From positions 1-40,174 of IMG/VR virus record IMGVR_UViG_3300025896_000008: a stretch of DNA of 40,174 nt; one strand, 5' to 3'. The number at the start of each line of letters is the position of its first letter. Positions within the stretch are counted from its first letter, which is position 1. A program made the position numbers and the translations under genes. Positions 1 through 40,174 of this stretch are shown one piece after another. The DNA comes from a virus. The notes below the pieces were generated by a model. It was not told the DNA's origin. It saw nothing but the letters and a program-made list of their open reading frames with translations, and searched no databases.

Positions 1-126
1 CGGTAAGCAGATCGGCCCGTCAGTCGTCACAGGAGAGCCAGAAGAGCTATAAAGATACAGCGAGGGTAGCACAGCTTGCCGCTGAAGCAATCGCAGCACA
101 AGAGAAGCGGCTTGCAGACGTTAAGG
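1..126. repeat. Terminal direct repeat, left copy
   Basis: Identical to the last 126 bases of the window (40049-40174). It lies inside the tape measure gene, and the reading frame continues correctly across the join, so this is most simply the overlap of a circular or circularly permuted assembly rather than a biological terminal repeat. Confidence 0.95.
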
Positions 127-3100
127 CGAAGTACTCAGCGGCTGCCTATATGAAGGGTGCTGCGAGTGCTAAGAACCTCGCCAAGGCCGAGGAAGCCGCC
201 ACCAACGCGATCCTTGCAGACATCAAAGCACTGCAAGACAAGCGGGCGGCTATCCAGACTGCGATCACTGCGACCGAGAACGTGGAGGTAAAGAAGCGGT
301 TACAGGCGCAGAACAAGGCGTTGTTGGATGAGGCCAAGCTCTTGAAGCAGGCAGCCCTCGACAAGGACGCGGTAAGCAGAGGCGGAGCAGGTGGGAAGGT
401 GGGGCTGCTTGGTACGGGGCGACAGATCGTTGGGGATCAAGTCGGCGGGAACCTCGGTGGTGTTATCGGCGGCGTTAGCGGCAAGGCCGCAGTCGCATCG
501 GCTGGCATCGGCATCGCTGTTGGACTGGCGAAAGAGGGCATCGCGATCTTCGCCGACTTTGAGACTTCGATGGCAGACTTGTCAGCGATCACGGGGCTGA
601 CAGGGAAGAAGCTGGAAGAAGCCGGAAACGACGCTCGAGAGCTGGGACTGAAGTTCGGGATTGATGGCAAGGAGGGTGTGGAGAGCATGAAGCTGGTCAT
701 CTCCGCACTGGGGCCGGGCGTGGCTCAGAACCGAGAAGTGCTGAAGGGGATGACTGACACCGTCCTCACCTTTGCAAAGGCTGGTAGTATAGATGGCCAA
801 GCGGCTGCCGATGCACTCACCGTCACTATGTCGCAGTACGGATATGCGACGGCGGACGCGGCTACACAGCTGCAAGTGATGAACCGCATCGCCAACGTCC
901 AGGCCGCAGCATCGAAGGAAGGGAGTGCTGAGATACAAGACCTTGCCGCATCCATGAAGGTTGTTGGAGCAACCGCGAACAACGCTGGTATCTCGATAGA
1001 GCAGACGGCATCATGGTTGGAGCAGCTCGCACCTGCTGGGATCAAGGGAGCCGAGGCAGGGACGGCGTTCCGTAACGTCATCCTGAAGATGTCAGCAGGG
1101 AGCAAGGAAGGTACAAAGGCTCTACAGGCGATGGGTCTCACCTACGATCAGATCAACCCGAAGAAGGTTGGCATGACGAAGGCGATGGAGACCTTGCAGC
1201 AGGGGTTCACGAAGCTCCACAACCCAGTGGATCGCGCAGCAGCGTTGCAGAAGATATTTGGCATGGAGAACGCCAACGCTGCGACAGTCCTGATGAACTC
1301 AGCGAAGCAGGTAGATAACTTCACCGAGAAGATCACAGGGACGGCGACAGCGCAGGAGATGGCCGCCGTGAAGATGGAGACGATGAAGGAGGGCTTCAAC
1401 CGATTCATGGTGCAAGTCAAAGACCTTGCGATCACCATCTTCGACGCACTCAAGCCCGCCCTCGATCTAATCGTTCAAGGTATCGGGTATCTGGCAACAG
1501 GCTTGAAGTACGTGATCGGTTGGATCGTTGACGGAGTGAAGTGGATCGTGAACTTCTCGGTAGGCGTGTACAAGGTCGTCTATGCCATCGGCAAGTGGAT
1601 CAGTCAGACTGGGATATTCAAGGCATCGCTTGGCGTTGCTCGCAGCGTAGTGGATGCGGTCAGTGACGCGATCGGGACGTTGATTGGATGGGTGAGCAGC
1701 GCGTGGAACTGGATCAAGAACTTGGCTACGGGGTTCTATGAGTGGCTCAAGTCTATCGCGCCCATTCGTGCTGCGATGGAGGGTGTGTCGGCGGCTATTG
1801 GCTGGGTAGTAGATAAGGCAAAGGAGGCATGGGGATGGATACAAAAAGTGGCTGGCTGGACAGGTGCAGTTGGAGACGACGAAGCACCTGCGGCAAGCAC
1901 TACTACACCGGGCGGGGCGGCTGCCATGGTGACGGGGATGGGGGGGCAAAACCCTGCCTCCCCGAAGATAGATGTGGGGACAGCTGGCGATGTTGAAGCA
2001 GGGAGCGATGAGCATCTTATCCAGGGAGGGCGCGGCAGGGGTGGTGGGAAGCCCGGCGGTGGCCAGAGTGCAAGCGAGAAAGCGAAAGATGCCTTCGATG
2101 CCGAGGTGCTGGCAAAGGAAGGGGAGTACAACGCGACGTTGCACGAGCTATCGCTACAGCGTCGCAACAACCTGCTGACAGAAGAGCAACTCGCAGTCAA
2201 AGACGCAGAAGCAAAGATCGCTCTCAACAACAAAAAGATCGAGCTTGCCAAGAGGTACAACCAGGACGTTGTCGGGATCACCCGCGATGGGGAGTTGCTC
2301 TTGCTTGACTTGCGCGATGCACAGTACAACGAAGAAAAGTCGCGACTCGAACGGCAGACCACTGAGAGGCTTGAGATCATCGAACAGAGCTTCCTCGAGG
2401 GGAAGATCAACGAGGATCACGCGAAGGCAGAGAAGGTGCGTGCCGAGCAGGCTCACAACAACAGCCTTATTGAGCTTGGCAAGAAGTACAATCAGGACAC
2501 GTTAACCGAACAGCGCAAGGCTCTGAAGCTTTCGATTGAGCTTGGCAAGGCGAACCTTGCAGATGCGTTCGCAGTGCTGCAAAAGAAGCGTGACGACGCG
2601 ATAGAAGCCCTCACTGAACAGCTGGAAACCGAGCAGATCACAGAGGCTGATTTCAACGAGAAGAAGACGGCTGCGTTGGCTGCGTTCACCAGTGAGGCTG
2701 CGGCGTTGGTGGCCAAGCACGGTGTGGATGTTTCGGAGGTCAACAGGGAGATCGCCACATCGGAGAAAGACCTAACGAAGACGAAGCAGGCAGAAGGGAA
2801 GTTGCGCCGTGATGCGATCAAGAAGACTGAGGCAGAAGAGGAGAAGCGGATGGAAGATTTTCGCAAGAACAACCTTGCGTATCGCACCGCGTTTGGGTTG
2901 CTCACCAGTTCGATTACAACAGGACTTGCGGCTCTTGATGATGTATGGCGGAAGTCGTTCAAGAACCAAAGCACCGTGCTTTTTCAAGCGTTGAACGTTA
3001 TCGCGGGTTCGGTCAAGGAGTACTTGGCAGACATTGGGAAAGAGTACGCTGACAAGATCGCGATCATTGTCGGTGAGAACCTCGCAGCCGCAGGCAGCTA

Positions 3101-3659
3101 CATGGTGTCGGCTGTTGGGTCTTTGATCGCATGGCAAGCCTCGATGGGTTGGTGGAACTTGTTGCTAATCCCCGGGGAGATTGCAGCACTGTACGGAATG
3201 TTTGAAGGGGCGAAGAAGCTGTTCGGCTTTGAGCAAGGCGGATACACTGGTGATGGGCGGAGCAACGAGGTCGCAGGCGTAGTCCATAGAGGGGAGGTAG
3301 TGATGCCTGCAAGTGTGGTGCGGCAGCCAGGGATGCAGCAGTTTCTGCTTGGGCTGATCGAGCGTGGCAGCCAAGAGATGAGGGGTGCAAACAGCCCGCT
3401 ACTCAGCCGATACTTCGTTGGGGAGAGCGGTGAGATAGGGCGTGACAAAGCCCCGCAGCTCACGCAAGCGATCATGCCATCACTGCCAGTACCTACAAGC
3501 CGCAGTGGGAGCGATGAGACGATGGCAGATGTCTCGGCAGCGGTGAGAGAGTTGCGCCAAGAGTTCCGCCGTCGGCCAAGTCCGATCATCATGGATCAGC
3601 GTGGGAACATCCTGTCGATGGAGCAGGAAAGAGAACGTATGCGTCGCGAGAGGCTATAG
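1..3659 (+). CDS. Tape measure protein (3' part; 5' end at 39871)
   Basis: Sets tail length and occupies the tail lumen before DNA ejection. The window opens inside this gene. Joined to the segment starting at 39871 it gives 1278 residues, which by the usual 0.15 nm per residue predicts a tail near 190 nm. An N-terminal charged coiled-coil stretch is followed by a TP901-type tape measure core (about residues 240-560, with FETSMADLSAITG near 246), then Trp-rich amphipathic and hydrophobic segments (about 560-700). A long charged coiled coil (about 780-1030) follows, then a hydrophobic stretch and the C-terminal GGYTGDG...VHRGEVVMPA motif typical of tape measure proteins. It follows the G/T chaperone genes and precedes the tail-tip gene, which is the expected place. 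An internal ATG at 150 is not the true start. Confidence 0.95.
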   Translation, partial: VSRSARQSSQESQKSYKDTARVAQLAAEAIAAQEKRLADVKAKYSAAAYMKGAASAKNLAKAEEAATNAILADIKALQDKRAAIQTAITATENVEVKKRLQAQNKALLDEAKLLKQAALDKDAVSRGGAGGKVGLLGTGRQIVGDQVGGNLGGVIGGVSGKAAVASAGIGIAVGLAKEGIAIFADFETSMADLSAITGLTGKKLEEAGNDARELGLKFGIDGKEGVESMKLVISALGPGVAQNREVLKGMTDTVLTFAKAGSIDGQAAADALTVTMSQYGYATADAATQLQVMNRIANVQAAASKEGSAEIQDLAASMKVVGATANNAGISIEQTASWLEQLAPAGIKGAEAGTAFRNVILKMSAGSKEGTKALQAMGLTYDQINPKKVGMTKAMETLQQGFTKLHNPVDRAAALQKIFGMENANAATVLMNSAKQVDNFTEKITGTATAQEMAAVKMETMKEGFNRFMVQVKDLAITIFDALKPALDLIVQGIGYLATGLKYVIGWIVDGVKWIVNFSVGVYKVVYAIGKWISQTGIFKASLGVARSVVDAVSDAIGTLIGWVSSAWNWIKNLATGFYEWLKSIAPIRAAMEGVSAAIGWVVDKAKEAWGWIQKVAGWTGAVGDDEAPAASTTTPGGAAAMVTGMGGQNPASPKIDVGTAGDVEAGSDEHLIQGGRGRGGGKPGGGQSASEKAKDAFDAEVLAKEGEYNATLHELSLQRRNNLLTEEQLAVKDAEAKIALNNKKIELAKRYNQDVVGITRDGELLLLDLRDAQYNEEKSRLERQTTERLEIIEQSFLEGKINEDHAKAEKVRAEQAHNNSLIELGKKYNQDTLTEQRKALKLSIELGKANLADAFAVLQKKRDDAIEALTEQLETEQITEADFNEKKTAALAAFTSEAAALVAKHGVDVSEVNREIATSEKDLTKTKQAEGKLRRDAIKKTEAEEEKRMEDFRKNNLAYRTAFGLLTSSITTGLAALDDVWRKSFKNQSTVLFQALNVIAGSVKEYLADIGKEYADKIAIIVGENLAAAGSYMVSAVGSLIAWQASMGWWNLLLIPGEIAALYGMFEGAKKLFGFEQGGYTGDGRSNEVAGVVHRGEVVMPASVVRQPGMQQFLLGLIERGSQEMRGANSPLLSRYFVGESGEIGRDKAPQLTQAIMPSLPVPTSRSGSDETMADVSAAVRELRQEFRRRPSPIIMDQRGNILSMEQERERMRRERL

Positions 3660-3661
3660 CT

Positions 3662-6600
3662 ATGCCAGCACTAACGATCACACAGATTCGGTTCGCCAAG
3701 ATACCGACCCCGTTAGGGGCTTTACTGGTACGCATCAACCGCAACCATCCCTTCTGGGACCTATCTACCTACTCAAGCAGCGGGTACTTGGAGATACGAG
3801 ATCGCAGAGGTGTGGTGAGTGTCGGGGACTGGAAGCGTAGGCTCCAAGATGAAGAGGGGGCCTTAGTGATTGATAGCCTTGACGTAGTGGTGCAGGATCG
3901 GCTAAAGGTGCTGGGCGTTATCACCTCAAACCCTACCGAAACGGTCTATGACTACGGGGCAAACGGGACGACGCTGCTCCAGCACTTTTTTAGTGATGAG
4001 AGTGCGTCCTACACAGCATGGGTCGGGCTTGAGAGGGGTGGGGCCACGGAGATATTTTTTTCTGGCCACATTGACCCAACGTCTATCCCAAAAGAGTGGT
4101 CGCAGATACGTGTCCCCAGCTCGAGTGATGAGCAGCAGCTTGGCCGCTACACCCTAAAGATCAACCCCGCGCAAGCACTGCGAGAGAAGACAGTGCAAGA
4201 CTTCATCGGTAGCAACCTGAACGCTGACGGTGAGACTGCCGAGGCCGCTCGGTACTACAACGGGTTGGTCACAAACTGGGGCGGCCCTGTACTGTTTGTA
4301 TCGCCAGCACTCACTACTTCGGCAGATATTAAAAAAACTCTTGTCGAGATTGGACACGACACGTCGCTTGCTGGAACAGGCATCTATGATGCCGTCCCCT
4401 ACACGATTGACGGGAGTGGCGATCACTATGGCCTTCAACGCATCACTCTCGCGAACGTCTGCAAGCGTGTTGCTGCGGTGTGCGACATGCAGTGGTCAGC
4501 ATCGGACTTTGTGCCTGCGTTCGACTTTACAGAGCAGACCTACAACAACACGACTGATTCGTACGAAGAAGCTGTTCTCACGCCTACCGACATCACCATC
4601 AACTACAACGTCGCGTTCGGCGTAACGCCGCTGGATGGTCGCGATTCGGATGAGTGGGACAACCCGATACGCTGGCAACGGGACGCAGGGCTTGGTGAAG
4701 TGCTGCGAGATATAGCGTGGCAGATCGGCGCATACGTGCAGTTCGACTACCACCAGACAACGGGGCAGATGATCCTGAAGGTTCGGAGCCGTCGCGAATC
4801 CTCCGGGACGTTCCCCGCATGGCCAGTCATAGGCGGGAGTAGTCAAGAGTCGGCGAAGCGTATCGGTAAGCAGTACGTGGAGGTGAGCAACCGCGCTCTC
4901 AAGGGGTCAATCAAGTGTCCCGGTTTCCGTAAGGGTGATGGCGTTAAGATCGAGCTTCCGTTCCGAACACGACCACATGGACCGAGGGCGGGCAACCCTT
5001 GGTTCGTGAACTTTTTCGTGGTGAACGGGGAGTGGGGGAATACGAACGTCCTCAACCAAAAGAAGCTCGAAGATGGCGGAGCGGATAACGGACTGAACCC
5101 CGATGTGTGGGTGTACGGTGCGTATCTCTATCGCTATCGGTCGGGGACTACAAACCTCGGCTACGCTGACGACTGGAACGCTCGGTTGCCTGGCGGTGGT
5201 TCGTGGGCGGGGTGCTACGCCTTGCGGTCGTGCCGCGATGGCGGTGCGTCGTCAACCAACATCACCCGAGAGAACACGTTGGTGGGGCCTGCAGAGTTCT
5301 ATGCGCGTGAGCTTCTTGGGGATCGAGTGGTCTTTGAGCGCGAGTTCAAGATCGACCTCTTAACGGGAGTCACTGCCCTTCGTGACCTGCGCCCCAACCT
5401 CGAGTATGCTACGAGAATCAACGGCAACACGGTCACGTTCCGAGCGGAAGAGCTTGTTATCAACTTTGCTCGTGGCACGGTCAAAGCGACGTTTGTCGAG
5501 AAGCCCGACTACTCATCCCTGCAAGACCTACCGATTGAGGTAACGGGGGTCGAGGAGAGTAGCGGTGGTACGGGGTCGGCCAGTGAGTCGGGGAGCGGCG
5601 GGAGCTATAGCGGTTCGTCAGCGATTGCTGATGAAGTGCTTGTGGTCAAGGCCGTTGCTACATCCAACGTTGTACTGAACACTGCCACCAGTGCGATAGA
5701 TGGCCAATCGCTTGTAGCAGGGGATATAGTGCTGGTTGTGGGGCAATCCGATGCAAAGGAGAACGTGCCGTATCTCATCCCCTCATCAGGTGCATGGTCG
5801 CGTCTCAACAGCGATCCGCAGACGTGGCGCGTCGTGAAGGTGGACAAGGGTACGACGTATGGTGGGAGTATCTGGACGTTCACCAACGCGGCGGGCGTGG
5901 TCGGTACAGATACGTTTACATGGAAGCGGCTTCTCCTCGAGGGTGAAGGGCTGAACGGGTCTGGCACAGCAAGCTATCTATCCAAGTGGTCGGACACCGA
6001 TACGCTCACCGTCTCGGGGGTGTACGAATCCGGCGGGGATGTTGGTATCGGTGTGACGACGATGAGCGGGAAGCTGCACGTCAAGAGTACGACAGGCTCC
6101 CCCGCCGTCACCGTAGAGAACACGTGGACGGGGAACGGGGTTGACATCTCAATGAGCGGCGGCGGTCATAGTGTAGCGGTATCTCACACAGGCGGTGGCT
6201 ATGGTGTGCAGGTCACGAAGAGCGGTAGTGGCCGCGCCATCAACGTCACGCATAGTGGCACGGGAGAAGGTGTGCGTATCGCAGTGACTGGTAGCGGCAT
6301 TGCTTTGTACGCAAGCGCAACCGACCAAGTGGTGGCCGATCTCTATCGCAACTACCAAGCAAGCGCACCGCTGCTACGGGTCATCGAAGACAACGCGTTC
6401 TGCTCGCAAGACGCAGTGTCTATCCGTGTGGACGGCAAGGGTAGCGGGATCAACCTATCGCGGGACAACAGCAGCCCAGATTCCCCACTGGTCAACATCC
6501 TTGAAGACAACTCTTCGAGCAACAAGGACGTGATAAGCGTCAAGGGCGATGGAACGGGCGTGGTCATCCTTGCGAACGCCGCTGGCACTGGTTCAGCGTT

Positions 6601-6970
6601 CAAAGCGCAAGACAATGGCACAACGTTCTTTGAGTTGAAGGACGGTAAGGTCATCATATCGTCGGGGGGGCAACGGTACAACACCGCCACAAAATCATCG
6701 GCGTACACGCTCACGGAATCCGACCACATCATCTTCTACGATAGTTCTGCGGCATCGGGCAACGTGACCATCACACTCCCGTCACCAACAAGCAAAGCAG
6801 GGCAGCACTTTATCCTGATTGATGTTGGAAACAACGCCTCGGTACGCAACATGGTTCTTGCACGGAGCGGCTCGGAAAAGATTGATAACGTAGCAGGCAA
6901 CAAGACGTTCAACACCAACAAGTTCCGCGTCGAAGTGACGACGAACGGGACTGACTGGTTCACCTGGTAA
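3662..6970 (+). CDS. Tail-tip / fibre protein, probable receptor-binding
   Basis: A 1102-residue protein starting 2 nt after the tape measure stop. The first roughly 620 residues look like a tail-tip or baseplate hub-like module, called from position after the tape measure and from overall composition rather than a named motif. A Ser/Gly-rich linker lies near residues 633-655. The C-terminal half looks like fibre modules: a domain with GDIVLVVGQ...WRVVKV near 675-750, a TASYLSKWSDTDTL...GIG segment near 768-800, short beta-rich repeats with Gly/Ser/Val (about 815-885), and an end with ITLPSPTSKAGQ...GTDWFTW. The YLSKW...VGIG style is common in fibres of Bacteroidota phages (recalled, not searched). 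It likely combines tail-tip structure with host recognition. Confidence is high for tail location, moderate for receptor binding. Confidence 0.8.
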   Translation: MPALTITQIRFAKIPTPLGALLVRINRNHPFWDLSTYSSSGYLEIRDRRGVVSVGDWKRRLQDEEGALVIDSLDVVVQDRLKVLGVITSNPTETVYDYGANGTTLLQHFFSDESASYTAWVGLERGGATEIFFSGHIDPTSIPKEWSQIRVPSSSDEQQLGRYTLKINPAQALREKTVQDFIGSNLNADGETAEAARYYNGLVTNWGGPVLFVSPALTTSADIKKTLVEIGHDTSLAGTGIYDAVPYTIDGSGDHYGLQRITLANVCKRVAAVCDMQWSASDFVPAFDFTEQTYNNTTDSYEEAVLTPTDITINYNVAFGVTPLDGRDSDEWDNPIRWQRDAGLGEVLRDIAWQIGAYVQFDYHQTTGQMILKVRSRRESSGTFPAWPVIGGSSQESAKRIGKQYVEVSNRALKGSIKCPGFRKGDGVKIELPFRTRPHGPRAGNPWFVNFFVVNGEWGNTNVLNQKKLEDGGADNGLNPDVWVYGAYLYRYRSGTTNLGYADDWNARLPGGGSWAGCYALRSCRDGGASSTNITRENTLVGPAEFYARELLGDRVVFEREFKIDLLTGVTALRDLRPNLEYATRINGNTVTFRAEELVINFARGTVKATFVEKPDYSSLQDLPIEVTGVEESSGGTGSASESGSGGSYSGSSAIADEVLVVKAVATSNVVLNTATSAIDGQSLVAGDIVLVVGQSDAKENVPYLIPSSGAWSRLNSDPQTWRVVKVDKGTTYGGSIWTFTNAAGVVGTDTFTWKRLLLEGEGLNGSGTASYLSKWSDTDTLTVSGVYESGGDVGIGVTTMSGKLHVKSTTGSPAVTVENTWTGNGVDISMSGGGHSVAVSHTGGGYGVQVTKSGSGRAINVTHSGTGEGVRIAVTGSGIALYASATDQVVADLYRNYQASAPLLRVIEDNAFCSQDAVSIRVDGKGSGINLSRDNSSPDSPLVNILEDNSSSNKDVISVKGDGTGVVILANAAGTGSAFKAQDNGTTFFELKDGKVIISSGGQRYNTATKSSAYTLTESDHIIFYDSSAASGNVTITLPSPTSKAGQHFILIDVGNNASVRNMVLARSGSEKIDNVAGNKTFNTNKFRVEVTTNGTDWFTW

Positions 6971-6973
6971 GCT

Positions 6974-7351
6974 ATGACAACGACTGGACAAAATACGTGC
7001 ATTGAGCGGTTTGGTACTGCTACGATAGATTGCACAGCGACAGGGGCAACGCTGTTGGCGGTGGTGGAATCGTCGCGGGTATTCATCCCAGTCTCCGCAC
7101 GTGTGCGACTGGTGACAGTTGCAGGCTTTGTGATGGCTCCGACGATCAGCATCGGGACGAACGCCACGGATTACGATAGCATCCAATCAGCTGTTACGTT
7201 GACTGGACTCGATACAGCCAACGAGGTTTATGCCGTATCTTTCGGCACGGTCGTTCCGGCAGCAACGAGTGACGTGTACATCAAAGTCACATCTGCTGCG
7301 GTCGGGAGCTACACAGCAACCGTTGATCTCTTCGGGTACTACCAAGACTAA
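6974..7351 (+). CDS. Small beta-rich protein, probably virion-associated
   Basis: A 125-residue protein beginning 4 nt after the tail-fibre stop. It is rich in Thr, Val, Ala and Ser with alternating hydrophobics (for example the stretches around VRLVTVAGFVMAP and GSYTATVDLFGYYQD), which suggests an all-beta fold. No signal peptide or enzyme motif is visible. Its position right behind the fibre gene suggests a fibre accessory or tail-tip component. Product not recognised. Confidence 0.6.
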   Translation: MTTTGQNTCIERFGTATIDCTATGATLLAVVESSRVFIPVSARVRLVTVAGFVMAPTISIGTNATDYDSIQSAVTLTGLDTANEVYAVSFGTVVPAATSDVYIKVTSAAVGSYTATVDLFGYYQD

Positions 7352-7365
7352 TGGGAGGCATAGCT

Positions 7366-7671
7366 ATGACGGCACAGGTAAAGACTACAGAACAAGGCGG
7401 CACGACAAGGATAGAGCTGACACGAGTTTGGGTAGCTTGGCTACCAATCCTCGTTACCATCGCAGGCATCATCTACAGCGCAGCCATAGCCAACGCAGCG
7501 CGTCCGGAGAGAGACGAGGTGAAGGTTATGGTGAAGGACGCTGTCGAGCAGAGCAAGGAGACGTTCGACGCACGGATAAGATCGTTGGAATCCCGTATGG
7601 ACGAGATCGGCGATATAGTCAAGGAAGTGCGGGATGACATCCGAGAGCTACGAAAGGAGAAGCGACCATGA
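7366..7671 (+). CDS. Membrane-anchored coiled-coil protein (possible lysis or tail accessory)
   Basis: About 101 residues from the ATG at 7366, chosen because GGGAGG lies 7 nt upstream; an in-frame ATG at 7351 overlaps the previous stop and would add five residues. One transmembrane segment (VAWLPILVTIAGIIYSAA) is followed by a charged coiled coil rich in Glu, Lys, Arg and Asp to the end. This layout resembles small haemolysin XhlA-like or spanin-like phage membrane proteins, but with the membrane segment first. A role in lysis is inference only, because the recognisable lysis genes sit at 27-28 kb. Its end overlaps the next start by ATGA, indicating translational coupling. Confidence 0.6.
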   Translation: MTAQVKTTEQGGTTRIELTRVWVAWLPILVTIAGIIYSAAIANAARPERDEVKVMVKDAVEQSKETFDARIRSLESRMDEIGDIVKEVRDDIRELRKEKRP

Positions 7672-8042
7672 TAAGCGTCGAGCTGAACAAGCCAGCAGAA
7701 GTTGACCTCTGCATCCATCGGGGCGTTGACTCTGTGCTATCTCTCACTGTGACCGATGACGCAGGCGCCGCGATCAACCTGACGGGCTACACCGTGCGGA
7801 TCCTTGTAGCATCAGCGGAAGGGTCTGCGGATAACACAGTCAACGGAGCGTTCACCATTGGTGGAGGGAGCAACAACGTCCTGACGTACACGTTCACCGC
7901 AGCTGCAACCAGCAACACAGCCAGCTATCCATCAGAGTGCTACTACGAGGTGCAGTGGCTGGACACGACGAGTAAGTATCGTAAGCTCGCTTACGGGCGC
8001 GTTACGATGGTGAGCAGTTTATCCTACACCGACACCCCATAA
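7668..8042 (+). CDS. Small fibre-type protein with Ig-like/BppU-like domain
   Basis: A 124-residue protein starting in an ATGA overlap with the preceding gene. The pattern VDSVLSLTVTDDAGAAINLTGYTVRILV resembles the N-terminal beta-sandwich found in many phage tail or baseplate proteins, where a positively charged or polar entry strand is followed by a D-x-x-G-x-x-I-N-L-T-G-Y turn. The C-terminal part (YYEVQWLDTTSKYRKLAYG) continues the strand pattern. It belongs to a run of small genes behind the fibre gene and is likely a baseplate or fibre accessory. Function is inferred from resemblance and place. Confidence 0.55.
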   Translation: MISVELNKPAEVDLCIHRGVDSVLSLTVTDDAGAAINLTGYTVRILVASAEGSADNTVNGAFTIGGGSNNVLTYTFTAAATSNTASYPSECYYEVQWLDTTSKYRKLAYGRVTMVSSLSYTDTP

Positions 8043-8052
8043 AGAGGCTATC

Positions 8053-8517
8053 ATGGCAGAGACCATAGTCCTGAAGGGCGCACCAGTCGAGACCGCTATC
8101 GCGATAGCATCCGATGACACGGTTGTCTTGACCGTAGCGGGTAGCCAAGGGGCGAGTGGTGGTGATGGTAGCACCGACATCCAAAAGACGGCTGGCGAGG
8201 CTCTGGGAGGCCATAGAGCCGTAGTCCTGAACAGCAGCGGCCAAGCTATCTATGCCGACTGCTCCACACCCGCACATGCTCACAAGGTGCTGGGGATCAC
8301 GACGGGCGCAGCATCTTCAGGTGCGGTAGTCACGATCCGCACACGCGGTGAGATCACCGAGGGGGGGTGGGCGTGGACGCTTGACCTACCGATCTTCCTA
8401 AGCACCACGGGACTACTCACCCAGACCCCACCAACAATCGGCTTTGTGGCGCGTGTTGGGTTCCCGATGAGCGCGACGACAATCTTCATAGACATCCATC
8501 AAACAATCGTAAGGTGA
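8053..8517 (+). CDS. Small virion protein, fibre/decoration-like domain
   Basis: A 154-residue protein. After a short N-terminal strand region and a Gly/Ser-rich turn (GSQGASGGDGSTD) comes a domain with GGHRAVVLNSSGQAIYAD, VLGITTGAASSG, a glycine-tryptophan core and SATTIFIDIH at the end. This beta-rich pattern is often seen in phage structural proteins placed near tail fibres, with residues such as HRAV..., LTQ-T-PP and IGFV-RVG recurring. That recognition is from memory. The gene sits in a tight run of + strand genes (10 nt after the previous stop). Exact role in the particle unknown. Confidence 0.55.
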   Translation: MAETIVLKGAPVETAIAIASDDTVVLTVAGSQGASGGDGSTDIQKTAGEALGGHRAVVLNSSGQAIYADCSTPAHAHKVLGITTGAASSGAVVTIRTRGEITEGGWAWTLDLPIFLSTTGLLTQTPPTIGFVARVGFPMSATTIFIDIHQTIVR

Positions 8518-8521
8518 CGAA

Positions 8522-9028
8522 ATGGCAGACAAGCCTATTCAGCTGGTGAGCGGTGTACTCACCGAGGTCGAAGCAAAGGCAGCGTCCGCAGGCGCGGGCG
8601 ACGCAGGCAAGATCGTAGCCCTTGACGCAAGCGGCAAGATTGATAGCACCATGATGCCAAGCGGTGTCGGGTCTGATTCCAAGAGTATGACCGCCAGCGA
8701 GTCTATATCGGCAGGTGATCTAGTCAATATCCACGACTCATCGGGCGCAAAAGTGCGCAAGGCAGACGCGGCTTCATCCAGCAAGAGCGCGGTCGGCTTC
8801 GCTCCTTCTTCGATAGCCAACGCAGCATCGGGAACCGTCAACTTCGAGGGGACTATCTCCGGCCTATCGGGCTTGACCATCGGGGCCACCTACTATCTCT
8901 CCACGACGGCGGGCGGTATCACTGCCACGGCTCCAACCGGAAGCGGCCAGATCGTCCAAAAGGTCGGTGTGGCTCTCTCCGCCACCGAGCTCTCCTTTGA
9001 GCCGGGGACTATCGTGGTGAGGGCGTAA
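8522..9028 (+). CDS. Small virion protein, fibre/decoration-like domain
   Basis: A 168-residue protein 4 nt after the previous stop. The N-terminus (SGVLTEVEAKAASAGAGDAG then ALDASGKIDSTMMP) is a common opening of small fibre-associated proteins. The C-terminal half (ISAGDLVNIHDSSGAKVRKA, GATYYLSTTAGGITATAP, VQKVGVALSATELSFEP) resembles a small beta domain repeatedly found in phage tail or capsid accessory proteins. It shares the N-terminal phrase SG-(V/I)-(L/I)-TE with the next gene, so the two may attach to the same partner. Its stop overlaps the next start by one base (TAATG). Confidence 0.55.
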   Translation: MADKPIQLVSGVLTEVEAKAASAGAGDAGKIVALDASGKIDSTMMPSGVGSDSKSMTASESISAGDLVNIHDSSGAKVRKADAASSSKSAVGFAPSSIANAASGTVNFEGTISGLSGLTIGATYYLSTTAGGITATAPTGSGQIVQKVGVALSATELSFEPGTIVVRA

Positions 9029-9636
9029 TGGCCGAGGTCAAGCCGCTCAAGCTCGACAGTGGGATCATCACCGAGCTGGGGTCGTCCGATACGATCCCAG
9101 CATCGGCAGTGCCTGTTGCATCGCTTGGCGTGCCTGTAGTGCTGGCCACTACGGTACGCAACTGCTCCAACACGGCAAGCGAGGTGCTGGTCATCGAGGC
9201 GACCATCCCAGCCAACAGACTGGCCGATGGCCACTACATCGAGCTGCGAGGGCGGGTAGAGTGGCGCAATCTGGACGGTGGCTCACCCACGCTCACCGTC
9301 AAGCTCAAGGCGGGGTCATCCTATCTGACACTTGGCAGCGCGACCATCGGTGGGAGCGGCTACACCCATATCCCATACCGCCTCCTGCTGGTACGGCATG
9401 GTAGCAGTCTATGGGTGACGGGCTGGGACTACGCCTATGGCATGGGAGCGGAATGGCATCCGGCAGCCATTAACGAGGTGATCGGTGCAGACATCTACGC
9501 CGCCGGAAAAAAGGGTGGGGAAATCACATCGCTGACCTTTAGCTCTGACCTGACTATCGCGCTAACGGCGCAGTGGTCGGCAGCGTCGGCCAATCGCTAC
9601 TACAACGCACTGGATGGGGAGGTGATCCTACGATGA
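9028..9636 (+). CDS. Beta-rich protein of the fibre cluster
   Basis: A 202-residue protein whose ATG shares one base with the preceding TAA. It opens with KPLKLDSGIITELGSSDTIPA, matching the start of the previous gene product in style, and continues with predicted beta strands (VLVIEATIPANRLADGHYIELRGRV, PTLTVKLKAG, SLTFSSDLTIALTAQW). The mid part is rich in Gly, Tyr and Trp, as in receptor-contacting domains of fibres. Likely a tail-fibre or host-contact accessory. No enzyme motif seen. The last codons overlap the next gene (ATGA). Confidence 0.55.
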   Translation: MAEVKPLKLDSGIITELGSSDTIPASAVPVASLGVPVVLATTVRNCSNTASEVLVIEATIPANRLADGHYIELRGRVEWRNLDGGSPTLTVKLKAGSSYLTLGSATIGGSGYTHIPYRLLLVRHGSSLWVTGWDYAYGMGAEWHPAAINEVIGADIYAAGKKGGEITSLTFSSDLTIALTAQWSAASANRYYNALDGEVILR

Positions 9637-9983
9637 TCCAACCACTACACACACTGATTCGCGACTACACCGGGGACGTTGACCCCACCACTGGACTACC
9701 TGCGGTAGATCGTACCGAGCGGGTAGAAGATGCACGGCGGCGGCGCGTGGGTGAGCTACTGGGTGCGGCACTCCGTGAGATGACCGAGCTACTACAATCG
9801 CATGGGCTGGACGCACCGACCGCGCAAGCACTGGCAGCGTCGCAGCTGGCCAGCATCCTGCCAGCTTCGGCACGCAGCGCGATGAGCGATAAAGTCGCCA
9901 GCCTGCGGCTTCGGTTGGCGGCGGCTGTCACCATGCTAAAGGCAGCAGGCAACCCGGACGCTGTGGATGGCGTGAAGCTATAA
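9633..9983 (+). CDS. Small helical protein of unknown function
   Basis: A 116-residue product from the ATG at 9633, which overlaps the preceding TGA; an upstream in-frame ATG at 9573 would overlap the previous gene by more than 60 nt and is not favoured. The sequence is helical and charged (RTERVEDARRRRVGELLGAA, then Ala/Leu-rich stretches) with no recognisable domain. It is the last gene of the late run before a hairpin and a change of module. It may be a fibre chaperone or small structural protein, but nothing in the sequence decides this. Confidence 0.5.
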   Translation: MIQPLHTLIRDYTGDVDPTTGLPAVDRTERVEDARRRRVGELLGAALREMTELLQSHGLDAPTAQALAASQLASILPASARSAMSDKVASLRLRLAAAVTMLKAAGNPDAVDGVKL

Positions 9984-9989
9984 AGAAAA

Positions 9990-10017
9990 CGCCCGCCAGT
10001 ACTCCTACTGACGGGCG
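9990..10017 (+). terminator. Hairpin at end of late operon
   Basis: CGCCCGCCAGT and ACTGACGGGCG pair with one mismatch around a 6-nt loop, 7 nt after the last late-gene stop. There is no U-tract, so it may be a weak or factor-dependent terminator or an RNA-stabilising 3' hairpin. Confidence 0.5.
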
Positions 10018-10041
10018 GCTTGGCTACGGATGCAGCCAAAT

Positions 10042-10053
10042 AACCAACACTCA
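10042..10053 (+). promoter_or_regulatory. Orphan leader motif AACCAACACTCA
   Basis: Exact copy of the 12-mer found just before three starts further right (10691, 11716, 12011). Here no recognised gene follows closely; only a 10-codon reading frame begins at about 10065 (ATG CAG GTG AGC), so its role is unclear. Confidence 0.4.
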
Positions 10054-10129
10054 AAGCCCGGCCAGCGATGCAGGTGAGCTTTAAGGTCGCACGAAGGTAG
10101 CACGGGCCACGCCCCCTTACAAAGTCTTT

Positions 10130-10160
10130 GTTTGTAACAGCAAACGAAAGCTGTATATTG
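10130..10160 (+). promoter_or_regulatory. Bacteroidota-type promoter with GTTTG-N6-CAAAC palindrome
   Basis: GTTTG-taacag-CAAAC at 10130-10145 is followed 8 bp later by TATATTGT (10154-10161), a near match to the -7 box TAnnTTTG. The TTTG of the left half-site occupies the -33 position, so a protein bound to the palindrome would cover the promoter. It drives the DNA-binding-like gene at 10189. Two further promoters have the same arrangement. Confidence 0.65.
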
Positions 10161-10188
10161 TCCCGACATTCACAGAGAAAGGGACGAT

Positions 10189-10452
10189 ATGGAACGAATC
10201 ACGAAGGGGGAGGTTTTGGATATGCTGGGGATACCTCCAGAGCGGAGACTGGCAGCAGATCGCAGGGTTGACCAGCTGAAAAACGGGCGGACTGACAAGA
10301 GGAAAAAGACCTACTCCTACAGGGCGCAGATGGAGGAAGGGGTGGACTATAACAAGGTCGGGCGGTACATATTCTACACCAAAAAAGGGGTCAAAAAGTT
10401 GCGCCGATTACTGGCCGATTACATCCCGCAAGGGTCGCAGGAAGAGCCTTAG
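10189..10452 (+). CDS. Small basic DNA-binding-like protein, possible regulator
   Basis: An 87-residue, strongly basic protein (many Lys and Arg). The start ITKGEVLDMLGIPPE looks like the first helices of an excisionase or MerR-like winged helix, and the later YNKVGRYIFYTKKGVKKL looks like a beta-hairpin wing followed by a helix. It is the first gene behind a palindrome-bearing promoter and is followed by a strong terminator, so it is a single-gene transcription unit. The same palindrome occurs at two other promoters at 10.6 and 11.7 kb, so this protein is a natural candidate for the regulator that binds it. That link is inference. Confidence 0.6.
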   Translation: MERITKGEVLDMLGIPPERRLAADRRVDQLKNGRTDKRKKTYSYRAQMEEGVDYNKVGRYIFYTKKGVKKLRRLLADYIPQGSQEEP

Positions 10453-10487
10453 AGGGCGAGGGGAAGACCCTACGAAAAGCACAAAGG

Positions 10488-10516
10488 GAGAGCGCGTTTT
10501 TGCGCTCTCTTTTTTT
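10488..10516 (+). terminator. Intrinsic terminator
   Basis: Perfect 8-bp stem GAGAGCGC / GCGCTCTC with a 6-nt loop (GTTTTT), followed by seven T. It closes the single-gene unit of the 87-residue DNA-binding-like protein. The following gene-free 100 bp is AT-rich and leads into the next promoter. Confidence 0.9.
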
Positions 10517-10636
10517 GTGGGGTGAGCCTGCTATATCGGCGGCAATAGCATCCCCAAGCGATGAGTGTTTTTGAATTGTGAATCGTTGTAAAATCTTCGG
10601 AAAATCTTCAGAAACCTTCATTTTGAGGGGTGTTTC

Positions 10637-10702
10637 GTTTGGAATAGCAAACAAAAACAGTTATCTTTGTACTCCCTGAAGCGGGGAAATAACCAACACT
10701 CA
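10637..10702 (+). promoter_or_regulatory. Promoter with palindrome, TATCTTTGT box and leader motif
   Basis: GTTTG-gaatag-CAAAC (10637-10652), then TATCTTTGT (10662-10670), a perfect TAnnTTTG -7 box, then the leader 12-mer AACCAACACTCA (10691-10702) followed by CTTAGT. The start codon is at 10722. The arrangement and spacing are nearly identical to the promoter at 11661-11727, as if one was copied from the other. Confidence 0.75.
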
Positions 10703-10721
10703 CTTAGTCCTAACAAACCAC

Positions 10722-11045
10722 ATGACAGTAACCGAGATTACCGCCGACCTACGCAGCACAACGGGTGTAGAACCGACCGAGTTCGTCGCCTATTTTGATG
10801 ACGCAGACCTAAAGACCTTGCGCAAGGTCATTCGCGAAGAGATGGACGTTGTCGCAGTGATCGCGGAAGAGGTCGAAGGCCGCTACGATGAATGTGTGAG
10901 CCGCTACAACGAGTTGGATGACTACCTCGGAGCAACCATCACAGCGATTGATCGGATGGAAGAGCGGGTAGCGGAAGAGGGAGCAGATAAAGAGCGGTGG
11001 GGTGTCTATGGCTACCCATGGGGGAGCCGCCCAAGATGGGCCTAA
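10722..11045 (+). CDS. Small acidic protein of unknown function
   Basis: A 107-residue acidic, largely helical protein (for example DADLKTLRKVIREEMDVVA and IDRMEERVAEEGADKE). No known domain is recognised. It is the first gene after a palindrome-type promoter and a leader motif, and its stop is followed within 26 nt by a GNRA-loop hairpin. Its place in a unit leading to a Rad52-like protein suggests an early function, but this is only context. Confidence 0.6.
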   Translation: MTVTEITADLRSTTGVEPTEFVAYFDDADLKTLRKVIREEMDVVAVIAEEVEGRYDECVSRYNELDDYLGATITAIDRMEERVAEEGADKERWGVYGYPWGSRPRWA

Positions 11046-11071
11046 TGGAAAAAGCAGAAGCGATACAACAG

Positions 11072-11089
11072 GGGGGGCGCAAGTCCCCC
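11072..11089 (+). other. Intergenic hairpin GGGGGGC-GCAA-GTCCCCC
   Basis: Seven-pair stem (one G-U) closed by a GCAA tetraloop, without a U-tract. The first of four similar GC-rich hairpins between genes of the 10.7-13.6 kb region. Confidence 0.6.
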
Positions 11090-11119
11090 ATCATACACAC
11101 CAGTTTTTCAGGGACAGAT

Positions 11120-11263
11120 ATGGACGTTGCAGCACTGACACACACAGAGCTTCCCGAGGAAGAGAGGGAGGAAGCCTTCGACGAAGGGGACGCTACCGAC
11201 TGGGAAGAAGAAGCAGAAGCCTATGACACACTGGAAGACTTAGTGGAGAAGATACTGGGGTGA
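11120..11263 (+). CDS. Small very acidic protein
   Basis: A 47-residue product from the ATG at 11120, dense in Glu and Asp (EEEREEAFDEGDATDWEEE). An in-frame ATG at 10997 would give 88 residues but would overlap the previous gene and run through the GNRA hairpin at 11072, so the shorter form is preferred. The high negative charge is reminiscent of DNA-mimic or anti-restriction proteins, but that resemblance is compositional only. Product not recognised. Confidence 0.45.
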   Translation: MDVAALTHTELPEEEREEAFDEGDATDWEEEAEAYDTLEDLVEKILG

Positions 11264-11335
11264 GCGGTGGGGCGCGATTACCGAAAAAACGCGCAGAACT
11301 TCACTGGCAACTTCATCACTACACACTAAAAGGAT

Positions 11336-11617
11336 ATGATACTCACAACGCGACCGTTCCTTAAGAAAGCAGAAGAAAGATCGCTCACCGCGTCTGCCAT
11401 ACATCGGCATTCGCGGGTAGTCGCCAAGCCCGATACCGAGCCAAGCATGGCAGTGGGGAACCCTGAGATCACAGTGCCGTTTTACGGAGATGAAGGCCGG
11501 ACTATCCACGTACCAGCCCCCTTCAAGTTCTTCGCGATACGAAGCGATGAGTGTGACGAAGAGGGCGAAGAGATCGCGGTCTCCTACGTCACCTTCATGC
11601 TACCGGAAGAATACTGA
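11336..11617 (+). CDS. Small protein of unknown function
   Basis: A 93-residue product with an AAAGGA-like site just before the ATG at 11336. The first 35 residues are basic and the rest (ITVPFYGDEGRTIHVPAPF, then an acidic EEEGEEIAVSY-like end) looks beta-rich. An internal ATG at 11447 could be the true start of a 56-residue core. No domain recognised; it lies between two small-gene promoters. Confidence 0.5.
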   Translation: MILTTRPFLKKAEERSLTASAIHRHSRVVAKPDTEPSMAVGNPEITVPFYGDEGRTIHVPAPFKFFAIRSDECDEEGEEIAVSYVTFMLPEEY

Positions 11618-11660
11618 CAAATGTAGCAGGATGTACAAACTCCATTTTGGTGGCTGTTTC

Positions 11661-11727
11661 GTTTGGAGTTGCAAACAAAAAGAGCTATCTTTGTACGTCC
11701 TTAAAACGGGACACTAACCAACACTCA
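11661..11727 (+). promoter_or_regulatory. Promoter with palindrome, TATCTTTGT box and leader motif
   Basis: GTTTG-gagttg-CAAAC (11661-11676), TATCTTTGT (11686-11694) and leader AACCAACACTCA (11716-11727) followed by CTTAGT, 17 nt before the ATG at 11744. Spacing between palindrome and -7 box (9 bp) equals that of the promoter at 10637, and the similarity extends over about 75 bp. Confidence 0.75.
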
Positions 11728-11743
11728 CTTAGTAAGGATCACG

Positions 11744-11965
11744 ATGACAACGAAGCAACTGAAACCGCACCTGATCGCCGCTGCCGCCGAAGGGATGGAG
11801 ATCGACAAGCAGACGCACGGCGGCTACTGGTACGTCCGCCCTGAGACCCTCGAGAGTACCTGCGAAGAGCTCTGCAAGGCGGGCAAGCTGGCACGGGGGC
11901 GCAAGGTCTGGACGATAGACCGCAAGGGATACCATCACAGCTACTTTACCTATGTGAAGCCGTAA
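11744..11965 (+). CDS. Small protein of unknown function
   Basis: A 73-residue product directly behind a palindrome promoter and leader motif. It alternates helix (KPHLIAAAAEGMEID, ESTCEELCKAGKLARG) and strand-like segments (GGYWYVRP, KVWTIDRKGYHHSYFTYV), which would fit a small winged-helix fold, but no family is recognised. It is followed by a GCAA-loop hairpin and then the Rad52-like gene, with which it is probably co-transcribed. Confidence 0.55.
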   Translation: MTTKQLKPHLIAAAAEGMEIDKQTHGGYWYVRPETLESTCEELCKAGKLARGRKVWTIDRKGYHHSYFTYVKP

Positions 11966-11976
11966 ACGAGAGACGC

Positions 11977-11994
11977 GGGGGGCGCAAGCCCCCC
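11977..11994 (+). other. Intergenic hairpin GGGGGGC-GCAA-GCCCCCC
   Basis: Perfect 7-bp stem with a GCAA tetraloop, 11 nt after a stop codon and followed by another copy of the leader motif (12011-12022). No U-tract, so it is more likely an RNA stability or processing element than a terminator. Confidence 0.65.
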
Positions 11995-12010
11995 ATAGTA
12001 TCCAACCAAA

Positions 12011-12022
12011 AACCAACACTCA
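12011..12022 (+). promoter_or_regulatory. Leader motif AACCAACACTCA before the Rad52-like gene
   Basis: Exact 12-mer, 10 nt upstream of the ATG at 12033. No -7 box lies just upstream here, so the motif is present in a within-operon gap, which argues for a translational rather than a transcriptional role. Confidence 0.5.
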
Positions 12023-12032
12023 AAACACACAC

Positions 12033-12575
12033 ATGGAAGAGACTAAGATATTGGAGCTTGAAGCCAAGCTCGAGCAGTTCCGCCAGCCGTTGCTACCGAA
12101 CGAGATTGACTGGAAGATCGCGGCTAACGGCAAGCCCGACCGTAACGGCGTGACAAAGACGACGATTGTGCCGTACATAGATAACCGGGCCGTGCTGAAT
12201 CGGCTGGATGCGATATTTGGTGGCGGCGGGTGGCGGAACGAGCTGACACAGATCAACGGCGGGTTCCTCTGCCGTATCCTGATCCGTGGGGATGACGGGG
12301 AGTGGATCGGCAAGATCGACGGTGCAAGCAGTACCGACATCGAGCCAATCAAGGGGGGGATCAGTGATGCCATGAAGCGCGCGGCTCACCAGTGGGGGCT
12401 TGGGCGTGAGCTATACAGCTACCCCACCGTCCAGATCGCTTGGCAGGGCGAGGCCAAGCGGTGGATACCGCGCCCCGTGCTGGACAGGCTGGAGAAGATG
12501 ACGTTGGCCATTATCGAGGGGCGATACTCGGAGCAGTACGTGGCGTTTGAAGAGAACGGCGGGAACTACCGATAA
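12033..12575 (+). CDS. Rad52-like single-strand annealing protein
   Basis: A 180-residue protein that most likely anneals complementary single strands during phage recombination. It carries Rad52/Rad22-type signatures: LLPNEIDWKI near the N-terminus (residues 20-29), PYIDNRAVLNRLDAIFG (47-63) and WR near 67. A GIDGAS-like acidic-glycine region follows, then GGISDAMKRAAHQWGLGREL (residues 108-127), the hallmark helix of the family. The length fits the stand-alone phage and prokaryotic forms, shorter than eukaryotic Rad52. Partner genes would be a nuclease or SSB, but none is recognised beside it; a RuvC-like resolvase lies at 22.9 kb. It is preceded by a leader 12-mer and followed by a strong hairpin. 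Confidence 0.85.
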   Translation: MEETKILELEAKLEQFRQPLLPNEIDWKIAANGKPDRNGVTKTTIVPYIDNRAVLNRLDAIFGGGGWRNELTQINGGFLCRILIRGDDGEWIGKIDGASSTDIEPIKGGISDAMKRAAHQWGLGRELYSYPTVQIAWQGEAKRWIPRPVLDRLEKMTLAIIEGRYSEQYVAFEENGGNYR

Positions 12576-12580
12576 CCACA

Positions 12581-12604
12581 CAGGGGGCGGTTGCCCGCCC
12601 CCTG
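12581..12604 (+). terminator. Strong hairpin after the Rad52-like gene
   Basis: Perfect 10-bp stem CAGGGGGCGG / CCGCCCCCTG with a TTGC loop. The following bases (ACTATCTTCGTTCTG) are only mildly T-rich, so termination may be partial. It is related in sequence to the GNRA-type hairpins at 11072, 11977 and 13597. Confidence 0.55.
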
Positions 12605-12682
12605 ACTATCTTCGTTCTGTGAGCGCGGGGAAGACGGCTGCCTGCTATCCGGCACTTTTATACCACTAACCAGACACGGGAC

Positions 12683-12895
12683 ATGAAAAAGATACCGATG
12701 GCGGTTTTTGCCGCTGCCGTAGCGTCGCGCGACCCTGATACGCTGATCGAGCTACTGCGCCCTTATGCAGTGCAGACAAGAGCACGGAAGCCGACCATCA
12801 GCTACCGCCGCATGTCCCCCGAAGAGCGTCGAGCGTACAACCGAGAGACCAAACAGCGGGAACGAACAAGAAAAAAAGCCCTAAAATCTCTCTAA
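12683..12895 (+). CDS. Small basic protein of unknown function
   Basis: A 70-residue product with a hydrophobic N-terminal half (MAVFAAAVASRDPDTLIELL) and a very basic C-terminal half (MSPEERRAYNRETKQRERTRKK), which could bind nucleic acid. No family recognised. It sits between the Rad52-like gene and a sigma-type promoter at 12951. Confidence 0.5.
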   Translation: MKKIPMAVFAAAVASRDPDTLIELLRPYAVQTRARKPTISYRRMSPEERRAYNRETKQRERTRKKALKSL

Positions 12896-12950
12896 AAACG
12901 CCGATTCTTAAACTATTTTCGTTTGTCATACAAAAGACGACGCTTTTCGC

Positions 12951-12983
12951 TTGACATTGACAGAGCGGTCGCCGTATATTTGT
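12951..12983 (+). promoter_or_regulatory. Promoter TTGAC-N19-TATATTTGT
   Basis: TTGAC (12951-12955), 19 bp, TATATTTGT (12975-12983), followed by GCC. The promoter in front of the Cro-like gene at 17.5 kb has the same boxes, the same spacing and the same GCC downstream. This promoter lies inside the longest open frame, which fixes the next gene start downstream of it at 13073. An imperfect GTTTG-N6-half palindrome lies at 12921. Confidence 0.75.
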
Positions 12984-13072
12984 GCCAGATCGAGCGAGTG
13001 CTTGATCGCCACCGAATCCGACGGTCATCGGATAGCCCGCCCGGCTTTCAGGGCATCGAGAGACCTACCGAG

Positions 13073-13585
13073 ATGAACCGCAACGAATCAAAAAGCCAGA
13101 CCCGGACCACAGCTATATCCGTGATGGAGTCAGTCCTGCCGCAGATCCAGTCGAGCCTTGATAGTGGTGATGCAGACAGCGCCGCGTTTCACATCAAGAC
13201 CTTCGACAGCTTCTCACATCGTGCAAGCCGTGCCTACGAGACTACACCAGCCGGCCTCGCTGATGACGCACGACTCAAGGCTCTGAGCCAAGAGATCGCC
13301 CCTCTCCGTGGGAAGGTTCGGATGGCACAGGAGGCCGCTGCTGAGGCTGCTCGTGTAGCCGCTGCTGAGGCTGCTCAAAAGGCGCTGACGATGCTCACTG
13401 ATGCACAGGCCGATTACCTGCGGATACTGGGCTACACAGGGAGCTTGGAGGGGATCACCAAGAGCGAGGCCAGCCGCATGATAGACACCTACAAGAGCGG
13501 ACGCGGGCGCGGACACTGCATCACCGCCGAAGACAACGACGACGCGGAGGCCTTTGACAGTGTGCGCCGCGCAATGCGAATGTAA
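13073..13585 (+). CDS. Helical protein with DUF3072-like C-terminus
   Basis: About 170 residues from the ATG at 13073, selected because the promoter box at 12975 excludes the longer frame. The middle holds an Ala-rich helix made by an 8-codon duplication (the 19-mer at 13334 recurs at 13358), giving two AAAEAA-type heptad-like blocks. The C-terminal part LTDAQADYLRILGYTG...ITKSEASRMIDTYK matches the short Q-x-x-YL-x-x-LGY ... LTK-x-EAS-x-x-I motif seen in many phage and actinobacterial proteins (DUF3072-like), often at the end of DNA-related proteins. Function unknown. A hairpin follows the stop. Confidence 0.65.
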   Translation: MNRNESKSQTRTTAISVMESVLPQIQSSLDSGDADSAAFHIKTFDSFSHRASRAYETTPAGLADDARLKALSQEIAPLRGKVRMAQEAAAEAARVAAAEAAQKALTMLTDAQADYLRILGYTGSLEGITKSEASRMIDTYKSGRGRGHCITAEDNDDAEAFDSVRRAMRM

Positions 13586-13596
13586 TCCAACCAACA

Positions 13597-13615
13597 GGGG
13601 GCGCAACCCGCCCCC
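13597..13615 (+). other. Intergenic hairpin GGGGGCG-CAACC-CGCCCCC
   Basis: Perfect 7-bp stem with a 5-nt loop, 11 nt after a stop, followed by ACTTTTACC. Fourth member of the GC-rich hairpin set; possible weak terminator or 3'-end protector. Confidence 0.55.
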
Positions 13616-13647
13616 ACTTTTACCAACCATTTTTACAGGAGACTATC

Positions 13648-14058
13648 ATGCCACAGAGAATCAGCAGCCGACTACTGACCTACACGCGACCACTCTGGCT
13701 GAGTGACGCGGAGACCGTGTACCAAGCCATCAGTGAGTGCTACGATATGGCGATGCTGTGCAGCCGTCAGCGGGAGACGCAGCACCAGGTGACCGTCAGG
13801 CAGGCCATCATAGACCTTGCCGAGGATATGGTCGCCCGCGCCGAGGAGGGGAGTATCAAGACTGTGGGGTCGGCAGCCGCCGACATCGTGGCCTATATCT
13901 ACGAGCGGTGGCCGCTACACCTGGAGAGTGTCCCAGACTGGGAGGGCAGGCCGTTCAATCGCGCTGGCGATTGGGATGCCACGACCAATCCGGAGTATCG
14001 CGGTCGGGCTATCACACCCGACGAGATCGCGGATATCGTCAACGGGAGGACAGCATGA
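13648..14058 (+). CDS. Helical protein of unknown function
   Basis: A 136-residue product with AGGAG 6 nt before its ATG. It is helical and rich in Ala, Glu and Arg (TVRQAIIDLAEDMVARAEEG, AAADIVAYIYERWPLHLE), ending in a GRAITPDEIADIVNG helix. No family recognised. Its stop overlaps the next start (ATGA), so it is translated together with the next gene. Confidence 0.6.
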   Translation: MPQRISSRLLTYTRPLWLSDAETVYQAISECYDMAMLCSRQRETQHQVTVRQAIIDLAEDMVARAEEGSIKTVGSAAADIVAYIYERWPLHLESVPDWEGRPFNRAGDWDATTNPEYRGRAITPDEIADIVNGRTA

Positions 14059-14483
14059 CCGACTACCAAGAGCATATCCAGGGCATCCGTGACCGCCTGA
14101 CACCGGAGACCGACAAGCGGCATCTGATCCTTGCCCATGACCGCCTACTCTACATCGCGCCCCGTATCCGTCTTGGGGCGCGGTGGGGCGACTACACCAC
14201 CTACACCACACGGGTGCGAGAGCCGGACGCAGTAGCGCTGACCGACGGCCAGATACAGACGCTGCCGGGCGGGCTGGGACGCTACCGAATCGAGATGGGA
14301 GCCAACGCCAACGGCGAGGTCCACGCACGGCTGGAGTGCTGGGAGCCTGCCCCGCTGTACCAGTGGGAGCCGTGGGATGACCCCGCCACCACCGAGCGGG
14401 TGTGGGCGTGGCTGCGCAAGTACCAGCCAGCGGCTGAGGTGCTGCTGGAGATAGACACGCGGCTGCTGCGGGTGAGTCAGTGA
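14055..14483 (+). CDS. Protein of unknown function, coupled to the preceding gene
   Basis: A 142-residue product from the ATG at 14055 in an ATGA overlap. The longer open frame that starts at 13737 runs through the previous gene and is not credible as a start. The sequence alternates strands and turns (HLILAHDRLLYIAPRIRLG, GRYRIEMGANANGEVHARL) with a Trp-rich end (YQWEPWDD, VWAWLRKYQ). No domain recognised. It is the last rightward gene before the convergent integrase. Confidence 0.6.
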   Translation: MTDYQEHIQGIRDRLTPETDKRHLILAHDRLLYIAPRIRLGARWGDYTTYTTRVREPDAVALTDGQIQTLPGGLGRYRIEMGANANGEVHARLECWEPAPLYQWEPWDDPATTERVWAWLRKYQPAAEVLLEIDTRLLRVSQ

Positions 14484-14704
14484 CGGGATAGGGGTTTATC
14501 CGACTATCGCCGAAAAACAGGCTTTTACTCGTAAATGGCCAAAACCAGCGTATCTCGCCGTATGTGGCAGCTCTGTTGCTTTCCCCATCATAAGAGTGGC
14601 TCCGAAAACCTACAAAAACCCGACAGAGCCATGAAAGTAGCGTTTTCAGTCTAAAATCCGCAGTTGAGAAACTTACACGATTTTTGATAACCCCACAACG
14701 CCAG

Positions 14705-14743
14705 AAAAAACCCGCGAAAAATGAACTTTTCGCGGGTTTTTTT
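14705..14743. terminator. Bidirectional terminator between convergent units
   Basis: Perfect 16-bp inverted repeat (AAAAAACCCGCGAAAA / TTTTCGCGGGTTTTTT) around a 6-nt loop. A-run and T-run on both flanks allow it to stop rightward transcripts from 14.48 kb and leftward transcripts from the integrase. The 294-bp gap 14484-14777 otherwise holds no gene and is where attP would be expected by analogy, next to the integrase; no core site can be identified without a bacterial attB. Confidence 0.95.
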
Positions 14744-14777
14744 GGTGCTATAGGGGCCTATCCGTCCAACAAAAGTC

Positions 14778-15971
14778 CTACGCTGTAGCGCCCCTGATCG
14801 CGGCGATCCGTTGCTGTAGGTCGCTGTAGCGCTGCTCCGTGAGGTAGCTGGATACCTGCACAGCCTCTGTATGTCCTGCCAGTATAGCTCGAATATCTAC
14901 AGGCAGATGGAGGACATCCCGCCAGTAGTTGATCCCCGCCTTCCGCAGGCTTTTGATACTCACCCCGCTTGATGCGTCCCCCATCGCTCTGCGGAAGAGT
15001 TCGCTGGCGTGTCGGTGCATCAGTGTACCGATGCGAGTCTCGCTCTCTGTGGGCTGCGTGTACGGACTCACGTATAGGCCTGATCCCAAACGATCCCTGT
15101 GTGTCCGCATCTCTGTGAGCAGTGCCGGAAGGCCCGGTATGACCTCGCGCCCCGCTGCATCTCGGAGGGGGAAGAATCTCTCGCGATAGGGTAAGAGATC
15201 ACCCTCACCTCGGACAACCTTACGCCCCAAAACCCGCTTGCCAGTGATAAGGATGCCGTCATCCTGTAGGTCGTCCCAGTGCAGCCTCACAAACTCACCG
15301 GGCCGCATCGCTGTAAGGTATAGCAGCCGAAAGATCATCTCCCACCGCTTGCTGTCATGGCAGGCAGCGACGACAGCTGCAACCTGCTCCGGTGTGAGCG
15401 ACTTGGATGCAGGCGCTTTTGGTCGTGCTACAGCGTCGCCAAGTGCGGCTATGGGGTTGCGTGCTATGTAGCCCTGTTCCACACACCAACGGCAGAACGA
15501 TTGGACTGCCCCTGCGTAGCAGGTGACGGTATCGCGGGCTAAGGTCGGCTCCTTCCATCTCTCCATCAACCTCTTCTGTAGCGTCTCCGCCGATAACGGG
15601 ATGTCAGACCCCGGCGCGATGAGGTAGTGCGATAGTGAGCGCACCAGCTGCTGCCGCGTAGTCACAGGTCTGCCAGATGAGCGCAGGCGGACATACTCAG
15701 CGATAGCCGTATAAAGGCTTGGGATAGTCTTGTCCTCTTCGCGTAGTTGCGGATACTCCCTCTCCAACGCCCGCCGCTTTAGCTGCGCCATGCCAGCCTT
15801 GATCGCTCTCTTCTGGTCATCAACTGCCGCAGGCCACTTAATCCGTGGTCGGCAGGTCTTTTCCTCTTCCGCTACTCGTGTCCAGAGCCATCCCCCACGG
15901 ACAAATAGTGTCCCAACCCCAACGGGGTTCTTCCACTTGGTCTGACAGCGATTTCTTGTTACCTTTGTCAT
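14778..15971 (-). CDS. int: Tyrosine-recombinase integrase
   Basis: A 397-residue site-specific recombinase for integration and excision. The N-terminal part (to about residue 90) is basic and probably binds arm sites, the middle (about 85-180) is a SAM-like core-binding domain, and the C-terminal half is the catalytic domain. Visible catalytic residues are Arg223 (TAMRPGEF), probable Lys245 (ITGKRV), Arg343 (SLRKAG), His367 (LAGHTE) and the nucleophile Tyr376 (SSYL). The usual His of the H-x-x-R box is Lys340 here (IKSLR), a tolerated variant in the family. It reads leftward, convergent with the gene ending at 14483, and carries a strong terminator downstream. Confidence 0.95.
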   Translation of the reverse strand: MTKVTRNRCQTKWKNPVGVGTLFVRGGWLWTRVAEEEKTCRPRIKWPAAVDDQKRAIKAGMAQLKRRALEREYPQLREEDKTIPSLYTAIAEYVRLRSSGRPVTTRQQLVRSLSHYLIAPGSDIPLSAETLQKRLMERWKEPTLARDTVTCYAGAVQSFCRWCVEQGYIARNPIAALGDAVARPKAPASKSLTPEQVAAVVAACHDSKRWEMIFRLLYLTAMRPGEFVRLHWDDLQDDGILITGKRVLGRKVVRGEGDLLPYRERFFPLRDAAGREVIPGLPALLTEMRTHRDRLGSGLYVSPYTQPTESETRIGTLMHRHASELFRRAMGDASSGVSIKSLRKAGINYWRDVLHLPVDIRAILAGHTEAVQVSSYLTEQRYSDLQQRIAAIRGATA

Positions 15972-16005
15972 GCGATCATGTCTTGTATCAGTCGAGTGTG
16001 CTACA

Positions 16006-16045
16006 GAGCGGGGGAGCCTCGAAAACCTCCCGCTCTCTTCTTTTT
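16006..16045 (+). terminator. Hairpin with T-tract reading rightward, between leftward genes
   Basis: GAGCGGG...CCCGCTC stem (16006-16035, imperfect, purine-rich loop) followed by TCTTCTTTTT. The T-tract makes it a terminator only for rightward transcripts, yet both flanking genes read leftward, so it would act on antisense RNA rising from the integrase side. In leftward RNA the same hairpin has no U-tract. Confidence 0.5.
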
Positions 16046-16066
16046 AGCCGATCACGTGTTACGCAC

Positions 16067-21930: not shown

Positions 21931-22869
21931 ATGACCAAACGACGCAGAGCCCAGATGATGGCTATTGCCAAAGCGTTGCAGGAAGCGGCAGACGGCAGGG
22001 GGCTTCGTCTGAGTGACGTTTGGAGCGATTGGCTCTTCATTACGGAAGCATCGCTACGGATGATGCCAGTCCACGCTCAATCGCTCCATGACACAGGGGA
22101 GATCGCGCAAGACCCGCCAGAGATCGCTGAAGATTGGCAGTGGATACAGGGCAAGTACGCAGATGATTTCCAGCACCTTTGCGATGCCTACTCCCTACTA
22201 CTTGAGACTGCGGCCCCGATTGGGAGTGAGCCGCCCGAAATCTACGATCTACTTGGCCCGCTCTACATGGAGGTAGGCAACCCAAGTATCAGTGCTGGCC
22301 AGTTTTTTACCCCGTGGGAGATGTGCGTGACGATCGCAAAGACGATAATGGCGGATGCCCCTGCGTTGGTATATCAACGGATGGAGCGAGCGTTGCAGCA
22401 CGATCCGATGCACGCGATGATGATGGGAGAGCGGACGGGCTGGATCACACCGGAGATCGGTGAGTATGTGGCAAAGCATATGCTACCGAAGGTGATGGAT
22501 CACTACGATCCTGTGTGCGTCCATGACCCTTGTGTCGGTAGTGGTGGGATGCTACTGGCCGCAGCATCAGAGTTCCCGACATGGATGGTGGCAATGGGGC
22601 TTGTGCTTTTTTACGGCCAAGACATCTCGCTGGATTGCACACGGATGGCACAGATCAACATGATGCTGTTCGGCCTGAACGGCTGGGGCTTGCGGTTTAC
22701 CACGGCGATGGCTCATCTACGGGAAAGCCCGTTGGCCAAGCGATTCCGAGAAGAGGTTCCGCCGACAGCACCAGAGCCAATGATTGCGAGCGTATCGGCA
22801 TGCCCTACCGATACGATGTATCCAGATATTGAGATCGGCGCACAAGGTGCGCTTTTTAACCTACACTAA
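21931..22869 (+). CDS. HsdM-like N6-methylase-fold protein lacking the catalytic NPPY motif
   Basis: A 312-residue protein with the SAM-binding half of an HsdM-type (type I, gamma-class) adenine methylase: QFFTP (residues 124-128, motif X), HDPCVGSGGMLLAA (198-211, motif I) and YGQDI...NMMLFGLNG (228-251, motifs II-III). After motif III the chain should show the catalytic (N/D)PP(Y/F), but none is found; instead it ends with a polar, Pro-rich tail (EEVPPTAPEPMIAS). It may bind SAM without methylating DNA, act with a partner, or be a reduced form of the family. It lies next to the resolvase gene and 3 kb from a complete methyltransferase. Upstream GGGAGGG is the ribosome site. Confidence 0.75.
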   Translation: MTKRRRAQMMAIAKALQEAADGRGLRLSDVWSDWLFITEASLRMMPVHAQSLHDTGEIAQDPPEIAEDWQWIQGKYADDFQHLCDAYSLLLETAAPIGSEPPEIYDLLGPLYMEVGNPSISAGQFFTPWEMCVTIAKTIMADAPALVYQRMERALQHDPMHAMMMGERTGWITPEIGEYVAKHMLPKVMDHYDPVCVHDPCVGSGGMLLAAASEFPTWMVAMGLVLFYGQDISLDCTRMAQINMMLFGLNGWGLRFTTAMAHLRESPLAKRFREEVPPTAPEPMIASVSACPTDTMYPDIEIGAQGALFNLH

Positions 22870-22909
22870 CACACAACCATTAAGGATTACTTAACAGTTC
22901 AAAAAGTAG

Positions 22910-23428
22910 ATGAAGAACCCAAATATGCTTATAGCACTTGAACCACTGCGAGATAGAAGAGAACGGAACGGGAAGAAGGGCGACCGCCCCGAACCGGAGC
23001 GCGTACTGATAGGGATAGACCCCGGGACGAGATGCGGGATAGCATGGAAGGTGGGGCGCAGCGCGATGCAAGTAGCGACAAAGGGCTTGCTGGATACGAT
23101 GGCGTTACTCACCAAGATCGTACAAGGACATGGGGCGGCACGGGTCAAGATATGGGTTGAGGATGCACGGATGAATCGCCCCGTTTTTGATCGGGGTGTA
23201 TCACGTCAAGCGATGCAGCGAATCGCCCAGAACGTTGGGAGTGTCAAGCGCGACACCGACCTACTGGAGCAGCACTGCAAGACGCTGGGGATCAGCCCCA
23301 TGATGGTGCGCCCGACAACGGCCAAGTGGACACCCGCTATGATGCGAGCCGCCACAGGTATCACCAAGCCGTGCAGCCAACACGCACGCGACGCCGCCAA
23401 GCTCATCGCAGGGAGGGGTGGGAGATGA
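22910..23428 (+). CDS. RuvC-like Holliday junction resolvase
   Basis: A 172-residue nuclease of the RNase H/RuvC fold, acting on branched DNA in recombination and packaging. Catalytic residues are visible: Asp37 in LIGIDPGTRCGIAW, Glu84 in IWVEDAR, and the C-terminal pair His158/Asp161 in SQHARDAAKLI. QNVGSVKRD (residues 108-116) is also a RuvC-like segment. It is preceded by a small inverted repeat (TTAAG-N5-CTTAA at 22880). Its last 25 codons are duplicated at 24637, and its own end (after IAG) differs from that copy, as if the gene end was re-formed at a recombination join. It overlaps the next start (ATGA). Confidence 0.85.
   Translation: MKNPNMLIALEPLRDRRERNGKKGDRPEPERVLIGIDPGTRCGIAWKVGRSAMQVATKGLLDTMALLTKIVQGHGAARVKIWVEDARMNRPVFDRGVSRQAMQRIAQNVGSVKRDTDLLEQHCKTLGISPMMVRPTTAKWTPAMMRAATGITKPCSQHARDAAKLIAGRGGR
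23339..23414 (+). repeat. Resolvase 3' end, first copy of a direct repeat
   Basis: Bases 23339-23413 (25 codons, Met144 to Gly168 of the resolvase) recur at 24637-24711. The first 50 bases are identical; the remaining five differences are all third-base, synonymous changes. Confidence 0.95.
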
Positions 23429-23467
23429 ACGCTTTTAACTGGACGATAGACGCACTCTTGCAGGGAG

Positions 23468-23875
23468 TTGATCCCCGCCGAAGAGGTTCGGGGATATTGG
23501 GAGAGATACATCACAAACAAGCCAGAGATGAACGAGAAGCAGGCCGTATCCGATGCCACCGATTGCGTGGCTTTTCTCAAGGTGGCGATGCAGGAGATAT
23601 TCCACGGCGACAACACCGACGATGACCTTGTGGTCACCATCATCGCCGATAAAAACGAATCCTCCATCAGGGTCGAGTTAGGAGGGAAGCGCACGTATGC
23701 AAAGGATAGCAAGTGCGTGGAGTTTGAGCGAGGTTCACGCGTCGGGAAGATCGCGATAGATGGGATTGAGTTCGCCCTCGATGGCTACCTAAGCGATGAG
23801 GGCGTGTGGAGCAAGGAGATAGATCGAGCAGTTGCTGAGAGGAAGAAGCAACGGGACAAAAGAAGGGGTGGGTAA
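23468..23875 (+). CDS. Accessory protein, apparently frameshifted near its start
   Basis: The main frame (135 residues from TTG at 23468, or 115 from the ATG at 23528) gives a plausible protein: ELIPAEEVRGYWERYITNKP, SDATDCVAFLKVAMQEIFHG, then beta-rich and basic parts (EFERGSRVGKIAIDGIEFAL, AERKKQRDKRR). There is no good start in this frame, whereas an ATG at 23425, in an ATGA overlap with the resolvase, opens another frame reading MNAFNWTIDALLQ. Removing one G from GGG at 23464 would join them into NWTIDALLQELIPAEEVRGY. So the gene is probably broken by a single-base insertion or an assembly error, or uses a +1 shift. Function unknown. Confidence 0.6.
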   Translation: MIPAEEVRGYWERYITNKPEMNEKQAVSDATDCVAFLKVAMQEIFHGDNTDDDLVVTIIADKNESSIRVELGGKRTYAKDSKCVEFERGSRVGKIAIDGIEFALDGYLSDEGVWSKEIDRAVAERKKQRDKRRGG

Positions 23876-23883
23876 CGAGAGTC

Positions 23884-23902
23884 GTTAACCTTTGGGGTTA
23901 AC
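23884..23902. promoter_or_regulatory. Inverted repeat GTTAACC-TTTGG-GGTTAAC
   Basis: Perfect 7-bp arms around 5 bases, 9 bp after the preceding stop. A second pairing, CCCCCT with AGGGG, follows just before the start at 23946. It may be an operator or a leader hairpin controlling the Ala/Trp-repeat gene. Confidence 0.45.
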
Positions 23903-23945
23903 GCCAACCCCCTCGAAATCAGGGGAACTAACAACAGGATCAATC

Positions 23946-24617
23946 ATGAGCAAGAGCATGACACACTGGAGTGACAAGTTTACAGGGACAGCTTGCGACG
24001 CAGGTATCAAAGAAGCACGTCAGTACGAGACGTTCGCCGATTGGTGGGCGGGGGGAGAGAACGGGGAGTATATGATACGCGCACTATATGAGATAGGATA
24101 TGACGACCAACGCGCGCTACGCCTATTAGCGGTTCGATTTGTACGCGAGACTACACTCAGTGATGGTCGGACAGTGTGGGACTTGCTGGAGGATGAGCGT
24201 AGCAGGGAAGCGGTGATAGTAGCAGAGCGGTACGTCAACGGGGAGGCATCGGGGGATAGACTGACGGAGGTATGGACAGCAGCACGAGAAGTGGCAGCGA
24301 AAGCGGGGCGGACAGTGGGAGAGGGAGCGGAAGCGATAGCGTGGGCGGCACAGGCAGCGAAAGCGGCAACGGGGGCGGTATGGACAGAGGTATGGACAGC
24401 GCCATGGGCAGCGGCGTTGGGAGCGGCATGGGCATCGGCATCGGCAGCGGCATGGACAGCGGCAGGGACACGGGCATGGACAGCGGCATGGACAGCGGCA
24501 TGGGCATCGGCATGGACAGCGACAGCGGCTCAACACGCCGCTATAATCCGGGAGATGATCCCTGCATCAGAGATCGAGCCATTGGTCAATCAGTACATAG
24601 AGCCAGCCCTATTATGA
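23946..24617 (+). CDS. Accessory protein with Ala/Trp-rich repeat region
   Basis: About 223 residues from the ATG at 23946 (the longer frame from 23892 has no ribosome site). The N-terminal part (CDAGIKEARQYETFADWWAG, EYMIRALYEIGYDDQRALRL) and the segment VWDLLEDERSREAVIVAERY...NGEASGD match a common phage/immunity-type family recalled as having a short helical domain followed by Ala-rich repeats. Residues about 110-205 are a low-complexity helix of A-A-W-T-A type blocks, encoded by short DNA repeats. The tail (AAIIREMIPASEIEPLVNQY) is normal sequence. Role unknown; the cassette position between the duplicated resolvase ends marks it as acquired. Confidence 0.65.
   Translation: MSKSMTHWSDKFTGTACDAGIKEARQYETFADWWAGGENGEYMIRALYEIGYDDQRALRLLAVRFVRETTLSDGRTVWDLLEDERSREAVIVAERYVNGEASGDRLTEVWTAAREVAAKAGRTVGEGAEAIAWAAQAAKAATGAVWTEVWTAPWAAALGAAWASASAAAWTAAGTRAWTAAWTAAWASAWTATAAQHAAIIREMIPASEIEPLVNQYIEPALL
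24272..24535 (+). repeat. Low-complexity repeat within the Ala/Trp gene
   Basis: Short, imperfect units of the type GGCATGGACAGC and GGCATGGGCATC recur through this stretch, so all three forward frames stay open over much of it. Such arrays can expand or contract by slippage, so length variation between isolates is expected. Confidence 0.7.
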
Positions 24618-24636
24618 CCAAACAGGGGATCGCAGC

Positions 24637-24712
24637 ATGATGCGAGCCGCCACAGGTATCACCAAGCCGTGCAGCCAACACGCACGGGATGCCGCAAAAC
24701 TAATCGCAGGGA
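24637..24712 (+). repeat. Resolvase 3' end, second copy of the direct repeat
   Basis: Partner of 23339-23414; the two copies flank a 1.2 kb accessory cassette holding the frameshifted gene and the Ala/Trp-repeat gene. Confidence 0.95.
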
Positions 24713-24717
24713 AATAG
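24637..24717 (+). pseudogene. Remnant: 3' end of a second resolvase gene
   Basis: A 26-codon frame (MMRAATGITKPCSQHARDAA then KLIAGK) repeats the last 25 residues of the RuvC-like resolvase exactly, ending in Lys and stop. Differences from the resident copy are five synonymous third-base changes, so it descended from a working resolvase gene rather than from a recent local copy. It lacks the catalytic Asp and Glu and cannot act alone. Confidence 0.8.
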
Positions 24718-24719
24718 TT

Positions 24720-25289
24720 ATGAGTGCTTTTTTTCAGAAACCTAACGTTCGGTTTATCGAGATACCAGCGACCGGCCCGCCGTACAAGCTGCGTGTCCTC
24801 GTTGGTGAGAGGATCGTGGGCCACGCGGAGATGGAGATGTGTGAGGGCGGCAACTGGAGCGCGTTGGTTCGGTATTACGACCACGCTGACCAGTACGACG
24901 ACGAGGAAGCGGAGTTTGACGGCTACGATGAGGCACGAGAGTGGGTTGAGGGCTGGTTCCGCGAGCGATGGGATGTAACGTGGTTGGCGTTGTGCGGGGA
25001 GCCTATGGAGCAAGCCACTGTATCCCTCACTCTCAACCCGCTGCTCATCATGCAGACGGATGACAGCAGCGTTAGCTGCGGCTCACCGGATAACGTCATC
25101 GGCTCGGTCGTCCGTGCGAAAGGGCGTTATCTATGCCTCTACGAGTATGCGGGTGAGGAAATCTTCGCGACCAAAAAAACAGCGATAGAGGTGCCAGTCT
25201 GGTTTGAAGAGGTTCATAGCGAGATGCTGGTGAAACTGATGACCAAAAACGTAATCGCCTTCGACATGACCACAGGAGAAACGCCATGA
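24720..25289 (+). CDS. Protein of unknown function
   Basis: About 189 residues from the ATG at 24720; the open frame upstream runs through the resolvase remnant and is not a likely start. It is beta-rich with an acidic middle: NVRFIEIPATGPPYKLRVLV, NWSALVRYYDHADQYDDEEA, then RAKGRYLCLYEYAGEEIF and a final AIEVPVWFEEV. No family recognised. Its stop overlaps the next start (ATGA). It begins 3 nt after the remnant stop, so it was probably the original gene downstream of the second resolvase. Confidence 0.6.
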   Translation: MSAFFQKPNVRFIEIPATGPPYKLRVLVGERIVGHAEMEMCEGGNWSALVRYYDHADQYDDEEAEFDGYDEAREWVEGWFRERWDVTWLALCGEPMEQATVSLTLNPLLIMQTDDSSVSCGSPDNVIGSVVRAKGRYLCLYEYAGEEIFATKKTAIEVPVWFEEVHSEMLVKLMTKNVIAFDMTTGETP

Positions 25290-25516
25290 CACCAGAGCCA
25301 AGGATTGAAGACTATCTGCCGTATATGCTGGACGCGGACGACCGGATGCTGATAGACGAGATGGAAGCTGTTGGCTGCCTATCTCGCCAAGATGTGGCGG
25401 ACTGGCCGCCCTTCTCCGCTCCTTTGAGTGGGAGCATCGGTACTGTCCAAAGACATGGATACGCCCAACACCGCAACCGAGTATGTCACTGGATCAGAAG
25501 ATCGAGATATGGTTAG
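25286..25516 (+). CDS. N-terminal part of an apparently frameshifted gene
   Basis: The start is coupled by ATGA to the preceding gene, giving a natural-looking N-terminus (TPEPRIEDYLPYMLDADDRM, then AVGCLSRQDVADW). After about residue 39 the frame continues as a Ser/Arg-rich tail unlike a domain, whereas the -1 frame from about 25402 reads LAALLRSFEWEHRYCPKTWI and continues into the 25483 frame. A single missing base near 25402 would restore one protein of about 180 residues. See the next entry. Confidence 0.5.
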   Translation: MTPEPRIEDYLPYMLDADDRMLIDEMEAVGCLSRQDVADWPPFSAPLSGSIGTVQRHGYAQHRNRVCHWIRRSRYG

Positions 25517-25827
25517 AATGGGGCTATACAGGGGTAAGCTCAAAGACGATGCTGTCAGTGCTAACGGGGAAGAATATCCTCCCTGAATCAGAGTATTCGC
25601 ACCCGTTAGACTGGGCCGATTTCCGCCGTTGCTATTTGCTGGTAGAAGCGATTCCCGAGCTACGCGCCAGCATAGACAAGATGGCCGAGGTGTCCAGCGA
25701 ATGGGCGATAATCGTTGGTGATTGGGACAAGCTAACCGAGACGCTACTTAGGGGGATAGAGAGCGGTGAGGTTTCTGAGCCTTTCCCTATCGCACAAGGT
25801 GGGGAATGGGATACGCCTTTAACATAA
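25483..25827 (+). CDS. C-terminal part of an apparently frameshifted gene
   Basis: The open frame from the ATG at 25483 gives 114 residues with a recognisable pattern: MSLDQKIEIWLEWGYTGVSS, HPLDWADFRRCYLLVEAIPE, and WAIIVGDWDKLTETLLRGIE. This matches a helical phage protein family recalled as having the phrase H-P-x-D-x-x-D-F-x-R-C-x-x-L-(L/V)-E-(A/x)-(I/V)-P-E. The same frame is open upstream and reads sensibly back to about 25402, which is why the true gene probably starts at 25286. If 25483 is used, there is no Shine-Dalgarno site before it. Function unknown. Confidence 0.55.
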   Translation: MSLDQKIEIWLEWGYTGVSSKTMLSVLTGKNILPESEYSHPLDWADFRRCYLLVEAIPELRASIDKMAEVSSEWAIIVGDWDKLTETLLRGIESGEVSEPFPIAQGGEWDTPLT

Positions 25828-25840
25828 AGCACACCTATAC

Positions 25841-26587
25841 ATGGAGTTATACCATGGGGATTGCTTGGAGATTATGCCAAGCCTACCCAACGGATCGGTA
25901 GATATGATTCTTGCCGATTTACCTTATGGGGTCACGGCAAACAGCTGGGATGTCTTGATCCCGATGGACGCGCTATGGGAGGAATACCGACGCACCATAA
26001 AGCCCAACGGGGCGATAGTGCTTACAGCAACCCAGCCGTTTGCCAGCGATCTTGTGATGGCTGCGAGAGACCTTTTTCGATATGATCTGGTCTGGGAGAA
26101 GAGCAAGGCAACAAACTTTTTGCAAGCGAATGATAGGCCACTGAGATCGCACGAGACGGTTCTACTCTTTTGCAAGAGCAAGCCGAGATACTACCCACAA
26201 AAGAGTTTCGGTCACTCTTCAAGCGAACGCCAGTGTCTACCGGGCAGGCTGTCGGATAACTATCGAAAGTTCGGTAACGCTGGGATGTCCGGTTCCGCCG
26301 ATGGCAGCCGCTACCCCCGATCCGTCTTCGGGTTTGCGCACGACACTAACACCATACACCCAACGCAAAAGCCCGTGGCTCTCATGGAGTATCTGATCCG
26401 TACCTACACCACAGAGGGTGATGTTGTGCTGGATAACTGCATGGGATCGGGGACTACGGGTGTTGCAGCTGTTCGGTGTGGGCGGGACTTTATCGGCATC
26501 GAGATAGACGCAAACTACTTTGACACCGCATCAAAACGGATAGCGAAAGAAAGGAGTACTGCGGAATCGAGACTGTCTTTTGCATAG
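25841..26587 (+). CDS. DNA methyltransferase, beta class
   Basis: A 248-residue SAM-dependent DNA methylase (adenine-N6 or cytosine-N4). The order of motifs is that of the beta class: the catalytic motif IV ADLPYG (residues 25-30, DLPY instead of DPPY) first, then HPTQKPVALMEYL, then the SAM-binding VVLDNCMGSGTTG near residue 195-205, and GIEID further on. Length is usual for small phage and type II enzymes. No partner endonuclease is seen, so it probably protects the phage DNA from host restriction or changes gene expression. Leucine in the motif is a known natural variant. Confidence 0.85.
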   Translation: MELYHGDCLEIMPSLPNGSVDMILADLPYGVTANSWDVLIPMDALWEEYRRTIKPNGAIVLTATQPFASDLVMAARDLFRYDLVWEKSKATNFLQANDRPLRSHETVLLFCKSKPRYYPQKSFGHSSSERQCLPGRLSDNYRKFGNAGMSGSADGSRYPRSVFGFAHDTNTIHPTQKPVALMEYLIRTYTTEGDVVLDNCMGSGTTGVAAVRCGRDFIGIEIDANYFDTASKRIAKERSTAESRLSFA

Positions 26588-26646
26588 GCTACCTACCAAC
26601 GCATCAGGGTCAACGACAAGTCACTCACCCTCATCCATCTCTGACA

Positions 26647-26940
26647 ATGCGTCATCGCTCGATCAAAGCTCCTAGCGTACCCATCCCTTCGGACTGTGTT
26701 GTCGGTGCAAAGATCGCCCTATCGGAGGGGCGTGGGTTGATACTTGCGGTTAGTCAATCCCATATCCTATGCGCTATGATATGGGGGGTGAACGCCGAGG
26801 TTTTAGGCTATCAGATCGCCCGTTGGGACACACGCCAAGAACCCGTCTGGCAGTGTGTCCGTGGCGGCTGGCATCTCTATCGCACCTCGGCGGAGAGGCA
26901 TCTATCACAGCTTATTGAGGTAGAGGAAAAAAAGGCTTGA
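26647..26940 (+). CDS. Small protein of unknown function
   Basis: A 97-residue product with a mixed strand and helix pattern (IKAPSVPIPSDCVVGAKIAL, LILAVSQSHILCAMIWGV, ARWDTRQEPVWQCVRGGWH). There are three cysteines but no clear CxxC. No family recognised. It ends the accessory block; the next unit begins with a long hairpin and the endolysin. Confidence 0.5.
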   Translation: MRHRSIKAPSVPIPSDCVVGAKIALSEGRGLILAVSQSHILCAMIWGVNAEVLGYQIARWDTRQEPVWQCVRGGWHLYRTSAERHLSQLIEVEEKKA

Positions 26941-26978
26941 CTACTCCACTGCGAGACGTTATGATTGTGTAGGCGATT

Positions 26979-27035
26979 CGATGGGGTGCAAAAGGCATCA
27001 TCGGATCGCCATCCTCTTTTCTTTTGCCCCCATCG
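26979..27035 (+). other. Long hairpin in front of the lysis genes
   Basis: CGATGGGGTGCAAAAG (26979-26994) pairs with CTTTTGCCCCCATCG (27021-27035) with one bulged base, loop about 26 nt. Inside, GCGAT and GATCGC-like segments could pair alternatively. It lies between the end of the accessory genes and the endolysin start (27072), where it may act as a terminator, processing site or control element for lysis timing. No clean U-tract follows. Confidence 0.5.
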
Positions 27036-27071
27036 TTTCGCCACCACACACAGTCTATATCGGAGGCAGCA

Positions 27072-27464
27072 ATGCCAGTCCAGACGTTTTCTCTTGCTGC
27101 CGATGGCGATAAGCATATCGGTAAGCACTTCAAGGTGAAGGAGTTCGCGTGCCGCGATGGCTCTGATCTGATTCTGATCTCTACCGAGACGGTAGAGCTT
27201 CTGGATAAGGTCAGGGAGTACTACAACGCGCCCGTCACGATCAATAGCGGCTACCGGACACCGGAGTATAACCGACGGATCAACGGGGCGAAGCACTCGC
27301 AGCACTGTAAAGGCACAGCGGCTGACTTCGTTGTGAATGGGTTGGCCCCACAGAAGGTGCAGGCCGACATCCGTGCTGGGCGCATCTTCGGCCCACACAG
27401 GGGCGGACTTGGGAGCTACCCCAACTTCACCCATCTGGACACAGGGCCAAAGCGGGAGTGGTGA
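27072..27464 (+). CDS. Endolysin, peptidase M15 family
   Basis: A 130-residue zinc peptidase that should cleave the peptide bridges of peptidoglycan at lysis. Start at 27072 is fixed by GGAGG 5-6 nt upstream (the open frame extends to 27024). Family motifs: INSGYRTPEYNRRI (residues 57-70), then S-x-H-x-x-G-x-A-x-D as SQHCKGTAAD (Ser76, His78, Asp85), and HLD (His121, Asp123). His78, Asp85 and His121 are the expected zinc ligands, matching the M15A-3/D-Ala-D-Ala carboxypeptidase-like group. No signal peptide or cell-wall binding domain, so it needs the holin to reach the wall. Its stop overlaps the next tiny membrane gene. Confidence 0.9.
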   Translation: MPVQTFSLAADGDKHIGKHFKVKEFACRDGSDLILISTETVELLDKVREYYNAPVTINSGYRTPEYNRRINGAKHSQHCKGTAADFVVNGLAPQKVQADIRAGRIFGPHRGGLGSYPNFTHLDTGPKREW

Positions 27465-27562
27465 TGACCACCGAGCGATTCATCAACCTTCTGGCGGTTA
27501 TCGCGATGCTCCTGTTCTATGCTATCGTGATCTGCTCGGTACTCTTCGGTTGGGGTCGCTGA
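27464..27562 (+). CDS. Tiny membrane protein of the lysis cassette
   Basis: A 32-residue peptide starting in a TGATG overlap with the endolysin stop and ending in another TGATG overlap with the next gene. It is almost entirely one hydrophobic helix (INLLAVIAMLLFYAIVICSV). Its place between endolysin and holin genes suggests a lysis-related membrane peptide such as an antiholin or second holin; the sequence alone cannot tell. Confidence 0.65.
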   Translation: MTTERFINLLAVIAMLLFYAIVICSVLFGWGR

Positions 27563-27792
27563 TGGTGACATCGCTCTATGCGGCTATCGTCGAGCAAGCG
27601 GTGTACGGTATGGGAGAAGATGCCCTCAAAGCGATTGATCGCTTATCATCTCCTACTGGGGGCGTGTTCGTTTTCAGCGTCGTCATATCCGCTGTAGAGG
27701 TAGGTGCGGAGTTGCGACTACGGTTGCTCCACCTCAACCTCTGGGGAGGGATCGGCAAGAGTGGTGCGCTGTACGCAGTCAACCTGAACTGA
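27562..27792 (+). CDS. Small lysis-cassette protein
   Basis: A 76-residue product, start at 27562 in a TGATG overlap. It has a helix with GEDALKAIDRL, a mildly hydrophobic middle (GGVFVFSVVISAVEVGAEL) and a Leu-rich, Asn/Trp end. No enzyme motif. The overlap chain endolysin, tiny peptide, this gene and then the holin-like gene argues for a shared lysis role. The long open frame starting at 27337 lies inside the endolysin and is not credible. Confidence 0.5.
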   Translation: MVTSLYAAIVEQAVYGMGEDALKAIDRLSSPTGGVFVFSVVISAVEVGAELRLRLLHLNLWGGIGKSGALYAVNLN

Positions 27793-27793
27793 C

Positions 27794-28189
27794 ATGAATC
27801 ACGACCCCGAGAGATACTGGACTCCAATCGAAGAGGCTGCACTTAGGCCGCCGGAAGCGATTCAGATCCCGCCAGCCCAACCCCCAGCGTTTCCGTCACT
27901 CACCGAGATAAAGAGTGACCCTGTCGGTGATTGGGAGGTGAAGCTATCCCTATGGGACGAGATACAGGCAGCGTTAAAGATCATTGACCTATTACAGACA
28001 ATCAGAGGGTTCAATATGGGTAACTGGAAGACGACGACTGGAGCGATAATCGCTGGTTTGGCCACGGTGATACAGGCGCTTGGGATCGTAGAGATACCAC
28101 CGGAAGTGCAGACGGGGATCATCTCTGTCGCGCTTTTTGTGGTCGGGCTGTTCGCGAAGGACGCAACGACAGGGAGTGAGAAGAAGTGA
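27794..28189 (+). CDS. Holin, possibly with two start sites
   Basis: A 131-residue product whose C-terminal 57 residues (from Met75, ATG at 28016) match a common small phage holin: NWKTTTGAIIAGLATVIQAL, IPPEVQTGIISVALFVVGLF and a KDA-type cytoplasmic tail. Two transmembrane segments are visible. The extra N-terminal 74 residues are Pro-rich and then amphipathic (WDEIQAALKIIDLLQTI), unusual for a holin. Both an extended form (from 27794) and a short form (from 28016) are possible, the arrangement used by dual-start holin/antiholin pairs, though no ribosome site was identified at 28016. Role: timed opening of the inner membrane for the endolysin. Confidence 0.65.
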   Translation: MNHDPERYWTPIEEAALRPPEAIQIPPAQPPAFPSLTEIKSDPVGDWEVKLSLWDEIQAALKIIDLLQTIRGFNMGNWKTTTGAIIAGLATVIQALGIVEIPPEVQTGIISVALFVVGLFAKDATTGSEKK

Positions 28190-28232
28190 TGCAAGAGGTT
28201 TTCAAGCTCTCTGCACTGATGGTCACGGGGGA

Positions 28233-28721
28233 ATGATGCCACGCCGCAAGTTGACAGAGGTTGACGCTACACAGGCGCGGGAGCCGTTACGCCGGCCTCG
28301 AGTTTGGGAGGCGACGTTCTTGGGGATACTCTCCAAAAGGGCGAACGTCACCGAAGCGTGCGCCGCAGCGGGGATAGAGAGAGCCACGGCGTACAAGCGT
28401 AGATCGGAGAACGGGCCTTTCTCTGACCGTTGGGATCAGGCTATCTCCGAGGCTTCGGACGCGCTGATGGAGGAAGCGTGGCGACGCGCTGTCGAGGGTG
28501 TTGACCGCCCAGTGTTTCAGGGCGGGGCGCAGGTGGGGTCTGTCAGAGAGTACAGTGATCGGCTTATGGAGAGGCTGCTGGAAGCGCACCACCCGGCGTT
28601 CCGTCGGTTACAGAGGTTAGAGGTGACGGGGGCGAACGGCGGCCCCGTGCAGCACCAGACAGTACAAGACCTTAGTGATGCTGAGTTGATGGCGATCGCA
28701 GCATCGGAGGACAGGGGTTAA
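28233..28721 (+). CDS. terS: Terminase small subunit
   Basis: About 162 residues from the ATG pair at 28233/28236. It recognises packaging sites and stimulates the large subunit. The N-terminal helix-turn-helix (FLGILSKRANVTEACAAAGI then ERATAYKRRSEN) is typical of phage small terminases. The later VDRPVFQGGAQVGSVREYSD and RLMERLLEAHHPAFRR phrases are strongly conserved in the family recalled for similar phages. It heads the late run, 44 nt behind the holin gene and directly before a glycosyltransferase gene and the large terminase. The upstream open frame (from 28137) runs through the holin and is rejected. Confidence 0.8.
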   Translation: MMPRRKLTEVDATQAREPLRRPRVWEATFLGILSKRANVTEACAAAGIERATAYKRRSENGPFSDRWDQAISEASDALMEEAWRRAVEGVDRPVFQGGAQVGSVREYSDRLMERLLEAHHPAFRRLQRLEVTGANGGPVQHQTVQDLSDAELMAIAASEDRG

Positions 28722-29764
28722 TGCGGCATCACGTGCGACACGTCACACAAGGCGTAGGAGACCCCAAGAAGGTCGCGTTATTGATGTGGGAGAACGGCAT
28801 CGGTGATGACGTTGCCAGTATGCCGGGGATCGCGCAGAAGATCGCGGATGGCTATAAGGTCACGATCTACACAGCCCCGTTCCGTGTGCCAATGTGGCGA
28901 TCGCGATACTGGCAAGCGATAGGTCTGGACGTGCGGACGTATGGGGGCGAGCAGTTCGGAATGGTGGCGCAATCGCGCCAAGAGTTCGGTGAGGTGTTCG
29001 CTTTGTCGCAGTGGTGCTTGTACCATGATGAGGAGACAAGTGGAGCATCGCCAAAGGATCGTGTGACGCAGTTTGCGGATGCTATCGGAGTAGCTCTTGA
29101 CGTGAGATCGCTCTTTGACTATCGCAAAGCGTTGTGTCTGCCAAGTGCGCCAAGCTATGGTCACTGGGCTTACGTGTTGGTTGCGCTGACAGCATCAAAC
29201 GAACGGCGAGACTACCCGCACAGGTACGAGTTGTTGAGCGCACTTCGTCAGGCTGGCAGCAGCTTCGGGTACAAGCGGGTTCGCAGTGTTGGCAAGGCCG
29301 ACGAAGGATCTGAAGTAGCGGAAGATGTATGGGGCTTGATCGAGATGGTACGCAACGCGAGCGTTGTGGTGTCGGTAGATACTGGGGTGCTTGCGCTATC
29401 TGTTGCTCTTGGCCGACCAACTGTCGCACTTATGGGGCCGACAGGCGCAAGCGTTGTGATCGAGGGGATAAGGCGACAGCAGTGCAGTGCAAGGCTTCTC
29501 CAGATAGTCCGTGGCAAGCCAAGTAGCTGCCAACTTCCATGCAACTTCCATGTGGCGCGAGGCTTTGGACGAGGCAACACGTGCAGTCTATCGCAGCCAA
29601 CGGAGTGCATGACGAGTATCAAGGTTGAAGATGTGATTCAGGCGTTTTATGCTATTGAGAGAGGCCGCGCCGCAGGTCACCAAGAAAGCGGCAGCCATGG
29701 AGCTTGTTACGCGGAGACAAGCGCGAACGGGGATGCTGGCGTTTGTTCGTTATGTCAACCCTGA
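28721..29764 (+). CDS. Glycosyltransferase family 9 (heptosyltransferase-like)
   Basis: A 347-residue protein between the two terminase genes, coupled to terS (start shares the stop base) and overlapping terL by 116 nt. GT9 signs: the N-terminal NGIGDDVASMPGIAQKI (G-x-GD motif for the acceptor side), and VVVSVDTGVLALSVALGRP followed by TVALMGPTG near residues 215-245, the nucleotide-sugar-binding loop (D-(S/T)-G ... A-x-x-LG-x-P ... GPT). A Cys pair lies further on. Family members add heptose or related sugars to lipopolysaccharide. In a phage it may alter host surface glycans to block superinfection, or act on a virion protein; both are inference. Embedded cargo in the packaging region is unusual. 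Confidence 0.75.
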   Translation: MRHHVRHVTQGVGDPKKVALLMWENGIGDDVASMPGIAQKIADGYKVTIYTAPFRVPMWRSRYWQAIGLDVRTYGGEQFGMVAQSRQEFGEVFALSQWCLYHDEETSGASPKDRVTQFADAIGVALDVRSLFDYRKALCLPSAPSYGHWAYVLVALTASNERRDYPHRYELLSALRQAGSSFGYKRVRSVGKADEGSEVAEDVWGLIEMVRNASVVVSVDTGVLALSVALGRPTVALMGPTGASVVIEGIRRQQCSARLLQIVRGKPSSCQLPCNFHVARGFGRGNTCSLSQPTECMTSIKVEDVIQAFYAIERGRAAGHQESGSHGACYAETSANGDAGVCSLCQP

Positions 29765-31136
29765 GTATCGCCCCGCGTGGTTCCACGAAGTTCTTTGTCA
29801 TACGCTGGATCGGTTGCGACGTGGTGAGATGAAAAACCTCATGGTCTTCATCCCACCGCAGCACGGCAAGTCAGAGCTAATAAGCAGGCGGTTCCCCGCC
29901 TATATGTTCGGCCACAACCCCGATCTAAAGGTCGTCCACTCCAGCTACGCAGCAGACCTTATACAAGGGATGAACCGAGAGATACAGCGGACGATTGATA
30001 GCCCCGAGTATCGCAGGCTGTTCCCCGATACGATGCTTAATGGACGCAACATCCGAACGGTGTCTGGCTCTTGGCTACGGAACAACGACGAGTTCGAGGT
30101 TGTTGGGCGGCGGGGCCGATATGTGTGTGCTGGCGTAGGTGGCGGGATCACTGGCAAGGCAAGCGATGTCGGCCTGATTGATGACCCGATTAAGGGCTAT
30201 GTCGAGGCAGTCTCGAAGGCGGTGCGGGAGATGGTGTGGAACTGGTACTTCTCGGACTTCCTCACTCGCACCCATGACAGCACGCGCAAGCTCATCATCA
30301 TGACTCGCTGGCACGCTGACGATCTTGCTGGCAGACTGTTAAAGCGAGAAGCAAGCGAGTGGGAGGTCGTCAAGATTCCCGCCATCTGCGAAGACCCCGA
30401 CGAAGAGCATCGGCTACTGAGGCAGATACAGCCAAACGCGAAGCACCCACCACGCCAGATCGGTGATGCACTCTGGCCGGAGCGGTTCAGCCGCCAGACA
30501 CTGGAAGACCGCAAGCGGCTCAACCCGTTCCTCTTCCAGGCGGTGTATCAGCAAGACCCGAAGATGCGCGAGGGAAATCTCTTCAAGTACGAGGGTTTGC
30601 CAGTAGTGTCAGTAGCACCATCTGGAACGAATCGCTGGGTGAGGTTCTGGGACTTGGGCGGGAGCAAGAGCGCAAGCGCTGACTACTCCGCAGGCGTGCT
30701 GATGACGCGCAGCGATGACGGGCTGTTCTGGGTGGTAGATGTGCAGCATGGACAGTGGTCGCCAAACGAGCGAAACGAGCATATCCTTGCGACGGCATCC
30801 CGCGACAGAGAGCGGTATGGTGACAGGATCAAGACCTACATCGAGCGGGGTGTTGGCTTGGCTGTTGAGGTGACCGATGCGATAGTAAAAAAGCTGGCAG
30901 GCCACCGTGTAGAGGTGGTGGCTCCGAGAGGCGACAAAGAGACCCGTGCAGACCCTTTCGCAGATCAGTGCGCAGCGGGCAATGTTCGAGTGATAGATGC
31001 ACCCTGGACGGACGGTTATCGGGACGAGATGACGGCTTTCCCCAACGGGGGACACGACGACCAGGTGGATGCGACGAGCGGGGCGTTTGCCCAGATCGTA
31101 GCAAGGCGCACAGAGTACGGGATCAGCTTCTTGTAA
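29649..31136 (+). CDS. terL: Terminase large subunit
   Basis: A 495-residue motor and nuclease for DNA packaging. ATPase centre: Walker A PPQHGKSELIS (about residues 69-79), Walker B VGLIDD (about 176) with the following Asp-Pro, and the coupling motif near MTRWHADDLAG. C-terminal RNase H-like nuclease: WDLGGSKSASADYSAG (about 333) and GGHDDQVDATSGA (about 466) provide the acidic residues. It starts at an ATG inside the 3' end of the glycosyltransferase gene (116-nt overlap), which is odd for a late essential gene and supports late insertion of that cargo. Portal follows 12 nt later. Confidence 0.95.
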   Translation: MLLREAAPQVTKKAAAMELVTRRQARTGMLAFVRYVNPEYRPAWFHEVLCHTLDRLRRGEMKNLMVFIPPQHGKSELISRRFPAYMFGHNPDLKVVHSSYAADLIQGMNREIQRTIDSPEYRRLFPDTMLNGRNIRTVSGSWLRNNDEFEVVGRRGRYVCAGVGGGITGKASDVGLIDDPIKGYVEAVSKAVREMVWNWYFSDFLTRTHDSTRKLIIMTRWHADDLAGRLLKREASEWEVVKIPAICEDPDEEHRLLRQIQPNAKHPPRQIGDALWPERFSRQTLEDRKRLNPFLFQAVYQQDPKMREGNLFKYEGLPVVSVAPSGTNRWVRFWDLGGSKSASADYSAGVLMTRSDDGLFWVVDVQHGQWSPNERNEHILATASRDRERYGDRIKTYIERGVGLAVEVTDAIVKKLAGHRVEVVAPRGDKETRADPFADQCAAGNVRVIDAPWTDGYRDEMTAFPNGGHDDQVDATSGAFAQIVARRTEYGISFL

Positions 31137-31148
31137 GACAAACGAAAG

Positions 31149-32477
31149 ATGACTCTATCTCGGTACATACGCAAGATGGCAGCGCGGATAGCTCTGAAGG
31201 GGATAGAGCTTCCGGTTATCCCGTCATGGGCAAAGGTCAACTGGATCGCCCCGATCTTTGATCGCCTGATGCGTGAGGGGTATCAAGCAAACGCAGCAGT
31301 CTTTGCGTGCATCACGAGCTATGCCTTTGCCTTCCCAGAGGCGCGGATGAACGTGGTAGATCGCGATGGCAACCCGCTGCCTGATGACCCCGTGCAATCG
31401 TTGCTGGACTCTCCAAACCCCGATATGCACTATCGGCAGTTTGCGCAGCAGCTGGTGATCTACCTACTGATAGGCGGCAACGCCTATCTACACAAGGTGC
31501 GGGACAGCTACGGGCGCGTTGTGTCGCTGTACCCCTATCACATAGACAACATCAAGCCAGTCCCGTCACCCACGCAGTGGATAGATCATTTCATCTACAC
31601 GATTGGTGCTGAGGTTGGCAGGCAGATAAGCCCTGACGACATCATACACTGTAAGTGGCCATCGGTCAACCCCGCAGCCCCGTGGGAAGGCCTCGCCCCG
31701 ATTCTTGCGTTGTCTCGCGAGATAGACACCATCAACGAGGCGATACGGTATCAGTACGCTCTATTGAAGAACGATGCAGTCCCACAGACAGTCTTCAGCT
31801 TCCCCGCTGGAGCCGATGTACATGACGACGACCTACGGCAGTTCAAGGCAGCAGCGCGGCAAGGGTTCGGCGGCGATGGTCGTGGTTCAGTAGCTGTACT
31901 GCGCGGTGGCATGACAGTGCAGCGTATCGGGTTGGACTTCCAAGAGCTTGCTCTTGACGCACTCTCAAAAGTGCCAGAGACCCGTATCGCTGCGGGCTTC
32001 GCTATCCCCCCGATCGTCGCGGGACTGAGCGCAGGACTGGATACTGCTACCTACAGCAACTACGCGCAAGCCCGCCAGCAGTGGGTGCAGAGCGTGCTGG
32101 TTCCGTTGTGGCTACTCATCGCCGATACTCTATCGCAAGGGCTGATTCCAGCGAAGCATCCGAAGGGTGCAAGGATAGTGCCGGACTTATCCAAGATCGT
32201 AGCACTACAAGCGAACGCAGATGAGTTGTCTAAGAGGACAGTAAACGAGTATAGGGTTGGGATTATCCGCAAGAGTGAAGCACGTACGAGGCTTGGACTG
32301 ACCGCAGAAGAGGAGGACTCTGGGTTCGTGTACGACTATCCAAAGGTCGCAGGGGGCGAAGCCGAAGCAGGGGCAAAGGGGGTTGATACGCCTATCGCCG
32401 TTGTCACGCCGGATGGCTCCATCGCTTCCAGCCCGTTCGTCCTTCCGCAGAAACCATCACCCAACGGGAGACACTAA
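31149..32477 (+). CDS. Portal protein, HK97 family
   Basis: A 442-residue dodecamer-forming protein of the capsid vertex through which DNA is packed and released. Recognised by SPNPDMHYRQFAQQLVIYLL, LIGGNAYLHKVRDSYGRVV, LYPYHIDNIKP, the clip/stem region IIHCKWPSVNP and EIDTINEAIRYQ, and the C-terminal part with FAIPPIVAGLSAG and YSNYAQARQQWVQ, as in HK97-type portals. Length is typical (about 400-450). Sits between the large terminase and the prohead protease, as expected; the last codons directly precede the protease start (32478). Confidence 0.9.
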   Translation: MTLSRYIRKMAARIALKGIELPVIPSWAKVNWIAPIFDRLMREGYQANAAVFACITSYAFAFPEARMNVVDRDGNPLPDDPVQSLLDSPNPDMHYRQFAQQLVIYLLIGGNAYLHKVRDSYGRVVSLYPYHIDNIKPVPSPTQWIDHFIYTIGAEVGRQISPDDIIHCKWPSVNPAAPWEGLAPILALSREIDTINEAIRYQYALLKNDAVPQTVFSFPAGADVHDDDLRQFKAAARQGFGGDGRGSVAVLRGGMTVQRIGLDFQELALDALSKVPETRIAAGFAIPPIVAGLSAGLDTATYSNYAQARQQWVQSVLVPLWLLIADTLSQGLIPAKHPKGARIVPDLSKIVALQANADELSKRTVNEYRVGIIRKSEARTRLGLTAEEEDSGFVYDYPKVAGGEAEAGAKGVDTPIAVVTPDGSIASSPFVLPQKPSPNGRH

Positions 32478-33287
32478 ATGCAGATTCAGAACCAGCCGCC
32501 AGAGCGCAAGTCTTTTCAGGGGTACAGCGTCAAGGTTGTAGATCAACCACAAGGGATCATAGAGGCCGTTGTGAGTGTCTTCGGCAATGTGGATTCCGCA
32601 GGTGAGCGCATCCTCCCTGGAGCCTTTACGCAGTCGCTTATCCAGAAGCCACCGAAGGGGGTTTGGATGCACCAATGGGATCAGCCTATCGCAAAGACCA
32701 TCGAGGCGCGTGAGCTACTGCCAGGAGACCCGCTACTCCCTGACGAGATCAGACTGCTTGGCGGGCTGTACATCAAAGGGCAGTTCAACCTCGGCACGCA
32801 GCGCGGGAGAGATGCCTTTTCGGATGTCGAGTTCGGGGTTGTTGACGAGTTCTCGATCGGCTACTCGGTCACAAAGCAAGTGGTCAACAAAGAGATGGGT
32901 TGCGTTGACCTTCTGGAGATGAAGCTCTACGAGTGGTCGCCAGTACTCATCGGCTGCAACCCCGCTACGCAGTTGGTGAGCGCGAAGGACTTGGGGGATA
33001 CAGTGGCACGGGGAGCGGATGTCGAGATCAAAGCCGGGGCCACGTTCAGTGCCAGCAACAAGAGCACGATCAAGACTGCCATCGCTTACGCGCAAGAGAT
33101 AGTGGCCAGGTTGACAGCGATGCTGGGGGATGAAGAGGAGAGCAAAGAGGTTGAGAGCAAAGAGGTTGAGAGCAAAGAGGTTGAGAGCGATCCGAAGGAG
33201 TATGCTACCGACGACGTACAGATAAAAGCACGGCAAGGGTACAACAAGATGCTCAACAGCATGACCCTACAGAGCCAAGATAGATAA
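32478..33287 (+). CDS. Prohead protease, HK97 family
   Basis: A 269-residue serine protease that cleaves the scaffold-like part of the capsid protein. Family signatures: SVFGNVDSAGERILPGAF, GVWMHQWDQPIAKTIEA with the catalytic His near residue 64, and VDEFSIGYSVTKQV with the catalytic Ser near residue 126; then YEWSPVLIGCNPAT. The C-terminal tail contains three copies of the 5-residue unit SKEVE encoded by a 15-bp repeat. It is immediately downstream of the portal (stop and start abut) and 34 bp upstream of the capsid gene, the standard order for HK97-like heads. Confidence 0.9.
   Translation: MQIQNQPPERKSFQGYSVKVVDQPQGIIEAVVSVFGNVDSAGERILPGAFTQSLIQKPPKGVWMHQWDQPIAKTIEARELLPGDPLLPDEIRLLGGLYIKGQFNLGTQRGRDAFSDVEFGVVDEFSIGYSVTKQVVNKEMGCVDLLEMKLYEWSPVLIGCNPATQLVSAKDLGDTVARGADVEIKAGATFSASNKSTIKTAIAYAQEIVARLTAMLGDEEESKEVESKEVESKEVESDPKEYATDDVQIKARQGYNKMLNSMTLQSQDR
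33138..33182 (+). repeat. Three tandem copies of a 15-bp unit in the protease tail
   Basis: GAGAGCAAAGAGGTT is repeated exactly three times in phase with the reading frame, encoding ESKEV repeats, with a partial fourth copy. Copy number could vary between isolates without a frameshift. Confidence 0.95.
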
Positions 33288-33321
33288 CCACAAAAAGACC
33301 AACAACGAGGAGTGTAGAGAG

Positions 33322-34578
33322 ATGTCTGAGACCACCCTGAACGTTGCAGAGCTTGGCAAGAAGCTCGCAGTAAAGACCGAAGAGACCCTTGCCTACTACA
33401 AGGATCACGACACGGGAACGAAAGACGAGAACGGGCTGCCGATCTTCAAGGCCAGTATCGACACCGACAAGATCAAAGCCTTTGAGTTGGAGCTTAGCGA
33501 CCTGCGCACGCAGTACGACGGCGCACGCAAGGCAGCCAGCAACTACGACGCTCTGAGCGCGTATCACAGCAGCATGACCCAAGAAGTGAGTCGCCTCGCA
33601 ACGCCACTCAGAGAGGCGCAGCCATCACAGGTGAAACTGCTTGGGGATGCGTTCGCGGAGACCATGCAAGCGAAAGGGCTGAAGCGGTTTGGCGTAGGAC
33701 AGTCCGTTGATGTTGACGGGTATGACACCAAGACGTTGATGACTACATCGGCAGGGTTCCCGCCGTTTTCGCAGCGTACCGGCGATGTTGTCCCGTATGC
33801 CAATCGTCGTATCGTACTGACCGACATCATCCCCGGCAGCACGACCGATCAGAACGCCATCAAATACATCGAAGAGACGACGTTCACCAACGCCGCCGCA
33901 AGCCGTGCCGAAGGCGCTGCTCTTGCTGAATCGGCGTTGGCCTACACAGAGCGCACCGTGCCGATCGAAGACGTTGGGACGTGGATACCAGTCACCGACC
34001 GCCAGCTGGAAGATGTTGGCGAGGTAGCTGCCCTACTCAACAACAACCTCGACCTCATGGTGCGACTGAACGTCGAGTATCAAGCACTCAACGGGGACGG
34101 CAACACGCCAAACTTGGTTGGCATCCTGAACAAGTCTGGGGTTCTCACACAGGCCAAAGGGGCGGACGATGTGTTCACTGCGATTATGAAGGCGTTCACG
34201 AAAGTCAGCACTGGCGGTAGCTCTGCATCGGGGTCGGCTGAGGCATCGGCGATCGTTCTCAATCCGACAGACTGGCAGAACATCATCATCGTGAAAGATG
34301 CTGAGGGCCGGTTTATCTACGGCGACCCTGCATCCCCGAATGTCAACCGCACCATCTGGGGTGTGAACGTAGTCCAAACCAGCGCGATCGGTGCAGGCAC
34401 TGCGTTGGTAGGTGACTTCGCTCTCTACTCGCGATTTGCGTATCGGCAAGGCGTGAAGGTGGAAGTGGGGTGGATCAACGATGACTTCACCAAAGGTCAG
34501 AAAGCTGTTCGCGCTGTGACACGGGTTGCGTTGGTGATCCGTCGCCCCGCTGCGTTCTGCAAGATCACAGGGCTGTGA
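33322..34578 (+). CDS. Major capsid protein, HK97 fold
   Basis: A 418-residue shell protein. The first about 110 residues are helical and charged (the delta or scaffold-like domain, removed by the protease); the shell domain begins around TTSAGFPPFSQRTGDVVPYA with RIVLTDIIPGSTTDQNAIKY, and contains YTERTVPIEDVGTWIPVTDR, QLEDVGEVAALLNNNLDLMV, LNPTDWQNIIIVKDAEGRFI, and the C-terminal GDFALYSRFAYRQGVKVEVG, all typical HK97-type capsid strands. Preceded by AGGAG; followed by a strong hairpin that may stabilise the most abundant transcript. Confidence 0.95.
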   Translation: MSETTLNVAELGKKLAVKTEETLAYYKDHDTGTKDENGLPIFKASIDTDKIKAFELELSDLRTQYDGARKAASNYDALSAYHSSMTQEVSRLATPLREAQPSQVKLLGDAFAETMQAKGLKRFGVGQSVDVDGYDTKTLMTTSAGFPPFSQRTGDVVPYANRRIVLTDIIPGSTTDQNAIKYIEETTFTNAAASRAEGAALAESALAYTERTVPIEDVGTWIPVTDRQLEDVGEVAALLNNNLDLMVRLNVEYQALNGDGNTPNLVGILNKSGVLTQAKGADDVFTAIMKAFTKVSTGGSSASGSAEASAIVLNPTDWQNIIIVKDAEGRFIYGDPASPNVNRTIWGVNVVQTSAIGAGTALVGDFALYSRFAYRQGVKVEVGWINDDFTKGQKAVRAVTRVALVIRRPAAFCKITGL

Positions 34579-34591
34579 GCAATGACGTAAC

Positions 34592-34615
34592 GGCTGGGGT
34601 GGCCACACCCCAGCC
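34592..34615 (+). terminator. Strong hairpin after the capsid gene
   Basis: GGCTGGGGTG / CACCCCAGCC, a perfect 10-bp stem with a GCCA loop, 13 nt after the capsid stop and without a U-tract. Such hairpins act as attenuators or RNA protectors behind the highly expressed capsid gene. Confidence 0.65.
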
Positions 34616-34644
34616 ACTACTACAAACCCTAACCGATAAGAGCT

Positions 34645-35211
34645 ATGACACCTGGGAATATCATTGAGAACTCAAGCCCAATCGCTGGGGCCCATGCCAG
34701 CCTTTTTTCAGAGGCCGTTGGATCACCAGCAGTGGGTGCTACCGCAGCCGTTCGTGCTGCATACACGCTCGGAGCCACAGCCGCAGACGTGACCACCAGC
34801 ATCACCAACCCTGATGTGCCGCGCAACCTCACCATCACTGGCAACGCCGGCGGGATCGCCGGAAACGTTGTCATCACTGGGACAGACTACGAGGGCGTAA
34901 CGCTCACCGAAACCATCGCACTAAACGGGACAGCTACGGTCGTTGGGAGCAAGGCGTTCAAGACCGTGACCAGCATCAACTTCCCCGCAAAGACCAACGG
35001 GTCGGGGGATACCGTAGCTATCGGGACTGGCGCGAAGCTCGGGCTGTCACGACGGCTAAGCCGTAACACGATCCTTACTGCATACCTGAACGGGACAAAG
35101 GAGGGAACAGACCCAACGGTTGCCGTTAGTAGCAGCGTGATCGCGAGTAACACCGTGACGCTCAATAGCACTCTGAACGGCAACGCTGTGATCGTGGACT
35201 ACTACGTGTAG
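34645..35211 (+). CDS. Head-associated protein, possibly decoration protein
   Basis: A 188-residue product directly after the capsid gene and its hairpin. It is Gly, Thr, Ala and Ser-rich and beta-like (RNLTITGNAGGIAGNVVITG, DYEGVTLTETIALNG, NTVTLNSTLNGNAVIVDYYV), resembling decoration or capsid-stabilising proteins often found behind capsid genes. No enzyme motif. It may also be an adaptor; the call rests on position and fold impression. Confidence 0.55.
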   Translation: MTPGNIIENSSPIAGAHASLFSEAVGSPAVGATAAVRAAYTLGATAADVTTSITNPDVPRNLTITGNAGGIAGNVVITGTDYEGVTLTETIALNGTATVVGSKAFKTVTSINFPAKTNGSGDTVAIGTGAKLGLSRRLSRNTILTAYLNGTKEGTDPTVAVSSSVIASNTVTLNSTLNGNAVIVDYYV

Positions 35212-35245
35212 AGCGATGCCGATAACCATCACGAAGGAGTCTGCG

Positions 35246-35482
35246 ATGACACAAGATTGGTACACAGTCAAAGAGCATATCTACGTGACCGCACAAGGGG
35301 TGATTGTCCCAGAGGCACACCCCGATGTGCATATGTTGCTCTTTAGCAAGGGGCAACGCATATCACTGGAGAAAGCGGTTGCGTGCGGTGTCTATGAAGA
35401 ATCTGATGGGGTGGGAGCCGAAGGCAAAGCTATTGCTGCGCCACCTGCAACGAAGGCCGTAAAAACATCGAAGAACAAGTGA
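35246..35482 (+). CDS. Small head protein of unknown function
   Basis: About 78 residues from the ATG at 35246, selected because AAGGAG stands 7 nt upstream; the frame is open from 35216. The body (TQDWYTVKEHIYVTAQGVIV, then LFSKGQRISLEKAVACGVYE) is mixed strand and helix; the last 25 residues are Ala/Lys-rich. It sits between the capsid-side gene and the connector, where small head proteins are common. Function not recognised. Confidence 0.5.
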   Translation: MTQDWYTVKEHIYVTAQGVIVPEAHPDVHMLLFSKGQRISLEKAVACGVYEESDGVGAEGKAIAAPPATKAVKTSKNK

Positions 35483-35493
35483 GTTGATAGGCG

Positions 35494-36279
35494 ATGCCAA
35501 CGTGGAACGATACGACACTCTGCACCCTGTCGGACGTTGAGAAGTACGTCACTGATTGGGGTATCCCTCTGATTAAAGCAGGGGGGGAGAAGCTGTTCAT
35601 CGAGCGGAAGATCGCGTTGGTGAAAAGCGACTTCATCAAGCCTCGGCTGCAAGAGTTGTTCACGAAGGTCTATGCCGATACCGTGGGGCGATGGATAGAG
35701 CAAGCCACCAGCAAGCAGGATGACGACCGGATACGAGCAGCGCGATTCAGCGAGCAATCGGGGGCGGGTACGGTTCAGTCTTCAGCATCGGTGATTGCTG
35801 TACCATTCTTTTTTGACACCCTCTCCCAACAGGGGATGCCGCCCCGCACCTACTACAACAGCGGCACACCAACCGACGGGGTAAGTGGGACGTTCGCGGG
35901 GGCAGCTCCAAACGGTGCGTACTTGGTGGATTACCACAACGGGCAGCTCTACGTCAATAGCGGCACAACGGCATCGCCAGCATGGACGGCGTTTGTAGCA
36001 GAGGACTTGGTGGACAAGATCACCAACGCCAGCGTGCTGAAGCGTGCATCGGTAGCGGCTACGATATGGCTCTGTCTGGAAGATGGAGCGATGCGAGACA
36101 ACGCAGCGTTTGACCGCAACATGGAGATGGTTGGATCACTGGCGAAGCGATGGAAGTGTTACTACGATGAATGGCTCCAAGAGGATGTGACGCGGTTGCA
36201 GATAGATGTTAGCGGCAACGGTACGGTGAGCGAGTATGAGCGCACACGATTACGGAGGGCAACGTCGTGGATAGCCTAA
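35494..36279 (+). CDS. Head-tail connector-like protein
   Basis: A 261-residue product in the position of the first connector (adaptor) gene. The sequence opens with DVEKYVTDWGIPLIKAGGEK and DFIKPRLQELFTKVYADTVG, helical, as in gp6-type connectors. The middle (about residues 95-175) is Gly/Ser/Thr-rich beta-like, and the end (CLEDGAMRDNAAFDRNMEMV, RWKCYYDEWLQEDVTRLQID) is helical again. An inserted beta domain in the middle would be unusual for a minimal connector. Call depends on synteny more than on motifs. Overlaps the next start by 13 nt. Confidence 0.5.
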   Translation: MPTWNDTTLCTLSDVEKYVTDWGIPLIKAGGEKLFIERKIALVKSDFIKPRLQELFTKVYADTVGRWIEQATSKQDDDRIRAARFSEQSGAGTVQSSASVIAVPFFFDTLSQQGMPPRTYYNSGTPTDGVSGTFAGAAPNGAYLVDYHNGQLYVNSGTTASPAWTAFVAEDLVDKITNASVLKRASVAATIWLCLEDGAMRDNAAFDRNMEMVGSLAKRWKCYYDEWLQEDVTRLQIDVSGNGTVSEYERTRLRRATSWIA

Positions 36280-36683
36280 TCACGGCACACGCAGACACGC
36301 AGGAACTCGAGGTCGTGTTGCGGCGCATCGCCGCGTTTGCCGATCGCGAGGCTCTGGACATCGCAGCATCAGAGACCATCAGTGCGATAGATGGCAAGTC
36401 CCGAAGGGGTGTTGGCCCCGATGGGAGTTACTTCGGCGGATACATCAGTCGGCACAAGCAGAAGCGGGAGAAGGCCGGACTACAGACCGACCACGTTGAT
36501 CTCCATTTCACCGATGCCATGATGCGATCACTGGAGCGGGTTGGGGATACGGTGACGTTTGGAAGCGAGCATCAACTACAAGCCGAGGGGCTACATGAGC
36601 GGTACGGGTTCATGGGTGTTGGTGGGGATACGGTCGAGGCAATCGAGCACCAGATAACAAGGGCGTTAGACCGTTCAGCATAG
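36267..36683 (+). CDS. Head-tail joining / tail-completion-like protein
   Basis: A 138-residue product overlapping the previous gene. It has helices (ELEVVLRRIAAFADREALDI), a GKSRRGVGPDGSYFGGY loop, RHKQKREKAGLQTDHVDLHF and a C-terminal strand pair with GSEHQLQAEGLHERYGFMGV, which resembles the virion morphogenesis/HK97 gp10-like group by its ending. It lies between connector and tail genes, the expected place for such a protein. Confidence is moderate, as motif conservation in this family is weak. Confidence 0.55.
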   Translation: MDSLITAHADTQELEVVLRRIAAFADREALDIAASETISAIDGKSRRGVGPDGSYFGGYISRHKQKREKAGLQTDHVDLHFTDAMMRSLERVGDTVTFGSEHQLQAEGLHERYGFMGVGGDTVEAIEHQITRALDRSA

Positions 36684-36685
36684 TC

Positions 36686-37420
36686 ATGACAAAGAAGCAG
36701 ATACAGCTACGGTGTCCAGCGTGCGACAGTGCGCATATCTCAAAGGCGTTAGTCAAGGGTGGGGTGACATGGCATGAGTGTGAGGAGTGCTACAGTATCT
36801 TCACCGATGCCACGCCACCACAGGTTGTAGGTGGGAGCGGCGCAGAAGAACGCAACATCCCAGGCGCACACAGCACAAGGCTCCTGCGTTTCACAGAGGC
36901 ACTGCGAGGCGGTGCATCCCTACGACTACTCGACTACGGATGTGGTAGCGGTCAGTTTGTGGACTACGCCCGTAAGCAAGGGATAGAGGCCGAAGGATAT
37001 GACCCCAACAACCCTGCGTTTGCGGCACTACCAACGGGGGTGTTTGACGGGGTTCTGATGGTTGAGGTTGTTGAACATCTCTCGCGACCGGATAGCTCTC
37101 TAACGGCTATCGCTGCGTTGATGAGTGAGTGTAGCATCCTGATGGTAGAGTCATCCTACCGAGACAATCAGAGCGTAAGCGACCTGATGGACTGGGAGTA
37201 TGTAGATACTGGCATCGGTCACGTGACGATCTACACCGTACAAGGGATAACGAGAGCAATGCGCCGTGCAGGGTTGATCCTGGTTCGGTGGCTGAACCAG
37301 AACGTGAGTTTGTGGCGGTTGGCACCGAACCAAGACGAGTTTCCTGCGAGCCTATCTACTGAGCAAGTGAAGGAGTCTCTCGCCACCGCGTTAGGTGGAG
37401 ATAGGGAGGGTGATGAGTAG
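36686..37420 (+). CDS. Zn-ribbon class I methyltransferase
   Basis: A 244-residue SAM-dependent methyltransferase. The N-terminal zinc ribbon has CPAC (Cys10, Cys13) and CEEC (Cys32, Cys35). Next comes the Rossmann core with SAM motif I LLDYGCGSGQFVDYARKQG (about 81-99), an acidic Asp near 105 (AEGYDP), and LMVEVVEHLSRP (about 120-132), a typical class I pattern of the small-molecule, glycan or tRNA group rather than a DNA methylase (no NPPY or PC motif). It stands between head-tail joining and tail genes with start and stop fitting neighbours closely. Such cargo in the head-tail region is unusual. Substrate unknown. Confidence 0.75.
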   Translation: MTKKQIQLRCPACDSAHISKALVKGGVTWHECEECYSIFTDATPPQVVGGSGAEERNIPGAHSTRLLRFTEALRGGASLRLLDYGCGSGQFVDYARKQGIEAEGYDPNNPAFAALPTGVFDGVLMVEVVEHLSRPDSSLTAIAALMSECSILMVESSYRDNQSVSDLMDWEYVDTGIGHVTIYTVQGITRAMRRAGLILVRWLNQNVSLWRLAPNQDEFPASLSTEQVKESLATALGGDREGDE

Positions 37421-38004
37421 TGCCGAACTATGCAGACTTCGCAAACCTATCGCTTCCTGATTCGCCGCTGAACGTTGCGGTGCGGGCACTGATGGCACAG
37501 ATCACCCTTGCTGAAGATGAGGACGGCAAAAGGCTGTTTCGCTCTGTGCGTGCAGGACTCGCCATTCCTCAAGGCTCACCGCAGCGCACTGAGGTTCCGA
37601 TGTGCCGCGTGTGGCGCGACCGCTCCGAACGTATCGCAGAGAACGAGCAGTTTGTGGTGACTGACATCTTCCAAGACGTTGATCTGCTACTGTACTTCTA
37701 CGACTTCAACGAAGACGGAACCTGTGAGGAACAGATCGAGAACTTTGTGCGGACGATACTATCAAAGCTCCAAGAGCCGATCAGTGGAGCCACGGGGCAG
37801 GATGGCCTCATGCCGGGAGCGATACGTAGCGACACGCAGTGGGATGACGGTGGGTGTCAGACCTGGAACTTTCCCTCGCAAGTGGTGGAGGTGGTGCAGA
37901 CCCAAGCACTGCGGAAAGTGACGGGCTACGACCAGATACTCCCGCCGTGGTACGTGGTCAGGATCGGCCTTAGAATCTACAGTCAGAACAAGGATATTGA
38001 GTAA
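37420..38004 (+). CDS. Tail terminator-like protein
   Basis: A 194-residue product starting at a GTG that shares one base with the previous TAG; a GGGAGGG lies a little upstream. The sequence has the mixed strand/helix look of tail terminators (SLPDSPLNVAVRALMAQIT, EVPMCRVWRDRSERIA, FQDVDLLLYFYDFNEDG) and precedes the tail tube gene, the standard place. The name is given from synteny; no diagnostic motif is visible. Confidence 0.5.
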   Translation: MPNYADFANLSLPDSPLNVAVRALMAQITLAEDEDGKRLFRSVRAGLAIPQGSPQRTEVPMCRVWRDRSERIAENEQFVVTDIFQDVDLLLYFYDFNEDGTCEEQIENFVRTILSKLQEPISGATGQDGLMPGAIRSDTQWDDGGCQTWNFPSQVVEVVQTQALRKVTGYDQILPPWYVVRIGLRIYSQNKDIE

Positions 38005-38042
38005 CCCAGCATAGCAACCCAACATCGAAAGGAGATTATTCT

Positions 38043-39026
38043 ATGCCAACGAACTTTGGAGGGAACAACCCGCAGCACTACACCGTGCCGCGAGAGAACC
38101 CGATCTACTACGCGAACAAGGGCTTCCCGTTCAACGCACCAACAGAAGCCGGAAAACTCGGGCTACGCAAGAACGCGGTTGTGTCCTTCACCCCTCGAGT
38201 TGTGCAGGACATGGCAGGGCGCGACATACTCGATGGAGTGGACTTCAAGCTCGAGGCCGAGCTGTACCAAACCAGTATGGCCTACCTCAAGAACTTCTAC
38301 TCGCTGAGCCGCGTCCATCACCAGCTTCGGTTCCGATTGCAGAACGGGATGTACGTCAACGTTGTTGACAACACCGAGGCCTCGGCAACGTTCACCACGC
38401 CAACAGGATCGTCGCTTGTTGGGATGGAGATGGTGCTTTCCATTGACGACAAAGACCGCAACCTCAAAGCCACATGGGAAGGGCTTTTATCGGATACGGA
38501 GTATGAGTGGATACTGACCAACAGCACGGCAGCGCACACGGGCGGAGCAAGCGGAACCTCGCTTGGCCTCACTGCCATGACGTATGACCGCGCGGGCTAC
38601 AAGCGTAGCGGCATCCACAAGATCACGGTCGGAGGGACTTCCTACGGCATCGGTATCTTCAAGGAGCCGAAGATGACGCTGAAGTTCACCTCACGTGATC
38701 GCGACCATCAGAACCGTCCACTCACCTGCTTCATGGATGTGGAGATTGAGGTGACCGCGTTGCAGACGTTCGCAACAGAGCTACAAGCTGCGTTAGAAGC
38801 ATCACGTGAAGACAAGACCATCGTCATCACAACGCGATGCGACGAGACGTTCACCTTCTCCACGGGGGCTTTATCGCTGTCGGCAACGCCAACCTTTGGT
38901 GACGACAAGACGTTTCAGAAGCTCTCGCTCCGTGGGAACATTCCCTACAACATTGACGACGCATCACCTGATTCGCTGACGTGGGCTGCAAACGCCTTGA
39001 CCGCAGCACTGATCGGGTACGCATGA
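38043..39026 (+). CDS. Major tail tube protein (probable)
   Basis: A 327-residue product with a strong AAAGGAG site 8-10 nt before the ATG. Beta-rich sequence (VSFTPRVVQDMAGRDILDG, VHHQLRFRLQNGMYVNVVDN, TEYEWILTNSTAAHTGGASG, RCDETFTFSTGALSLSA) fits a tail tube monomer, somewhat longer than small siphophage tube proteins, which may hold an extra domain near the middle. Its place, before a terminator and the tail-chaperone genes, is the usual one for the tube. A strong terminator follows, fitting high expression of this gene. Confidence 0.75.
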   Translation: MPTNFGGNNPQHYTVPRENPIYYANKGFPFNAPTEAGKLGLRKNAVVSFTPRVVQDMAGRDILDGVDFKLEAELYQTSMAYLKNFYSLSRVHHQLRFRLQNGMYVNVVDNTEASATFTTPTGSSLVGMEMVLSIDDKDRNLKATWEGLLSDTEYEWILTNSTAAHTGGASGTSLGLTAMTYDRAGYKRSGIHKITVGGTSYGIGIFKEPKMTLKFTSRDRDHQNRPLTCFMDVEIEVTALQTFATELQAALEASREDKTIVITTRCDETFTFSTGALSLSATPTFGDDKTFQKLSLRGNIPYNIDDASPDSLTWAANALTAALIGYA

Positions 39027-39034
39027 TAGAACAC

Positions 39035-39070
39035 AGGAGGGGCCAGTACAGGTAACGGCCCCTCCTTTTT
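39035..39070 (+). terminator. Intrinsic terminator after the tail tube gene
   Basis: Perfect 10-bp stem AGGAGGGGCC / GGCCCCTCCT with a 12-nt loop, followed by five T (39066-39070, the first one shared with the stem). It should reduce reading into the chaperone and tape measure genes, so tube protein is made in excess. Confidence 0.95.
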
Positions 39071-39092
39071 AAGCCAAACGAGACACCGTTAC

Positions 39093-39587
39093 ATGGACAC
39101 AACCGCACCTCCGTTCCGCCGAGTCTTTACTCTCGGCGGTTATCCCTACACCGCTCCCGAGAGGGTCGGCGTGGGAGTCTTTGCACGCATCCAAGAGGAG
39201 CTTATCAAGCTCTTTCGCAAGCACAACCCTGGGGAGCGTCACAGCACTGCCGTGCCGAACCCTGACTATAACCCAAGTGTCAAGGGATCACCAGCGACTA
39301 TCACTCGGCTTGCGCAATGGATGGCTGAGATGGAAGAGATGGGACGTAGCACGATGGTTGATCTGGAGACGAGTTGCAGTGCGCTACTCACCCCATGTGA
39401 CGGCTCTCCGAGTGTGGCAGACGGTTTGGAGATAGCATCCCCAGAGGAGGTGACAGCTATCAACTCTTTTTTCATAGAGAGCGAGATGCTCAGTACTCTC
39501 GCGCAGCAGCAATCAGCAGATCGTTCCGAGAGTACTCCGGTGACGAGACGGACAAAAGCCTCCTCGACCCGGAAGCGACTGAAGTAG
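39093..39587 (+). CDS. Tail assembly chaperone G
   Basis: A 164-residue protein that coats the tape measure protein during tail assembly, together with a longer frameshifted form (next entries). Helical with a Lys/Arg-rich end (TPVTRRTKASSTRKRLK). Identification comes from its place between tube and tape measure genes and from the frameshift signal inside it: a T-TTT-TTC heptamer at 39467-39473 with a hairpin just downstream. This is the lambda G/G-T arrangement. Sequence similarity alone would not suffice, since G proteins diverge strongly. Confidence 0.85.
   Translation: MDTTAPPFRRVFTLGGYPYTAPERVGVGVFARIQEELIKLFRKHNPGERHSTAVPNPDYNPSVKGSPATITRLAQWMAEMEEMGRSTMVDLETSCSALLTPCDGSPSVADGLEIASPEEVTAINSFFIESEMLSTLAQQQSADRSESTPVTRRTKASSTRKRLK
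39467..39502 (+). promoter_or_regulatory. Programmed -1 frameshift signal (T-TTT-TTC plus hairpin)
   Basis: The heptamer T-TTT-TTC lies in phase with G (codons TTT and TTC). A 7-nt spacer is followed by a perfect 6-bp stem GCGAGA / TCTCGC with a 10-nt loop (39481-39502). After slipping back by one base, reading continues in the frame that is open up to 39829. Heptamer, phase, spacer and stem meet the requirements of -1 frameshifting. Confidence 0.85.
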
Positions 39588-39829
39588 AGAGTAGCGAAGA
39601 TGGTGACGGGGTGGAGTATAGCCTGTTCATCCCACCCGAGTTTCGCGGTTATCTCGACCTGTTGCTGGCGATTACACCCAGCCGCCAAGAGGGTGCGACG
39701 CTGACCGAGTTCGCGAAAGGTCTGGATGTCCCGTATGATGTGCTTGCGCTCTTCGTGTGCTTGCGAGGTGCAGAGCGCAAGGCATATGACCGATACCGAG
39801 AGCTTGAAGAACGGATGAAGATCCGATGA
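39473..39829 (+). CDS. Tail assembly chaperone T (frameshift extension of G)
   Basis: The -1 frame after the slippery site codes for about 118 residues ending at 39829, which gives a G-T fusion of about 245 residues (first 127 from G). The extension begins with HRERDAQYSRAAAISRSFRE, passes an acidic Glu/Asp/Ser-rich linker, and contains a compact helical domain (YSLFIPPEFRGYLDLLLAIT, FAKGLDVPYDVLALFVCLRG). The frame is open upstream as far as the G overlap, and the GTG at 39611 is not needed as a start. It recruits the tape measure protein to the tube during tail assembly. Confidence 0.8.
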   Translation, partial: HRERDAQYSRAAAISRSFREYSGDETDKSLLDPEATEVESSEDGDGVEYSLFIPPEFRGYLDLLLAITPSRQEGATLTEFAKGLDVPYDVLALFVCLRGAERKAYDRYRELEERMKIR

Positions 39830-39870
39830 CGCTTAGAGAGCCTTACCAACCCCGATAGCCCTACCGTACA

Positions 39871-40174
39871 ATGGCATCAAACGTTCGTGTCGGGATTCAG
39901 TTCGCCGTCAACCAAGCAGCGTTCCGAGCGCAACTTGACCAAGTCAAGCGTGCGATGGGGACGCTGTTTTCGGATATATCAGTCAACGACAAGGGCGTAC
40001 TACAGGGGTTCCAGCGTATCCGTGAGGCTGCGCAGCAGACAGGGCAAGCGGTAAGCAGATCGGCCCGTCAGTCGTCACAGGAGAGCCAGAAGAGCTATAA
40101 AGATACAGCGAGGGTAGCACAGCTTGCCGCTGAAGCAATCGCAGCACAAGAGAAGCGGCTTGCAGACGTTAAGG
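39871..40174 (+). CDS. Tape measure protein (5' part; continues at window start)
   Basis: The true start of the tape measure gene, ATG at 39871. The window ends inside it; the last 126 bases repeat the first 126, so the protein continues in frame at position 3 of the window. Starts with SNVRVGIQFAVNQAAFRA, a usual opening of tape measure proteins, followed by a charged, Gln/Ser/Lys-rich coiled coil. About 41 nt separate it from the T chaperone stop. Confidence 0.95.
   Translation, partial: MASNVRVGIQFAVNQAAFRAQLDQVKRAMGTLFSDISVNDKGVLQGFQRIREAAQQTGQAVSRSARQSSQESQKSYKDTARVAQLAAEAIAAQEKRLADVK
40049..40174. repeat. Terminal direct repeat, right copy
   Basis: Identical to 1-126; together they show that the sequence is one turn of a circle plus a 126-bp overlap. 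Confidence 0.95.

Follow-up and report, generated by a model that had tools for sequence, protein, structure and literature searches.

The window analysed here is a 40,174-nt virus record with an identical 126-nt direct repeat at its two termini, which is what a circular or complete assembly would show. At 22910–23428 it encodes a predicted RuvC-like Holliday junction resolvase of 172 amino acids; this gene and all other features of the locus described below lie on the plus strand. The predicted function comes from PHROGs, where the match to phrog_1770 (Holliday junction resolvase; E = 7.8e-14) spans residues 30–168 and thereby most of the protein. Pfam and NCBIfam returned no resolvase family for the product (Pfam gave only DUF460, below the cut-off), and no relative with a solved structure was found by sequence at E up to 0.01. 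D37, E84, and D161 are invariant in all six sequences of an alignment of phage resolvases, and we take these to be the conserved catalytic acidic residues of the RNase H fold.

The end of the resolvase gene is present twice. A repeat search of the window returned a two-copy family of 76 nt at 23339–23414 and 24637–24712, with a spacing of 1,298 nt and 93% identity between the copies. These values make exact an earlier note on this DNA, which had correctly described a resolvase end that recurs 1.3 kb downstream with its first 50 nt identical and five synonymous differences. When the whole gene was used as a query against the record, only the gene itself and the downstream copy were matched (E ≤ 0.001), with no third copy of the resolvase end. 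The leading 50 nt show zero differences (23339–23388 compared with 24637–24686), and the five mismatches, at 23389, 23392, 23398, 23401, and 23404, all lie within the final 26 nt. They affect codons 160, 161, 163, 164, and 165, and every one of them is synonymous. D161 is part of the duplicated end, in the motif HARDAAKL, and the copies separate at 23388/23389, inside HARDA, where two diverged alleles share a conserved sequence. With five mismatches placed randomly over 76 nt, all would land in the last 26 with a probability of 0.0036, and a mismatch-free run of at least 49 nt anywhere would have a probability of 0.027; at the divergence rate of the tail (5 in 26), 50 clean positions would arise with a probability of about 2e-5.

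The downstream copy forms a stub of 26 codons (24637–24717) that opens with ATG ATG and closes with GGG AAA TAG, and it is followed by a gene at 24720–25289 (MSAFFQKP...). Two genes lie between the intact resolvase and the stub. The first (23425–23875) is frameshifted, with a break near 23466–23474, and reads MNAFNWTIDALLQG... in one frame and IPAEEVRGYWERY... in another; its second part matched no family in Pfam, PHROGs, PADLOC, or NCBIfam. Its ATG at 23425 is overlapped by the stop codon of the resolvase in an ATGA (23425–23428), as in an undisturbed operon, an overlap that we counted in favor of a donor segment. The second gene (23946–24617) encodes an Ala/Trp-repeat protein with a conserved N-terminal part that matched phrog_18326 (E = 7e-5) and phrog_8332 (E = 0.0015), both families of unknown function, and a 12-nt tandem repeat runs through the gene from 24375 to 24521. 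Read from the sequence, a possible third gene starts at 24614–24636 (MTKQGIA...), overlaps the second gene in another ATGA, and appears to be cut at the right end of the cassette.

Several kinds of mobile or foreign DNA were considered for this cassette. Neither cassette protein matched a recombinase in Pfam, PHROGs, PADLOC, or NCBIfam, and neither had a PADLOC match of any kind, which removes defense cargo as a candidate. A transposable element or MITE was rejected because the cassette ends carry no inverted repeat of at least 18 nt and are instead marked by the direct repeat of 50–76 nt. An Rfam search of 22800–25400 at E up to 1 gave no hit to a known RNA or intron, and the GC content of the cassette (0.569, against 0.568 for the window) gave no signal of foreign composition.

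The same arrangement was found in a second IMG/VR record, 3300006805_000422 (12,814 nt), which is 99.91% identical to the window over its full length, with 11 mismatches and no gaps. This sister record carries both copies of the repeat and the cassette, and the frameshift in the first cassette gene is likewise present. Since the arrangement recurs in a separate record that differs from the window at 11 positions, an assembly slip is unlikely, the two records possibly being from one sample. One of the differences, C to T at 24643, makes the stub of the sister record read ATG ATG TGA, an early stop, and the stub therefore looks like a remnant rather than a peptide kept by both phages.

To orient the two copies, we used a relative without the cassette genes. 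The best of 52 loci in a scan of genome_contigs with a six-row resolvase alignment was L094, a 5,358-nt contig of a Chlorobiota MAG (G001). Its resolvase is 58% identical to that of the window at the amino acid level over residues 1–169, and at that distance it was the sole cassette-free relative found. Homologues of the window genes at 20021 (37% amino acid identity) and 21931 (50%) lie upstream on the contig, and the three longest nucleotide matches to the window are 69–72% identical. The L094 resolvase is complete with another gene directly behind it, neither of the cassette genes was found on the contig, and no second copy of the resolvase end is present in the 851 nt behind the gene, where the contig ends, so that a stub at the distance seen in the window would fall outside it.

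The final codons of the L094 resolvase are CGG GAT GCC GCA AAA CTA ATC GTG GGG AAA TAG. Codons were treated as comparable where both sequences encode the same amino acid, with Met and Trp excluded. Over residues 160–168 the stub agrees with L094 at 8/8 comparable codons and the tail now fused to the window resolvase at 3/8, and at all five mismatches between the window copies the L094 codon is that of the stub. Past the repeat the two tails are likewise different, and there too the stub follows L094 as far as the stop, both ending in GGG AAA TAG. Because this cassette-free relative ends in the codons and stop of the stub, the original 3′ end of the gene is most likely preserved in the stub, and the fused tail (23389–23428, with its stop at 23426–23428 and the left joint of the cassette at its start) most likely came with the cassette. 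The earlier note had taken the second copy to be the foreign one; the comparison with L094 instead places the foreign piece, on the simplest reading, at 23389–23428. What stands of its two-allele picture is that the tails look like two resolvase alleles that diverged under selection at the protein level, with the stub left over from recombination around a cassette; the direction it gave is most likely reversed.

The resemblance between the stub and L094 is closer than that of the gene at large, for which 33/72 comparable codons are identical over residues 1–143; at that rate, eight matches in a row would have a probability of (33/72)^8, or about 0.002. The excess may reflect a further recent exchange of tails, a constraint at the nucleotide level, or chance. 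L094 is also not a strict empty site because its next gene differs from the one behind the stub. Its order is the resolvase, a gene beginning MTPEP, and then a gene beginning MSNLFQKP that is a homologue of the 24720 gene of the window (40% identity over 40 amino acids; the L094 gene starts at 5141, two genes behind the resolvase). In the window, the stub is followed by the MSAFFQKP gene and then by an open reading frame that matches the MTPEP gene over its first dozen or so codons only. An uninterrupted resolvase directly before the 24720 gene, for which the earlier note had suggested searching, was not found, the MTPEP gene standing between them in L094.

Over codons 144–159, nine substitutions and one missing codon set L094 apart from the window. 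Since the window copies are identical where L094 differs, the 50-nt block is best read as one stretch of DNA present twice, and it looks like a single recent duplication, with 23339–23388 as native resolvase DNA and 24637–24686 as its second copy. At the silent level, the window equals L094 at 7/10 comparable codons of the block, so the block does not appear unusually diverged from L094 at silent sites, and this counts against the reading that we prefer.

That reading, which we consider likely, is of a recombination scar between two phages, in which a homeologous exchange in the end of the resolvase gene was followed by an illegitimate re-entry 50 nt upstream. The recipient phage would have carried an ordinary resolvase gene that ended in the sequence now in the stub, and the donor would have been another phage whose resolvase 3′ end was synonymous but different and had other genes behind it. 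The exchange would have fallen within the conserved stretch that encodes the last invariant-Asp motif (HARDAAKL). The resolvase would then read through into the final 13 codons of the donor, so that the frame stays open, and the donor DNA brought in would comprise the now-frameshifted gene, the Ala/Trp gene, and the first codons of the third gene. The return joint would be illegitimate, at or near ATGATG and 50 nt upstream of the exit point, whereby 50 nt of recipient DNA would be duplicated exactly and the original tail, from 24687 on, left behind in the stub. Under this reading, the resolvase gene is a putative chimera of a native body and 13 foreign codons, and it remains open because the exchange fell in its conserved end.

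The two joints differ in character. The copies part at 23388/23389 after an identical block, which identifies this position as the probable point at which the recombinant left the native gene, and homeologous recombination is suggested by the conserved sequence in which the left joint is located. At the right joint, which falls at or beside the ATGATG of the second 50-nt block, a donor gene seems to be truncated shortly after its start and the native gene to be entered at ATGATG, with a microhomology of one start codon at most, and this points to illegitimate joining. A candidate agent of the exchange is encoded by the phage itself, a Rad52/Rad22-family single-strand annealing protein at 12033–12575 (plus strand; PF04098, E = 3.7e-15) that may have acted here as the annealing recombinase. 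Rad52-like phage recombinases are described as recombining short, diverged stretches in the available part of De Paepe et al. (2014; PMC3945230), and one point in that same part counts against illegitimate joining at the second joint. Martinsohn et al. (2008; PMC2327257), in the part of the paper available, include among their cases the acquisition of blocks through a homeologous junction paired with an illegitimate one. What we observe is the repeat, the mismatch pattern, the agreement of the stub with a relative lacking the cassette genes, the gene for the Rad52-family protein, and one similar stub in a different phage lineage (described below). From these we infer the donor and a third gene in it, the direction of transfer, microhomology at the second joint, and an involvement of the Rad52-like protein.

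A similar layout could be produced by a small site-specific element of the kind of e14 in icd, where, in the accessible portion of the report (PMC6379469), a 163-bp displaced icd end is found together with a replacement end from the prophage. Such an element would integrate in the 3′ end of the resolvase gene, bring a synonymous replacement end, and displace the original to the far side, and it would be moved by a recombinase in trans, for example the integrase of the phage (14778–15971; PF00589, E = 1.2e-6). The end shared with L094 does sit on the far side of the cassette, as judged from one relative. We did not file the unit under this kind because no recombinase was recognized in it and its right end looks ragged, and we consider such an origin rather unlikely. 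In addition to the lack of recombinase matches among the cassette proteins, there are no inverted repeats of at least 18 nt at the ends and no third core copy in the record, at the right end a gene seems to be truncated within a few codons of its start, one of the cargo genes is disrupted, and viral_contigs scans with the resolvase end, the first cassette gene, and the second cassette gene met the unit in the sister record only.

The events could also have run in the opposite direction, with the resolvase in its present form, the first gene, and the second gene as the original operon and an L094-like phage as the source of the stub and the DNA behind it. The overlap of the fused tail with the start of the first gene is what a native operon would show, and the stub fits an L094-like donor equally well. 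This order of events would require the 50 nt of the donor to equal those of the recipient, yet L094 differs there by nine substitutions and a codon, and we assign it a low probability. More doubtful still is a role of the resolvase 3′ end in these phages as a genuine attachment-like site for recombinase-less cassettes that carry a recoded end and are moved by the phage integrase or the annealing protein; were it so, the recoded end would keep the gene whole and remove the target sequence, and the close synonymous match between the stub and L094 would reflect a target at the nucleotide level. That the resolvase end was duplicated in tandem and then drifted is very improbable: the 50-nt block alone resembles a fresh duplication, whereas the five changes are all synonymous, confined to the last 26 nt, and in each case leave the L094 codon in the stub, unlike drift in a stub, and the tails differ past the repeat, where the stub once more equals L094 to the stop.

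No donor phage was found among the matches listed in the viral_contigs and genome_contigs scans, one of those lists being the best 80 of 307 loci. Scans of viral_contigs with a two-row resolvase alignment, a methylase-like gene, the 24720 gene, and the first cassette gene returned the sister record only, and records very near the window possibly lie outside the search; a scan with an alignment of the Ala/Trp protein returned the sister record and the viral contig L153. In tblastn searches of phage records, the resolvase matched 21 records, all below 60% identity, and the 24720 gene and the first cassette gene matched none. The resolvase occurs in 3/395 genomes of the phylum of G001 (E ≤ 1e-10), with only G001 itself close, and in 1/391 genomes of its class (E ≤ 1e-8), which is G001 again; the first cassette gene was found in 0/391 genomes, in a search run without a positive control. 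Homologues of the Ala/Trp protein are present at two places in G001 and in L153, and the protein is 47% identical over 102 amino acids to one from phage vir526 of Methanomicrobiales. No convincing resolvase lies in the four stretches around these relatives, the best match having E = 0.78 (L153). In a search for a host through CRISPR, none of the 13 spacers of the L146 array had a match longer than 15 nt.

Recurrence was assessed at 136 other resolvase loci, made up of 5 annotated phage records, 79 viral contigs (the best 80 of 307 loci, minus the sister record), and 52 genome contigs; two further loci of the initial 138 (L149 and L150) were left out as tblastn did not place their resolvase. 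At least 1,500 nt of downstream sequence is available for 125/136 loci, with 851 nt for L094, and many of the loci are near-duplicates (many from Acinetobacter) and hence not independent. Each locus was searched with its own gene end and then with a pool of 91 distinct ends. A comparable stub was found at a single locus, L113 (NZ_CANQTS010000004.1, from an uncultured Acinetobacter MAG), which was also the sole case at the DNA level in the pooled search (E ≤ 1e-3). Searches with the own end returned stretches of 15–26 nt or 17–24 amino acids at 12/136 further loci (E of 0.01 or better). Ten were dismissed because they lie upstream or on the opposite strand, and the downstream stretches at L024 (26 nt) and L079 (18 nt) align with sequence earlier in the last 150 nt instead of the gene end. 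Protein matches in the pooled search at L081 and L101 (E = 0.02–0.04) are upstream.

The L113 resolvase gene, which ends at 6453, has its closest counterpart in L109, with 86% identity up to its stop. The stub begins at about 6485 and is 90% identical over 42 nt to the resolvase end of L096, with which L113 is colinear from the stub on for 1.5 kb at 78% identity. The genes behind the stub also occur in L071 (80%), L109, L076 (76%), and L124 (71%); no stub was found in those four loci, and the L113 stub aligns best in the L096 match. L113 holds an allele joint like that of the window, which lends support to the view that recombination recurs at resolvase ends and suggests that these ends have been used as crossover points more than once, with a count too small for a rule. 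The earlier note had gone further and proposed the resolvase end as a landing site for cargo. This was not supported, with one stub in 136 loci and about 30 nt without cargo between the resolvase and the stub.

We regard the locus as a confirmed, well-resolved recombination scar of a kind that is ordinary and expected in phages. It offers a readable fossil of gene gain by a tailed phage, one whose exit point is located almost to the nucleotide and whose direction can be argued by comparison with a cassette-free relative. Among known systems, the helper-embedded satellites (HE-PICIs) of prophage late genes are similar in that DNA is inserted in a phage gene; in the available part of the source (PMC10111431) they carry an integrase and interrupt late genes, whereas the gene in the window stays whole and no integrase was recognized in the unit. 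The e14 insertion in icd of E. coli K-12 shares with the window a replaced gene end that keeps the protein nearly the same and an original end displaced to the far side; e14, in the part of the report available (PMC6379469), is a site-specifically integrating prophage, unlike the 1.3-kb unit described here, in which no recombinase was recognized and the right end looks ragged. The L113 locus has the same succession of the resolvase of one allele and the 3′ stub of another, but about 30 nt lie between them in place of 1.3 kb, cargo is absent, and the resolvase belongs to a different clade. Homeologous mosaicism mediated by Rad52-like proteins, as presented in the available parts of its descriptions (PMC2327257; PMC3945230), is alike in the short conserved stretch of exchange, the pairing of a homeologous with an illegitimate joint, and the presence of a Rad52-family protein in the phage; the window differs in having its homologous joint at the end of a gene, with a duplicated 50-nt block and a stub as leftovers.

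A second resolvase stub, comparable to the one in the window, was found at positions 6453-6530 of L113, a contig from an uncultured Acinetobacter MAG. On one side it is flanked by a resolvase that is closest to that of another resolvase locus, L109, and on the other by genes common to L096, L071, L109, L076 and L124. In L094, the Chlorobiota MAG contig that carries a related resolvase and no cassette genes, the resolvase is directly followed by the MTPEP gene, and the start of this gene is also recognizable in the window (25275-25320 versus L094 4524-4570; 81% over 47 nt). The match covers no more than the leader plus roughly the first twelve codons, beyond which the sequences diverge. The gene start may mark a second recombination joint. 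The ORF at 25483-25827 encodes a protein with a weak match to the PADLOC JetA3 model (E 0.0067), which may be due to chance.

In G001, the genome from which L094 comes, a CRISPR-like array with a 61-nt period and the repeat GGATCATCCCCGCACATGCGGGGAACAG (L146 2703-3544) is located close to an Ala/Trp-family gene; none of its spacers matched the window over more than 15 nt.

The window begins and ends with identical 126-nt direct repeats (1-126 and 40049-40174), which suggests a circular or complete genome of approximately 40,048 nt. Within the gene at 19192-20169 there is an array of GCGGACACTTG-type repeats (19468-19701). Four perfect copies of AACCAACACTCA are present at 10042, 10691, 11716 and 12011, a number reached in none of 100 shuffles. 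Three of them lie 10-20 nt upstream of start codons, namely those at 10722, at 11744 and, for the Rad52-like gene, at 12033. A duplicated stretch (10613-10708 and 11637-11733) contains TATCTTTG, with two of the AACCAACACTCA copies behind. Complete Bacteroidota-like promoter patterns showed no excess over chance; the arrangement of AACCAACACTCA and TATCTTTG is reminiscent of Bacteroidota promoters.
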